Positions 1 to 64,000 of a stretch of 64,000 bases of DNA are shown one piece after another. Every line of letters starts with the position of its first letter. Positions within the stretch are counted from its first letter, which is position 1. The notes beneath the pieces are model-generated. The model made no database searches, was not told the origin of the DNA, and saw only the letters and a program-made list of their open reading frames with translations. The DNA is from Epinephelus fuscoguttatus (lineage: Eukaryota; Chordata; Actinopteri; Perciformes; Serranidae), in the NCBI RefSeq assembly GCF_011397635.1, contig NC_064770.1:35178598-35242597 (forward strand). The letters are read 5' to 3'. A program made the translations under genes and the position numbers.

Positions 1-239
1 AACCCTTGAGAATACTTAAAACAGTTAAAATTCAAGCAAATCCATCAGTTGAAACAAGAACAGATGGGAGTGAGATAGGATCTAAAAAAATTTTTAATTG
101 CCGTGAGGATAAAAATGAGGTAAACTGTAGATTCTGCATGAATGAGAACGCAGATATTCTAAATATTGAGGGGGCTGTGTCCCCTGCATCCCCTCGAAAT
201 CTACACAGATAGCAATAGGGTAATATAAGGAGGTAAAAA

Positions 240-790
240 AACCAATGCTGGCCTGCATAGATGGATTACTGTCTTACCAGGCAGAGGCCCAGGGACCCAA
301 AATGTTAGAGCCGCCAACACACACAAAAAACACAATATTACCTCAGTGAGACCCAAACTACTACAATAAGACACAAAACAACTACAAGGAGACACAAAAC
401 AACTACAAGGAGACACAAAATGTCTATAAAGGTATACAAAACAACCAAAAAAGAAACCAAAGTATCTCAAAGAGACACTAAAAGACCTAAAAAAAAGACA
501 AAAAATTACTTCAGGGAAACCCAAACTACTACAAAAAGACACAAAACAACCACAAGGTGACACAAAGAGACACACAAATAACTGAAGGAGACCCAAACTA
601 CTACAAAAAAAAACACAAAAAACCAAAAAACCAGAGTACCTCACATAGAGACAGAATGACCACAGAGAGACAGAGAAACACACAGAGAAACAAAACCACC
701 ACAAAGTCTGTGTCCTGTGTGGTAGAGGTGGTGGGGCCCTTTGCATATCTGTGCCCAGGGGCCCATTGTCTCACACTACACCCATGGGTC
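240..790. repeat. Transposon-like repeat with internal minisatellite
   Basis: The segment holds many imperfect copies of a roughly 20-base unit of the type ACAAAACAACTACAAGGAGAC (about 340-700). It ends in a unique tail (about 690-780) with the words AAAGTCTGTGT, GGTGGGGCC and TGTGCCCAGG. The same tail recurs at 23640-23730 next to a similar but shorter unit array, so this is a dispersed element with an internal tandem repeat and not a local expansion. The unit is the reverse complement of the type of unit in the large array at 37.9-42.6 kb. Open frames here on both strands are by-products of the repeat. The family name is not known to me. Confidence 0.6.
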
Positions 791-1030
791 CTCCACCTCA
801 ACATCCTGGGTGCATCACTTCCTTCTTTCTGGTTTAAGTTTATCAACCTATTTGTGTCTCTACTTTTATCAATATAAAAGTCCCCTGCTACTCTCAAGTT
901 TTCATCAGGGGTCAAAGCTGCACGTGTTGTAACATGTTCCCTGCAGGAGTCACTCTGTGGTAGATGACGCCCCCTGTGGCCACTGACCGGAACTGCGACT
1001 TATACAGCTGAAGAAAAAAACTCCTCCAAC

Positions 1031-1040
1031 TTTCACTTTC
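1031..1040 (-). promoter_or_regulatory. ISRE / IRF site upstream of the SP100-like gene
   Basis: The plus strand reads TTTCACTTTC; read on the minus strand this is GAAAGTGAAA, the GAAAnnGAAA core bound by IRF and ISGF3 factors. It lies about 360 bases upstream of the start codon at 1398. Mammalian SP100, SP110 and SP140 are interferon induced, so the placement fits. The transcription start was not determined; use of the site is inference. Confidence 0.55.
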
Positions 1041-1397
1041 GAAACGTCATCAAAAGGAGGAAATGAGATCACATTGCGGGCAGAGGGTTGTGCTGTGGGT
1101 AGATCCGCTCTGATCGGACTTGTATAGACTCCCGCCTGTTTTAATCTGCTTTGTTTTATATGTGACACAGTACAGTGAGCTGCTGCGGCATTTTACTTTA
1201 ACTGTCTAAACCCTGAACTTTGGAGCAGGACAGTGTGCAGAGGGAGGAACTGCAGCGGAGGGAGCCTCCATAAATCACTTTACTCAGTGCCACACTGTGG
1301 ATGTGACACCTCCTGACCTGTGGAGCAGCTGTGGTCTCTCTGGGGTCTCTCTGGTGTGTGTGCAGAGGTTTGGGTGGAGGTGGTTGCAGCCAGGAGC

Positions 1398-4300
1398 ATG
1401 ACGGAGCCGACGTTCTGGATGGAGAAGGAAGAACTCCTTCGGTTCTTCCGCCGCCATAAAACAGAACTGTCCTGCATGGAGAACCCGCACATCTTCCTCA
1501 GCCAGCTCAGAGATCACGACCTGATCCCGGACGACAGATACCAGGTACGTTAGTGAGGTGTTACGCAGTTGTTGTTGTTGTGATCTTCTTCCTCACACAC
1601 TCAGATACAATACAAATTTATTTATATAGCACATTTAAAAACAACAGCGTTGACCAAAGTGCTGTTCATCAAATATAATATACAAAAGTCAATAAATAAA
1701 ACACAAGAAAATAAAACACAAAATAAAACAACAAAAGGCTGCCAGCTCTCATACAGGGGCAGAGAAGGCCGACGGAAACAGGTGGGTTTTTAAACGAGAT
1801 TTAACAACAGGGAGGGTATCTGCCAACACATTTTTTCAAAAGATCGGAAAGGTGGGATGGGGCCAGCCCATAATCAAGTCGGGTGGAGACAAATGCGTGA
1901 ATCACCCTCTCAAAATGATTTAAAGAAAGGACAGGCTTAACCCGCCTCTTAATGGCGGGAACAGCCTGCAGGCTGCAGCAAACAGGAACACAGATTTTAA
2001 TATCTCTGTAACAGCGGCAGACTGGAGATGAAACATGCCTCTGAAGTTTTGACTAGAGCTGTGTCTGTGCCCATATGTGCATGCACTCGGGAGCGCGCTC
2101 AATGTAAACTACCGGGCATTGTAGGGGAGACCGGGGTCGGTTGTCACAGTGCTTATTTTGTATTGTTCAACAATGTACAAACAAATGTCAGGTATAAAAG
2201 GAACACAACAACAACACATGAGAGCTGAAAGAAACTGCGCTGAAAGATGAACAAATAATAAAGTAAGAATTGAGATTAGAAAACAACAAAAACGAGAAAA
2301 AAGCAGTTCACTTCACATCAGAGGTTTCATCAAATATTCATTTGTAATATTCTAAAAATGTTTTACTTTGTTGTTCAAAAGAGTAAAGCAGCAAAAGCTT
2401 TTGAAATCCTTGGTCATATTTTCCAGCAACCAAATCGTATCTTAAATGCCCCTGAAATGTTTTGCACTTTGCACCAACATCGCACATTATTTATCCTACA
2501 AATCATGACAACAACCCACGAACTGGCAAACTGTGCTGTTACAAGATGTAGCCTTTGTCCAGCTTTTCACCTCATACGCTTTTCTTTGTTTAGGTTAAAA
2601 TGCTCGTGCACTCCACCCCCATTTTGTAGCAAAAACGACATACTCAAATTAAAATGACTGTAGCTTCTGAACCGCTCTGACTACATGCATGCATGAGGTG
2701 TTGCCAGAAAGAAAACTCCCTGAAGTTTCTTGTGAAAGTGTCAGAAACACTCTAGGTGATACAGAGACAGAGTAATGGGCCTCTGAAGTCAGTAAAAAAT
2801 TAAAGATTTTGCCTAAAATAAAATAAAAATGTATTTCAGGGTGAATAACTGTCTGTGGCTTCATCTGAGCAGGTAAATGACACTGTGGGGCTGTAGGCAC
2901 ACTATCAATGAACATTTGTTTCAAATTTGAAGAAGATTGCTCAAAGTATGACCATTCTACAGTGTTTTTTCCATGAAAAGATCCAGGCGGAGCTCCAAAA
3001 CAGTCACCAGTACTATCTAACGTTAGCATTTACGTTATATTATAAAAACTCAGTCGTCACTGACCCCGGATAACTTTCAAAACTCCGGGGTTGTGTTTGA
3101 CTGTGCAGGACAGGTAATGTTATGCAGGGCTCAACAATAAGGAGGAAGAAAAACTCTCGGTCGGGCATGTAAACTAACAACTCACCTGCCCGATCGGGCA
3201 AGTTGCTAAAAATAGTAAAAGTTAATCACTAATTGATAAAATAAATGTATTTTAAAACGTGCTCTTCTGCTCTGATGCAGCGGTCTCTCTGCCTGAAGTC
3301 ACAGGCACAGCTGTGTAACAATGTCCTGCCCACAGCCTCCATTGATATTATTTTGCGTGACGGACGCTTCATGTAATAACATAACAATATACGAATTATG
3401 GTGTTATGTCATCGTGTCATTTCTGTCTACATGGTCACACGTTAACAGTTCTCCTCTGCTCTCTGTATCGCGCATGGCGGAGTTCCGCCACACACACAGG
3501 TGAGCACGCTAGAGCGGCTCGGGCCGCATTTTCCTGACCAAACCTGACCCCGAGCCCGGTGCAGTTTGTCAGCTGACAAAGTTATTGAAATGGACAGTGT
3601 GTAAATAACCATCAACAGACTGCTGTTATGCACAGACAGACACGCTGCTCGCACAGCAGCTCAGTACGGCACTCATGCTGAGCTTGTGTTGCGTTCAGGC
3701 GTAAAGGTCATAGCACAAAACAGCAGCATGTCAAGTGACTTTTTACTTTATTATGTTCAATAAAATTGTATGTTCCTAAATCACCTAAACACCTCATATG
3801 TAAGCTAGACAGACATTTCACCTGCTCATACTGTGCACACATGTACTGTGTGTACTTAGTCCTAAAGAGCTCTTCTGGTGCCAGTAGATACATAGAAACA
3901 TCCCAGCAGGCTGTGCTTTGCAAGCATACAAAAAAGTTTCACGCATGTGAAAATTATTTTTCATGCGTGTGCTTCACCTCCGCTGCTACAACTCCATCCC
4001 AGGGGAAACGCTGCTGTGTGCGTTTTGTGCAACAGGTGGATGTGGTAGTCGACTGGTAGAGTAGAGAGAGAGCTAAGTAGTGTTGAAGTAGAGTAGAGCA
4101 GGGCAGAGAATATATTAAACCTGGTGTTAACACAGCAGAACTGGAGAGAGGGGTGAAAAATAAATAGAGGTGGGCATGGCTCAAGTAGGGCGCAAAATTA
4201 TAGATGGAGAACGATTGACAAATTTTTCACTTTAAGCCCTGACACTGTCATTTTGTGCAGGAATTAAGCTACAATACATGACATATGTTGTTTTAATTAA

Positions 4301-7300
4301 TAAATACAGTGTGAATAAAGATTACATAACATAAAAATAACTGCAGTCTTTGTTATTTGATAGCCGCTTAAATTAAACAATTTTTATAGGGCAAGTAAAA
4401 AGTGACTTCGGGCAAGTAGATCTCTGACCAACTTGCCCGACCGGGCAAGTGAAAAAAACCTTAGCGTTGAACCCTGTTGTGTTTAGTTTGCCTCTAATGT
4501 AACAGGCTATAACGTTATTTATGACAACACAGCATCCAGTTGCTAATGGCTAATGTTAGCCTACTGTAGCGTAGCCTCTGAAACATAACGTTATCTTCCT
4601 TGTGCGTTTCCACTTACTAGTAACATTAAGGCTACTATTTAACATGAGCACTGTAACCTTATTCCAAAACTTTTAAAACTCTGGGGTTGCGTTTGACTGT
4701 CTTGGTTGTAACGTTACATTCTAACGTTACCTTGCCAACGCCTATGTCCATCATAGACGTAATGAGGACGTAATGGAGGAGGGGGGAGTAGGCCTTTGGA
4801 GGGAGGTGGAGTTGCAGGAGGAGGGGGATGGGACTTTGGAGCGAGGCGGGAGTTGTGGATGTTGTAAGTCCTGTGTGAAATGCAAGAAAGGTAAGAGTAG
4901 CTTTAAGGGGAGTGTGAAAAGGCCTTTTTTAGTTTAGGGTTTTGTTTGTGTTGGCGTTGTTAAGAAGATGCTCATTTTTAATGATGCAACATTTGATCAG
5001 GCAGACACGACATGTCAGTGCAAATGTTCTCTTTGTGTGTGTGTGTGTACAGAAGGTGAGTCGCATGAAGAGTAAGAACAACATAAAAAGAGGCCTTTAT
5101 GACATTCTGGACTGGCTGGAAAAAAAACAGTCAAAGCGCATCATAGACTTCTGGGACTGTGTCTTCAATGAGACCATCATGAACCAGTACCCCACCCTGC
5201 GACTGCTGCACAACAAACTCAAGGACGGTCAGACTCTTTTTTTTATGGTCATTAGACTGTTAATGATTGTAAATCTGCTTACTATTGAACTATTATAATT
5301 TCTATTATATACTAAGACAGGTTTATTTTTGTAAGATAGATATTTGGTATATATATTTACATGGTTTATAGTTGTGTGACAAAGTTAAATGGTAATAAAA
5401 GCAGGTAGAAAAGTCTGAAAAGGTATAAGTTTATCTCTAGGAAGTTGTCTCTCCTTTTCCGATGTGTAAATCAAATTAACTATACACTGACAATTTGCTT
5501 TTACATTACGCTTTTTATTATTTCTAAATATTACTTTTTCCATCTGTCCGCTTGCTGTATGTTCATGTCTTTTTTTTATTTTTATAAATAAGTAAAATAA
5601 TAAAAAAAAAATAGTAAAAAAAAAATAGTACAAATCTTAACATTTTAATCTCTGGGTTTTCATTTATATCACAGGGTCTTTCCATTTTTACCAACAACAA
5701 CCAGAGAGGGATGAAACAGAGGAGTCAGATGAAGGGAAAAGGAAGAAGCTTTCGGCAGATGAGGACGGAGAGAAGAAGCAAACGAACTCAGTAAAGAAGA
5801 AGAGAAATCTAAAAAGTAGGAGCGCGTGCGAGGAGGAGGAGGAGGAGGAGCAGGCCGGTCCGTCATCTCGACTGACTCCAAGGAAAAAGTCCAAGAAATT
5901 ATGCTTCTGTAAGTCGACTCCCATTTAGGCTTTACTTTTCTAAACTTACTGGGTCTCATTCATGAAATGTTAGCAAAGCTATGAGAAGATTTGCACCTTG
6001 GTACTAAAATCCTACTTCAGATTCATGAACGCCACGGGAACGTCAGAAATGATCACAGGCAGGAGTGCATGTTCATGAATACCAATCAGTCGTAAATTGA
6101 CAGCGCACTCCTGCTTGTCAGCAATTAGCATACATCCCGCCCATGAATAGCCAGTGACCACCATATAAGGAGGTGTTAAATACCCTGGACTATGGAGAAA
6201 GAGAAAGAGAAAAATAAAAACTTTTCCAACGCTGAGACTGAAGTTATTTGGGGTGAAGTGGAGTTAAGGAAAACATTGTATTTTCTTCTGTTGGCAGTGG
6301 TGTGACAGGAACAGGTAAATCAAAGGCCTGACAGGAGGTAACAGGTGCTGTTAACTCTGTGTCTTCTGTTGTAAGAACCATCCAGCAAGTTAAACGAAAC
6401 TGATTCAACATGAAATTTGATGAAAAAAACCCCACAAGTACACACAAAAAACCCACAGGAAGCCGGTCGCAGCTCGCTGCTGCAGATGAGTGTATTGCTT
6501 GCATCATCGCAGAGACCTCTCTGTCAGTTTGCCCTCAGGCTCGGCATTGTTTAAACCACTATTAAAACATCTTAATGCAGGTAGTCTGATGTCGGCATTA
6601 ACCCACCGTTAAGTTTAACAAGTCCCTCCAAGTCTCTGCCAGATTCTGATTCACCAGCTGCCCACAGGTCTTATTAAACCAAAACTCAATTTGAAATAAT
6701 GTTTACGTCTCCCACGTCACAGCTCTGATAATTAAATTAAACAAAAATGACGTGATGACGTTGGTTTGTTACTTTATTCATTCAGAGAAAGGTGTTGTCC
6801 AGTTTTGTATCATTCAAATAACTCATATTTTAGAACCCTAATCTGAAGCTCAAATCCTGTAAATACCAACTAGTTTAACTAAATGTGTGACATTTCTAAT
6901 CTCTTGTCATGTTTAACTTACTTGTTTCAAAGGCATCTGTGTATTGAGAACATAACAGAGCATCTAATTGAGACAGGCCTTTATTTCTCAAAATGTGTAG
7001 CCACACCGGGCTACTGAAAGGGACGAGGCGTTTAATTTGGACTAGGCTTTTAATTGAAGTTGTTGGAAGTAAAAGTACAAGTAAATGCTGTTAATAAAAA
7101 AGCAAGTGCTCAGAATTCTGAGGATTATCAAGTTTATTTCTGAACCTGTGCACCACCTTAAAAATGGAGCATACACTACACTTGAAGAAAAACAAGGTCT
7201 TCTTAAAAACATTTAGCATTTAAAAGCATTTAAAGAAAACTTTTGACTATCCAGGGCTGACACACTGCAGTCACAAACCTTTATCTCCTTGAATCATTAC

Positions 7301-10300
7301 TCGCCCTCTCTGCTGTGGGACGCCATTTTCTGCTTTAATCGTGAAGCCGATCTCATTGAGTGGAAATTAGTCGCTAGCAGAGTTGGGTATAACGCGTTAC
7401 AAAGTAACGCGTTAGAGTACTTTGATTACTTTTTGCAGTAACGAGTAACCTAGCGCGTTAGTTTGCTGTTTGAGTAATCAAATACTTCAGTACATTTTCA
7501 AACAAGACATCAGTTACTTCTGGTAGTTTTAGAACGCTGGTCCTTCAGCTCCGAAACAGCAATGGCTGTCGTTTGGTTCTAATAACGGAGATAAGGTTAA
7601 ACCTATCAGTCTGAAAGAAGCCACGGCGCTTGTGGCTCGCTACGTGGTCAGAGAAATGCTGCCGTTGTCTACGGTGGAGTCTAAATAGGTGGAGTAGGAC
7701 TCGCTGACAGACATATTTCAGACTCAGGACTTGCATTATGCCTGGTACACGCTACACGCTGGTACTCACCAATTATCCCCGGTCGTCTTTCACGGCGTGT
7801 GTGATGTCATCGGGTTATTCTTGTCCTATTTTTATTACTTTCATTATTATTTGTGTCTGTTCATGTGTCAGCCGACATGTGGTTGTAGTCACCTAAAAGC
7901 GTCAGCAGATGGCAGCAGCTACATTTGAAGCGCCATATGTAAACTACGTAGCTACTGTATCTTCCACAGGAAGTTCTGACAAATGTTTCAGAATAAAAGC
8001 CTATTTAGAAAATGGAAGGATTCTCTCAGCTGAGGTTATAAGGGGCTTTTAATTTGAAACAAGTGTTGAGTTTGAAATGATGGTGCGATATGTTAACTTT
8101 ATAAAGACAACGGAGCGCATAAAAACAATCAAATTACAATACCTAATTATGTATTATACAGAGCTGACAGATGTACCAGAGGTGGTGGTGTGGCAACATA
8201 TGTTATATCAAACTTACAGTCTGAACTGATAGTTCCTCATGTAGAGCCTGAACATTTTGAGAGTCTTGTTGTAAAAGTTATACTCCATGAGAATAAATAT
8301 CTTACAATTGGAAATATATACAGACCCCCATCTGCACCCGTTGAGTCTTATAGTTGCTTGAACTCTACCATTACTTCCATTGTTTGTAATAATGAAATTA
8401 TTATTCTCGGTGATTTTAATAAAAGCTGGTCAGATAGGTCCTCTCTCAAAGATCAATCAGTTTTTTTCTAATTTAAATCTAACACAACTAATTAATGAAC
8501 CCACTAGAATCACTGCCACCTCTCAGTCTTTGTTGATTGGATACTTGTATCTCATCCAAACAGAATTACAAATGCTGGTGTATTGTCTGGTTGTCTTAAT
8601 GATCATTCAGCAGTGTACTGTGTTTGGAAGATAAAAATTCCAAGATCACCTCCTAAATTGGTGAATATTAGACAGTACAAGAAAATGGACCAGACAAGTT
8701 TATTCACGATTTAACTCAGATAAACTGGGATAGATTTCAGTTAATACCCGATGTTCAAAGTGCTTGGGATTTTTTTCTTTCTGAATTTACCTAAGTTGTT
8801 GATAAACATGCCCCCTGGAAACAGTCAAAAGTCAAGGGTAATCATTTACCCTGGATCACCTCTGAACTAATACACCTCTTCAGGCAAAGGGATGAAGCAT
8901 GGGCAAAATTTCAGGCAACAAGGACACATACTGATTGGGAAGCATACAGGCAACTAAAAAATATCAGCAAAACTCAAGTTCGGAACACAAAGTCTAATTA
9001 TTTTAAAGATTGTCTAAGTAATAGTTTTAAAAATCCCAAACAATTTTGGAAAAATATCAAAAACACATTACTTACATCTAATAAATGTTCCGTCAGTCAA
9101 TTAAGAATTGCTGATAGAATAATAAATGAACCTTTATCTATTACTTATGCTTTTAATCAGCATTTTTCCTCTGTGTGCTCTAATTTAATTCCTAATACTG
9201 CTCATATTACCTCCCATACCATATCACAAAGTTCTTTTAATTTTCATGTAATATCTCCTAATGATGTCCGTAAGGCTATTTGTGATTTAAAAGAGAGCAG
9301 TGGTCCTGGGCTTGATGGGATTGAATCTAAATTCATCAAACTAGCATGCCATATTCTCATTTATCCTTTGGCTGACCTTTTTAACCTGTCTTTGTCCACA
9401 TGTGAAATACCTGTTATTTGGAAATCAGTAGGCATTACACCTCTCCTTAAGAGCGGTGATTCACTTGATCCCAACAATTACAGACCCATCTCAATTGTGC
9501 GTTCCATTGCCAAAGTATTTGAAAAAATAATTCACAATCAATTATCACGGTATCTTAATGATAATAATTTACTCTCCCAATATCAGTTTGGTTTTAGACC
9601 TAACCACTCCACAACTACTGCTCTCTTGAAATTCACTAATGACGTTTTTTCTGCATCTGATCATGGTAATCTTACAGGAGCCATATTTCTTGATTTAACC
9701 AAAGCCTTTGATATGGTTGACCATTATTTACTTTTAGACAAGCTTCAGGCTGTTGGTCTTTCTCAGCATGCGCTGATGTGGTTTAATTCATATTTGCACA
9801 ATCGAAAACAATGTGTTGTATTGAGAGGGTGCAGATCAAATATGCTTACTCAACAAAATGGAGTACCTCAAGGTTCCACCTTAGGACCCCTCCTCTTCTC
9901 AACATTTATAAATGATCTCCCTCTTATTTTTTCCGAATGCCATACACAGCTTTATGCGGATGATACAATTATATATACATGAAAGCCCTCTGTCTTATCA
10001 ATTCAAGAAGCTCTACAATGTGATTTTGATGTTTTACAAACCTGGTTGTTAGCTAACAAACTATTATTAAATAAAACAAAAACTCACTCAATGCTCCTTG
10101 GTGTGCGCCAGAATCTCAAAGCCATATCTATTTTTTTAATGCTAAAGTGCAATGATGGCAAAACTCTTGAAAAAGTTGAAAAAATTAAATATCTTGGTGT
10201 CTGCATTGACTCAGAACTCACTTTCAAAACTCATATTGAACATATTGTCAGGAAAGTTAATTTTGGTGTCGGTGTTTTGTGTCACAACAAACATTGTTTT

Positions 10301-13300
10301 ACGGTCAGTGTTAAATTAAACCTCATCACTCAGCTTATATTACCCATAATTGATTATGCTGACATAGTTTATCACAATGCTGCTAAAACTGATCTCTATC
10401 AACTTAATGTCATTTAAAACAGACTTTGCAGATTTATACTAGGCTGCTTATTTTTCACACACCATTGTACAATGTTTGACACTCTAGGATGGCTACCCCT
10501 ACATGAGACGCCAATTTCATTGATTTCAATTTATTTTTAAATGTATTAATTTTGATTATCCTTATTGTTTGAAACAATTTCATAGTGTCTAATGAAGAAG
10601 AAGATGAAGACGAGGACAGCGACCATGACAAGGAAGACCAGGTTTCATCAAGCAGCAAAGAAAGTTCCACAGATGACACAGGTGCTGGTTTCTACAAAGT
10701 GATATTCAGGCTTAAAACACATTTATGCTCATAATAGAAATAACTGAAGGTATGTGTCCTGTCCTCATGTTAGTCATACTTTAAACATGTCCATTACAGA
10801 TGACGAAAGACAGACGGAGGAACGGCCTCAGCAGCAGCCACAAACCAGTACAACAAGACATGACTGTAGCAGGAAGGTGTTCAGTGTTACATGTGGAGCT
10901 TTAGCTGCGACATTACACAGAAATCGGTTTGCATCAGGTAACTGTCTCCCACTGTACACAAAGTCGCGAAATACACTCACTGGCCACTTTATTAGGTACA
11001 CCTTGCTGGCACCAGTTTGGACCTCCTTCTTAATTCTTGGTGTCACAGATTCAACAAGGTGCTGGAAACATTCCTCAGAGATGTTGGTCCATATTGACAT
11101 GATGACATCACACAGTTGCTGCAGATTTGTCGGCTGCACATCCATGATGAGAATCTCCCGTTCCAGCACATCCCAAAGGTGCTCTATTGGACTGAGATCT
11201 GGTGACTGTGGAGGCCATTGGAGTACAGTGAACTCATTGTCATGTTTGAGATGATGTGAGCTTTGTGACATGGTGCGTTATCCTGCTGGAAGTAGCCATC
11301 AGAAGATGGGTACACTGTGGTCATAAAGGGATGGTGATTGGCTGAATAGCGCAGCAGTTGAACATGTGTACCTCATAAAGTGGCCAGTGAGTGTATGTGT
11401 ATCTGCACAACCTGTTTATTGTGTGGGTGTGTCACTCTAGTGATAAGGTGTAATGAAATGTGTCCTAACCAGCTGACTCTTCTAAACTCACCACCAGGGA
11501 CTCGTGGGAAGAGTCTTCGTACTGAGACGATCTGGTTGACTCCGGAGGAGTTTGTGAAGGAGGCGTCATGTCCAGATGCAGATGCCACCTGGAGGAAGGA
11601 CATCCTGTATGAAGGGGAACCACTCAGTGTCCTCATAGAGGTGACCATGATCAGGGTGACGTGTTATTGTAAAGTGTGTGTCTCTGTGTTTCTGACAGAA
11701 GCACAGGATTGTACAAAGCCTAAAAGACCTAAAGTACAGCTTGAAACAAAGAGGACAACACTGTTGATTTGTCTTTTCAGGGAGGCATCTTGAGGATCCA
11801 CTCACTGCTGTGTAAATGCGGACTGTGCAAACCAGATAGTAGAGACCTGGTGAGTTTGTTGATCAGTCAGTTTCAGACAAGGAACCTTTTTCCTTTCAGA
11901 TGCAGGGTGTAATTGTGCTGTGTGTAAACGGAGTTGCTGTCGTGTCTTTTTGGCAGGATGACCAGAAAAACGATGATGAGTGTTGCGTCTGTAAAGGTGC
12001 AGGAGAAGAAGAGTTGGTGGAGTGTGACCACTGCCCTCGCTCCTTCCACCAGAGATGTCACCTGCCTCATGTAGAGGACGACATTTTAGGGTGAGCTTTG
12101 ATCGAAAACAGAAGACAGCCGCAACATGAAACATTTTTATGGGATCTCAGTTGTTTCATTTCTTTGAGACTGACAGAGATAGAGGTAGACCAGCGGGATT
12201 TATATTTGTGTGGCAGTAGTGTTGCTTTCGTCAACGAAAAGTATGACTAAATGTCGTCGTCAACGAACCTTTATCACGTGACGAAAACGAGACGAGATGC
12301 AACGTAAATGGTGGTCATGTGACGATAAGTATAATTAAATATATAATGCAATATTGTTGACGAATAAAAACAAGACTAAATGTGGTTTACAAAATAAAAC
12401 CTCTGCTAAAATGTCTCTTCATTTTCGCTGACCAAAACGAGACGAGACGAAATAACGTTATAATGTTTAGTCGTGTTATTATTATTATTATTATTATTTT
12501 GCAGTATTTCTGTTTCCTAGGCTGTGCGTCGCACTGCGCAGACGGATTACAGCCGTGACGATATACAGTACAACATCACTCGCTCTCATGTGATATTGCT
12601 TTTATACAACAGTTCAACAACAGCTTAAACAGCAATGCTGAGTAAGGAAATGTTAACAAAAGGTGATGGAATAAATTATTTAAGTACTTTATGTAGCTCC
12701 GCGAAAAAAAACAGCTCCCCCAGTCTGTTGCCAGGCAACGCAGCACACACACCAGGAACTCACAAGTTACTTTGTATTTACATTGATCTGCAGCTGTGTA
12801 ACTTCATCCAGTTCGGCTGATGAAACGTTGGCAAACCTGGATGTTGGCACGGCCGGATTCAGCTTCCACTCTCCCTCATCCTCATCAGTACCTCATCAGA
12901 TGATCATTGATAATTCCTGACTGTTATCGCTTCATTTTTGCTCTTCTCCAGTTTGTCGAGGTCAGCTGATGTTACACAAACACACCTGGAGGTCTGCACA
13001 GAAGAGTCCTGGCTTTCCTTTTCCTCGTCCTCTCCTGACAACCACTCATAATTTAATTCAAATGTAATTTTGGGGAAAATATCCATCTTCTTGGTTAAAC
13101 GCTATAGTGTCAGTTTGCGTCAATGTAGCGAGTGTGACAGTTGGTTAATTAATGGCTGTATTTATATTTATTACACGGCTCTATTAAATGCTGTATTCTG
13201 ATTGGTCAGTCGCAGCATTCAGAGGTCTGATATTACTGTGTAGTGACTGTTGCTATGTAGCCCAGCGTTGCTAGGGACGCTGCCCTGACAAGGAGATTCA

Positions 13301-16300
13301 GCCGTTGCCGGCAGTTTTTTTTTTCTCTCCTCCTGATTTAATTTATAAATCAATACAAATCATATAATTAATCAATATTCTGTCTCAAATTATTTATTTA
13401 ACTGATAATTAGCCGTGTAGTAAGCGGGATAATGTATAATGAGTTGGTGAATACTAGGAAAACAACTCCCTTCAGGGGAATAGAACCCCTCCGCTGCGTG
13501 ATTTTACTGTTACAAGTCCCAGTGATGTTATAGCCTACTCTATATCGGCACTCACGGAATGCCTCTCGTCCAATCAAATTACTCGGTTGGAACTAACTGT
13601 TGTATAAATAAATATATATTTAGCTCTAACTAGAAGCTAATTTAGAAAAGAAAATTTTAGTTTGGTTACACTATACTAGGTACTTATACTATATTGACTG
13701 GGTATAATAGAATTGCATTACTAAAAAGAGACTAAAATACAGTTTTCATTGACTTAAACTAGACTAAAATGTCATCAGTTTTCGTCGACTAAAACGAGAC
13801 GAAAATAGTCATGGATTATTCTGACTAAAATAAGACTAAAATGCTCAGACTTTTAGCTGACTGAAACTTGACTAGACAAAAAAGAGTATGAACGTGACTA
13901 AAACTAATAAAAACTAAAATGACAGTTTGACACAAAGACTAGACTAAAACTAAAATTAAAACAGGCCGCCAAATCAACACTATGTGGCAGACCCTACGCC
14001 GTAGCATACGAATGTCACTTTCGCCGTTGTGAGCATTTATACTTGTGCGGTGGTGTGTCTGTGTCACTCTGCAGTTACACCTCCAAAACACTAGTCAGCG
14101 GTGGAGGTTTCTGTGAAGTGCTGTAAAGTTTAGTTGATTCAAAACTCACATTAAACACACATTAAACATGGCTTAATAGAGACAGTTTCAAACACAAGTA
14201 CACAATTCAGCTTCACGGTAACTGGCAGCATTCACAGACAAATACTTGTCTTCATCTGGACACATTTTCCCCACAAATACAACATGCTAACGTTATTAGC
14301 ACAAGCCTATGGCATTTTACATTGTATAAATTAGCCTAGCGGCTAGCGATCTCCTCTCATATGAAGCCAGGGACAACAGCAACATTTAACAAAGGTAACG
14401 GCACATAATTTGGCTCCATTACAGCTCACAAGGTTCACAACGTTATTAGCACAAGTCTATGGCATTTTACATTGTATAAATTAGCCTAGCGACGAGCGGA
14501 GATTTCCTCTGCTCATATGAAGCCAGGATAAATCACACACACGACTTAAAATGCTATTTTTGTGGAGGCTTTATTGTCTTCACAATTCATTGTTTCTTAT
14601 CTGTGAAATTAAAGTAAATAAAAGCTTTGTTTCCACTGAGGGAAATGGTTTCAGCTTACAGAAATAAAGAGGAGGTCTGCGTCGCTGTGACATGTAGTTA
14701 CATTTCTGGGGAGCTGCACATCAGGCTACAGCTTAAGGAACGACGTGAATACAACGCAGAAGTATAAATTCCCGGGCGTCGGTGGCTTAGTGGTAGAGCA
14801 TGCGCCCCATGTACAAGGCTGTTGCCACAGCGGCCCGGGTTCAACTCCAGCCTGTGGCCCTTTGCTGCATGTTACTCCCTCTCTCTCTCCCCCTTTCACA
14901 CTTGTCTGTCCTATCAAATAAAGGCTAAAAAATGCCCCAAAAAATAACTTAAAAAAAAAAGAAGTATAAATTCCGCCTGAAACTCAAGGAATGGCTGATT
15001 AAAATTTGTTGGTCAGAGGTCAAGGTCACCGCTACTGGAACAAAAATCCTCAGGTAAACACTGTAGCTTTATCATTTTTATAAGGTGATATGTAAATGTC
15101 ATTAAAAATGCAGGTAGCAGTAGCTGCAGTGGATATACTCCTATGCTGTTGGGAAACTTCCTATTAAACTCTCCAACTTTCATAAGCAAACTCCTCTATG
15201 TTGGTCTCTTCTTTATAAGCACAAGTATTCTCCTCACAAATGTGTTTTATGGAGCAGAGCCAATATACGTATAGAAATGAGTCCATGTTCTTGAAACATT
15301 GGTTTAACAGCAACATTCTGCATGTGAAGCAACTATTTGACAAAGATAAACGTTGAATTCATGTAATGATTTCAAAGACATAGTATTCCTGTCTCCCAAC
15401 GTGAGTAACACTGTAGTAAATGCACTGCCAACTGGCATCATATTAATCAGACATTCACTTATTCCAAGAACAGTACTGCTAAATATAATTGGACAGACCA
15501 GACTCTTGATGGTGAGACATGGAGTCCTGTATTCACTCTTCCTTCCTGCCCAACAAGATCAAAGAGCTGCTTTTTAAGGTTTTAGATAGATATTATCCAG
15601 AGAATTCTGTTATTTATAAATACATTCCTGATATAACTGACAAATGCACCTTCTGTATCAATATGGTAGAAACATTATAACACTTACTCTCTCAATATGT
15701 ACATGTGACGATCTTCTGGACTGATTTATAGTTGGGTCTCCAATGACATTTTGGCAAAAACTTTTCACTTGAAGAACCTGATTTCTTAACAATACTCCAA
15801 AATTCAAATTTACAACATATACAAAAATATATAAGTAATTTATTTGTTTTATTATCTTAGCTTAATTTTATCATTATAAAACAAAATACTTAAAGGGGAA
15901 CTAATGTTTTTTTCAACCTGGGCCCTATTTTCCGATCTACTTTTGTCTAAATGAGTGATAGGATGTTCAATATGAGACATTTCTCCAGTACGAAGCTAGG
16001 GCTGACCTGCCTGCAGCCCGTGAGCGCGCGCTATGTTAAATGACAGGGCACTCAGACAGCGTCAAGCAACGTCAAAATATGTCCACTAAAAGAGTATTTT
16101 TTTCACACAGATAGGCTAGGATTGTTAGTATAATTATCCGACGACATAATGGAAAGGAGAAATGAACGTCTGTGTTTACCTTTAGCTGGATTCAGACATG
16201 TTCCTCTGCCTGTTGCTGCTCCCTCTCTCTCCTCGTCCGCTCTTCAGTTTCAATGAGCTCTGCGTCCGTGTACGTCCGTGTACTCTGTGTTCAAATAAAT

Positions 16301-17641
16301 ACGGGCGCTCATCAAATTCAAATGGCTCATCCAGATCCAGTTGGTCAAAATCGGGTAAAAATTCAGCCATGACTACTCCAAACAGAGTAACTCCTTGCAT
16401 TTGTAAGGTCACTCCAGCGGTAACTTCCTGCAACAACTCAAATCTCGTGAGACGTGAGATTTCAGACCCAGCCAGAGCTCAGAGTGAGTGTTGACTTGCC
16501 ACAACAAACGAATTTTTACCCGATTTTGACCAACTGGATCTGGATGAGCCATTTGAATTTGATGAACGCCCGTATTTATTTGAACAGAGAGTACACAGAT
16601 GCAGAGCTCATTGAAATTGAAGAGCGGACGAGGAGAGAGAGGGAGCAGCAACATGTTCCACCCGTCCTGTGTCAGTGGGATTGATGTGGTTGAAATGAAA
16701 CAAAAATTAAGAGCAGTCTATATTCTGTTCAGGACTGATACTTCTCAGATGTTTTATATGTATGTATGAATATATTTTGTGTGTGTGTGAGCAGGGATGA
16801 CAGGCCATGGATGTGCACGTTCTGTTCATTCAGAACCTCTCAGTTGAGTCTTCACCCAGATCAGCAGAAGAAGGAAGAGGTCGTGTCTCGCCAGATATCC
16901 CAACTCATGCTGGTGAGCACGCCGTCTGACTCTGTGTCCTCACATCGTAACGCCTGCCTCTCTGACACACCGCCGCCTCTCACCTCCTCTTCTCCTACAT
17001 CAACAGCAATGCCAGTATCTCCTCCTGTATCTGTGCAGTGCTGATGAGGAACAAATATTTGCCACCAACCCATGCCTCAACGTGAGTCTCTGTCTTGCTC
17101 CTCTCATGCACCTGTTTACTGTCTTCATATTTGTGGGAAATAATACAAATAAAGAGGAATGACGCTGTCCTCAGGTGCTTGTGATGGTCTGAAGCTCGTG
17201 TAAACACACAAAGTTGTTGCAGAGTGTTGAGTATTTCATTCATTTCTGCTCGGCACCCACAGTTGCAAGATTACTCCACTGTGATCAAGACTCCCATGTG
17301 GCTGGGTGAAGTTGCAGACAAACTCCAGGAGCAACTCTACCAAACGGTTGGAGAGTTTGTGTCTGACATCCAGCTCATTTTCACCAACTGTGCCGCGTAC
17401 AACCGAGTAAGTAACAAGAAAGAACCTCACACAGTCTCACTTCAAAAGGTCTGAACTATCCCTTTAAAAAAAAAAGGAGGTTTTCATCAACAGTTAAGTA
17501 CATGTTTTAAGTATGTATTTTAGTGACATGGACTGTTGTGTTCTTTTGCAGGACAATGCTGAATTCCTCGCCAAGGGCAACGGACTGAAGGAGTTATTCG
17601 ATGGAGAATTTAAAAGTGTGTTCAACATCAGTGATAACTGA
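1398..17641 (+). CDS. SP100/SP110/SP140-like nuclear body protein (HSR-SAND-PHD-bromodomain)
   Basis: Twelve exons were joined by reading GT-AG borders and phases: 1398-1544, 5053-5227, 5675-5908, 10586-10681, 10800-10937, 11498-11640, 11781-11849, 11957-12090, 16795-16912, 17007-17081, 17263-17406, 17552-17641. They give 520 codons with no internal stop. Residues 1-107 form the HSR/CARD-like oligomerisation domain (FWMEKEELLRFFRRHK; ILDWLEKKQSKRIIDFWD). Residues 108-245 are a lysine- and glutamate-rich linker. About 246-332 is a SAND DNA-binding domain (TPEEFVKEA, WRKDI, LLCKCGLC). About 339-390 is a PHD finger with all C4HC3 ligands (CCVCKGAG, CDHCPRSFHQRC, WMCTFC). About 395-515 is a bromodomain with the acetyl-lysine Asn in NCAAYN. 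Family members are chromatin readers of nuclear bodies, many interferon induced. Exons could be missing in the 5909-10585 intron, which a decayed LINE occupies. AIRE is less likely because of the bromodomain. No symbol is assigned because the SP100, SP110 and SP140 split is mammalian. Confidence 0.88.
1598..1935. repeat. LINE-tail-like dispersed repeat
   Basis: The words ACAATACAAATTTATTTATATAGC and GACCAAAGTGCTGT, then AGGTGGGTTTTTAAACGAGA, are typical of a fish LINE or SINE 3' region inserted in antisense. It sits in intron 1 of the SP100-like gene. Family assignment is from memory of the motif only; ends are approximate. Confidence 0.45.
2100..3070. other. Intron 1 sequence without recognisable feature
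   Basis: AT-rich intronic sequence of the SP100-like gene. Short open frames on both strands show no domain, codon bias or splice support. I see no structured element here beyond a possible transposon edge near 2120 (GGGGAGACCGGGGTCGGTTGTC). Confidence 0.4.
3125..4476. mobile_element. Non-autonomous hAT-like element
   Basis: The left end reads CAGGGCTCAACAATAAGG and the right end, read in reverse, CAGGGTTCAACGCTAAGG. Both are followed within about 30 bases by GGTCGGGCA/CGGTCGGGCAAG words, so these are terminal inverted repeats of hAT type. No transposase frame is visible in the 1.35 kb between them. The 8-base flanks (ATGTTATG left, TTGTGTTT right) do not match, so the copy is old or its ends have shifted. 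It lies in intron 1 of the SP100-like gene. Confidence 0.6.
5925..7378. other. Intron 3 sequence, partly transposon-like
   Basis: Part of the large intron 5909-10585. About 5950-6180 (GTCTCATTCATGAAATGTTAGC, GAATACCAATCAGTCGTAA) resembles MITE-type fish repeats. About 6950-7180 holds words such as AGGCCTTTATTTCTCA and GGCGTTTAATTTGGACTAGGC that look like another dispersed repeat. No coding exon of the host gene was found, though a short poorly conserved linker exon cannot be excluded. Confidence 0.3.
7379..7500 (+). mobile_element. hAT-type terminal fragment
   Basis: CAGAGTTGGGTATAACGCG followed by TTACAAAGTAACGCGTTA is the terminus of a common hAT family of fish. No matching right end appears before the LINE at 8.17 kb, so the copy looks truncated or interrupted. 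Confidence 0.45.
8165..10540 (+). mobile_element. Decayed non-LTR retrotransposon (CR1/L2/Rex1-like LINE)
   Basis: The 5' part encodes the end of an apurinic endonuclease domain (YLTIGNIYRPPS, then IIILGDFN near 8400). The reverse transcriptase follows at 9173-9982 with NNYRPIS, FGFRPNHSTTTALL, FLDLTKAFDMVDH, GVPQGSTLGPLLF and the catalytic YADD (about 9955). The frame is broken by a TGA at 9980-9982 right after the YADD region and again by TAA at 10415-10417, and the endonuclease frame stops at 8469-8471, so the copy is dead. The 5' end is truncated. It lies sense-oriented in the intron before exon 4 of the SP100-like gene. The clade call rests on motif style; finer assignment needs alignment. 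Confidence 0.85.
10974..11393 (-). mobile_element. Deleted Tc1/mariner element with transposase remnant
   Basis: The element has inverted ends CACTCACTGGCCACTTTATT / AATAAAGTGGCCAGTGAGTG type (the right one slightly mutated) and TA duplications at 10972-10973 and 11394-11395, as Tc1/mariner makes. The minus strand keeps a transposase C-terminal piece with PPQSPDLSPIEHLWDVLERE, the third catalytic carboxylate region of DDE transposases. Total length is 420 bases, about a third of a full element, so it cannot move on its own. It sits in the intron between the two halves of the SAND domain. A 197-base sister is at 51243-51439. Confidence 0.85.
12217..13982. mobile_element. Non-autonomous hAT element with 8-base target duplication
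   Basis: The ends read TAGTGTTGCTTTCG and, reversed, TAGTGTTGATTTGG. The element is bounded by perfect 8-base duplications TGTGGCAG at 12209-12216 and 13983-13990, the hAT signature. Subterminal stretches are rich in GACGAAAACGAGACGA / GACTAAAACTA words, as expected of transposase-binding repeats. The interior (12.6-13.6 kb) has only short frames, for example an acidic 60-residue frame on the minus strand at 12904-13086, and no recognisable transposase. The target is the MITE spanning 12191-14979. Confidence 0.82.
14773..14959 (+). mobile_element. tRNA-derived SINE with 15-base target duplication
   Basis: The head (14776-14850) has RNA polymerase III box A (GGTGGCTTAGTGGTAGAGCA) and box B (GGGTTCAACTCC), making a tRNA-like 5' end. 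A C/T-rich body and an A-rich tail follow. It is flanked by identical 15-base duplications AGAAGTATAAATTCC at 14758-14772 and 14960-14974, the result of LINE-type retrotransposition. This SINE head is common in percomorph fishes. It is not a functional tRNA gene, since the 3' half does not fold into an acceptor stem. Confidence 0.87.
14985..15890. other. AT-rich intron sequence without recognisable feature
   Basis: Part of the intron that splits the PHD finger. Weak open frames such as 15353-15577 show no family motif; the words (LINE-like PTGIILIRHSLIPRT) could be eroded transposon code, but I cannot support a call. Confidence 0.3.
15894..16690. mobile_element. TTAA-type foldback element with inverted P2RX7-like N-termini
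   Basis: The left end follows a TTAA (15890-15893) and begins AGGGGAACTAATG. No matching right end was found before the exon at 16795, so the copy is truncated. The body holds two head-to-head copies of one coding block: minus strand about 16182-16370 and plus strand about 16500-16664, separated by a loop of about 125 bases. Both encode FLPDFDQLDLDEPFEFDERP followed by YLFE, the N-terminal style also seen at 18820 and 55401. The inverted pair should form a strong hairpin in single strands or RNA. It lies just upstream of the exon encoding the end of the PHD finger. Confidence 0.55.
16500..16684 (+). pseudogene. P2RX7-like N-terminal fragment, one arm of an inverted pair
   Basis: The reading frame gives a Phe/Asp/Glu-rich stretch, then YLFEQREYTDAELIEIEERT and an Arg/Glu-rich end before a TGA at 16682-16684. 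The YLFE-(x)n-YTDAEL pattern matches the start of the longer frame at 55401-55844, which continues into a P2X7 intracellular-domain cysteine motif; here that part is absent. The opposite arm (16182-16370, minus) starts with MAEFLPDFDQ and loses the frame after YLFE. Fragments of a transposon-borne gene are the simplest reading. Confidence 0.5.
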
Positions 17642-17644
17642 TGA

Positions 17645-18047
17645 CGGGTAAACGGTGTTCTGTTTTCAAACTCAGTAACTTTTTGGGATAGGTTAAGAAA
17701 TGATGATGTAATGAGCCCTGTGGTATATGTCTTTCTGACTGATGCCTCTGCTGCAGTCACAGTATTTCAGAATAATAATCAATAAGAGGTAAAGGTACTT
17801 TAACTGGAATTAAGTCAGACAGAAATGATCCAGTTTAACTTGAGGTCTTTTTGTGGTAAGGATACTTGCAGTGACAGAACTGTTAGTGGCCAAGTTGCAT
17901 TGTGGGTAATGTAGCCGCCAGGTTTTTCATGGATGCAAATTGTCGCTGGAATAATAATAATATTAGGACAATATCTGTTGTTCTGATTTTGATCCAGTGT
18001 TACAGGAGTGTACTTTTTACAAATACTGTAGTTTGATTAAAGTGAGT
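17645..18047 (+). other. Putative 3' UTR of the SP100-like gene
   Basis: Sequence between the TGA at 17639-17641 and the hAT insertion at 18056. No AATAAA occurs; the best polyadenylation candidate is ATTAAA at 18036-18041. The transcript may end here or run on into transposon sequence. Confidence 0.4.
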
Positions 18048-18819
18048 GTCACTACCAGGGCTGGGTTAAAATAATCGATTCATCTGATCTAAATCGATCG
18101 TCATTTGAATGACACTATATTGATTCATAAAATCCCAGATTGATCTTTTAATATGTATGTTTCCCCGCAGATGTGTGAAGCTTTAACCCCGTTAATCTCG
18201 CCATTAGTAAACGAGCCGCGGCGCTAAATTCTTAATGATCAAAGTCTTGAGAAGCTCTGAAGTTACCAGCTCCTTTATCTGTAACTGTTTGCTCACTTTT
18301 TTTAGTTTTGGTCTGTTCCACTTTTAAAGGGCCAGTGTGTAAAATGGGTTGAAAACAGTGACATCAGTGGTCAAATTCTAGATTGCAGGGCTCACTCGCT
18401 CACCCCTCCCGTCGGGTAAATGACGGTGGCCTCGTAGGGACAAAAAGCCTTGCGCACGACTTTTTCAGGAGTAGGTCTATCTAGCGACGAGGTGAATGTT
18501 TATTTAGAAATCTAAGCCATGTTACGATATTGTAATGAATCCCTCACGAGCAGGAGACCAGAGGAGCGTTCGGGAAAAAGGCCTGTTTATTTGAGCACTA
18601 CAGAAACTCCAGTAACACTCCACTCCGTCCCAAACTCTGAGTCTTCTAGCGTAACAGACACACTTCATACACACATACTCGTTTACCATACTGAGTGGGC
18701 ACCCCCTCCCCTCTCTGCTCCACCAACCTCCAGCCCGCACACTGACTGACAGCGTAGCCTGTAAACAGAGCTCAGCTGTTTATTTAGCCTAGCAATATCT
18801 CTGGACTATAGTCGCTGCA

Positions 18820-18990
18820 ATGGACGACTTTGAACGCGATTTTGAAGAGTTTCTTGTAGCGGACACAGACCCAGAGCCATACCTGTTTGAGCCGGAGCAT
18901 ACAGATGAGGAACTCCATGTGTTTGATGCTGAGCGGGCGAGAAGAGAGGCTGAATGCACAGAATGGGATTCGGTGCTACTGCTACCATCG
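18820..18990 (+). pseudogene. P2RX7-like N-terminal coding fragment in a TTAA element
   Basis: The frame starts MDDFERDFEEFLVADTDPEP then YLFEPEHTDEELHVFDAERA. This acidic block with YLFEPE-(H/Y)-TD-E-EL is the same as at 55401 (YLFEPEYTDAEL). The frame drifts after about residue 50, and the cysteine cluster of the P2X7 intracellular domain is missing, so it is truncated. A CAG-ATGGCAGTTCAGG junction near 19077-19080 could be an old splice acceptor. Confidence 0.45.
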
Positions 18991-19342
18991 TTGGGGAGAT
19001 ATATCATCAGGAGGAAAAGCGCCGCAGAGAGTGCATCACAAGGAGTGAAGTTGCGTCTTCTTCTTCTTTTCCTCACAGATGGCAGTTCAGGTTCATTCTC
19101 TCCCGTTGCGTTGTAAGTGTGGTCCATTCGCAAACTTTATAACTAAAAAAACTTTTCACTATTCTCTATCGACAAACTACTAACACTCTCTGCTGTTTCC
19201 TCCTCCTTCTTCCTTCCTTCCGCTGTCTTCGTTGGTTCATTTATACACGCGAAACGCGTTCTCTGGCTGGCTGGATTGTCCACTCGGTCTGCCGTACATA
19301 CATGGCGGTGCAAGATGGCGACCTCTCTAAAGCAAGGCCCTT

Positions 19343-19343
19343 G

Positions 19344-19376
<33 letters not shown>
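19343..19376. repeat. (TA)n microsatellite
   Basis: An uninterrupted run of about 16 TA units near the 3' end of the TTAA element. The sister element has an interrupted TA run at the matching place (about 21453-21492), so the microsatellite belongs to the element. Confidence 0.85.
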
Positions 19377-19380
<4 letters not shown>

Positions 19381-20539
19381 CATAATTATAAGGCTACGAA
19401 AACCAAACGAATTTTATTTTATGGCAATTATACACTTATATAAACATATTAATGGGTAGAATATTCAGATTCAGATTGACAATAAACCATGCCAAATATT
19501 ACACACTGGCCCTTTAAGGGCTTTAACCGCCTGGGAAACGTGAGGTCGGATTCTGGGCGCTACTTTTGTGCCTTTTTTTTGTGCCAGCTTTCAAGAGCAC
19601 AGCGGCAGGTTGCGTCAACCTTAACAATCATATCCTGTTCACCTGAAATCCTGAGTGCAGAGCTGATCTTCTTCCAGGAGCTGTTTATAAGTGTGTAGGC
19701 CTGTCGTCTGTGGGACAGATGTAAAGCTCTGGGTGGCCCTGCACTAACATGATCAACTTCATATTTATCACAGGCTGATATGTACGGATGAAGGGAAAGA
19801 TACTGTATCTGAAGCTGTGATTGGTTGGTCCTCGTCACATGTCATGTGGTGCATGCTGCTGCATTCATAAAGTTAAATGCTGTTTATCCTAGGGCACAAA
19901 AATGCGCACTGCTTGAGCACACCTGCCGCTCTTCTATATTGAAAACAATGATTTTTAAGGTGCAAAAGGGTTGTGCACAGCATTTTAGATTGGTTTCCAG
20001 TGAAATTTGAGTTTGTATTATGACTTCATATTGCTGTTGCTGCTCTAGAAACATTTAGTTATAAAATATTCAGTTTTAATCCTGTTCTGAATTTATTCCC
20101 TTTTTTCAAATAATTTCTTGTAAAAGTTACACTATTAGTTCTCTGAGAATCTCTTTCACATACTAGCAAAAACTGGTATTGTAACTGAAATATCCCCAAT
20201 CGAATCGATATCAAATAGAATCGAATTGAATCGGGACCTTGTGAATCTAAATGGAATCTATTCAGGAAATCAGTGGTGATACCCAGCCCTAGTCACTACA
20301 GTACTTGTGAATAGTGAACTTATCATTTTGGGATGATCCTCAGCACATGATGAGATTTCAGAACAGTTGAAACTGCTTATAGTGATCACAGGTCGTATTC
20401 ATCACTATAAACAGATGATTATTTTCCTTATTTCTCACACAGGTTACCATCTCATTGACATGTGCAGTTTATATTTATGACATGAATAGAAAATAAAAAG
20501 CACAGCTTCGCCATTTACTGATTTTTTTTGACTGTTTAA

Positions 20540-21644
20540 AGGGCCAGTGTGTAAAATGGGTTGAAAACAGTGACATATAGCATTTAGATTCTAGATTGCA
20601 GCGCTCACTCGCTCGCCTGTGCTCACCCCTCCCGTCTGCAAAGTTAGGGTGGCCTCCGAGGATAACAAAAGTGGATTCACCGCACACAGGGCTTGAATTG
20701 AATTGCTTCTTATTTTATTAATCAGTCTACAAAACAACGCGTTTCACCCATGGCTTCATCAGGTTTGTTACACAGTCCACAGCACAGGTGATCTGAAATA
20801 GGCTGCAGCTGTACTGAATCCAATCAGCAGGGTACACAGGAGTAACATTACTGCTATCCTATTGTCTGTTATGCCTTTGACATAAGACTAAAATTTTCAC
20901 AAGTGTTTTACAGTAATTGCTCTACCTGGAGATGATGTAACGTTATGAACTCTCCTCCTCACTACCTACTTGTCGAGTCCGACACGTAACGCTATCATAC
21001 TACGTGCTGACAAATAGTAGCACTTATTTTAGTAGTTTACCTGTCCAGCAGAAAACATGCCACTTCAGCGTTGGATTGAAGCCATTTGTCCTTCATGAAC
21101 CCCCTCCATCGCTGAAAAACATCACTGATGTTTATTCTCTGCCGTCACTTATCCCGTTTTCTTTGCCCCTCTTTGCGTCTTCTTTTCCTCGCAGATGATG
21201 GTTCGGGTTCATTCTCTCCTGTTGCGTGGTAAGTGTGGTCCATTCGCAAACTTTATAACTAAAAAACCTTTTCACTACTCTCTATCGACGAACACTCTGC
21301 TGTTTCCTCCTCCTTCTTCCTTCCTTCCACTGTCTTCGTTGGTTTATTTATACACGCGAAACGCGTTCTCTGGCTGGCTGGATTGTCCACTCGGGCTGCC
21401 GTACATACATGGCGGCGCAAGATGGCGACCTCTCTAAAGCAAGGCCCTTGCTATACATATATATATAATATAATATATATATATATATATATACATGTAT
21501 AAAAGCATAATTATAAGGCTACGAAAACCAAACGAATTTTATTTTATAGCGATTATACACTTGTATAAACATATTAATGAGTAGAATATTCAGATTCAGA
21601 TTCAGATTGACAATAAACCATGCCAAATATTACACACTGGCCCT
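20540..21644. mobile_element. TTAA-flanked element, sister of 18328-19513
   Basis: The ends AGGGCCAGTGTGTAA (inverted at right) are flanked by TTAA at 20536-20539 and 21645-21648. The 3' 450 bases match the copy at 18328-19513. The middle differs: from about 20690 it has other repeat sequence (CAAAACAACGCGTTTCACCCATGGCTTCATCAGG type). No P2RX7-like frame remains. The segment 21195-21232 is bounded by a good acceptor (TTCCTCGCAG) and donor (GTAAGTG), like a relic exon. Confidence 0.78.
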
Positions 21645-21648
21645 TTAA

Positions 21649-22575
21649 AATACAGCACAACTGTTTCATTCCATGACCGGGCATTATCACATGACAAGGT
21701 CAGCTTTAATCGCAGGTGCTTTTTCTGTGTGTATTCATTTTCTGTCTCCATGACTAGCAGCTGTAAAAAACTTTCTTTTATCTGTCATGATTTCAATGTG
21801 CACGCGGCACCAGCCTCAGGTGGTCAGTGAAGTAAAATAATAATAATACATTTAACCTAGGTTTAAATTAATTCTCTAGAAGTTCTCATGTATGTGGATG
21901 TGGACGACTTGATTACTGTTAGCAAATTATTTAACAGTGTTTGTAAAGGAACGATTGTGTCCCAAGCTTTTTGAGGTAGATCACTGTAACTGTGATCATT
22001 TTTCACAGTATAATTCCACTGCAGTGCATTTTGTTTACTCCTGAAGGATGCAATATAGTCAGTGCCTTTCTTTATTGATGTAACAAACATTTTTAATATT
22101 TCTGTGTTTTTATTAAACAGGAGTTTGTACAATGGAGACAAACTATTTTATATTAGTACTTTAAAGTTAAGTAAAAATGAATTTTCTGTGTGTTGTGTCA
22201 AACCTTCTTTTTATTGACATGTTTCCTCTGATGTTGCACCACATGTGAGGAGAGTGCCAAGATGTATGTATTATGACAAAAGTCAGTGTTTGACTTTGTA
22301 TTTGTCTGAAACGTTCATCATGCAAATGATCAAACAGGATTTTTCATGTCATTCCACAGTATTTCAGGTATGAATCAGTTGCACTCTCTCTCTCTGTGTC
22401 TCACTCTTCTGATCTGTCGCCGGTGGATGTTTGTTTTTAAAATAAAATATATATGTACATCTTTAAAGACGTCTCATTTTGATAAACCTGCCTCTTTAAG
22501 GTTAAATCTATGTTCCAGATGTAAACAGAAGGCTGTCACCATCTTTTACACAGCAGGTAAATAAAACCTATACTT
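21649..22575. other. Intergenic sequence without recognisable feature
   Basis: AT-rich sequence between transposons. Short open frames (for example 21863-22141 minus) have no recognisable motif. I see nothing to annotate. Confidence 0.35.
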
Positions 22576-22579
22576 GTAA

Positions 22580-23745
22580 TTATGGAGGGATTACTGAACG
22601 GGCCTAGTGGCACAAGCACGTGGGCCCAAAGTGTCAGTAGGCCTCTAAAAATGGAATATATTACTAATTAATTCACTCCGCTACTCGTTAAATTACTATC
22701 CCATTACACCCCATAAAATTAGTACCTGCATATCTCCCCAAAATTAAGATGTGTTCCTCTGTGTGAATGTCAGGGTGATCAGCGTTAAGTGTAGCTAATG
22801 CTACATAGCTTCTATTTAGCTTTACCTTTTCTGTTGCCTGTGACCGGTATTTTCCCAGGGCTGTGCCCCAAAGACGGAAAGTCACTCATGGAGCAACATA
22901 TCCAACCACAAGCTTCATCACTTCTTTGCAGCTGCAGCTGTACACGATTAAAATCCACTTTTGGTTGTTTAGCCAGTGTAGCAATACAGCGCTGACCTCT
23001 GCAGCCGAGGAGAGCTCACCTTTGGTGGGGTGTATTTCCTGGAGCTTCACGCTGTTGTGCTGACGGTCGTAGTAGCCGAGGTGTTTCAGACTGAAGGTTT
23101 GAGGACGTGTTTTTTGCAGTGTAAAGTATTTTAGTTTGGCTTCCTGCAGCAGCAGTGTTCTTGTCAGCTTTCCTCCCGACAAAACCAATGTAATGGAAAT
23201 ATTTCCATACGTTTAGGTTGGTTTTTCCAACTAGCTTGGCGCTTTATGATGTGCAGGCACAACACAACAATTATTAAAATGAATCCACTGATGTGATTGT
23301 TGTATTTCAAGTCAGTAATGATGTGATAACAAAAGTAACGTAACGAATTGTTTAGTTTTGGAGTAACTGTAATATTATTACTGAAATTTCATTAGTAATT
23401 AGTTACCTTTTCCAGTAACGTGTGGTATAATATTATTACTGTAATGCATTACTGCCCAACACTGCTCAAAAGAGACTCAAAGTTGCCACAAAAAGATGCA
23501 AACTAACTGCGGAGAGACAAAACAACTACAAAAATAATTCAAAGAGACACAAAACAATTTAAACAGACACCAAATTACCTAAAAGAAACACAAACAAATG
23601 CTTTAGGGCTGCAAAAAGATTCAAAAAAGGAGGTAAAACTACAAAGTCTGTGTGTCACCTGTGTGGTGGGGTGGTGGGGCCTTTTGCACGTCTGTGCCCA
23701 GGTGCCCCCTGTCTCATAATCCGCCCCTGCTGCTGAGACAGACAC
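22580..23745. mobile_element. Composite repeat: hAT fragment inside a minisatellite-bearing element
   Basis: The right part (23466-23735) has short ACAAAACAACTACAAAAA-type units and the tail AAAGTCTGTGTGTCACC...GTCTGTGCCCAGG that also ends the element at 240-790. The left part (22590-22640) has GGGCCCAAAGTGTCAG, like that element's start. Between them lies hAT-type sequence ending, in reverse, CAGTGTTGGGCAGTAATGC plus TTACAGTAATAATATT at 23466. The left hAT end was not located, so borders are approximate. Confidence 0.5.
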
Positions 23746-24197
23746 AAAATAATACTTCCTGTTAAAAACCCAGACTGGGTCCTCCTTTAAAAGAGTAATT
23801 ACATGATGGATATTAAACGCTGTTAATCCCATATTGAAGCCTCATTGTTACCATGTACTGTATGTGCGGTCAGGTGACGTCACTGACACAGTTGCCAGCA
23901 GCAAATCTGTGCTGAGAGCTGCGCAGCCGCGCTGCGCATCCGTCGGCTGAGGTGGACAGCGAGCGCAGCCATTTCTCTGCCCCTCATGAAAAACATCCAG
24001 GGGGGGAGTGACGTTTGTCCATCACGCACATAACTACCCCGACGTGCGGGAGTCATGACGTGAGCAGCACATACCGAGGCTGAACTCATCACCGACTGAG
24101 ATCCGCGCGCTCCAAACTTTCTCCCAATCCAACGCCTGCGCAGACAAACCGGGCTCTGTCTCCTCCATTAGGCTCATGCTGTGCCTCTGTGTCAGCC

Positions 24198-27100
24198 ATG
24201 GAGGGAAATGTGCACGGAGGCTGCAGCGACGTGGCGGTGATGCACGTGAAAACTGAGGCGGTCGATGAGAATCCATCTGCGCTGGTTTTGGGCAGTCAGG
24301 AGTCGCCTGCGCCCTGCGGAGATACCGCATGCAGAGGAAGAGGGGGAGGAGGAGGAGGAGGAGGGGATCAGACTGCAGAGGAGCTGGCTGACACGACAAC
24401 TACTCCTGTGCTGCTGTGTGAGTGCAGACATCAGCTCGTTTATCTCTCAATCACCTTTTTCTTTATTGTGCAAAATAAATTAAGATTAAAAATTCAAATA
24501 ATCTTTCAACATCTTTTTAAAATTCTTCATCATGATGACATAAATGTGTCTGTTATGTGTGTCACCATCAGATCCAGTGAGCACAGACCGCTTCTTCACC
24601 ACAGCAGGGGATGGAAAGACTTACCTGAAGATCGCTCCAGGTGAGTGCATCAGTGTGTGAGAGGGGTCATACTTTTACTGCTGTGATTGTTGTCAGTGTG
24701 TCATCACAGTGATTTAAAACACACACTGTAGAGCATGCACACACCTGTACAGGAGAGGAAAAGTCACACACATGATCTTTGATGTGTTAACATGCCTGTT
24801 AGTGCTGACAGACTTTTCCAAAAAACAAAAATACCACACCTGGCTAAAATTTATACAAATATATATAGAGAGATTTATTCTTAATTGATCTCACCCTCTC
24901 CTGGTTTATGGCTGTTTTCAGAACCCAAAATGTTCTGTATCGGAGTTCCAAATATAATGTTGATAATAAAAATGACGCATTTCCATTGTATGTCATGTTA
25001 AAGCATTCCATATCTCCATAACATTAAATATCCAAAATCATTTAAGGTGTTTTTTGGGACTCTTGAGCCGCGTTTCCACCAAACAAACAACATTTTCTTA
25101 AAGAGATTGTGTTGCCGTGAGTCTCTCTCTATTGCATATTTAAAAAGAGCTGGTTTGTGCATGTAGTCCTTCTCAGGTCGGGAGAAAACGTGGATATGTG
25201 AGGCATGCTTTCTACAAAAATTCCCGAAATGACACCATTTATCATCAGAAACTGTAAAAACATAAATTATCTTTGGATTTTCAAATTTGCGACCGTCCTT
25301 GAACACATCACGTGCGACAAATATCAAATTATATTTCGTCGAAATAACTTCTATGACTCATTTAAAATTTGGTGCACCAACTAACCACCAGAGTCTTTTT
25401 TCAACTCCAGGATTTCATCTTTTTGACACTGACAGGCTCGGATTGTTATTTTTAGTGTTTGGCAACATGATGGAAAGGATCCCCACAGAGATAGAGCTTT
25501 TCATTGAAGAGTAAGATCCTTTTTGTTTAACCAGAAACACCCCGAAATCATCATCAAACCCACCAGACTCCATTTAAATACTTTCTTTTAAGTCAACAGA
25601 AACAAAAAATAAAACTCACTAAAGCCATTTTGGTTCATCTTTCCACTGCTCCAACAATCACCAACTCTGGTTTGGTTGAAACTCTTAATTCACCCAGTTA
25701 TATACGGAAAACATGCTGCCTCTATACACACTAAAATTACTGTTTATTTACATGGTGGGTCTGGTGATAGAAATTTGGGGGCTGTTCCTGGTTCAACAAA
25801 AGGATCTTACTCTTTAACAAAAAGGTCTATCTCTGTCGGGATCCTTTCCATAATGTTAGACACTTGGAGTAACAATCTGAGCCTGTCAGTGACAAAAACA
25901 AACACTTTGATTGGACGTAAATGAAACATGCTCCAAGTGGTTACATTGCAGCCTGTTTCGCCGCTGCCGGCTGAAGCCCTCTCATTCAATACTGGACCAG
26001 TTTAAAAAGCTGTTGTTCCCATTACTCACTAAGACAAAAGAACATGGGAAAATAGAGTCCAGGTTGGAAAATGCTGAACTTACCCTTTAGCTCATAATGA
26101 AAAGCTGGTCGAGTAAACACATTTTCAGGGCCTCCCACACACATTTACATATGAAGCAACCCCACAGTTTGAAAAGGAAATCTAAATCACCTGTGTCCTC
26201 TCTCAGCTTCAGCGATGCCACCTGCTCCTTCAGAGAAGACGCTTCCCTCCGGCTCTGATTTCTCCTCCAAAGCCGTTTTGTGTCTGATAGAGGCGGTCGG
26301 GCGCCGCTGGGGCCTCTACGAGACTCGAGAACGCTCACAGCTCTTTCAGAGCGTCCAGGAGGAGATGGCCTCCAAGGGGCACGTGCTTCCTGTCGAAAAG
26401 ATACGCCGCAAGTGGAACAACCTCATTGTCACATACAAGAGGGTTAAAGACCGCAGCCGGGAGACGGGGCACGCCAAAACATCCTGGGAGTTCTTCGATG
26501 TAAGTGTTTCCTTTCAGCACTCTATTTCCTCACAGGGAAAATTTCCCCCAAGGTTGGATCAAATATTAAAATGTCTTTAAAAAATCATCAGACACTTCTT
26601 ATAGTTTATAAATAATTTTGGGGCTAATTTGGACCTGCAGTTGGCTCAGGAAATGGAACTGGATCAGGTCTGAGTTCTGACCTAGAAACAAGGTACCAAC
26701 ACCAAACCATGTTTCATTGCTGCGCAAGCGAAAGTTTCATACTGAAAGTTAATATTAATCAGAAGACACATCCCACTGGCTGACAATTACTTTCTACTTC
26801 AGGGTCTCCATCCCATTTGGCAAAGTCCCTTGAATGTTCTCGCATGGTCTGCCCGTCTATACGCCGTATACATTATACAGAGTCTTTACAGTTCTAGAAA
26901 CGTGAATATGTCTCTCAGCTTTGCCAGGCACATTCCACCTCAACAACCTGGCCACCAGAAGAAAACGCTGGCATTGTATTTTTCTGCAAACCACAGATAT
27001 GTTACATTTGTACATCTTATCAATGTTTCCAAAGTGACGTAGTTCTGATTGCGTTGTCATCAGGAGGTGGAGGGAATAATGGATGGTTTGAGACCTAGGC

Positions 27101-28900
27101 GAGACGGCTGCCAAGCTGCAGACCAATGTTCAAGACCAACAAACAACAAAACGGTTGTGTTTTAGCAACCCATTGCGGCATTTCTAGAGGCGATTGTGGC
27201 ATCAAATATGGACATTTTAAACCAAAACATGAGCCTTATCTACCCATAACCAAGGATCAATCATAATACACCCCTTGCCTCTTCCATTTAGCCCTACCCC
27301 TTTGTTCTACCCAAACATACCCCTTCATTTTGCGTGTTCATGTCTAGGGGTAGAGTGTCCAGAGTCTTGTTGGACTAGAAGAGTAGTGCAAAGTGTTGGG
27401 GCTACATGGCCCTCCAAGCAGAGGTGTTTCAGAGGCACACTTTAAACTGAGGGTTACAAGAATTCATTGGCAATATGGCGTCACAAGCAACAAAAAAATC
27501 CATAAATGTTAATTTTTTTGTCAGTACAGATTTAAAAATTCTGACGACCTGCGTATTGTCTCAGTGTAACGTTTTTTCAATGTATTGCGGACCTTTTCTT
27601 CATAACAAACATTACCAAAAAAAACAGCTAGTATGCCGATGTCTTGGTGGGTAACTGGCTAGCTAGCTGTCGTCCCAGTGAATTAAACAGTGTTCACAGC
27701 TTCACCTTTTAGTACCAGATCTGTGTGCTAGGTACCCCAACAGAGGGGGGACCAAACATGGGGACGCTAAGGAACGCTTCCACTGGTACCATCCACAACT
27801 TTTCACAGTGGAAACTGAGAAATAAATGTGTCCTGAACTGAACCGGACTGCCTGGTGGATACAAGGCTCATAGTGCTGTGGTAAGATCGATAGTCTCTGC
27901 GTCTAACAAACTCGCAGGGCAGAGTATACTCTTACAAAATCAAAACCTGATCTGCTGATCTGATCACAAATAACTTGAGTTGTTTATTTCCTCTCTCCAT
28001 CTCTCTGTGTCTCTATAGTTGATGGACGCCACACTCTGTGACACTGTTGGCACTCAGATTGTCAGCAACAAAAGAAACAAAAGTGGCAACACTGTTTCCA
28101 CGCTGCCCGGTCCTTTGGCAAAGATCGCTGCAAAACCACAGGTTCCACAGCCCACCACCATCATCCGCCCGAATGGGGACTTTACTTCGACTGGTGGTGT
28201 GGACTCAGTGGGCCAGGGAGCCATCAGCAGTCAAATCATCAGTAGCGCTGCTGCCATTACCTCAGTGACTACAGCCACCATTAGCCCAACAAATGCTCCA
28301 GAGCTCAAGCCCCTGATCGTCCTCAACAGTGACATTGTTACAACCAGCATTCATCCAGCCACCATTGTGCCATCTCCATCTTTTATCTCCTCACCTTGTT
28401 TCACAGAGACAGCTTCTACTTCCCCTTCCCTTGGCTCCATTAGCAACGCAGATCTCAACGCGCCACGCTACGTAGGCCGTAAAGCTCAATCATTCCCATC
28501 AGGCGTCATACCCTTCCGGCTCAGCAGTGCACCACTTAGCAACAATCAGAATCTCCTCAGCCTCTCCTCCGCTTTCCCCCATACTTCCTCCTGTCTCACT
28601 TCTTCTATCACCACCTCCTTACCTGCAGCAACCATGTCGGGAACCGAGGGCCAGAACCAGAAAGGAAATGAGGAGCAAACAAGCACAACTTTGTTCCAGG
28701 AGATTCTGAAGCGACAGGAGGAGCAGGCCTACCTGGACCGAGTGGCTCGCCGCAGGGTGGAAGCCAGAGAGAAGAGGCGCGAGAGGAGGGAGGTGCGGAT
28801 GGCAGAGTCCCTCGGCAGGATAGCCACAGCACTGGAGCTGCTCTCCTCCAAACAGGACACAGTCATTGCCCTCCTGCAGAGACTGGCTGATCGGAAGTGA
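24198..28900 (+). CDS. Trihelix (Myb/SANT-like) DNA-binding protein with C-terminal coiled coil
   Basis: Four exons with matching phases: 24198-24417, 24572-24640, 26207-26499, 28019-28900; 487 aa. The ATG at 24198 follows a GC-rich region and has a good context (GCCATGG). Residues 1-73 are Gly/Glu-rich, with VHVKTE-like acidic words. Exon 3 (about 97-194) is a trihelix/Myb-DNA-bind-4 domain: AVLCLIEAVGRRWGLYETR, IRRKWNNLIVTYKRVK and WEFFD. Residues about 195-415 are Ser/Thr/Pro-rich and probably disordered. Residues about 420-487 form a basic coiled coil (RQEEQAYLDRVARRRVEARE) ending in a leucine-rich helix. The layout resembles MSANTD/NAIF-type nuclear factors, often related to Harbinger transposon Myb proteins, but I do not recognise a specific orthologue. 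No break is visible, and a polyadenylation signal follows. Confidence 0.85.
25030..26095. mobile_element. Foldback (palindromic) MITE in intron 2 of the SANT-like gene
   Basis: Arms at about 25430-25560 and, inverted, 25780-25900 share AGGCTC(A/G)GATTGTTA, GGAAAGGATCC(C/T)(G/C)ACAGAGATAGA and AGAGTAAGATC. The right edge (26020-26090) reads, reversed, AAAGGGTAAGTTCAGCATTTTCC. The same element recurs at 29070-29830. The left part (25030-25430) may be another repeat. No transposase code. Confidence 0.6.
26640..28000. other. Intron 3 of the SANT-like gene with dispersed repeats
   Basis: About 27230-27500 (TAGCCCTACCCCTTTGTTCT, GTTGGGGCTACATGGCCCTC) and 27710-27880 (GGTACCCCAACAGAGGGGGG, TTTTCACAGTGGAAACTGAG) have the look of widespread fish MITEs. 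I cannot define their ends. No exon candidates were found here. Confidence 0.35.
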
Positions 28901-29030
28901 TGAAGGGTGAAAGCGGGGACTCATAATTCTGAGACCACACATATGAGAACTTCTTAACACTCCTACCATGCAATTACCCAGAGTTCCATAATGCTACTGA
29001 AAAGGGTTTTACTCTCCTGATTTTGATGTA

Positions 29031-29036
29031 AATAAA
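29031..29036 (+). promoter_or_regulatory. Polyadenylation signal of the SANT-like gene
   Basis: AATAAA lies 131 bases after the TGA that ends at 28900, a normal distance for a short 3' UTR. A foldback element starts about 35 bases further on. Confidence 0.6.
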
Positions 29037-29069
29037 ATTCTAGAAAATCATGTAAGCTGCTCACTTTTC

Positions 29070-29830
29070 TAAAGGTAAGTTTGGTATTTTTAAACCTGGA
29101 ACAATCATTTATTAAACTGGTCCAGGTCTGGGCGAGAGTGCTTCAGCTGGCAGCCGCAAAACAAGCTGCAGTGTAACCACTCTGGGCATATTTGCACCAT
29201 CAATTTACTTCCACTAAAAGTGCTTGTTTTTGCCTATTACAGGCTCAGATTGTTACTCCAGGTGTCTAACAACTTATGGAAAGGATCCCGACAGAGATAG
29301 ACCTTTTTGTTAAAGAGTAAGATCATTTTTCTTTAATCAGAAACAGCCCCAAAATGGCCAGCACCAGTTCAACCAGACTCCATTTAAAAAAACAGTAATT
29401 TTAGCATGTACAGAGGCAGTATATTTTCATTTCTAACTGGGTGAATTAAGGGCTTATTTCAACCAAACCAGAGTTAATGATTGTTGGAACTGTGGAAAGA
29501 CAAACCAAAATGTTTTTGTGAGTTTTATTTTGTTTCTGTTGACTTTGAATAAAGTGTATGTTTTACGATGATAGAATTATAGCATTTTTACATGGAGTCT
29601 GGTGGCTTTGGCAGTTGCTATTTTGGGGCTGTTTCTGGTTAAACAAAAAGGATCTTACTCTTTAACAAAAAGGTCTGTCTCTGTAGGGATCCTTTGCATA
29701 AGTTGTCAGACACCTATGATTATAACCTGAGCCTGTCAGTGGCAAAAACAAGCACTTGTAGTGGACATACATTGACAGTGCGTGGCTCAGTCCAGGGTCC
29801 AGCAACAACACAGCTGTGCTCCATTGACTC
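29070..29830. mobile_element. Foldback (palindromic) MITE, second copy
   Basis: The left end AAAGGTAAGTTTGGTATTTT and the following 300 bases match the reverse complement of the right half of the copy at 25030-26095. The inner arms (about 29205-29400 and 29590-29780) are inverted repeats of each other around a centre near 29495, with GGATCC(C/T)(G/T)ACAGAGA and AAAGAGTAAGATC words in each arm. No coding sequence. Confidence 0.65.
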
Positions 29831-30019
29831 TAATGCAGTTGTTTCAGATTTCCTTCATTTTGCATCATTCATTCAGGCTGGTTTTGTGGATTTGGAGCTA
29901 AATGTTGTGCCTGGGGCACGTCGTGTATTAATGATACTCGTTACCTGGAGAGGTTGGAAAAAGATATACGTTTCTTCCCTGTTCCAAAACCAAAATCAAA
30001 CCCTGAAAAGTGTAGGTTT

Positions 30020-31180
30020 ACACTGTGATCTGTAGCCTATAGTTCGGCTTTAGCTTCTAACTACCTTTGTCTTTTTAACCTGTTGTTGCTGCTGAGTCAG
30101 TTTGACATCCTGGATATATCCTTCACAGACTGTAGACCCCTCTGTCCGCTTCTCTCTGGAATTCATTTTTCCAAAAGTATGATAATATCTCTTCAGGGAG
30201 TGATGTTAGTTACAGTGTGGGCTCCATGTTTACCGCGACAGCTTGTCGGCTTAGTGAAAGGTCAATTGTCACTCAAGAGTGCCAATGCAAACTTTGGTTT
30301 TATAATAACTGCTATGAAAGGAGGGCATGGTAGTTTGAGAGTACAGTCACTCGCCCAAAGCTCCCAGACAGCGGACCACCTATAATAATATCATAAACAT
30401 CTCGGGTTATACTTTGTTGTGTGGTTGGTGTCATATGTCATGAATGGTCATGGGAATTTTATTATGTGTCCTTGAAAAGCTAAGGAGAAGTTTTCAATTT
30501 CTGTCCATGAAAACCTGTGGGAACCCTGGGGCATCATCCTAAATTACATTTTAATACAAAAAGGGAATTTTGTACTTAAAAGTTAAAAACATTAAAGATA
30601 CCCACTTGATTTGTGTAACACCAACTTGCAAAGCCTCATATTAGCTTCAGTTGAACTCTATTGAAACAATAAATGTATCCCCATGTGAGTATTGTTTTAA
30701 GACAGATGTGAAGGGATGTCCTTCAAGGTGAAAGCTGTGGTCCTGCCTGCTCTAGAAACCGAACCCACTGACTGTGGATCTCCCAAAGGATTTCCTCACA
30801 TAACTCAATCAGGACGTCTTTGAAATACTGGTAAGTACAATATGTTGCCCACTAGATGGCGTCATTTGTCTAGTTCTTTTTGGTCAGCTGACGTTTACAA
30901 ACTAGTGCAGACACATTGGATTTAAATATTTCCTGTTTTCTTTGGCTGACCCTTCACAAATAATCAAAGGTTGTTTCATGGTCAAACTAACACATGCATG
31001 GAGAATACAGCATGTGACTTTCATTGGTTTCCATAAGCTAACTAATACATTTTCACTATGAATGCTCTGTAAGTTTTACTGCACATTATGTCAGACCTTT
31101 ATGCTGACAGTCTTTTTCCAGGAAACATTTCTCAGAGCCTTGAACGTGTAAACTGCCGGGCCAGTGTCCTGCCTTTGTTA
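30020..31180. other. Intergenic sequence upstream of the GIMAP gene
   Basis: No element or exon could be defined. About 30080-30400 has low similarity in style to dispersed repeats. The proximal 200 bases before 31189 probably belong to the GIMAP promoter. Confidence 0.35.
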
Positions 31181-31188
31181 CTGCATTC

Positions 31189-31206
31189 TTTCACTTTCCA
31201 TTTCAC
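31189..31206 (-). promoter_or_regulatory. Triple-GAAA ISRE at the GIMAP promoter
   Basis: Read on the minus strand the site is GTGAAATGGAAAGTGAAA: three GAAA half-sites spaced by exactly two bases, a near-ideal IRF/ISRE array. It is about 130 bases upstream of the start codon at 31335, so close to the likely transcription start. It predicts response to interferon or IRF factors; this is inferred from sequence only. Confidence 0.65.
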
Positions 31207-31334
31207 TCGGCAGCAGCAGAGAGAAAGCTGAAGAGTGGACTGATCCACACAGAGAAACTTTGTAAGAACTCTGAGACTTCTTAGAAACAGCTCCGTTGCC
31301 CAGAAGCTGCCGTAAACACTGACATTATACAGAC

Positions 31335-34300
31335 ATGAATGTTGGCTGCGCGGGTGAAAACAACCCTAACAACATGCCTGGTGAGAAGGAAGATCAAGAG
31401 GAAGGTGATTATGAAAATGAACTCTGAATTCTCTGTTCTCTCTGTCTCTCTCTGTTTTTAGCTGCTCATAAAGACAAATGGTTGGAAATGAACTTTATTT
31501 GCATTTATTAACATTTTATGGGGAAAACCCATCACAGGAGTTTATAGTCACATGTGTGACTTCAGCAAACTGTTTCCTGTAAGCTGAGCGGGTGCAGGCA
31601 TGTCTAAAAAAGGAGTAGGTGACAACGTGGGGAGCTAGTTTAGATTAGTTTCACTTTGCAGCAAAAAAAAGTTCTAGCACTTTATTTGCTCTTGTTCTTC
31701 TGCTTTTCTTTTTTGTGTCTAAAAATGGCTAAGAAAATAACGTCACTTCTGTATGATCACAGCGAGTGTGCAGTTATTGCATTTTAACCCTTTGATATAC
31801 ACGTGGGACGCTCCTCTGTAAGTGGGTTAACACTGACCCTTTTTAGAATCCTTGTATTTAAGTTTCACATAGAGTTTTTTGAAAGTTTGTAAAGTTTATG
31901 CATAAATTTTAATACATTTTTTTAAAGGAAGTGAGCAATAAACAAACTACTTATTTCTAGATTTGTGGACTTGAACTTTTTGACTTGAAAATACTCGTTA
32001 CCTTTCCACAAGCCCAAAGATTTAAAAGTATGTGTCAGGAATCAATTAGTTTCCCTTCATTTCCTGAATCAACTCACATAAAGACTTATCAACCCCAGCA
32101 AGTCAACACTTATTTCCCTAGACCCACTTATTTCAAACTAATCCGACAGCATCCACTCAAGTTGCAGAGAACAATGAGGAACAAACATTATGTTACTGAG
32201 CGCTGGTTGTAAAAACAATAGATACTTTTGCTCACATACAGAAACTACGCAGTGGTCAGTAAAGAGTTGCGGTACACAAAACATGCGAGTTGGAAAGTAC
32301 AGAGACGTAACAACTTCTAACTTTGACATTTTAAGTTGCACAAAGATTGGTAAGCTGAGGCTAATGTTAACACAGTTAGCAAGCTAATGTTTAGCCAGCA
32401 TCAGCTTAACAGCTAAGAAACTAATTAAAAAACTTGTTTTAACAAATAAATTCAAATTTCAAAAAGCATTCAGGATTTTTTAATTTAATACTGTCATGAC
32501 ATTTGTTGAAGGGCGTGTTTGTTTAGGACTTGAAACTTGACTTCAGTCGACTTGGGACTTTACTTTGGACTTGCAAATGATGACAGTCTTTGCACTCAGG
32601 CCCCAAGTCAAGACTGACAAGTCACAAATCAAGTCTTAAGTCCTAAACTTTGAGTTTCGAGTCCTAGTCAAGTCATAACAAGCTCTTCACCAAACATAAT
32701 GCCATTTTAACATCAGAGTAATAATATATTAAATTAACAGAAATTAAAAATGTTTAGTTTGTCCTCTGAGTTTGAACCAATCCAACGGCATCCACTTAAG
32801 TTGCAGAGAACAATGAAGAACTAAGGTTATGTTACGCAGTGCTAGTTGGAAAAAATTATACCACAGATAATTTTGCTCATACAAAAACTATGCAGTGGTC
32901 AACAATTAACAATTAACTTTGACATTTTAAGTTGCACAAAGATTGGTAAGCTGAGGCTAATATTACACAGTTAGCAAGCTAATGTTTAGCTAACATTAGC
33001 TTAACTTAGCTGAGAAAGTAATTAAACTTGTGTTAACACATAAATGCAAAATCTAAAAACCATTCAGGAGTTTTAATTTAATACTGTCATGACATTTGTT
33101 GAAGGGCATGTTTGTTTAAGACGCAAAAGTCAGAGTTTAGGACTTTGGATTTGACTTGGGACTTGTCAGTTGGCTTGGGACTTTACTTTGGACTTGCAAA
33201 ATGACTTTCTCGGAACCCATCGGCTGTATTCGGTGTCTGACTTCCAGCAGACGGCGATACAGCCTCTGGGGGCAGACCCCCGATTTTTTGGCATTCCGGT
33301 TTGATTTGGGCGGAGGTGGCGAATTTCCATTTCCGACATATAAGTGAATATGCTGAACCATTGCGATGGATTCAGAGTTTGCAGTGACGACAATTATGTT
33401 CCGCCCCGTTAGTTCACCGCACGGACCGTTTAACCTGGCAACAACTGCAGCCGGCTCAAACGTGATTGATCAATATCACGCGGACTACAAACAGCCTACA
33501 ACCGGAAACCAGGGCTCTTCTGCTCTTCTTCCGGAGGCAAGATCTCCGAGGTTTGCCTACAGACTCTACATTCATTGAATGTAGAGTCTGTATATAGAGA
33601 CTAGCAAAAGGATGACAGTCTTTGCACTCAGGCCCCAAGTCAAGGCCCAAGTCAAGACGCACCAGTCCCATCTTAAGTCCAAAGTCCTAAATTTTGGGTC
33701 TCAAGTCCTAATTAAGTCATAACATGTTCTTGACCAAATATAATGCCATTTTAACATCAGAGTTATAATATATTAATTTCACAGAAATCATGAATGATTT
33801 TTAAAATATATATGTAAACATATTTTTGTTAAAGCAAGTTTGTTAAAAAGTAGTCTGAGTGGGTGGAAGTTCGCTGCATAGATCAGCCTCTCATTGGGCG
33901 GAACGAGCCACCCGCTGAAGTCCCGCCCTACCACCTCCGGTTGCCGTTTTCAACACGTCCTTTACTAACTTTTGCGATGTTTGATCTTGCGGGGATGTAG
34001 CCATTTTTCTGCCATGGTTCACGTCCTGTAGGCGATATTTTTGTGGGCGTGTTACACCAAAACCTGTTTCCCCCCGGCAATATTTTTGCAAGTGCACCGT
34101 TGCTGTGGCACCGCCCAGAACGATTGTGATTGGTTGAAAGAAATACAAGCAGCCGGGGCGTTTTTTTCTCCAATCTTAAAGTGAGCGTCGGCGCAGCGAG
34201 ACCTTTCTTTTCTTGAGAAAGGTCTGGTGAGCGAGACTAGTTAAAAAGTTACTTAGCTGTTAAGCCAATGTTAGCTAAGTATTAGCTTGCTAAATATGTT

Positions 34301-35965
34301 ATCATGAGCCTCATTCTTTGTGCAGCTCCAAAGCTGGAAGTTGTTGCACCTCTCTCTGTAATTTTTGACCCACACATTTTGGATACTAAAGTTCATTTTT
34401 TGTTGACCACCGCATTGTTTTGTACACAAACCAAATTATCTTTGCTTTCATTTTATCCAGCCAGCCCTCAGTAACTTAACTTCTTTATGGTTCTCTGCTG
34501 CACCTCACTTTATTGCTGTTAGATTGGTTCAAACAAAGTTGATCATCATTTCCGGAATTAGGTGTCGACTTCCATTTTAATGTGAGTTGATTGAGGAAAG
34601 GAAGGGAAAATAATTGCCTCGTGGCACAGTTTTTAAATATTATACTTTCCAGTCCTTTTGCTTTGGGGTAGGTATCAAGTATTCTCAAGTCCAAGTCCAA
34701 GGGTAGTCATTGGTGTCTTTTTTGAGTTTGTCAAGTCTATAGTCATCAAATTTGTGACTTGAGTCTGAATTAAGTCCAGTTCATTAACTCATGTCCACAC
34801 CTCTGGTATTTGCCTCTAAAATCGAGTATGCGTTAAACTAAAGTGTTCACCATCAAACATACAAAATCCAAGAAAATATGAGAAATGAGAGCAACAGTGA
34901 TCAAGGCAAGATCAGCATTTACTTGTGTTTAATTGTTTAGTAAGATGTTTCCTGTTTGTTGAATTCACAGAGCACTTGAGGATCATGCTTCTAGGGAAGA
35001 GCGGGGTAGGCAAGAGCTCGAGTGGGAACACCATCCTCGGGCGACAGGTGTTCATCTCAGACATGAGGTTGGAGAGAGTCACTAAATACTGTGAAAAGGT
35101 ATGCGGGATCGTTAAGAATGTGCCTGACTCTATCACTGGAAAAGTGGGCGATGTGCCTGTTGCTGTGATCGACACACCTGGCTTTTTTGAGACAGACCGC
35201 AACAAGGAGGTGATTGTGCGAGATATTCTCAAGCGTGTCAAACTCCTGGAACAAGGACCTCACGTCTTTGTGTTAGTGTACCCCATTGGAAGGATGACTC
35301 AGGAAGACCAAGATACCAACAAGCTGATCGAAGCAATGTTTGGCCCGAGAGTGTGGGACTACACCATCGTGCTGTTCACCCATGGCGATCGTTTGGACGG
35401 AAAAACCATAAACGATGTGATCACAAAGAGTGAAGTCAACCTCCGCAACTTCATACGCAAATGCACCGGTGGCTTCCATGTCTTCAACAACAAGAACCCG
35501 CAGGAGCAGGACCAGGTGACAAGCTTCATGGCAAAGATCCAGACCCTGATGGCCCTGAATGGAGGGGGTCATTACAACACGGCCCTGTATCCCAAACCGG
35601 AGAGGATGATTAGGGAGAAACAGTTGAGCATCCTGGCGGAGAGAAACAAAAAGATCACCGACAAGGAGGAAAAGCTGCCAGATCATTTCAAGGATGAAGA
35701 GCTGGAGATGGAGAGGAAGAAGCTGTGGAGGAGAGAGGAGGACAAAGCAAGAGAGGCCGCAGAGAATTACATCTCCAAAAGCTCCTTAATTCGGAAAATC
35801 ATCTTCATACTGGTAGCAATAGCAGGGATCTGTTTTATTTGTAACACACCGAATGTGTGTTTTCTGATAGGAGTTGCAGTTGTTATTTTGATTTTTTTCA
35901 GGGAGTCTATTCTTAATCTGTTAATTTCAGGAGAAAACACATGGCTTCAAAAGAAAAATCAATAA
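31335..35965 (+). CDS. GIMAP-family (AIG1) GTPase
   Basis: Two coding exons: 31335-31380 and 34971-35965, phase 1 junction, 346 aa. The AIG1 GTPase domain begins at once: P-loop GKSGVGKSS (residues 24-32), G3 DTPG (83-86), the family box GPHVFVLVYPIGRMTQED (111-128), G4 as THGD (152-155, where Ras-type proteins have NKxD) and G5 region FHVFNNKN (184-191). Residues about 245-295 are a highly charged, probably coiled-coil stretch (DEELEMERKKLWRREEDKA). Two hydrophobic segments follow (IIFILVAIAGICFIC and VCFLIGVAVVILIFF) near the C-terminus and should anchor the protein to a membrane. GIMAPs act on lymphocyte survival and membrane traffic. A second in-frame donor (GTGATT after 31404) would add eight acidic residues. 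The intron of 3.6 kb is filled with transposons. No stop or frameshift. Fish carry many GIMAP paralogues, so no number is assigned. Confidence 0.92.
33205..33603. mobile_element. 399-base insertion with 9-base target duplication
   Basis: The parallel unit at about 32571-32590 lacks this segment, so the insertion is shown by comparison. It is flanked by 9-base near-duplicates GCAAAATGA (33196-33204) and GCAAAAGGA (33604-33612). Its right side ends in a hairpin (ACTCTACATTCA / TGAATGTAGAGT, about 33563-33588) followed by GAGACTA, the same last letters as the element at 33851-34239. A 9-base duplication suggests a Mutator-like mechanism. Confidence 0.6.
33851..34239. mobile_element. MULE-like MITE with 9-base target duplication, copy 1
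   Basis: The ends are TAGTCTGAGTGGG and, reversed, TAGTCTCGCTCACC. It is flanked by exact 9-base duplications GTTAAAAAG at 33842-33850 and 34240-34248. Near the right end is a perfect hairpin (AGACCTTTCTT / AAGAAAGGTCT). It is 389 bases long, with no coding sequence. A second copy, interrupted by another transposon, is at 58492-60349. Confidence 0.75.
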
Positions 35966-35999
35966 GTGTAGTCTGAGATATTGACGCACTGTTAAGCCC

Positions 36000-36556
36000 G
36001 GGTCAGACCAAAGATTTGCAATGAGACATAACCGTTTTACGTCGCAGAGAGAAGTTGCAGCGGGGTGAACTGACCGGTCTCAGCTCAGCTCAAGCCGGCT
36101 GATGGTGTCACCTGTGACTCAGCTTGTTGAGTCACCAGTCGGCTTGTGGTGAAGTCAGCTGGTCAAGTCAACTTGAAAGCAGATGTTCACTTCTTGTGGC
36201 ATTTTCTGACACCAGCCTTCTGTCCCCGCTGAGCCCAAGTCCACCTCATTTACATCCCTGCAGCTGTTGGCACGTACGGGCTCATGCTGTTTTCGAAAAG
36301 CTTTCGGATACGGATGAAACGAAGCAGTGCCACTGGAGATAGTGGAGGCCGTGTAGCATAGTTCAAGCAAGGCACGACCGCAGGAGACGGCGAAGGCATT
36401 TAAAAAAAATGACGGAACAAAATATTTAAGGGCCTTGCAGTCCACCATCATAGAAAACGCTGCCTCCATAAAAAGGTACATAAGTATGACCTCCTCCATT
36501 GTTGCCTCGTTGCAGACGAGTTCCAACTTGTCTTGGCGTGAATCTTTGGTCTGAAC
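36000..36556. mobile_element. Inverted-repeat MITE downstream of GIMAP
   Basis: GTCAGACCAAAGATT at 36002-36016 is inverted as AATCTTTGGTCTGAAC at 36541-36556. The 0.55 kb interior has no recognisable gene; the minus-strand frame 36155-36526 contains VCNEATMEEVILMYLFMEAA, a phrase that resembles the start of Harbinger-type host factors, so this may be a deleted PIF/Harbinger element. It probably lies in the GIMAP 3' UTR. Confidence 0.6.
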
Positions 36557-36811
36557 TGAGTTTTAAGAATGACTCATCTACATCCGTATTACTCAAGTCT
36601 ATAATGGATGTTCAGTTGGTGTAATGGATTTTATTCCAAATAATCCATTTGATAAAAATGTTTTTGTAAATGTAACAGTTTATAATTCAAAAACAGAAAA
36701 GCGTTTGTTTTTATAGCTTTCTTACTCGCTTTAATCCACTCGCACATGACGCAACTGTGAAAATACCAAGAAAAATACATTGTGTTTCAAGTGATTCAGT
36801 GTTTTATCATC

Positions 36812-36817
36812 AATAAA
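36812..36817 (+). promoter_or_regulatory. Candidate polyadenylation signal for GIMAP
   Basis: AATAAA, with a second copy at 36834-36839. It is about 850 bases past the GIMAP stop; no closer AATAAA was seen, and the MITE at 36000-36556 would be part of the 3' UTR. Confidence 0.4.
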
Positions 36818-36949
36818 TGTCAGTAAGAAAAAAAATAAATGAATTTCTCAAGCAGTTAATCTGTGTATTTTATGATTATTTTGTCGTCTGCATGTGCCTG
36901 TAAGTGTGTGTCTCTGCTGGTCGGTCTTCACCGTCAGCTGACCGTCACT

Positions 36950-37016
36950 GTGGTCATGAGTGTGTGCTGCTCAGTGTTTCAGTTTGTTTCCTCTGTTGAG
37001 GGGCAGATGAGGTAAG
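36950..37016 (+). other. Possible non-coding immune-gene 5' exon
   Basis: GTTTCAGTTTGTTTCC resembles an imperfect IRF site, and 30 bases later GATGAG is followed by a donor-like GTAAGA. This looks like a short leader exon, but no downstream coding exon was found before the minisatellite. Weak evidence. Confidence 0.2.
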
Positions 37017-37419
37017 AACTGCTATTTTAATTTTTTCAGCAGTTAGCCCGGGGATTCTGAACAAAGGTGAAGTTGTTTTTATAGTTTGATGTAGCCTGCT
37101 GCAGTTTTATGAAACAAGTATGCATGGCCAGAGCAAACAGATGTTATGACATGATGCAGAGTGTGTTTGCTCACCTGTTTGCTGTACACCAGTCATAGCA
37201 GCCAGAAATGCCTGATGAGTGCACAGTACATACAACATACTGATGATAATCTTATGCCTTGGTATAGAGCATGTAGTAGCAGACAGTAGGCCTAGAGCAT
37301 CTGCTTCTTCAAAAGCCCATGAGTCATGTACAGCTTGGCATGAATTAGTCACACACATTCACAGGTCAGTTTAAAGATGAGTGAACTTCTGCTTTGTCTC
37401 TGACTGGGACACTTAAAGG

Positions 37420-37812
37420 GGAAGTACGCCATTTTAAACCCATTTTATCCCAGTGGTGTCAGACAGTTCAAAAATATTTTAGCGAACATAAACAACTCTT
37501 TCCCAAATTCAAAAACGACAGTGCTAAAACTCAAATATGTGATGTCACAGGGTATGAAGTCTGGAGCTGATCCACATACAGTGAATGGTGAGAGATGTTC
37601 TAGATGACACTGAGAGCAGCCACGGGATACACCTTAGTTTATGGGGACATTATCAGTTTCAGACCTGAGAACACTACAACAGAATTAGAGCTCACTTGGG
37701 TAGAAAAAGAAAACAAACATACTGTGGGTCAATAAAAATCAGTGTTCTATTCGTTGTCCAGGGTGCAGCTTCAGACTTTATACCCTATGACATCACAAGT
37801 TTGAGACGAACT
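37420..37812. mobile_element. Palindromic MITE next to the minisatellite
   Basis: CTCAAATATGTGATGTCA-type sequence with GGGTATGAAGTCTGGAGC (about 37530-37568) is inverted at 37764-37806 (GCTTCAGACTTTATACCC, TATGACATCACAAG). No coding sequence. Five pieces of this segment reappear, in order, inside the minisatellite at 40148-40473. Confidence 0.55.
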
Positions 37813-37879
37813 TACCACAGACATGCAGAGGGCGGCACCACCTGTCCTACATAGTCGCAAGACACACAGATGTTGTAGT

Positions 37880-40800
37880 TGTTTAGTGTCTCTTTGTGGT
37901 TGTTTTGTATCCTATTGGTCATTTGACTCTCCTTGTAGATGCTTTGGTTCTTTGTTCTCATTTTCAGTCTCTTTGTAGTCACTGAGTCTCCTTGTAGTCT
38001 TTTTGAGTCTCCTTGTAGTCACTGAGTCTCCTTGTAGTCTTTTTGAGTCTCCTTGTAGTCTTTGAGTCTCCTTGTAGTCTTTTTGAGTCTCCTTGTAGTC
38101 ACTGAGTCTCCTTGTAGTCTTTTTGAGTCTCCTTGTAGTCACTGAGTCTCCTTGTAGTCTTTTTGAGTCTCCTTGTAGTCACTGAGTCTCCTTGTAGTCT
38201 TTGAGTCTCCTTGTAGTCTTTTTGAGTCTCCTTGTAGTCACTGAGTCTCCTTGTAGTCATTTTGAGTCTCCTTGTAGTCTTTGAGTCTCCTTGTAGTCTT
38301 TTTGAGTCTCCTTGTAGTCACTGAGTCTCCTTGTAGTCTTTTTGAGTCTCCTTGTAGTCTTTGAGTCTCCTTGTAGTCTTTTTGAGTCTCTTTGTAGTTG
38401 CTTTGCATTTCTTTGTAGTCATTTGGAGTCTCCTTGTAGTCATTCTGAGTCTCTTTGTAGTTGCTTTGCATTCCTTTGTAGTCATTTTGAGTCTCTTTGT
38501 AGTCACCGAGTCTCCTTGTAGTCATTCTGAGTCTCTTTGTAGTTGCTTTGCATTTCCTTGTAGTCATTCTGAGTCTCTTTGTAGTCACTGAGTCTCCTTG
38601 TAGTCATTCTGAGTCTCTTTGTAGTTGCTTTGCATTTCCTTGTAGTCATTCTGAGTCTCCTTGTAGTCACTGAGTCTCCTTGTAGTCATTCTGAGTCTCT
38701 TTGTAGTTGCTTTGCATTTCTTTGTTGTCATTTTGAGTCTCTTTGTAGTCACTGAGTCTCCTTGTAGTCATTTTGAGTCTCTTTGTAGTCACTGGGTCTC
38801 CTTGTAGTCATTCTTAGTCTCCTTGTAGTCATTCTGAGTCTCCTTGTAGTCATTCTGAGTCTCTTTGTAGTTGCTTTGCATTTCTTTGTAGTCATTCTGA
38901 GTCTCTTTGTAGTCATTCTGAGTCTCCTTGTAGTCATTCTTAGTCTCCTTGTAGTCATTCTGAGTCTCCTTGTAGTCATTCTTAGTCTCCTTGTAGTCAT
39001 TCTGAGTCTCTTTGTAGTTGCTTTGCATTTCTTTGTAGTCATTCTGAGTCTCTTTGTAGTCACTGAGTCTCCTTGTAGTCATTTTGAGTCTCTTTGTAGT
39101 CACTGGGTCTCCTTGTAGTCATTCTTAGTCTCCTTGTAGTCATTCTGAGTCTCCTTGTAGTCATTCTGAATCTCCTTGTAGTCATTCTGAGTCTCTTTGT
39201 AGTTGCTTTGCATTTCTTTGTAGTCATTCTGAGTCTCTTTGTAGTCACTGAGTCTCCTTGTAGTCATTCTTAGTCTCCTTGTAGTCATTCTGAGTCTCCT
39301 TGTAGTCATTCTTAGTCTCCTTGTAGTCATTCTGAGTCTCTTTGTAGTTGCTTTGCATTTCTTTGTAGTCATTCTGAGTCTCTTTGTAGTCACTGAGTCT
39401 CCTTGTAGTCATTCTGAGTCTCCTTGTAGTCATTCTGAGTCTCTTTGTAGTTGCTTTGCATTTCTTTGTAGTCATTCTGAGTCTCCTTGTAGTCATTTTG
39501 AGTCTCTTTGTAGTCACTGAGTCTCCTTGTAGTCATTCTGAGTCTCTTTGTAGTTGCTTTGCATTTCTTTGTTGTCATTCTGAGTCTCTTTGTAGTCACT
39601 GAGTCTCCTTGTAGTCATTTTGAGTCTCTTTGTAGTCACTGGGTCTCCTTGTAGTCATTCTGAGTCTCCTTGTAGTCATTCTGAATCTCCTTGTAGTCAT
39701 TCTGAGTCTCTTTGTAGTTGCTTTGCATTTCTTTGTAGTCATTCTGAGTCTCTTTGTAGTCACTGAGTCTCCTTGTAGTCATTCTTAGTCTCCTTGTAGT
39801 CATTCTGAGTCTCCTTGTAGTCATTCTGAGTCTCTTTGTAGTTGCTTTGCATTTCTTTGTAGTCATTCTGAGTCTCCTTGTAGTCACTGAGTCTCCTTGT
39901 AGTCATTCTGAGTCTCTTTGTAGTTGCTTTGCATTTCTTTGTAGTCATTCTGAGTCTCCTTGTAGTCATTCTGAGTCTCCTTGTAGTCACTGAGTCTCCT
40001 TGTAGTCATTCTGAGTCTCTTTGTAGTTGCTTTGCATTTCTTTTGAGTCATTCCTCCTTAGTGTCATTCTGAGTCTCTTTGTAGTTGCTTTGCATTTCTT
40101 TGACTGAGTCATTTGAGTCTCTTGTAGTCATTTTCCCATTTCTGAGTCCCAGTGGTGTCAGACAGTTCTATTTGTAGTCTTCAACTCTTTCCCAAATTCG
40201 TAGTCAGTTCTCTCTTGTAGTCATTTCTATGAGTCTTTGTAGCTGAGTCCACATACAGTGAATGGTGAGAGATGTTGTAGTCATTCTGAGTCTCCTTGTA
40301 GTCATTCTGAGTCTTTGTAGTCATTAGTCTCTTGTAGACATTATCAGTCTTCAGACCTGAGTCACTGAGAATTGTAGTCATTCTGAGTCGTAGAAAATGT
40401 CTCCTTGTAGTCATTCTGAGTCTCTTTGTAGTCAGCTGAGTCTTTGTAGTCATTCTGACATCACAAGTTTGAGTGCTTTCTTTGTAGTTCTTCTGAGTCT
40501 CCTTGTAGTCATTCTGAGTCTCCTTGTAGTCACTGAGTCTCCTTGTAGTCATTCTGAGTCTCTTTGTAGTTGCTTTGCATTTCTTTGTAGTCATTCTGAG
40601 TCTCCTTGTAGTCATTCTGAGTCTCCTTGTAGTCTTAGTGCTTCTCTTTGGAGTCTTTTTGCTTCTCTTTGTAGTCATTTTGAGTCTCTTTGTAGTCACT
40701 GAGTCTCCTTGTAGTCATTCTGAGTCTCTTTGTAGTTGCTTTGCATTTCTTTGTAGTCATTCTGAGTCTCCTTGTAGTCATTCTGAGTCTCCTTGTAGTC

Positions 40801-42640
40801 ACTGAGTCTCCTTGTAGTCATTCTGAGTCTCTTTGTAGTTGCTTTGCATTTCTTTGTAGTCATTCTGAGTCTCCTTGTAGTCATTCTGAGTCTCTTTGTA
40901 GTTGCTTTGCATTTCTTTGTAGTCATTTTGAGTCTCTTTGTAGTCACTGAGTCTCCTTGTAGTCATTCTGAGTCTCTTTGTAGTTGCTTTGAGTCTCCTT
41001 TTTTTCATTTTGAGTCTCTTTGTAGTCACTGAGTCTCCTTGTAGTCATTCTTAGTCTCCTTGTAGTCATTCTGAGTCTCCTTGTAGTCATTCTGAGTCTC
41101 TTTGTAGTTGCTTTGCATTTCTTTGTAGTCATTCTGAGTCTCCTTGTAGTCACTGAGTCTCCTTGTAGTCATTCTGAGTCTCTTTGTAGTTGCTTTGCAT
41201 TTCTTTGTAGTCATTCTGAGTCTCCTTGTAGTCATTCTGAGTCTCCTTGTAGTCACTGAGTCTCCTTGTAGTCATTCTGAGTCTCTTTGTAGTTGCTTTG
41301 CATTTCTTTGTAGTCATTCTGAGTCTCCTTGTAGTCATTCTGAGTCTCCTTGTAGTCATTCTGAGTCTCTTTGTAGTTGCTTTGCATTTCTTTGTAGTCA
41401 TTTTGAGTCTCTTTGTAGTCACTGAGTCTCCTTGTAGTCATTCTGAGTCTCTTTGTAGTTGCTTTGCATTTCTTTGTAGTCATTTTGAGTCTCTTTGTAG
41501 TCACTGAGTCTCCTTGTAGTCATTCTGAGTCTCCTTGTAGTTGCTTTGCATTTCTTTGTAGTCATTTTGAGTCTCTTTGTAGTCACTGAGTCTCCTTGTA
41601 GTCATTCTGAGTCTCCTTGTAGTCATTCTGAGTCTCTTTGTAGTTGCTTTGCATTTCTTTGTAGTCATTTTGAGTCTCTTTGTAGTCACTGAGTCTCCTT
41701 GTAGTCATTCTGAGTCTCTTTGTAGTTGCTTTGCATTTCTTTGTAGTCATTTTGAGTCTCTTTGTAGTCACTGAGTCTCCTTGTAGTCATTTTGAGTCTC
41801 TTTGTAGTCACTGAGTCTCCTTGTAGTCATTCTGAGTCTCCTTGTAGTTGCTTTGCATTTCTTTGTAGTCATTTTGAGTCTCTTTGTAGTCACTGAGTCT
41901 CCTTGTAGTCATTTTGAGTCTCTTTGTAGTCACTGAGTCTCCTTGTAGTCTTTTTGAGTCTCTTTGTAGTCACTGAGTCTCCTTGTAGTCATTTTGAGTC
42001 TCTTTGTAGTTGCTTTGCATTTCTTTGTAGTCATTTTGAGTCTCTTTGTAGTCACTGAGTCTCCTTGTAGTCATTCTGAGTCTCCTTGTAGTTGCTTTGC
42101 ATTTCTTTGTAGTCATTCTGAGTCTCTTTGTAGTCACTGAGTCTCCTTGTAGTCATTCTGAGTCTCTTTGTAGTTGCTTTGCATTTCTTTGTAGTCATTT
42201 TAAGTCTCTTTGTAGTCACTGAGTCTCCTTGTAGTCTTTTTGAGTCTCCTTGTAGTCACTGAGTCTCCTTGTAGTCTTTTTGAGTCTCCTTGTAGTCACT
42301 GAGTCTCTTTGTAGTCACCGAGTCTCCTTGTAGTCATTCTGAGTCTCTTTGTAGTTGCTTTGCATTTCTTTGTAGTCATTTTGAGTCTCTTTGTAGTCAT
42401 TTTGAGTCTCTTTGTAGTCACTGAGTCTCCTTGTAGTCACTGAGTCTCCTTGTAGTCATTTTGAGTGTGTTTGGAGATGTTTTTGTTCTTTGTACTTACT
42501 TTGAATCTCCCTGTAATTGCTTTGCATCTCTTTGTAGTCATTTCGAGTCTCTTACAGATGCTTTGTTTGTCTTTGAGGTCATTTTGTGTCCCTTCATAGC
42601 TGATTAAGTCTCTTTGTGGTCATTTTGAGTTCTCATTTGT
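37880..42640. repeat. Large minisatellite, ~4.7 kb
   Basis: The array is built from units of 17-21 bases of the form GAGTCTCCTTGTAGTCA plus CT, TTCT or TTTT, and from a 42-base higher-order unit GAGTCTCTTTGTAGTTGC + TTTGCATTTCTTTGTAGTCATTCT. The first ~500 bases (37980-38400) use mainly the short CACT/CTTT forms, the rest alternates short and long units. Because 21 and 42 are multiples of three, long open frames appear on both strands (MTTRRL, NDYKETQ, ESLCSH repeats); they start and stop with the array and are not genes. The edges (37880-37970 and 42470-42640) hold more diverged units, as expected for an old element whose centre has expanded. An interleaved tract interrupts it at 40.09-40.48 kb. 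Confidence 0.92.
40090..40490. other. Interleaved tract: minisatellite mixed with the 37.4-37.8 kb flank
   Basis: Five exact blocks of the palindromic MITE 37420-37812 occur here in the same order: 37449-37469 at 40148-40168, 37493-37510 at 40182-40199, 37571-37599 at 40248-40276, 37646-37657 at 40337-40348 and 37788-37805 at 40456-40473. Offsets stay within 2668-2699 bases. Between the blocks is broken minisatellite (TTGTAGTC, GAGTCTT). The near-constant offset over 330 bases looks like a base-by-base blend of two aligned sequences, as a faulty consensus would make. Confidence 0.75.
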
Positions 42641-42644
42641 CCAC

Positions 42645-43136
42645 TCTACTGCATGCACTGATGTAAAGAAACCTCCTGAAAATGTAGTTATATTGACGTC
42701 CTCTGGGATGATTTTGTATTTAACTGGCTGACGGCTGATTTACATTTATTAGTATAGTTACCTTGGTAACAATGTTCTCAGCTCTCATGCATTAACCCAA
42801 AAACTAAACTTAAATGTCAATCTTTACAATGTAATTTTTTTCATGATAAAATGAATTTCCTCTTGAAATCTGTGTTCTGTGTTAGGCTTCTGCTGATATG
42901 TGCAGACTGAAACAGAAGTTTTATTTGTGCACGTGAACAGAAAGTCATCAGTCTGACATTTGGCCTTTTAGTTAGAAGGACACCATATTTATATTTGCAA
43001 AAAGACTCCGACAGTATTTGTAATCAGCCACACTTGCATTCACAAGTCAAAAATAGAACACATCCTTATTTTGTACATTTGTATTTACACTTCAGTCACA
43101 GCAGTGAGTGTGAAACATTTGTTACGACCACAGCCA
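42645..43136. other. Sequence between the minisatellite and ccdc97
   Basis: Contains the ccdc97 3' UTR on its right side (to about 42900) and otherwise AT-rich sequence with no element I can name. Confidence 0.4.
42920..42925 (-). promoter_or_regulatory. Polyadenylation signal of ccdc97
   Basis: TTTATT on the plus strand is AATAAA on the minus strand, about 210 bases past the ccdc97 stop codon. Confidence 0.5.
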
Positions 43137-46100
43137 CTATTCTGTCATGTCTTTCTCCTCTTCATCATTTCCCCCCTCGTCTTCCTCCTCTTCATCATCT
43201 TCGTCAAAGTATTTATCCTCTGCATCTCTGCTGACTATGTCCAAGTTGTCGTAGTCTGGATTCTCGTCCACCTCACTGTAATAGACACACAAGCAATCAC
43301 CCAGAATAAGGTCATACTTAGATAAAACGAGCTCTGGATACACTGTTTAATGTCTGTGTATCAAAAATGCAGCCTTTATATCGTGTGAATGCCAGCTGAG
43401 TGGCGGTGTGACTGACCTGTAGTTGAAATCCTTGTCTTTGCCATCTAGGAAGCGCTGATGCATCTGACTGATGAACTCCTCCTTGAGCAGAGCCTTCTCC
43501 TCTGCGGTGGGCTCCCATTCCTTCTGCTGGACAGTGTTATCTGCAGTAGGAACAAGGAGACAGATCATAAAGTAATGGACATTTACTCCATGACGTCACC
43601 CGTTAGTTTGATGACTCAGGTTTTTAAGCCTTGAGTTTGACCTTTTGATCGTCACCATCTTGGATCTCTGGAGCCAGAAGTAATATTTCGGCCGACAAAG
43701 TGGAGTTGTGGGGGAAATGAGGGTCTGTGTGGTTTGACTCCCTTTTGGAGCCAGGCTCAGGTGGCCATTTGAGGAACTGCAGTTTTTGACACTCCCACAT
43801 TGGATTAATATCAGCCCCAGAGGTTGCTGCTTCAGGGAGACACAAAATGACTAATGGAGACAGAGAAAAAAGGAGAATCCATCCATCCATTTTCATCCAC
43901 TTATCCGGGGCCGGGTCGGGGGGGCAGCAGGCCAAGCAAAGCACCCCAGACGTCCCTCTCCCCTGCAACACTTCCCAGCTCCTCCTGGGGGACCCCGAGG
44001 TGTTCCCATGCCAGACGAGATATGTAATCCCTCCAGTGTGTTCTGGGTCTGCCCCGGGGCCTCCTATCAGTGGGAACCTGATCAGATGCCCGAACCACCT
44101 CAACTGACCCCTTTTGAACTACTCTGAGCTCCTCTCTAAGGCTGAGAGCAGACACCCCACGGAGGAAACTTATTTCTTCTGCTTGTATCTGCGATCTCAT
44201 TCTTTCGGTCACTACCCAGAGCTCATGACCATAGGTGAGGGTTGGGACGTAGATGGACCAGTAAATCAAAAGCTTTGCCTCCTGGCTCAGCTCCCTCTTC
44301 ACCACGACAGTTTGGCGCAGTGCCCTCATCACCGCAGAAGCCTCGCCAAACCACCGATCCATCTCACGCTCCATTCTACCCTCACTCGTGAACAAGACCC
44401 CGAGATACTTGAACTCGCTTGAGGCAGTAACTCTCACCCAACCCAGATGGTCAATCCACTGAGAATCCAAGGAGAATTCAAGCCGTAAGGGCAGAGAAAC
44501 AACATTTTATAACTTCAGCCTCTCTCACCTTCGTCGTCATCCTCCTCCTCCTCCAGTGCTCCCTCCTCTCTCTCCTGCTCCTCCTGTAGCCGGTTCTGGA
44601 TGAGACGCTCCTGGTAGGAGTTGAGGAGGAGGTGGGCGAGCCCTCCTGTGCTTCCCGCCGGTGCCCCTGGTCCCCCCTGTGTATTGTCCAGCATGGCCTC
44701 CTGGGAGCGCTCAAACACCTGAAACATTAGTCATTCAGAACTTACTAAAATACTGCCTCAACTGAACTGTTAATGATGAAATAACTCTGCATCGTGCTCT
44801 CACCTCCTCATCAGTCAGGTACTGGCCAATATATTGTTCATACAGCAGCGGCTCCCTCATCCTCATCTGCTCCTCACTGAAATACTCACCCTCTAGAGGA
44901 GGGAATACGGCAGAGGAACAAAAGGGGTGACACAGTGGGAGGGAAAGAAGTACTTCGTCAGGCGTACAGTACATACAATACAACACTGCCAGTGATTAGT
45001 GTAGGGATTGCTGGGGCGGCAGTAAAGTAAAACCAAAACTATCTGCACAATACAAGTGGCAAGTGGAAAATATGTTATGTAAACTTACCTTTTAAAAAGA
45101 GAGCAGACACTTTTAGCCCATTCTAACGCAGCTACAGTAAAATGAATTTATCAATATTTTTTTTTTGTTTCAGCTGACAAAACAAATCCCCTACCCCTCT
45201 GCAGGGCTCTGAGGGCAGCATAGCGGTGGTTTCGAACCCTCGTCCTGTTGGTGCATCCTGCTGCTCGTCTCTGTATCACCTTGCTGTAGTGAGCAGCTCG
45301 TGGATCTGAGCTGACGTGGGCAAACGCTGGCAGGTCCTGGGGCTTGAGGCAGGCCTGGAAATAGGGGGAGAGCAGATAACACAACAACAAGAAAAGGTTA
45401 GCACAAAAACTATGTCAGACAGGAGTCAGGTTAATTTCCAGGGCTGGTACCTGCGGTTATTCCACAGGCTAGTTAATAACATGTCGGGCAGGAAATCCAA
45501 AGTGTGGGATCATTTTGAGAAGGTGAAGGACGAACCCAAGGTGATATGTAAACTCATCTTCATTGGTCGACTACAAACATGACGTATCATCTGAAACATG
45601 GAAGTAGCTACATGCCCATTAGCCCACAGCGTCATTAACAGGCGGCTCGCTCAGTGTGTGACGTGCACTTGGAGATAAAATATAGGCCTATATTAATGAA
45701 GGTTCATTAGTACGGTTTGTATTTCTCTGTAATGTAGCACAGTGTTAACAATGTTACTGATACTATTCTTTCTCACACCTTCAACTCAAACCACCAAAAT
45801 ATATCATTTAATCATTACATTAATATCCTCAGAAGATGATCACTAACATTAGGTAGGGAAAAAGCAGATATATCGATAACTCTATTGGTTATTTGTCAAA
45901 TAAGTTGTTACATATCGGCATAACATATATTGGCAGAAAGTCTAATATCGTGCTACCAGCATATATAAAGTCCCCTTCAGCTGCTGCCCAGATTATATAA
46001 ACACGTATATGCGGGCAAATAAACACACACAGACACACACATTTGTTGAGCCGTGCACACGTACATGGTACCTCTCCAGGAACACCAGGGGTCTGCTCCT

Positions 46101-46486
46101 GTACTGCTGCAGCAGCTCCTCTCTGCGCTCCTTCAGGCTCAGCTCAGCCTCTCCTTGCTGCTGGCTCTTCACCAGGCTCCCACTCTTGGCTACGGCCTCT
46201 ATCATGTCATTTACACACGTGGACTCAGCGTGGCTCGCGTGCTGTGTGATGAGCAGACACACAGTCATGATATTGTGTGTAGATATGTGCATTATAAGCA
46301 CTGAAACAGAGCTGATGCTGTCGGTCTCACCTGGGTGTGCTCCCGTGGCTGCTGGGTGGCTGTGGGGTTGATTAAATCACATCTCTCGGACCGTGTCACC
46401 GGGTCTTCCTCCGGTAACTCACCCTTGCCTTTAGTCTCCCTCAGACACGGTTGTGTTTTAACCGGTGGGTCGATTTCACCCCACAT
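43137..46486 (-). CDS. ccdc97: Coiled-coil domain-containing protein 97
   Basis: Seven exons on the minus strand with consistent phases: 46331-46486, 46065-46241, 45195-45354, 44804-44892, 44529-44718, 43417-43540, 43137-43275; 344 aa, about the length of the human protein. Recognised by the CCDC97 (DUF2052) signature: [44 protein letters not shown], then [20 protein letters not shown] and a very acidic tail. Residues 1-52 are variable, 53-111 form a charged helix ([20 protein letters not shown]), and 229-260 are Glu-rich coiled coil. In exon 2 the donor after CAT (GTACGT) was chosen over an earlier GTACCA because only it keeps frame into exon 3. The human protein has been linked to the SF3B spliceosome complex by interaction data, from general knowledge. 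A Rex3 fragment lies in the intron between exons 5 and 6. No disabling change seen. Confidence 0.93.
43877..44470 (-). mobile_element. Rex3-type (RTE clade) LINE 3' fragment
   Basis: The minus strand encodes the C-terminal reverse transcriptase region: [60 protein letters not shown], then [20 protein letters not shown] and [12 protein letters not shown]. The short 3' end runs into GGATGGATGG-type repeats (plus strand CCATCCATCCATT at about 43879), as in Rex3. A frame change occurs around the VVQKG/MRWFGH region (about 44095-44130). It is 5'-truncated and dead, in the same orientation as its host gene ccdc97. Confidence 0.88.
45400..46060. other. ccdc97 intron 2, no recognisable feature
   Basis: AT-rich intron sequence; a plus-strand frame at 45316-45582 overlaps the antisense of exon 3 and has no support. 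Confidence 0.4.
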
Positions 46487-46608
46487 AACTGCTAACTAGC
46501 AACGTGTTTCCAGTGGCTCTCTTTATGAAGCTACAGTGAACTAGCACAAGCTAGCTAACGTTCATGTACGTCGTCAGATTAAGTCTAACTTGATATTAGA
46601 GAACTGAA

Positions 46609-46637
46609 TATGTTGTCATGGACACCGAAAATGTCTG
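46609..46637 (+). other. Possible first exon divergent from ccdc97
   Basis: About 120 bases from the ccdc97 start, on the other strand, an ATG-led stretch (MLSWTPKMS) ends at a strong donor, G-GTAAGTTTT. The spacing would suit a bidirectional promoter; a YY1-like GCCGCCATGTT lies at about 46743-46753. No following exon was identified, so this may be chance. Confidence 0.25.
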
Positions 46638-46859
46638 GTAAGTTTTCCTGATTTGGTGTGAACATTCCCATATGGAAAAAGTAATTAATAACAGGTTAAT
46701 TACACATATTTGTTTCACTTGTGTAGCATTAGCTGTGTTTTGCCGCCATGTTGGTCCGTCACAATTACTGGCCCCTCCTCTGTTGTGACCGAAAGAATGG
46801 TTCCGCTGTTGATCTTGTCGCCCTCTGGTGGAAGCTTTGTGACCATAGAGAGAAGTGGA

Positions 46860-47790
46860 GTATTATACAGATGTACATTTAATTATTTAATAATTAAAAA
46901 AAGAAAAACATGGAGATATATTGTAAATGTGTAATTATAAAACAGATCTGCAAGTATACCAAGCAAAGTCCACAAATATGATATAAGTCCACCAAAGACA
47001 GAGTATAATAGAAGGAATCACCTTGTTGTTTACAAATACTTCCGGGTAGAAAACCAGCAGAGTTCATATATATATATATATCACATTTTTCACGTCACTG
47101 TATCACCGTGTAGACTAATCTGCTGTTTGTAAAGTCTACAAACACAATGACTGAACAAACATTACTATTTCTGTGTGCACGTTTTGTAATTAATAACATG
47201 GTTATCGTAGATTAGCTGGGCTAACTGTTAGCTGTTAGCCGTTAGCGGTTTCTGTAATAACCTAATAACTCAGTAACTCAATAAACGGTCGGTGAAAAAA
47301 ATATATTTTCCAGCAGATATCTTATTTACAACATGATTGAGCTAGCAAAGCAGTTTTGTGTTGCTATGTGTGGTATTTATTCAGTTTTGGGAAATCACGA
47401 TGTCTAGAAAGCATCAGTGGCTGCAGCTGACAGGGACAGCTAACAGCAGCAGCAAAGCTAACATCATGACGTCATCTGTTAAAAGCCTCCCGTTGTCGGA
47501 TACGACATGAAACTACTCCAGTTAACTCAATCATGTTGTAAGTAAGACATCTGTGGATGCCACGCCATGACCAAGTGGCTGGCATAGTGTGCAGGAACAT
47601 GTGCACTGAGTGTGGGCTGGAAGTCCCAAGGTCACAATGAAAGACTGACTGGCAACCACACATCGTGTTGATCAACAAACAACAGAAGAGTGCAGTGGTG
47701 ACAGATTATTAGAGGAAGGTGATTTTATATTTTATGATTTCTTCCTCTTATTATTACTATTGGCCTAAGTAGTATAACCCCACACTTCAA
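46860..47790. other. Intergenic sequence with a CRE-like palindrome
   Basis: Mostly unassigned. TGACGTCA at 47467-47474 is a perfect CRE. A short AT run is at about 47068-47081. No gene or element could be defined. Confidence 0.3.
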
Positions 47791-47799
47791 TGCCACTGC

Positions 47800-48245
47800 T
47801 AAAGTATGTACAACACTGATTGCAAAGTAGAATGCGATGATTTACAAATCACTTTTGACCCCTATTTAATTAAACACAGTACAAACACAAGATATTCAAA
47901 GTTCCAACTGATAAACTTGCTGTTTGACAGTGTATTCACTCTGAATCTGATGCCTGCAGCACATTTCAAAACAGCTGGGACATGTTTACAAGTGTGTTAC
48001 ATCAGCTTTTCTTTTTTACAACACTGACGTTTGGGAGCTGAGGACACTAACTGTTGAAGTTTTGAGAGTGAAATTTCTTTCTCAAAATTCACAAGCGCTC
48101 CCCAAAATCTTCAAGATTTGAAGGCTGTGTGTAAGAATGGGCCAAAACCCCATCTGAACACTAAGACACATGAATTTCTTCATATAGGAAGAGTCTTGAA
48201 GCTAGCATTGCAAACAAAGGCTCCTCCAGGTATTGAATAGATTTC
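47800..48245. repeat. Dispersed DNA-transposon-like remnants
   Basis: About 47800-48030 (GATTTACAAATCACTTTTGA, CTGATGCCTGCAGCACATTTC, AAACAGCTGGGACATG) matches the style of a frequent fish DNA transposon end. About 48050-48240 (TCTTGAAGCTAGCATTGCAAACAAAGGCTCC) resembles the 3' part of Tc1-like elements. Both are remnants; families from memory only. Confidence 0.4.
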
Positions 48246-48699
48246 AGTTACTGTGTTCAACACTTTTCCGGTGACATTCTACTTTATTGTACATAATTTT
48301 AATGGACTGAAATGTTAGGATTGCTTCATCATTATAATTGTATTGAGCTAACTGAGTTAACCTCTTTGTTTCTCTACTGACCACCTACCTTTCTGGCTCC
48401 TATTTAGAATGACTATATATTTTGTGTCTGTTTTACATTTCTATTTATGACTTTTATGATTTTAGAAGATGCTTAAAAATTAACATAGCTTACACTAATG
48501 TTACACTAATGACCTGTGAAGAAGTCAAGCAGTGTAATGTTTTTTAAAAGCATCAAATCTTTTTTTGACGATAGAAAAAAACAACGTACAAACAAAGAAG
48601 TCATTTAGACAGACAAAACAATATAAGAGCCAGAGTAAATCTTTAAATTAAAACATTAAAAAAACAGCACAATGAACTGTTTTTGCAAATTTGTTATTT

Positions 48700-48968
48700 A
48701 ATTCAATTTAATTTAATTTAATTTAATTTATTTTCATTTAATTTATTTTCATTTTATTTTATTTTATTTTATTTTAATTTAATTTAATTTAATTTAATTA
48801 TTTTATTTTAATTTATTTTCATTTAATTAAAAATGGTCCCAATGTACTGTTTAGTTTCATTTTCAAGTACTAAAAAAAAAATAAAGGTTTGGAATGGCTA
48901 AATTTGGATTTCTGAATATAATATGTTCCTGAAAAGATCATCAAGCTGGTTACATAAAGGCCTAATTC

Positions 48969-49002
<34 letters not shown>

Positions 49003-49003
49003 G
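48700..49003. repeat. AATTT/ATTTT and TTA microsatellites
   Basis: About 48703-48828 is a run of TTTAA and TTTTA pentamers; 48969-49003 is about 11 TTA triplets. Simple repeats with no coding potential. Confidence 0.85.
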
Positions 49004-49123
49004 GGCAGGTACTAAACAGGAATTTTCCCAGTAAAGAGAAACTTCAGAGTCAGTGTCATCAGCAATAAACCGGGATATATCTTTTCTAAATGTGTTGGTG
49101 TATTCGGGTCATTGCCAGAACAG

Positions 49124-50570
49124 GGGGGTATTCCAGAAAGCAGGTTATGTGAAAACTCAGAGTAAGTTAAGCCTGAGATGAGGGAAACTCTGAGTCAGTC
49201 ACCATGGTAACAGACTCTGTGAACCTAACCTGCTCGCTGACAGGTTTTCTTCAATAAACCCTGAGTTTTTCTCTGTCTCCTCCCTCTTACACGCTGTTTC
49301 ATTTCCTCATTCATTCAGTCCGTGTCAAAGCTTGTATCGGAGCGCATTCATCAGCGGAGATTTACCGTCTGTCACAGTCTAAATCCTGCTGGATATTAGT
49401 TTGTTACTCAGGACTGTCTGAAGTTACTGAATTTATGCACATCAGTCATTTCTTTGGACCTCAGTTTTTGTCTTTACATTCAAATGTTACACAGCGAGAA
49501 TTCACCCTCAGCTCAGATTCAAACCTCTGTCCTTTTTATATTTATTATTTTTATAACACTGTGCACAAGGATCAGACTGTCAGTCTGTCAGAGCAGCTCC
49601 CAAATGTTTATTGCACATAATGTGTAGGTCTAATTATTTAAATTTTAAAAATGGGTATGAAGCTTTAGACACGTAGTATCAATGACTAATGATCTCTGTC
49701 ACTGATGTCACTGGTCGCACTGATGGAACATAACTCCTATAGCCTAATATTGGGGATTATATGTTCATATTTCTGAGTGAGCAATGGTGCAGCATTTCAG
49801 TGTCTTTAAAGTTACTACATTTGTAGCTGAAATAAAGTCACTGAATGCTGTTGAGTCAAGACACAAATAGATGTGCAACATTTTAAAATCTACTGTATTT
49901 TAACCTCAACGTCTTTTCAAGTGCAAATCACCAAACATATTATTACTGGGTCACACTGTGAGTTTACAGTCATGTCTTTATGTCTTTGATCTATAGCCTC
50001 GCCTATATGTTTGAAATCTTCCTATTTTTCAGTTGCTGCCTCCTGTGTTTTTCCCCATCACATTAAATCTGAACAAATATAGGCCTATTATTATATATTA
50101 TTAATATAATGTATCTACAGCCTGATACACAGTCAGATTCCACCACTTTATCTTCATTAAGGAAATGTAAGTCTGATAAATGATGAATAAACGGACAACA
50201 CTGAATAAACTTTTTTATTAACTTCATGGTTAACTTATTGACACTTTCCTCGCTCTGACTCAGGCTCTTCTTTTAAAGATAAACGTGCACCGTCTGCTAC
50301 ACATGCATTAATATCTCTACATCCACTGGATTAAAATGGAGGCCTGTCTTTTATTTACCTGTTGCCATGGTGAATCGTGGAGTCGGAGCTCCATTGATGA
50401 TGGCTTTTTATTGTCGGTTTAACTCAGAGTGAACATACTCAGAGTTGACTGAACTAACTCAAATCAGCTGTTCTGGAACCGGTAACTCAGAGTTTCCCAT
50501 CTTAGGGTAAATCAACTCAGAGTTCAGGGTTAGACTCAGAGTTTGTTGAACCTCCTACCTGGAATACCCG
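49124..50570. mobile_element. Inverted-repeat DNA transposon, non-autonomous
   Basis: The left end GGGGTATTCCAGAAAGCAGG and the right end, reversed, GGGTATTCCAGGTAGGAGG are terminal inverted repeats, each followed by clusters of AACTCAGAGT. Such ends belong to a family common in fish, possibly PIF/Harbinger. The interior of 1.4 kb has no transposase. Target duplication is unclear. Confidence 0.6.
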
Positions 50571-50759
50571 TCAGGTGCAGGATTGTTTATGGACACATAG
50601 TGTCACTTAAAACAAAATTGCAATTGTATTTATTTTATTTTAGTTGTCTCTTAAAACTCCATGGTATGAATATCACTCAACCAAACAATGCTAAATATGT
50701 TTCCAAGTAAACAAACTAAAGTTAGTAAAGGTGAATCCTGTTTTATCAGGACAGGTGAG

Positions 50760-50993
50760 TGTTCCCTGAACGTCTCACTCTCGAGCCGAGCAGCGCGCGG
50801 CAGCAGAGAGGTGCCACTCCCACTGGAATAAAACACACAAACACTTCATATCGTGTGTCCACGGCTCTGTCATCATGGCAGCGTCCAGGGGACCAACAGC
50901 TGGCAGATGAGACTGGCTGTGTGCTGGCTCGGTTCCGCGTTAACGGGACTTCGGGACAGTCTGTGAAGATGCTGACGTCGTTTGGAAACAACA
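50760..50993 (+). other. Possible 5' leader exon (with uORFs) of the gene continuing at 57.4 kb
   Basis: A CpG-rich stretch (GAGCCGAGCAGCGCGCGGCAG at 50780-50800) is followed by ATG at 50876 with a 12-codon frame and by ATG at 50969 with a frame that ends soon after the donor at 50994 (ACA-GTAAGTA). This has the look of a promoter-linked first exon. Link to the downstream exons is inferred from order and strand only. Confidence 0.35.
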
Positions 50994-51242
50994 GTAAGTA
51001 TTATCCTAAAACCTTTTCTCCTGGTGTGGTCAACAATAAGAGCTGTATGTTGACATTATAATTTCTCCCCCTGGCTGACGTCACAATGTTTGTATCGCAC
51101 AAACTTGTCAGCTTCTCCAAAAACTCTGCTCGTTGGACCCGACAGTAACATGGACACCTGACAGGACCACACAGAAAACCAAGGTCCGTATTTACAACAG
51201 AGCTGACCGCACTGCATGCTGGTCACTGTTAAACTACTCTTA

Positions 51243-51439
51243 CACTCACTGGCCACTTTATTAGGTACACCTTGCTAGTACCAGGTTGGACCCCCTTCTG
51301 AATTCTTGGTGTCACAGATTCAACAAGGTGCTGGAAACATTCCTCAGAGACTGCATGACTAAATGCACTGAGCTGCTGATTAGCTATTTGCGTTGATGAG
51401 CAGTTGCACAGGTGTACCTAATAAAGTGGCCAGTGAGTG
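51243..51439. mobile_element. Short Tc1/mariner MITE, sister of 10974-11393
   Basis: The ends CACTCACTGGCCACTTTATT (inverted at right) and about 75 adjoining bases match the element at 10974-11393. TA duplications flank it (51241-51242, 51440-51441). At 197 bases it has lost all transposase code. Its ends agree almost perfectly, so it is likely the younger copy. Confidence 0.85.
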
Positions 51440-51851
51440 TATGCAGCTTCTTTGCAGCACATGAGTCTGGACAGACATGGATGTAAACTGGAACTGGTTT
51501 GCAGAGGTGTGCATGCGCGAGGTGGTCATTCTAGTTTTTAAATACTCCACCTGTTTCCACAGAGACTTGTTTTCATTAGTCTCCAGTGTGGCAGAGAGCT
51601 TCTTAACCTTTTCCTCCTGACAGGCTGCTGCTCTGCACAGTTCGGAGGTGAGCTTTCAGAAGCTCCAAGCCTTGTTTCTTTCTTCGTCGGAGTCCAGGGC
51701 TGTTTGAAACATGCTGTAGATTCAGGCTCAGGATTGTCAGCAGACATATTAGATGTGACGTACCTGCATTGAGCTGCACCATGTGTTTACAGAGATTAAA
51801 CAACTGCTTCTATTTGTCATGTCGTCCTAATTCCTCTCACTTTGTTTTTAG

Positions 51852-51913
51852 TGTAAGTGGATCCAGTGAGATGGAAACACCCGGGTGCTGGTTTAACAGG
51901 AAATAAAGAGCAG
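51852..51913 (+). other. Possible second leader exon
   Basis: Bounded by TTTGTTTTTAG and CAG-GTATGC, both good splice signals. Contains a short uORF (ATG at 51871, stop 11 codons on). Could join the leader at 50993 to the exon at 57385. Speculative. Confidence 0.25.
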
Positions 51914-51919
51914 GTATGC

Positions 51920-52975
51920 ACATCAGCAGCTGCAAGACAATCTTTCTGTCTTCTTTATTAATCTGAAAAGGCGGCTGTGTCGGCAGCAGTTATGAATTTT
52001 AACCAGCTTAAATCATCAGCTGGATTTCCACTTTACTCCACTCAGCAGTAATTGAGATGTAGTGAATGTGTGAGGCTGTTATGGTTTGTATGTGCTTTGC
52101 TGCGGACAGCCAGGTCAGGTTCAAATTGACTTAATGACGACTGTTTGAATAGCCTGCACTCAATACATTATTTACATTCCAACACAAACACCTCTGGATA
52201 TTTTGGAGCTAAATCAAGCCAGTGTCGCCCTGTGTCCTTCTGCTTGTCGTCCCTGGAGATTAACCTGACTCATACATGTGCATATTTAAGACACTTTTAC
52301 AGGCGTCTTGTTTTAAAATGAATCAGCTGGAGACGGAGGTTTGAACCAACATGAGAAATAGTGATGCTGTCGTACTCTCTCTCAGTTTAGGTTATCATTG
52401 TTTTGGCTGCGTAAGAGTTAACAGATGAAGGCTGCACAGGACAGCTGCCATGTGCACAGCAGAGTAAATGTTAGGCCGTACTTTATTTGACAAAGACGTG
52501 ATCGTTTTGCTTTTACTAGATAAATAGAGTTTCAGGTAGCCGATTAGTAAACACTGGAGCTGCATAAACACAACTACATTATGGTGAACACAGAAGACTG
52601 CAAGTCGCACAGTGTAGTACTCTAAACCATCACTGCAGTATACATAGTATTTTTGTATGCCATGATCAGTGTTAGTATCTATGCAGTGACTAACTCTGAC
52701 ATTATTAGCAGATCATAGTGGGGTGTAGACACACAACTGTTATTACTGTTTTAGACTGACACAGTTTTCATTTTCACAGCTAGCACCCACATTGTGTAAA
52801 CAGAGCTCGTAAGTTGGGTGTTTCCGTTTCCAGTACATGGGACCTTAAAAATTGATTTTTCATAATGGGTTTCAATGGCTAGATGAAAATTATTTTCTGG
52901 TTCCGTTTGAATTGTGCCACGAATTTCACATATGTTGTTCGTGAATTTTTAATATATTTTTTCATGCAAAGAAGG
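51920..52975. other. Sequence without recognisable feature
   Basis: Moderately AT-rich, no open frame with a domain, no repeat structure I can define. Probably intronic if the leader exons are real. Confidence 0.35.
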
Positions 52976-52985
52976 CTACAATTTA

Positions 52986-53960
52986 GTACGGATGCACCGA
53001 ATATTCAGTAACCAAATATATTCGGCCGAATATTGCAAAAAAACACACATTCGGTATTCGGTGGAATAAGTTAAAAGCAAGGCCGAATAATAGCGCCGTG
53101 TTTTGGTAACGCAATCAAACAGCGTGCTGTGACAGGTGGAGTAAAATGTCGGCAGTGTGGCGATCCGTCCCTCACTGCACTCGCATTTGCGACTAAAATA
53201 GTTTTGAGCGAGCAAAATAGGCTTAAATCATTCAGCATGCTGTGCGAGCAGCCTACAGATTTCAACGAGCAGCAGAAACGAAAGGCGAATCCCACCGATT
53301 GAGGGTTGAACGGGGGTCACAGACACAGACAGTAATGTATTCCTGTCAAATACAACGGCCATTGGCTTACCGGCGACGGAGAAGTCGGTTCCAATAATAT
53401 CCTCTTCTTGGCGTCATGACTGCCCAGAAGTACCTGAACAGCCCAGCCGAACACAGGTATGTGACGTGTCAGAGGAGAAACGAGCCGTTCACATTTCCAC
53501 AAACCTCACCGCACTTTAGGGACTGTTCTTTACTTATGAAGGGACTGTTCTTTACTTGTCAGGGGAGGAGGGTGGCTGGTTGATTCTTATTTTATTTATT
53601 TTATTTTGATCCCCCCTATGTTAATCACTTATTGATGCTGTTTTTGAAGTATGAATAAGTCAATAAGTAATTTATTCCATTGAAATATCATTGATGTATT
53701 ATAGAAAAGTGATTTATCTTTTTATAAATGACAAAAGGCACATCTGCCTCATTTTTAGTGTGGTATCGTGATACTACTCAGAACCGTGATACTTTCATTG
53801 GTATTGTACATGGGATCCAATTTTGGTACCGTGACAACACTAATCTGGAGGGGGTTCATCTGCAAAAACTAATGAAAAACTAAACAACGATATTCGGTAT
53901 TCGGCCAAGCGTTTAATATTATTCGGCTTCGGCTCTTCGCTGCTCTCGACGCGTATATAT
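52986..53960. mobile_element. hAT-like element rich in TATTCGGC words
   Basis: TACGGATGCACCGAATATTCAG begins it and GATATTCGGTATTCGGCCAAGC lies near the other side (53890-53940); both are typical of a fish/vertebrate hAT with GATGCACCGAATATTCGG ends. The right terminus is missing. The minus strand gives only short frames. Truncated and decayed. Confidence 0.5.
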
Positions 53961-54289
53961 GATATACGTCACTGCTCGCACTCGGAACATGGCTGTGTCT
54001 CTGGTACACTTCACCGCCTTCTTCCAAGGAGAGGACAAAAGCCTTTAGCGTGGCGAAAACCACTACAAGTCTGGACATGTGGAAAGTTTCAGCTACATCA
54101 GCATGTTGATCTGATGGCTCCGTAGATCGTGGCAGAAGACGCAGCAGCAGCACTGTGAGTTGAGAAGTGGAGGGAAAGTGTGATGACTTGACGTCACATG
54201 TAGTCTTTCTCATTACGTTGTTTCCACAGCCCTTAACTGAAGAATCATACAATAAACTGTCAAACTCTTAACATGAAAAAATATTATTT

Positions 54290-54669
54290 AGACCCACATG
54301 AAACATTTGTGTAATCCAAGGCATTTAATGACTGAGACCAGAAAATAATAATCGGTGACTATTTTAGTAGTCGACTAATCGCTTTGAGTCACAGAAAAGT
54401 ACTGTAAAAATACCCCAAAATACTCTTATTGCAGATTCTTGCGTTCAAATATTGGCAGCTTTACACACTGTCCCATGACGATGAACTAAAACCCTTTGGC
54501 GTGAGTACGAAACAAGACATTAGATGGCATAACTTTTGGGGTTTGGGAGAGACAGACCGACATTTTTCAACTTTTTAACACATTTTTCGATAAAATGATT
54601 AGTTAACTAATCAAAGAAATAATCGACAGAATAGTCCACAATGAAAATAATCGTTAGTTGCAGCCCTAG
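54290..54669. mobile_element. hAT right-end fragment (AGGGCTGCAACTAACGATT type)
   Basis: The right terminus, reversed, is TAGGGCTGCAACTAACGATT followed by ATTTTCATTGTGGACTATTC and a GATTAGTTAACTAATC palindrome; this is one of the most widespread hAT ends of fish. The left end was not found; the join with the 53-54 kb element is unclear. Confidence 0.6.
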
Positions 54670-54936
54670 TACGCAGTATGTGTACCGAGCAGGACGTTTA
54701 CCACCTCATTTATCAGCCACCATACATGCCAACCCCAGTATGGCCGCCTTAAGCTAATTTGGACGATAATACACTGGCCAATTTTTCCATCCAGCTCTAG
54801 CTAAGTCTGAAGTTACCTTTGAATTCTCAAAGTGAAGTGTCAAAATATTAAAAGTAAAATGGGTTTGCATAAAAATACTGCATATCTTGGAAAGCTATTA
54901 GGTCTGTTATTCAGTTAGACTCAGTGTTTCCCTTAA

Positions 54937-56249
54937 AGGGATAGTGCACCCAAAAATGAAAATTCAGCTATTATCTACTCACCCTCATGCCGAGGGAGGC
55001 TCAGGTGAAGTTTTAGAGTCCTCACATCCCTTGCGGAGATTGGCAGGGGGAGCGGCTAGCACACCTAATGGCTGACGGCGCCCCAGACTAACGTCCAAGA
55101 ACACAAAATTGAATCCACAAAATATCTCCATACTGCTCATCCGTAGTGATCCAAGTGTGCTGCAGCCGCGACATAAAAAGTTGTTTGGAAAAACATCATA
55201 TGAACTCTGTTTTTAGCCTCACTGTAGCCTGTAGCTCTGACTGCTTCTCTGTGCTCCGCGCTCACGTGTGCCAGCGAAAGCATGAGCTTTGCTCACCCGT
55301 GTTTACATCACGTGACACGTGCACCGCAGGGAGAGACAACAGTAACCACAAAGCTAAAAGATAATTTGCACTACAGTCTTTTAGCAAAGGACAGCCCAAC
55401 ATGTCTGAAGACTTTGAAATTGAGGAGGAACAGCATTTCTTTGTTGAGCCGTATTTGTTTGAGCCCGAGTATACGGACGCGGAACTCAGGCTACTGGACG
55501 AAGCAGCTGCCGCAGCTCATGAGCCTAACCCTCAGCCAGCCGCAGAATACCGGAGTCGAGCACTGGAAACCTGGAGGTGTAGTTGTTTCAAATGCAAAGC
55601 AATGCCAACAGATGAGGAAAGTCTTTGCTGCTCAGACTGGGAATTGGCGATGCCTGCTCTTGAGAATCTGGACATCAGTACTGACGAGACTGCTGCTCTT
55701 CAGAGACCGTGCATCACCGATCACCCTGAGTTTCCAGCACTACTGACCCGTGGTGTTCTGGAGACATTTTTTTACTTCCCCAAGATCAACTGGAAGAAAA
55801 GGCAGAGGCCCGCAGGACCAGATGGCAGGCTTTCAGAGGAGTAAGTCATTCATTTCTACCGTAGTTCAGGCGGTCAGTGGCGTTTGCTGGTCTTGCGCAA
55901 GCGTGCACACGTGAGCGCGGGGCACAGAGAAGCAGTCAGAGCTACAGGCTACAGTGAGGCTAAAAACAGAGTTCATATCATTCATATCATTCATATGACA
56001 TTTTTCCAAACAACTTTTTATGTCAGGGCTGCAGCACACTTGGATCACTATGGATGAGCATGTTGGAGATATTTTCTGGATTCAATTTTGTGTTCTTGGA
56101 CGTTAGTCTGGGGCGCCGTCAGCCATTAGGTGTGCTAGCCGCTCCCCCCGCTGATCTCTGCAAGGGATGTAAGGACTTCACCTGAGCCTCCCTCTGCATG
56201 GGGGTGAGTAGATAATGGCTGAATTTTCATTTTTGGGTGCACTATACCT
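54937..56249. mobile_element. TTAA-flanked foldback element carrying a P2RX7-like ORF
   Basis: The ends AGGGATAGTGCACCC and, reversed, AGGTATAGTGCACCC are flanked by TTAA (54933-54936, 56250-56253). The arms are long: about 340 bases at the left (54937-55275) are inverted at the right (about 55900-56249) with over 85 percent identity by eye, including GCGGCTAGCACACCTAATGG and GCGCCCCAGACTAACGTCC. The loop of about 600 bases is almost entirely the reading frame at 55401-55844. The TTAA target and short ends suit piggyBac/Kolobok-type transposition; no transposase is present, so it needs one in trans. Confidence 0.82.
55401..55844 (+). CDS. P2X7 intracellular-domain-like protein in a foldback transposon
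   Basis: An open frame of 147 codons starts MSEDFEIEEEQHFFVEPYLF. Residues 1-50 are acidic with the block YLFEPEYTDAELRLLDEAAA. Then comes WRCSCFKCKAMPTDEESLCC (about residues 62-81): spaced cysteines and the PT-x-x-E-S-x-CC pattern of the zinc-binding cytoplasmic domain of the P2X7 receptor. Residues 95-130 (RPCITDHPEFPALLTRGVLE) also follow that domain. The C-terminal third of the domain is missing: after RLSEE the sequence shows a donor-like GA-GTAAGT (about 55841), so this may be the first exon of a captured spliced gene. No transmembrane receptor part exists. Many fish genomes are annotated with soluble P2X7-like proteins, and transposon carriage would explain their number. Expression is unknown. 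Confidence 0.6.
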   Translation: MSEDFEIEEEQHFFVEPYLFEPEYTDAELRLLDEAAAAAHEPNPQPAAEYRSRALETWRCSCFKCKAMPTDEESLCCSDWELAMPALENLDISTDETAALQRPCITDHPEFPALLTRGVLETFFYFPKINWKKRQRPAGPDGRLSEE

Positions 56250-56259
56250 TTAAGTTCAA

Positions 56260-57380
56260 ATGTGTTGGCCTGGCCACTCGTCTCACTTTAACTTTCAAAG
56301 CTGGTTCACCTGCTTCTCCTGTTATTTCCTTGGTTTAAAACAGTGGTGTGGAACATCACAAAGCTGCGTTTTCATGAAAACAGAATTATGACTGGTGTGT
56401 TACCTGCATGCCAAATTAATCAAAGCACACAATTTAAATTCTGAAGTTACTATAAGACCAGTTTCTGACAAGCAATGCAGCATTTCAATGGGTATGTTTT
56501 CAAACACAGTCTGCTGCACACATGGAACACTATAGAGCACCACTGGGGCTTCCAGCAAACTTCACAGGGCCGAACTCCATTTTGTTTGAGCCAAATATCC
56601 TAATTGTCTCGCTCAGCAGCAAACTCAAAATCTCACAATCTGTTAGCTGATAACGTTATCCTCACGTCACCTGTTCAACTGAGTTTAACACTTTACATCA
56701 CACACTGTTCTGCTGTTATTACAGACGTGTGAACCAACCACAGACACGTGCCTCATTTATGAACTCACAGCAGCCTGGAATACATATTCGGTGTTATATT
56801 TGGCATTAAAAATATTTTTATTGGCCTGGCAGGGGTTGCTGTCGGCCTGGAGGCTCACTGGGGCCTGTATGCAAATATAGGGGGAACACTGAGGTTATTA
56901 TTTTAGATACTGTCCAAATGTTGTTCAGTAAATTCGAGCTGACTCGGTGTAGCTCAGGCCTCTTACACTTCTTTTGTGTGTGTGTGTTTGGTCAGAGTAG
57001 CCAGAGGCTGATTATGTAATGTGTTGTCATGTTGTTTTTTACACGCCCCACCTTTCCAGCAACTCTCCCACTGTATGGTGAGTTGCCATAACAACCCAAG
57101 TGGCCGAGCCATTGTCAGCGCTGGGTGTCTGTTACCTCTGTGATGTCTTCACTGTTAACTACAGGCTCATGTAACTACAAATGAGTCTCTCAGATGGAGA
57201 GAGAGAGTTGGAGAGACAGATAGAAGGTGGTGTGTGTGACAGGTGCAGAACAGCGGCGTATGGAGGGACGGATACAGAGAGCGCGCACGTTTAGATTAAC
57301 AGAGTATTTGTGGGTGTTTGTGGTGCGTTTGTCTCTGAAACTCACCATTCCAAGTGTGTGTTCATGTGCTTCTTCGCTTC
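56260..57380. other. Sequence upstream of the exon at 57385, nothing recognised
   Basis: No open frame with a domain and no defined repeat. Probably intron of the gene starting upstream, or its promoter. Confidence 0.35.
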
Positions 57381-57421
57381 CTAGGCCTGCCTGCGAGCCC
57401 CACTCTGAATCCCTGGTAACC

Positions 57422-57560
57422 ATGGAGACCAAGTTTGGAGAAAGACCAAATGCAGGTGCCTTCATCCTCAGCCCTCAGAGTGAAGCTGCGGCCAATGAGC
57501 TTCAAGAGCTCTCCCTGCAGCCTGCCCCCAACCTGCTGCCAGTCAGAGACAGGAAGGATG
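57422..57560 (+). CDS. First coding exon of an unrecognised gene running out of the window
   Basis: The exon 57385-57560 has an acceptor (CTTCCTAG) and donor (GATG-GTAAGT). The ATG at 57422 in a strong context (ACCATGGAG) opens 46 codons plus one base: METKFGERPNAGAFILSPQS, then EAAANELQELSLQPAPNLLP and VRDRKD. The frame is open throughout and has unbiased, exon-like composition in otherwise AT-rich surroundings. It has no signal peptide and looks like a polar, disordered N-terminus. I do not recognise the family. No further exon was found before 64000, so the rest must lie beyond. Confidence 0.5.
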
Positions 57561-58299
57561 GTAAGTGGAGGTTTTACACTCACAGTGAAACTGCTGTTAC
57601 TCATGCAAGGACATGTGTGGTTAAAGTGGCCAAAACTCAGGGATATACTCCAATGCATGCTCCCATTTGATTCCATGTGTCTGCTGAACATGACTGGAGG
57701 CTGTTTTCTCTGCATTGACCTGATACAAAGAAGCAGAGAGGGAGAGAGGGTGTTTGGCTGCTGTGGTTTTTCCAGCATGTGTAGAGCTGCGAGCTGCTGC
57801 TAGAGTTTACATTTCAGACATACTACGTCTCCCGTCCCATTACCTCATTATAAACAGCAAGTGCTGTCTTCACACACACATACAGACACACACACAGACT
57901 TTCAAACTAGTGAAAAGTACTGTATACATAGCTTATTATAGTGAAGTGCTCCTCTTAAAATGACAGTTAAACACCAAGGTTGACCTTAAACTTGACCCAA
58001 GCACTAAGACTTGTGTGTCTGCAAGACAAGTATAAATACACCGCTCATTAGAGTGACTTTTTATGTGAGCTTCAGCTGCGTGTCTCAGGCAGGCTGTGGA
58101 GAACAGTCTTGATTTTGAAACTAGGTTCAGATGTAAAGACTAAGGCCCATTTACACCTGTTATTAAAGGAACCATGGAGTTTTTCGCCACTAGGAACACT
58201 ATAAAAAATACTCCACAAGGACGCACATGCATGGACAGGTGTTCATATTCAAATTCTTTTTTGCAAGCTGTAGCTACTACATGCAGCTTTTGCTGGACT

Positions 58300-58375
58300 T
58301 GCTTAATTCAGTTCAGTTCAATAAAACTTTATTTATCCCAAAGGAAATTCTTGTGCCAGAGAGAATGTCTCTACT
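58300..58375 (-). repeat. LINE 3' tail fragment, reverse orientation
   Basis: TTCAATAAAACTTTATTTAT followed by CCCAAAGGAAATTCTTGTGC is, in reverse, the GGGATAAATAAAG type of 3' tail of fish L2/CR1-like LINEs. Confidence 0.45.
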
Positions 58376-58819
58376 GCAAATTCACACAGTTTGAGATGCC
58401 TGTTTGTAATATGGTGTGATCACAGTGTGTGTGTGTGGTTGACCCGCTACCCCTGCACCCATCCTTCCAACTACTACCATCAGGTCGCCGCTAGTCTGAG
58501 TAGGCGGAAGTTCGCTGCATAGATCAGCCTCTCATTGGGCGGAACGAGCCACCCGCTGAAGTCCCGCCCTACCACCTCCGGTTGCAGTTTTCAACATGTC
58601 CTTAAGTAACTTTTGCGGTGTTTGATCTTGCGGGGATGTAGCCATTTTTCTGCCATGGTTCGCGTCCTGTAGGCGATATTTTTGTGGGCGTGTTACACCA
58701 AAACCTGTTTCCCCCCGGCAATATTTTTGCAAGTGCACCGTCGCTGTGGCAACGCCCAGAACGATTGTGATTGGTTGAAAGAAATACAAGCAGCCGGGGC
58801 GTTTTTTCCTCCAATCTTA

Positions 58820-60285
58820 GGGCCCTATTTAGATGGTCTAAAGCGCAAAGCGCCAGGCGTGCCGCGCATGGGCGTGTCCCAGTCACTTGCTAGTTAGACA
58901 GCGTGTTTTCAGACTGTGCGCCATGGTGGAGAGTCTAAAAGGGTTGGACTTACTCTGTCAATTAGTCATGGGTGTGTTTTGGGCGTATCATTCAGTAAGC
59001 CAATCAGAGTGTCACCTCTCATTCCCTTTAACAGAGGCGTGATTGGAGCGCACGGCGGAGAGCTAGCTAGATGGCGGACCAACTGGAAAGAGTGAGCGTT
59101 TTACAGCTGAGGAGACGATAACTGTATCTCTATAACGACTGTCCCGTCACATCTGATGTCAGATCATAGGGGATTGGCACCGTTTGGCACACGTAATGGA
59201 AACCCAGCCTGATTTGATTAAACAGCTGCAAACTAATAAGTTCACATCCCTCTCAGCCAACCACAAACAGCCACAGCATCAGATAGGGAGTATATATTCA
59301 GCATCTGTCATCTTAGAAAAGCCAAAAGAAAAGAAACAGAGTGAGACTGCGAGAGAGAAAGAGAGAGCGCGCACACGAGAGAAACGCTATCAACAAATTG
59401 TAAGTTATTGAATTTATTTTATTTTTAACCCGGGTGCCCCCGGCTGTGCGGCCATCCTCCTCCTCCTCCTCCTCCTCCTCCTCCTCCTCCTCCTGACAAG
59501 ATGATCTTCAGTTTTACATTCTAAAAGCTTTTTTTTACATATACATTTGTACTTGTAGGGCTATAAGTTTACGTTTTTAGTTCACAGAAGCTGGTTATTG
59601 TTGTGTTTATGTCAAAATAAAGTTTATCAAACGTTTTCACATCTTTGATTTTGTGATTTACGTGCCAGAATGATCACAGCTCATTTGGGAAAGACAAGTT
59701 CATTTTACAGGCTATGCATCATCAGCCCGTGGAGGTCTGCTCGTAGTTCCGTATATTCGGACACTGCGAGCTTGGACCTCCCGGATTATGATGATCATTA
59801 TTACTGCGATTAGATCATTCTGATTAATGACTGACCATTAAGACGTGTTTCTGATAAATATTTTAATGTGTACAATAATAACCTTTCACATTGTAATCAT
59901 ATTTTTATTTATTATCTTTTGCATATGTGTGGCTGCTCCGTGTGTGTCTGAGCAGAGTGCACGCGCGTTGTGCACCCGCCTAGAGACGCATATTACTAAC
60001 TTGTTTAACAGCGAAATACTGCGCTGTTGACTTTAGACCAGGTTTTTGTTGGTCACTGGCGCATTTGCTTTTCACGTCATCTAACTAACAACGCGCCATG
60101 ACTGCGCCTGACCACTCCTCATTTTTAGACCAACACACCCAGAGAAGCGCAAGTTCATTTGCTAGTTAGACGACGCGGGCGCAGGGTGTGAAATGACAAC
60201 TGCGCCTGCATCTAAATAGCAATGACACTTGCGCCATGGATTATGCGCCCTCTGTCGTCCGCTTTAGACCATCTATATAGGGCCC
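58820..60285. mobile_element. PIF/Harbinger-like non-autonomous element
   Basis: Terminal inverted repeats of 26 bases, GGGCCCTATTTAGATGGTCT then AAAGCG, match at the right with one difference. The intact copy of its host (33851-34239) shows the empty site ATCTTAAAGTGAG, so the insert duplicated TTA (left 58817-58819; right copy now TTT), a Harbinger-type 3-base target. The interior is 1.4 kb, rich in GCGC words near the ends, with a TCC microsatellite and no transposase. Confidence 0.78.
59455..59494. repeat. (TCC)n microsatellite
   Basis: About 13 TCC triplets inside the Harbinger-like element. Confidence 0.9.
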
Positions 60286-60609
60286 TTTAAGTGAGAGTCG
60301 GCGCAGCCAGACCTTTCTTTTCTTGAGAAAGGTCTGGTGAGCGAGACTAGGTCGCCACTACAAAGTCCCACTTTCCCGGAAGAACACATAGAAAAAAACT
60401 TTTGCTCCCACTGCCATCACCACCCTGAACAGTTTAAAATAACAGTTGAAGTCCCACCCAGATACACTACTTTGTCGTGTATCTTGTATAATGTCTATTG
60501 TGTTTTGTGTGTTCTTGTCTATTTTATTTCGGAGCTTGCCAAAGACAAATTTCTGTTACTTATGACAGACAATAAAGGTTTATCTTATCTTATCTTATTA
60601 CAGTAACAC

Positions 60610-61950
60610 TAAGTACAGTAACCACAACTAGTGGGTTCCCCAGGTCAGGAGCCCAGGTTGAGAACAATAGAGCATTAATCTGGCTAAATATACAAATATA
60701 CAAGATACAAGTGTTTTCAAGGAGCAGAAGCAAAAACCGAGCCTAATAGAGTAACAAGAGGAGTGCGATAAGTACAAGAGTTGGTAAAAATGAATAAATA
60801 TATATATTTGCTTTCAATAGCCCGGCACCCATTAACTGGTAACCACACCCTAACTAGTCCTTATTTAGCCAAAGGTTTACTATGCAGTACTGTCAGTTAC
60901 TGTTTGTAAATGCTCACCAGTGAAAGTGAAAGTAAAAGCCGACCCCAGATTCACTTTTGTTTGGCATTTCACCTCAATATTTCTGTATTTTTTTTACAGC
61001 GCTGTGTCTCGAGTCTGTCACCTGGTCACTACCTTTTTAGAAAGCCCCGACCTCACCTGAGCGCTGTGGGTGTATAAACTTTCTGAACACAGAAAATAAG
61101 AAAACACAGGCAGAGGGCAGAGTCTCTGCAATTTGACCAATTAAAGTAAACTCCAGGGCAGAAATAAGTATTTGATTTATGTGGAGAGGTCCGGATAAGT
61201 CGTAATAAAAAGACAAAGGACACGGTGCCTTAAGTGTAAACCGTTTTCTGCTGAACTGATAAAGTTTTAACCACACAAAAAAAATCCTCTTTCTCTTTCC
61301 TTTTCCTCAGAAGGACACACACATGGATCATATGTTTTGCTTTTGTGTGTCAGAAGCACAATATGAATATATCTGCCACAGTAAGTAAAGAGCTGATGCT
61401 GTAAACTGAAACATGTGGGCACAGGACTGTACCAGTCACACAGGAATGCCCTCTGTTTTAAAGTGGTGCATGTCGCCACCCTCTGGCCAGTAGAAGTACT
61501 ACAACCAGCATTTCTGCAAGACAAACAAATGTGAATCCACGGCTCATGAACAGAATACAATCTGATAGACTTAGATGTAGTTTTAGTCCCCTTCAGATCC
61601 CATTAACCAGCCTTGAATAGCCCTTGTGTGTGTGTGGCAGTGTGTGTGTGTAAGGTGTGTGCAACCCTAGCCCCGGTGTGCACAGATAAAGAGGTTCTCG
61701 ATATAGCGATGAGGCCAGCTGGTCCTGCTATTTAAACCAGTTGGAGAGAGTACAGAGGTTAAGAGCAAAGTGAGATGTAATATCAGAGGAGGGCTGGTGG
61801 TGGTGGGGTGATCTGAAGTGAGGAAACAGTATTGGCTGAGGAGATGGGGAAAGTGTGGGGTCAGGAGAACTGAGGAGGAACAAAATAGTATTTAAGGTCA
61901 AAGGAAGAGTTTAGAGATAAGTTAAAGGAGGCCAGGTGTGCAGTTAGCAA
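60610..61950. other. Sequence without recognisable feature, one ISRE-like site
   Basis: Mixed sequence with short TG-rich runs (61627-61652). At 60922-60931 the plus strand has GAAAGTGAAA, extended by GTAAAA, an IRF-type core; with no gene start nearby its meaning is open. Confidence 0.3.
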
Positions 61951-61956
61951 CTTTAA

Positions 61957-63040
61957 GGAGCGCTTCACCCCCCAAATGACTGTTTGTATATTAACTACTC
62001 TGTGTTATGTTAAATTTGGGAAGAATTCAAAAACTGAAAAAAAACTTAATGTGTCTGTTAGAGGCAGTGGTAGACCAGCAGCTCTCTTGTTCAGTGAGGT
62101 AAAGTTACTGTTTTTGTTAACTGAGTCTGGCTTTGAAGAGAGGATCAATAAGTTTAAATTTCAGCTCAGTTCCACGTCCAAAAGAGCTCTCTGTTTGGGA
62201 AGTACTGAGCATACAACTGGATAAATGAGACTTGGTTTAAGCTGGGTGTATACTTGTGTGTCCGTTCTATGCAGACCCTACGCTGTTGTGAGCATTTACA
62301 CTTGTGCGGTGGTGTGTCTGTGTCACTCTGCAGTTATACCTCCAAAACACTATTCGGCAGCGGAGGTTTCTGTGAAGTGCTGTAAAGTTTAGTTAATTCA
62401 AAACACACATTAAACACACATTAAACATGGCTTAATAGAGACAGTTTCAAACCCAAGTACACAAATCAGCTTCACTATAACTCGCATTATTCACAGACAA
62501 ACACTTGTCTTTATCTGGACACATTTTCCCCACAAATACAACATGCTAACATTATTAGCACAAGCCTATGGCATTTTACATTGTATAAATTAGCCTAGCA
62601 GCTAGCAGACTTTTCCTCTTCTCATATAAAACCATTGAACAACATCAACATTTAACAAAGGTAACGTTACAAAATTCTGCTCCATTACAACTCACAAGGT
62701 TCACTGACAAAACAACTGTCTTACACTAAACACATTTTCCAAGCAAATACAACATGCTAACATTATTAGCACAAGCCTATGGCATTTTACATTGTATAAA
62801 TTAGCCTAGCGGCTAGTGGACCTTTCCTCTACTCATATGAAGCCAGGTCAAATCCCCAAGTATTAATCACTGAAGGATAAATTACACACAAGACTCAAAA
62901 TGCTATTTTGTGGAGGCTTTATTGTCTTCAAATTTATTGTTTCTTATTTATGGAATTAAAGTAAATAAAATATGAATTCACCATAACACAGGGTGAGTAA
63001 CTGACATACAAATGGCTGTTTTGGGGGGTGAAGTATTCCT
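61957..63040. mobile_element. TTAA-flanked MITE containing a core shared with 12191-14979
   Basis: The ends GGAGCGCTTCACCCCCCAAA and, reversed, AGGAATACTTCACCCCCCAA are flanked by TTAA (61953-61956 and 63041-63044). The inner part 62245-62970 is about 90 percent like 13983-14622 by eye (GCAGACCCTACGC, TTGTGCGGTGGTGTGTCTGTG), and has the repeated 60-base block (62541-62602 and 62752-62815). So one MITE core sits inside two different pairs of ends. No coding sequence. Confidence 0.7.
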
Positions 63041-63044
63041 TTAA

Positions 63045-64000
63045 GCCAGAGAGGCTCAGTGGACAATTATAAATGTGCCCCATGGACATTTCAGTGTTGA
63101 AGAAAAGATGGAAAAACAGCTCCATAAACTTTGGGTTTTGGACCTATAGTGTCACCGTGTAGCCCCAAAACACTGATTATGCTTCACCCATATGGACTTT
63201 TAATGCCTCTTTTGGAGCTGTCAAAGTTTGGTCCCATTATTTTTAATAGCTTGCAGGAAAGGTGAGAGAGACCTAAATTATTCTGTCTTTGGTTTTCACA
63301 CAGCGTTCAGTTTGACTGACACGTGGATCAATAGTTAATAACTACATTTTCATTTTGAGGGTGTTATTCCTCAGCGGCCTGTTTGAAAAAAGAAAGACAG
63401 ACTCATTTAAAGTAGATCATGGGGAGCAGAGTTGGTTAGAAAATGGATATCAGATCCCACAGCTAATTTAAAAAATACATGGTATCTGTGTAGAATCTGA
63501 ACATAGTGACTGCTGTGGTGCCAATGGCTGTTAAAATGGTGATAAACAACATTTACATCGTATACTCTTTGACAGAAAGAAGATAGAGTCCTTATGTGGA
63601 AAGCACAAATCTTATTATTGGAGAGTGCATGGCAACACCACCAGGGGGAGGAGGAGTTAGGGTTGGTGTTAATTTGACACCTGTTTACAGCTTTGTCTTG
63701 TTTTAGGAGGAGCACAGGTCACGAAACTGAAGATGAGGTCAGTAGATAACAGTGGAAAATATGAACATTCATGGCTGTAGTTTTGTTATTTAAAAATAAA
63801 GTCTAATAGGGCTCATTTGAATTCTGTATCCATTTAGAAAGTTATAGGTGACAGTTTGTAATCCATGATGCAGCTTTCATGACCCGTGCTCCTATTAAAA
63901 CCTAAAAAAACACCCTTAATGAATCTTTAAAACAACTTCTCCACAACAACCATCAACCATGCTCTAAATATAACAAATAAACTGTATCCAGATACCATTA
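63045..64000. other. Right edge of the window, nothing recognised
   Basis: AT-rich sequence with short unsupported open frames. A downstream exon of the gene at 57.4 kb was looked for and not found. Confidence 0.35.

Follow-up and report, generated by a model that had tools for sequence, protein, structure and literature searches.

In this analysis of a 64,000-nucleotide window (the whole stretch of DNA that was examined) from Epinephelus fuscoguttatus, we found that a minisatellite array contains a mosaic tract in which short pieces of the left flank of the array are interleaved with damaged array units. This tract is very probably a consensus artefact that arose during polishing or assembly and not a biological event. 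The artefact reading is supported because the flank pieces keep a constant register, the shortened units are confined to the tract, the scrambled units are clustered and comparable mosaics were obtained in simulations. From the letters of the sequence alone, it had already been suspected that the consensus combines two different sequences that were aligned with each other, and thus that an assembly or polishing error is likely, and the register, the unit damage, the scrambles and the simulation all lend support to that suspicion. The minisatellite array is one of the two sources that are blended in the tract. The three stretches that are concerned are the following.

37918 to 42466 (approximate), forward strand: minisatellite array with units of 19 and 21 bp, GTCATTCTGAGTCTCCTTGTA and its variants, as found using Tandem Repeats Finder and TGTAG spacing

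40103 to 40490, forward strand: mosaic tract in which blocks of the flank alternate with damaged array units

37439 to 37805, forward strand: stretch of the left flank, pieces of which reappear in the tract, as found using exact matches, blastn, threading and the gap lengths

A comparison of positions 37000-37917 with positions 37918-42600 for exact matches of at least 11 bases returned eight matches. Six of the eight are collinear and on the same strand, leading from 37448-37805 in the flank to 40147-40473 in the tract, and these six main blocks are identical to the flank copy at 111 of 111 bases. The sequence-only reading had reported five collinear blocks, from 37449-37805 to 40148-40473, with offsets of 2668-2699; its pattern and offsets hold, while the count has to be corrected to six, two of which are neighbouring 12-mers. 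Two smaller exact matches lie on the same line, which gives the following order along the tract.

40135 to 40141, forward strand: 7-bp flank block, equal to 37439-37445, smaller exact match on the same line

40147 to 40168, forward strand: 22-bp flank block, equal to 37448-37469, offset 2699

40182 to 40199, forward strand: 18-bp flank block, equal to 37493-37510, offset 2689

40248 to 40276, forward strand: 29-bp flank block, equal to 37571-37599, offset 2677

40337 to 40348, forward strand: 12-bp flank block, equal to 37646-37657, offset 2691

40350 to 40361, forward strand: 12-bp flank block, equal to 37658-37669, offset 2692

40390 to 40397, forward strand: 8-bp flank block, equal to 37700-37707, smaller exact match on the same line

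40456 to 40473, forward strand: 18-bp flank block, equal to 37788-37805, offset 2668

The two remaining matches, of 11 and 12 bp, fall off this line with offsets of 5304 and 2402, and the one with the offset of 2402, at 40270, was treated as a coincidence because it overlaps both the 29-bp block, at its end, and the array word that follows. When the tract was threaded through two sources, a model of the array and a flank, the real flank scored 810, whereas 228 control segments of the window, taken on both strands, had a mean of 629 (SD 11) and a maximum of 666; the reversed flank and its reverse complement each scored 634. In a blastn comparison, the flank and the tract aligned with an E value of 3e-20 and 67% identity. 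The collinear blocks, together with a threading score of 810 against a control maximum of 666, confirm that the flank/tract pattern is truly present in the sequence as it was assembled. An open frame of 172 codons on the reverse strand (40181-40699) spans the tract, and it was taken as a by-product of the repeats and not as a gene.

The order, strand and register of the flank pieces are held over 367 bp of the flank with an offset range of only 31. The lengths between the successive blocks, with the two extra blocks of 7 and 8 bp taken in, are 2/5, 23/13, 60/48, 46/60, 0/1, 30/28 and 80/58 (flank/tract), and the skipped flank and the inserted tract thus nearly balance each other, with a Pearson r of 0.92 over these seven gaps. 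In 0.35% of the permutations (0.0035; seven gaps only), the offset range did not exceed 31, and under a simple switching model in which the two lengths are independent, so small a range was reached at p=0.0009 with a median range of 113, again for seven gaps. Serial template switching predicts that the inserted lengths are independent of the skipped template lengths, and such an independence was not found among the seven gaps. The phase of the array across the flank blocks gave a less clear picture: the best fit matched 348 of 379 bases, inside the range of 340-352 for 15 imitations with a random phase, while the fit averaged over 304 segments of the array reached 335.2 for the tract compared to 328.1-334.2 for the imitations.

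The array units themselves are in part damaged between the flank blocks. Shortened units, namely GAGTCTTTGTAG (three copies) and GTCTCTTGTAG (two copies), occur five times in 40041-40500 and nowhere else in the array, where the two normal unit forms have 147 copies outside the tract; both of the short forms were picked after the tract had been read. This bears out the earlier remark that broken minisatellite lies between the flank blocks. Outside the tract, the array is highly regular, with a TGTAG-to-TGTAG spacing of 19 bp in 50 cases, 21 bp in 137 and a larger value in six. Irregularity was defined as bases that were not covered by any 10-mer seen at least four times, and the range that was scanned was 37966-42466. 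All 13 of the irregularities of at least two bases in this range lie at 40044-41004, and the 12 irregular sites beyond that interval are each a single-base variant. The loss or scrambling of letters in the repeat units is thus restricted to the region of the mixing. The irregular stretches outside the tract include the following three.

40044 to 40062, forward strand: scrambled array units immediately left of the tract, from the irregularity scan, with the flank as a candidate origin only

40637 to 40663, forward strand: scrambled units of the array on the right side of the tract, from the irregularity scan, with the flank as a candidate origin only

41001 to 41004, forward strand: final small irregularity of the array right of the tract, from the irregularity scan, with a flank origin that is unsupported

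Outside 40103-40490, the signal of the flank is at most borderline. In the threading, 7 of 776 controls were as good as the flank for 40000-40110, and 13 of 776 for 40000-40134. To the right of the tract, the corresponding numbers were 10 of 776 for 40560-40900 and 37 of 776 for 40560-41060, the right flank outscoring the left one in both, and 155 of 780 for 40900-41060. The outer scrambles may be array units that were blended out of phase.

The mechanism that we propose for the artefact starts from two populations of noisy long reads that would have been assigned to one stretch of the array, one carrying pure minisatellite and the other the left flank of 37.44-37.81 kb. The consensus step would then pair both types of reads base against base and, where their depths are nearly equal, its path would alternate between the two sources, switching at letters that they share. 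Such an alternation would preserve the order and the register of both sources and would lose letters from the repeat units, and no single molecule would carry the sequence of the tract. Most likely, reads that cover the boundary between the flank and the array were set about 2.69 kb too far to the right, and this slippage could be due to haplotypes that differ in the length of the array or to an array whose full length exceeds what could be resolved.

The capability of this mechanism was examined using a home-made partial-order consensus aligner, which was given noisy copies both of the flank stretch and of stretches of clean array. A simulated mosaic was counted when it had 3-10 flank blocks of at least 12 bp and at least six array words. 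At a read error of 12% and an equal depth, mosaics arose in 9 of 40 runs (5:5), 29 of 40 (10:10) and 35 of 40 (20:20). Over all seven mixtures, they arose in 82 of 280 runs at an error of 12%, in 42 of 280 at 5% and in none of 280 at 1%, and equal depths accounted for 115 of the 124 mosaics. All 124 were collinear; the median offset range lay between 11 and 22 in the individual settings, the largest range was 87, and the real tract, with its six blocks and its range of 31, falls within these values. The two-source consensus therefore recreated the blocks, their order and their offset range. The five shortened units of the tract were not reproduced in these simulations; any such units appeared in just 10 of the 124 mosaics and at a lower rate. 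The home-made aligner differs from the program that was really used for the assembly, so the simulation speaks to what such a consensus step can do and not to its occurrence, and it is by inference that we take the same process to have acted in this assembly.

As to which second sequence was mixed in, we favour the slipped left flank, which we consider about twice as probable as a second copy of the flank element, and it was ranked first because it needs no extra copy. In the version with a second copy, one haplotype would carry a clean, nearly identical foldback-like element inside its array, and the consensus would blend the haplotype that has this copy with the one that lacks it. We regard this version, which is a part of the artefact reading and not a rival to it, as possible but rather doubtful. 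It draws on an inverted repeat in the flank stretch with the following arms.

37530 to 37586, forward strand: left arm of the inverted repeat, 57 bp, 77%, foldback-like element

37749 to 37805, reverse strand: right arm of the inverted repeat, 57 bp, 77%, foldback-like element

The collinear flank pieces end at 37805, which is the outer end of an arm of the inverted repeat and not the start of the array, 112 bp further on. How unusual such an early stop would be was assessed with flank-specific words and the same on-line rule for the tract and for 199 simulated mosaics of flank plus array from 480 runs. With the off-line words dropped in both, 24 of the 199 mosaics stopped at least 112 bp early, which speaks for a second copy to a certain extent; when the off-line words were kept in the mosaics only, the number was 19 of 206. 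With the off-line words kept in both, the real distance is 38, a value that was reached by 51 of the 199 mosaics, and the early stop is then not unusual. Because of this result under the raw rule, the early stop weakens the slipped flank as the source only mildly, and the odds between the two sources were left as they were after the recount. A second copy would moreover have to be identical to the first one over 111 of 111 bases and to lie within 2.7 kb of it. The ends of the element are unsupported as well: the terminal inverted repeats that were sought for it were not significant, with 956 of 2000 shuffles being as good. A blastn search of 37380-37860 against the window revealed no other full copy. 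The foldback-like inverted repeat (37530-37805) adjoins the array and could belong to a dispersed element.

Compared with a consensus artefact, a tract that exists as such in the DNA is far less credible. The best of these explanations is a single event of break repair during which copying alternated between the flank and the array at least six times with both templates in register, and we consider it very unlikely. A similar block size has been described for break repair in yeast, in which very short templated inverted duplications occur, most of which are of about 5-34 bp (PMC11724301, as far as its title and the opening of its abstract go); the pieces described here are direct, whereas those in yeast are inverted. 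Template switching also provides no reason for the register of both templates, for the shortening of units only in the tract or for scrambled units over about 0.5 kb to its right. We know of no reason why it should combine at least six alternations, templates in register and damaged units. If the alternation were real, the flank and the minisatellite templates would have behaved as if they were kept side by side and, to our knowledge, such an in-register alternation of templates is unexpected under the current models of repair.

Gene conversion, in which mismatches in a flank/array heteroduplex would be repaired in patches, would preserve the register, but it is scarcely plausible since the two sequences are probably too dissimilar to pair; even with the copied blocks included, the gapped alignment of the flank and the tract reaches no more than the 67% given above, and such an identity is expected to be too low for a heteroduplex to form. 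An old copy of the element that was inserted in the array and then decayed would account for the length of the tract, which from the first to the last block is 339 bp, or about the 367 bp of the flank, but decay is expected to leave scattered substitutions and not perfect blocks parted by array units, and we give this explanation next to no weight. Both of these were considered and rejected, as was an ordinary duplication. Nor does the array start seem to have been simply duplicated at the tract's offset: when the initial 300-600 bp of the array were compared with its later part without gaps, offsets of 2668-2699 were absent from the twelve best, the best value being 0.59 at an offset of 2441 and the third 0.56 at 2647.

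In passages of two papers, repeats and haplotypes of unequal copy number are discussed as causes of misassembly, switch errors and collapse, fish included (PMC13032017, PMC6868369). One of them reports zero switch errors in its 13 antifreeze-gene arrays, which were assembled from accurate reads (PMC13032017), and this is consistent with a lower susceptibility of accurate reads to blends of this kind. The errors described in these passages concern whole contigs or units, whereas the tract reported here is an interleaving of flank and array at the scale of bases, for which no description was found in the passages or in the titles and abstract openings searched. As far as the titles and abstract openings of PMC11724301 and PMC5677150 go, templated insertions and template switching resemble the tract in that short pieces are copied from nearby DNA. 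At this level of detail, the support from the literature is limited to the general statement that assembly has difficulties with tandem arrays and with haplotypes of unequal copy number.

Collinear, in-register pieces of a flank inside an array, together with shortened units, constitute a fingerprint of this kind of artefact. It could be used to flag repeat arrays that have been badly called, and it calls for caution before similar tracts are read as complex rearrangements.

Several further observations concern the array and the rest of the window. By eye, the GTCTTTTTG units, of which there are 13 in the array outside 40041-40500, lie mostly near both of its edges (37997-38390 and about 41940-42290), while the TTGCTTTGCATTTC units occupy its middle, which gives a higher-order layout with GTCTTTTTG edges. 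Stretches related to the minisatellite were found by blastn on the opposite strand at 323-706, 23469-23646 and 43830-43870, and the unit family is thus dispersed across the window. The window is eukaryotic in character, as is evident from the Pfam matches of its reading frames: of the six that were scanned, two had no match in Pfam, and the others yielded an AIG1/GIMAP-type GTPase, a reverse transcriptase, a Myb/SANT-like domain and a DDE transposase, the last of which was slightly below the curated cut-off. The reading frame of the AIG1/GIMAP-family GTPase encodes 346 amino acids and is located at 34925-35965.
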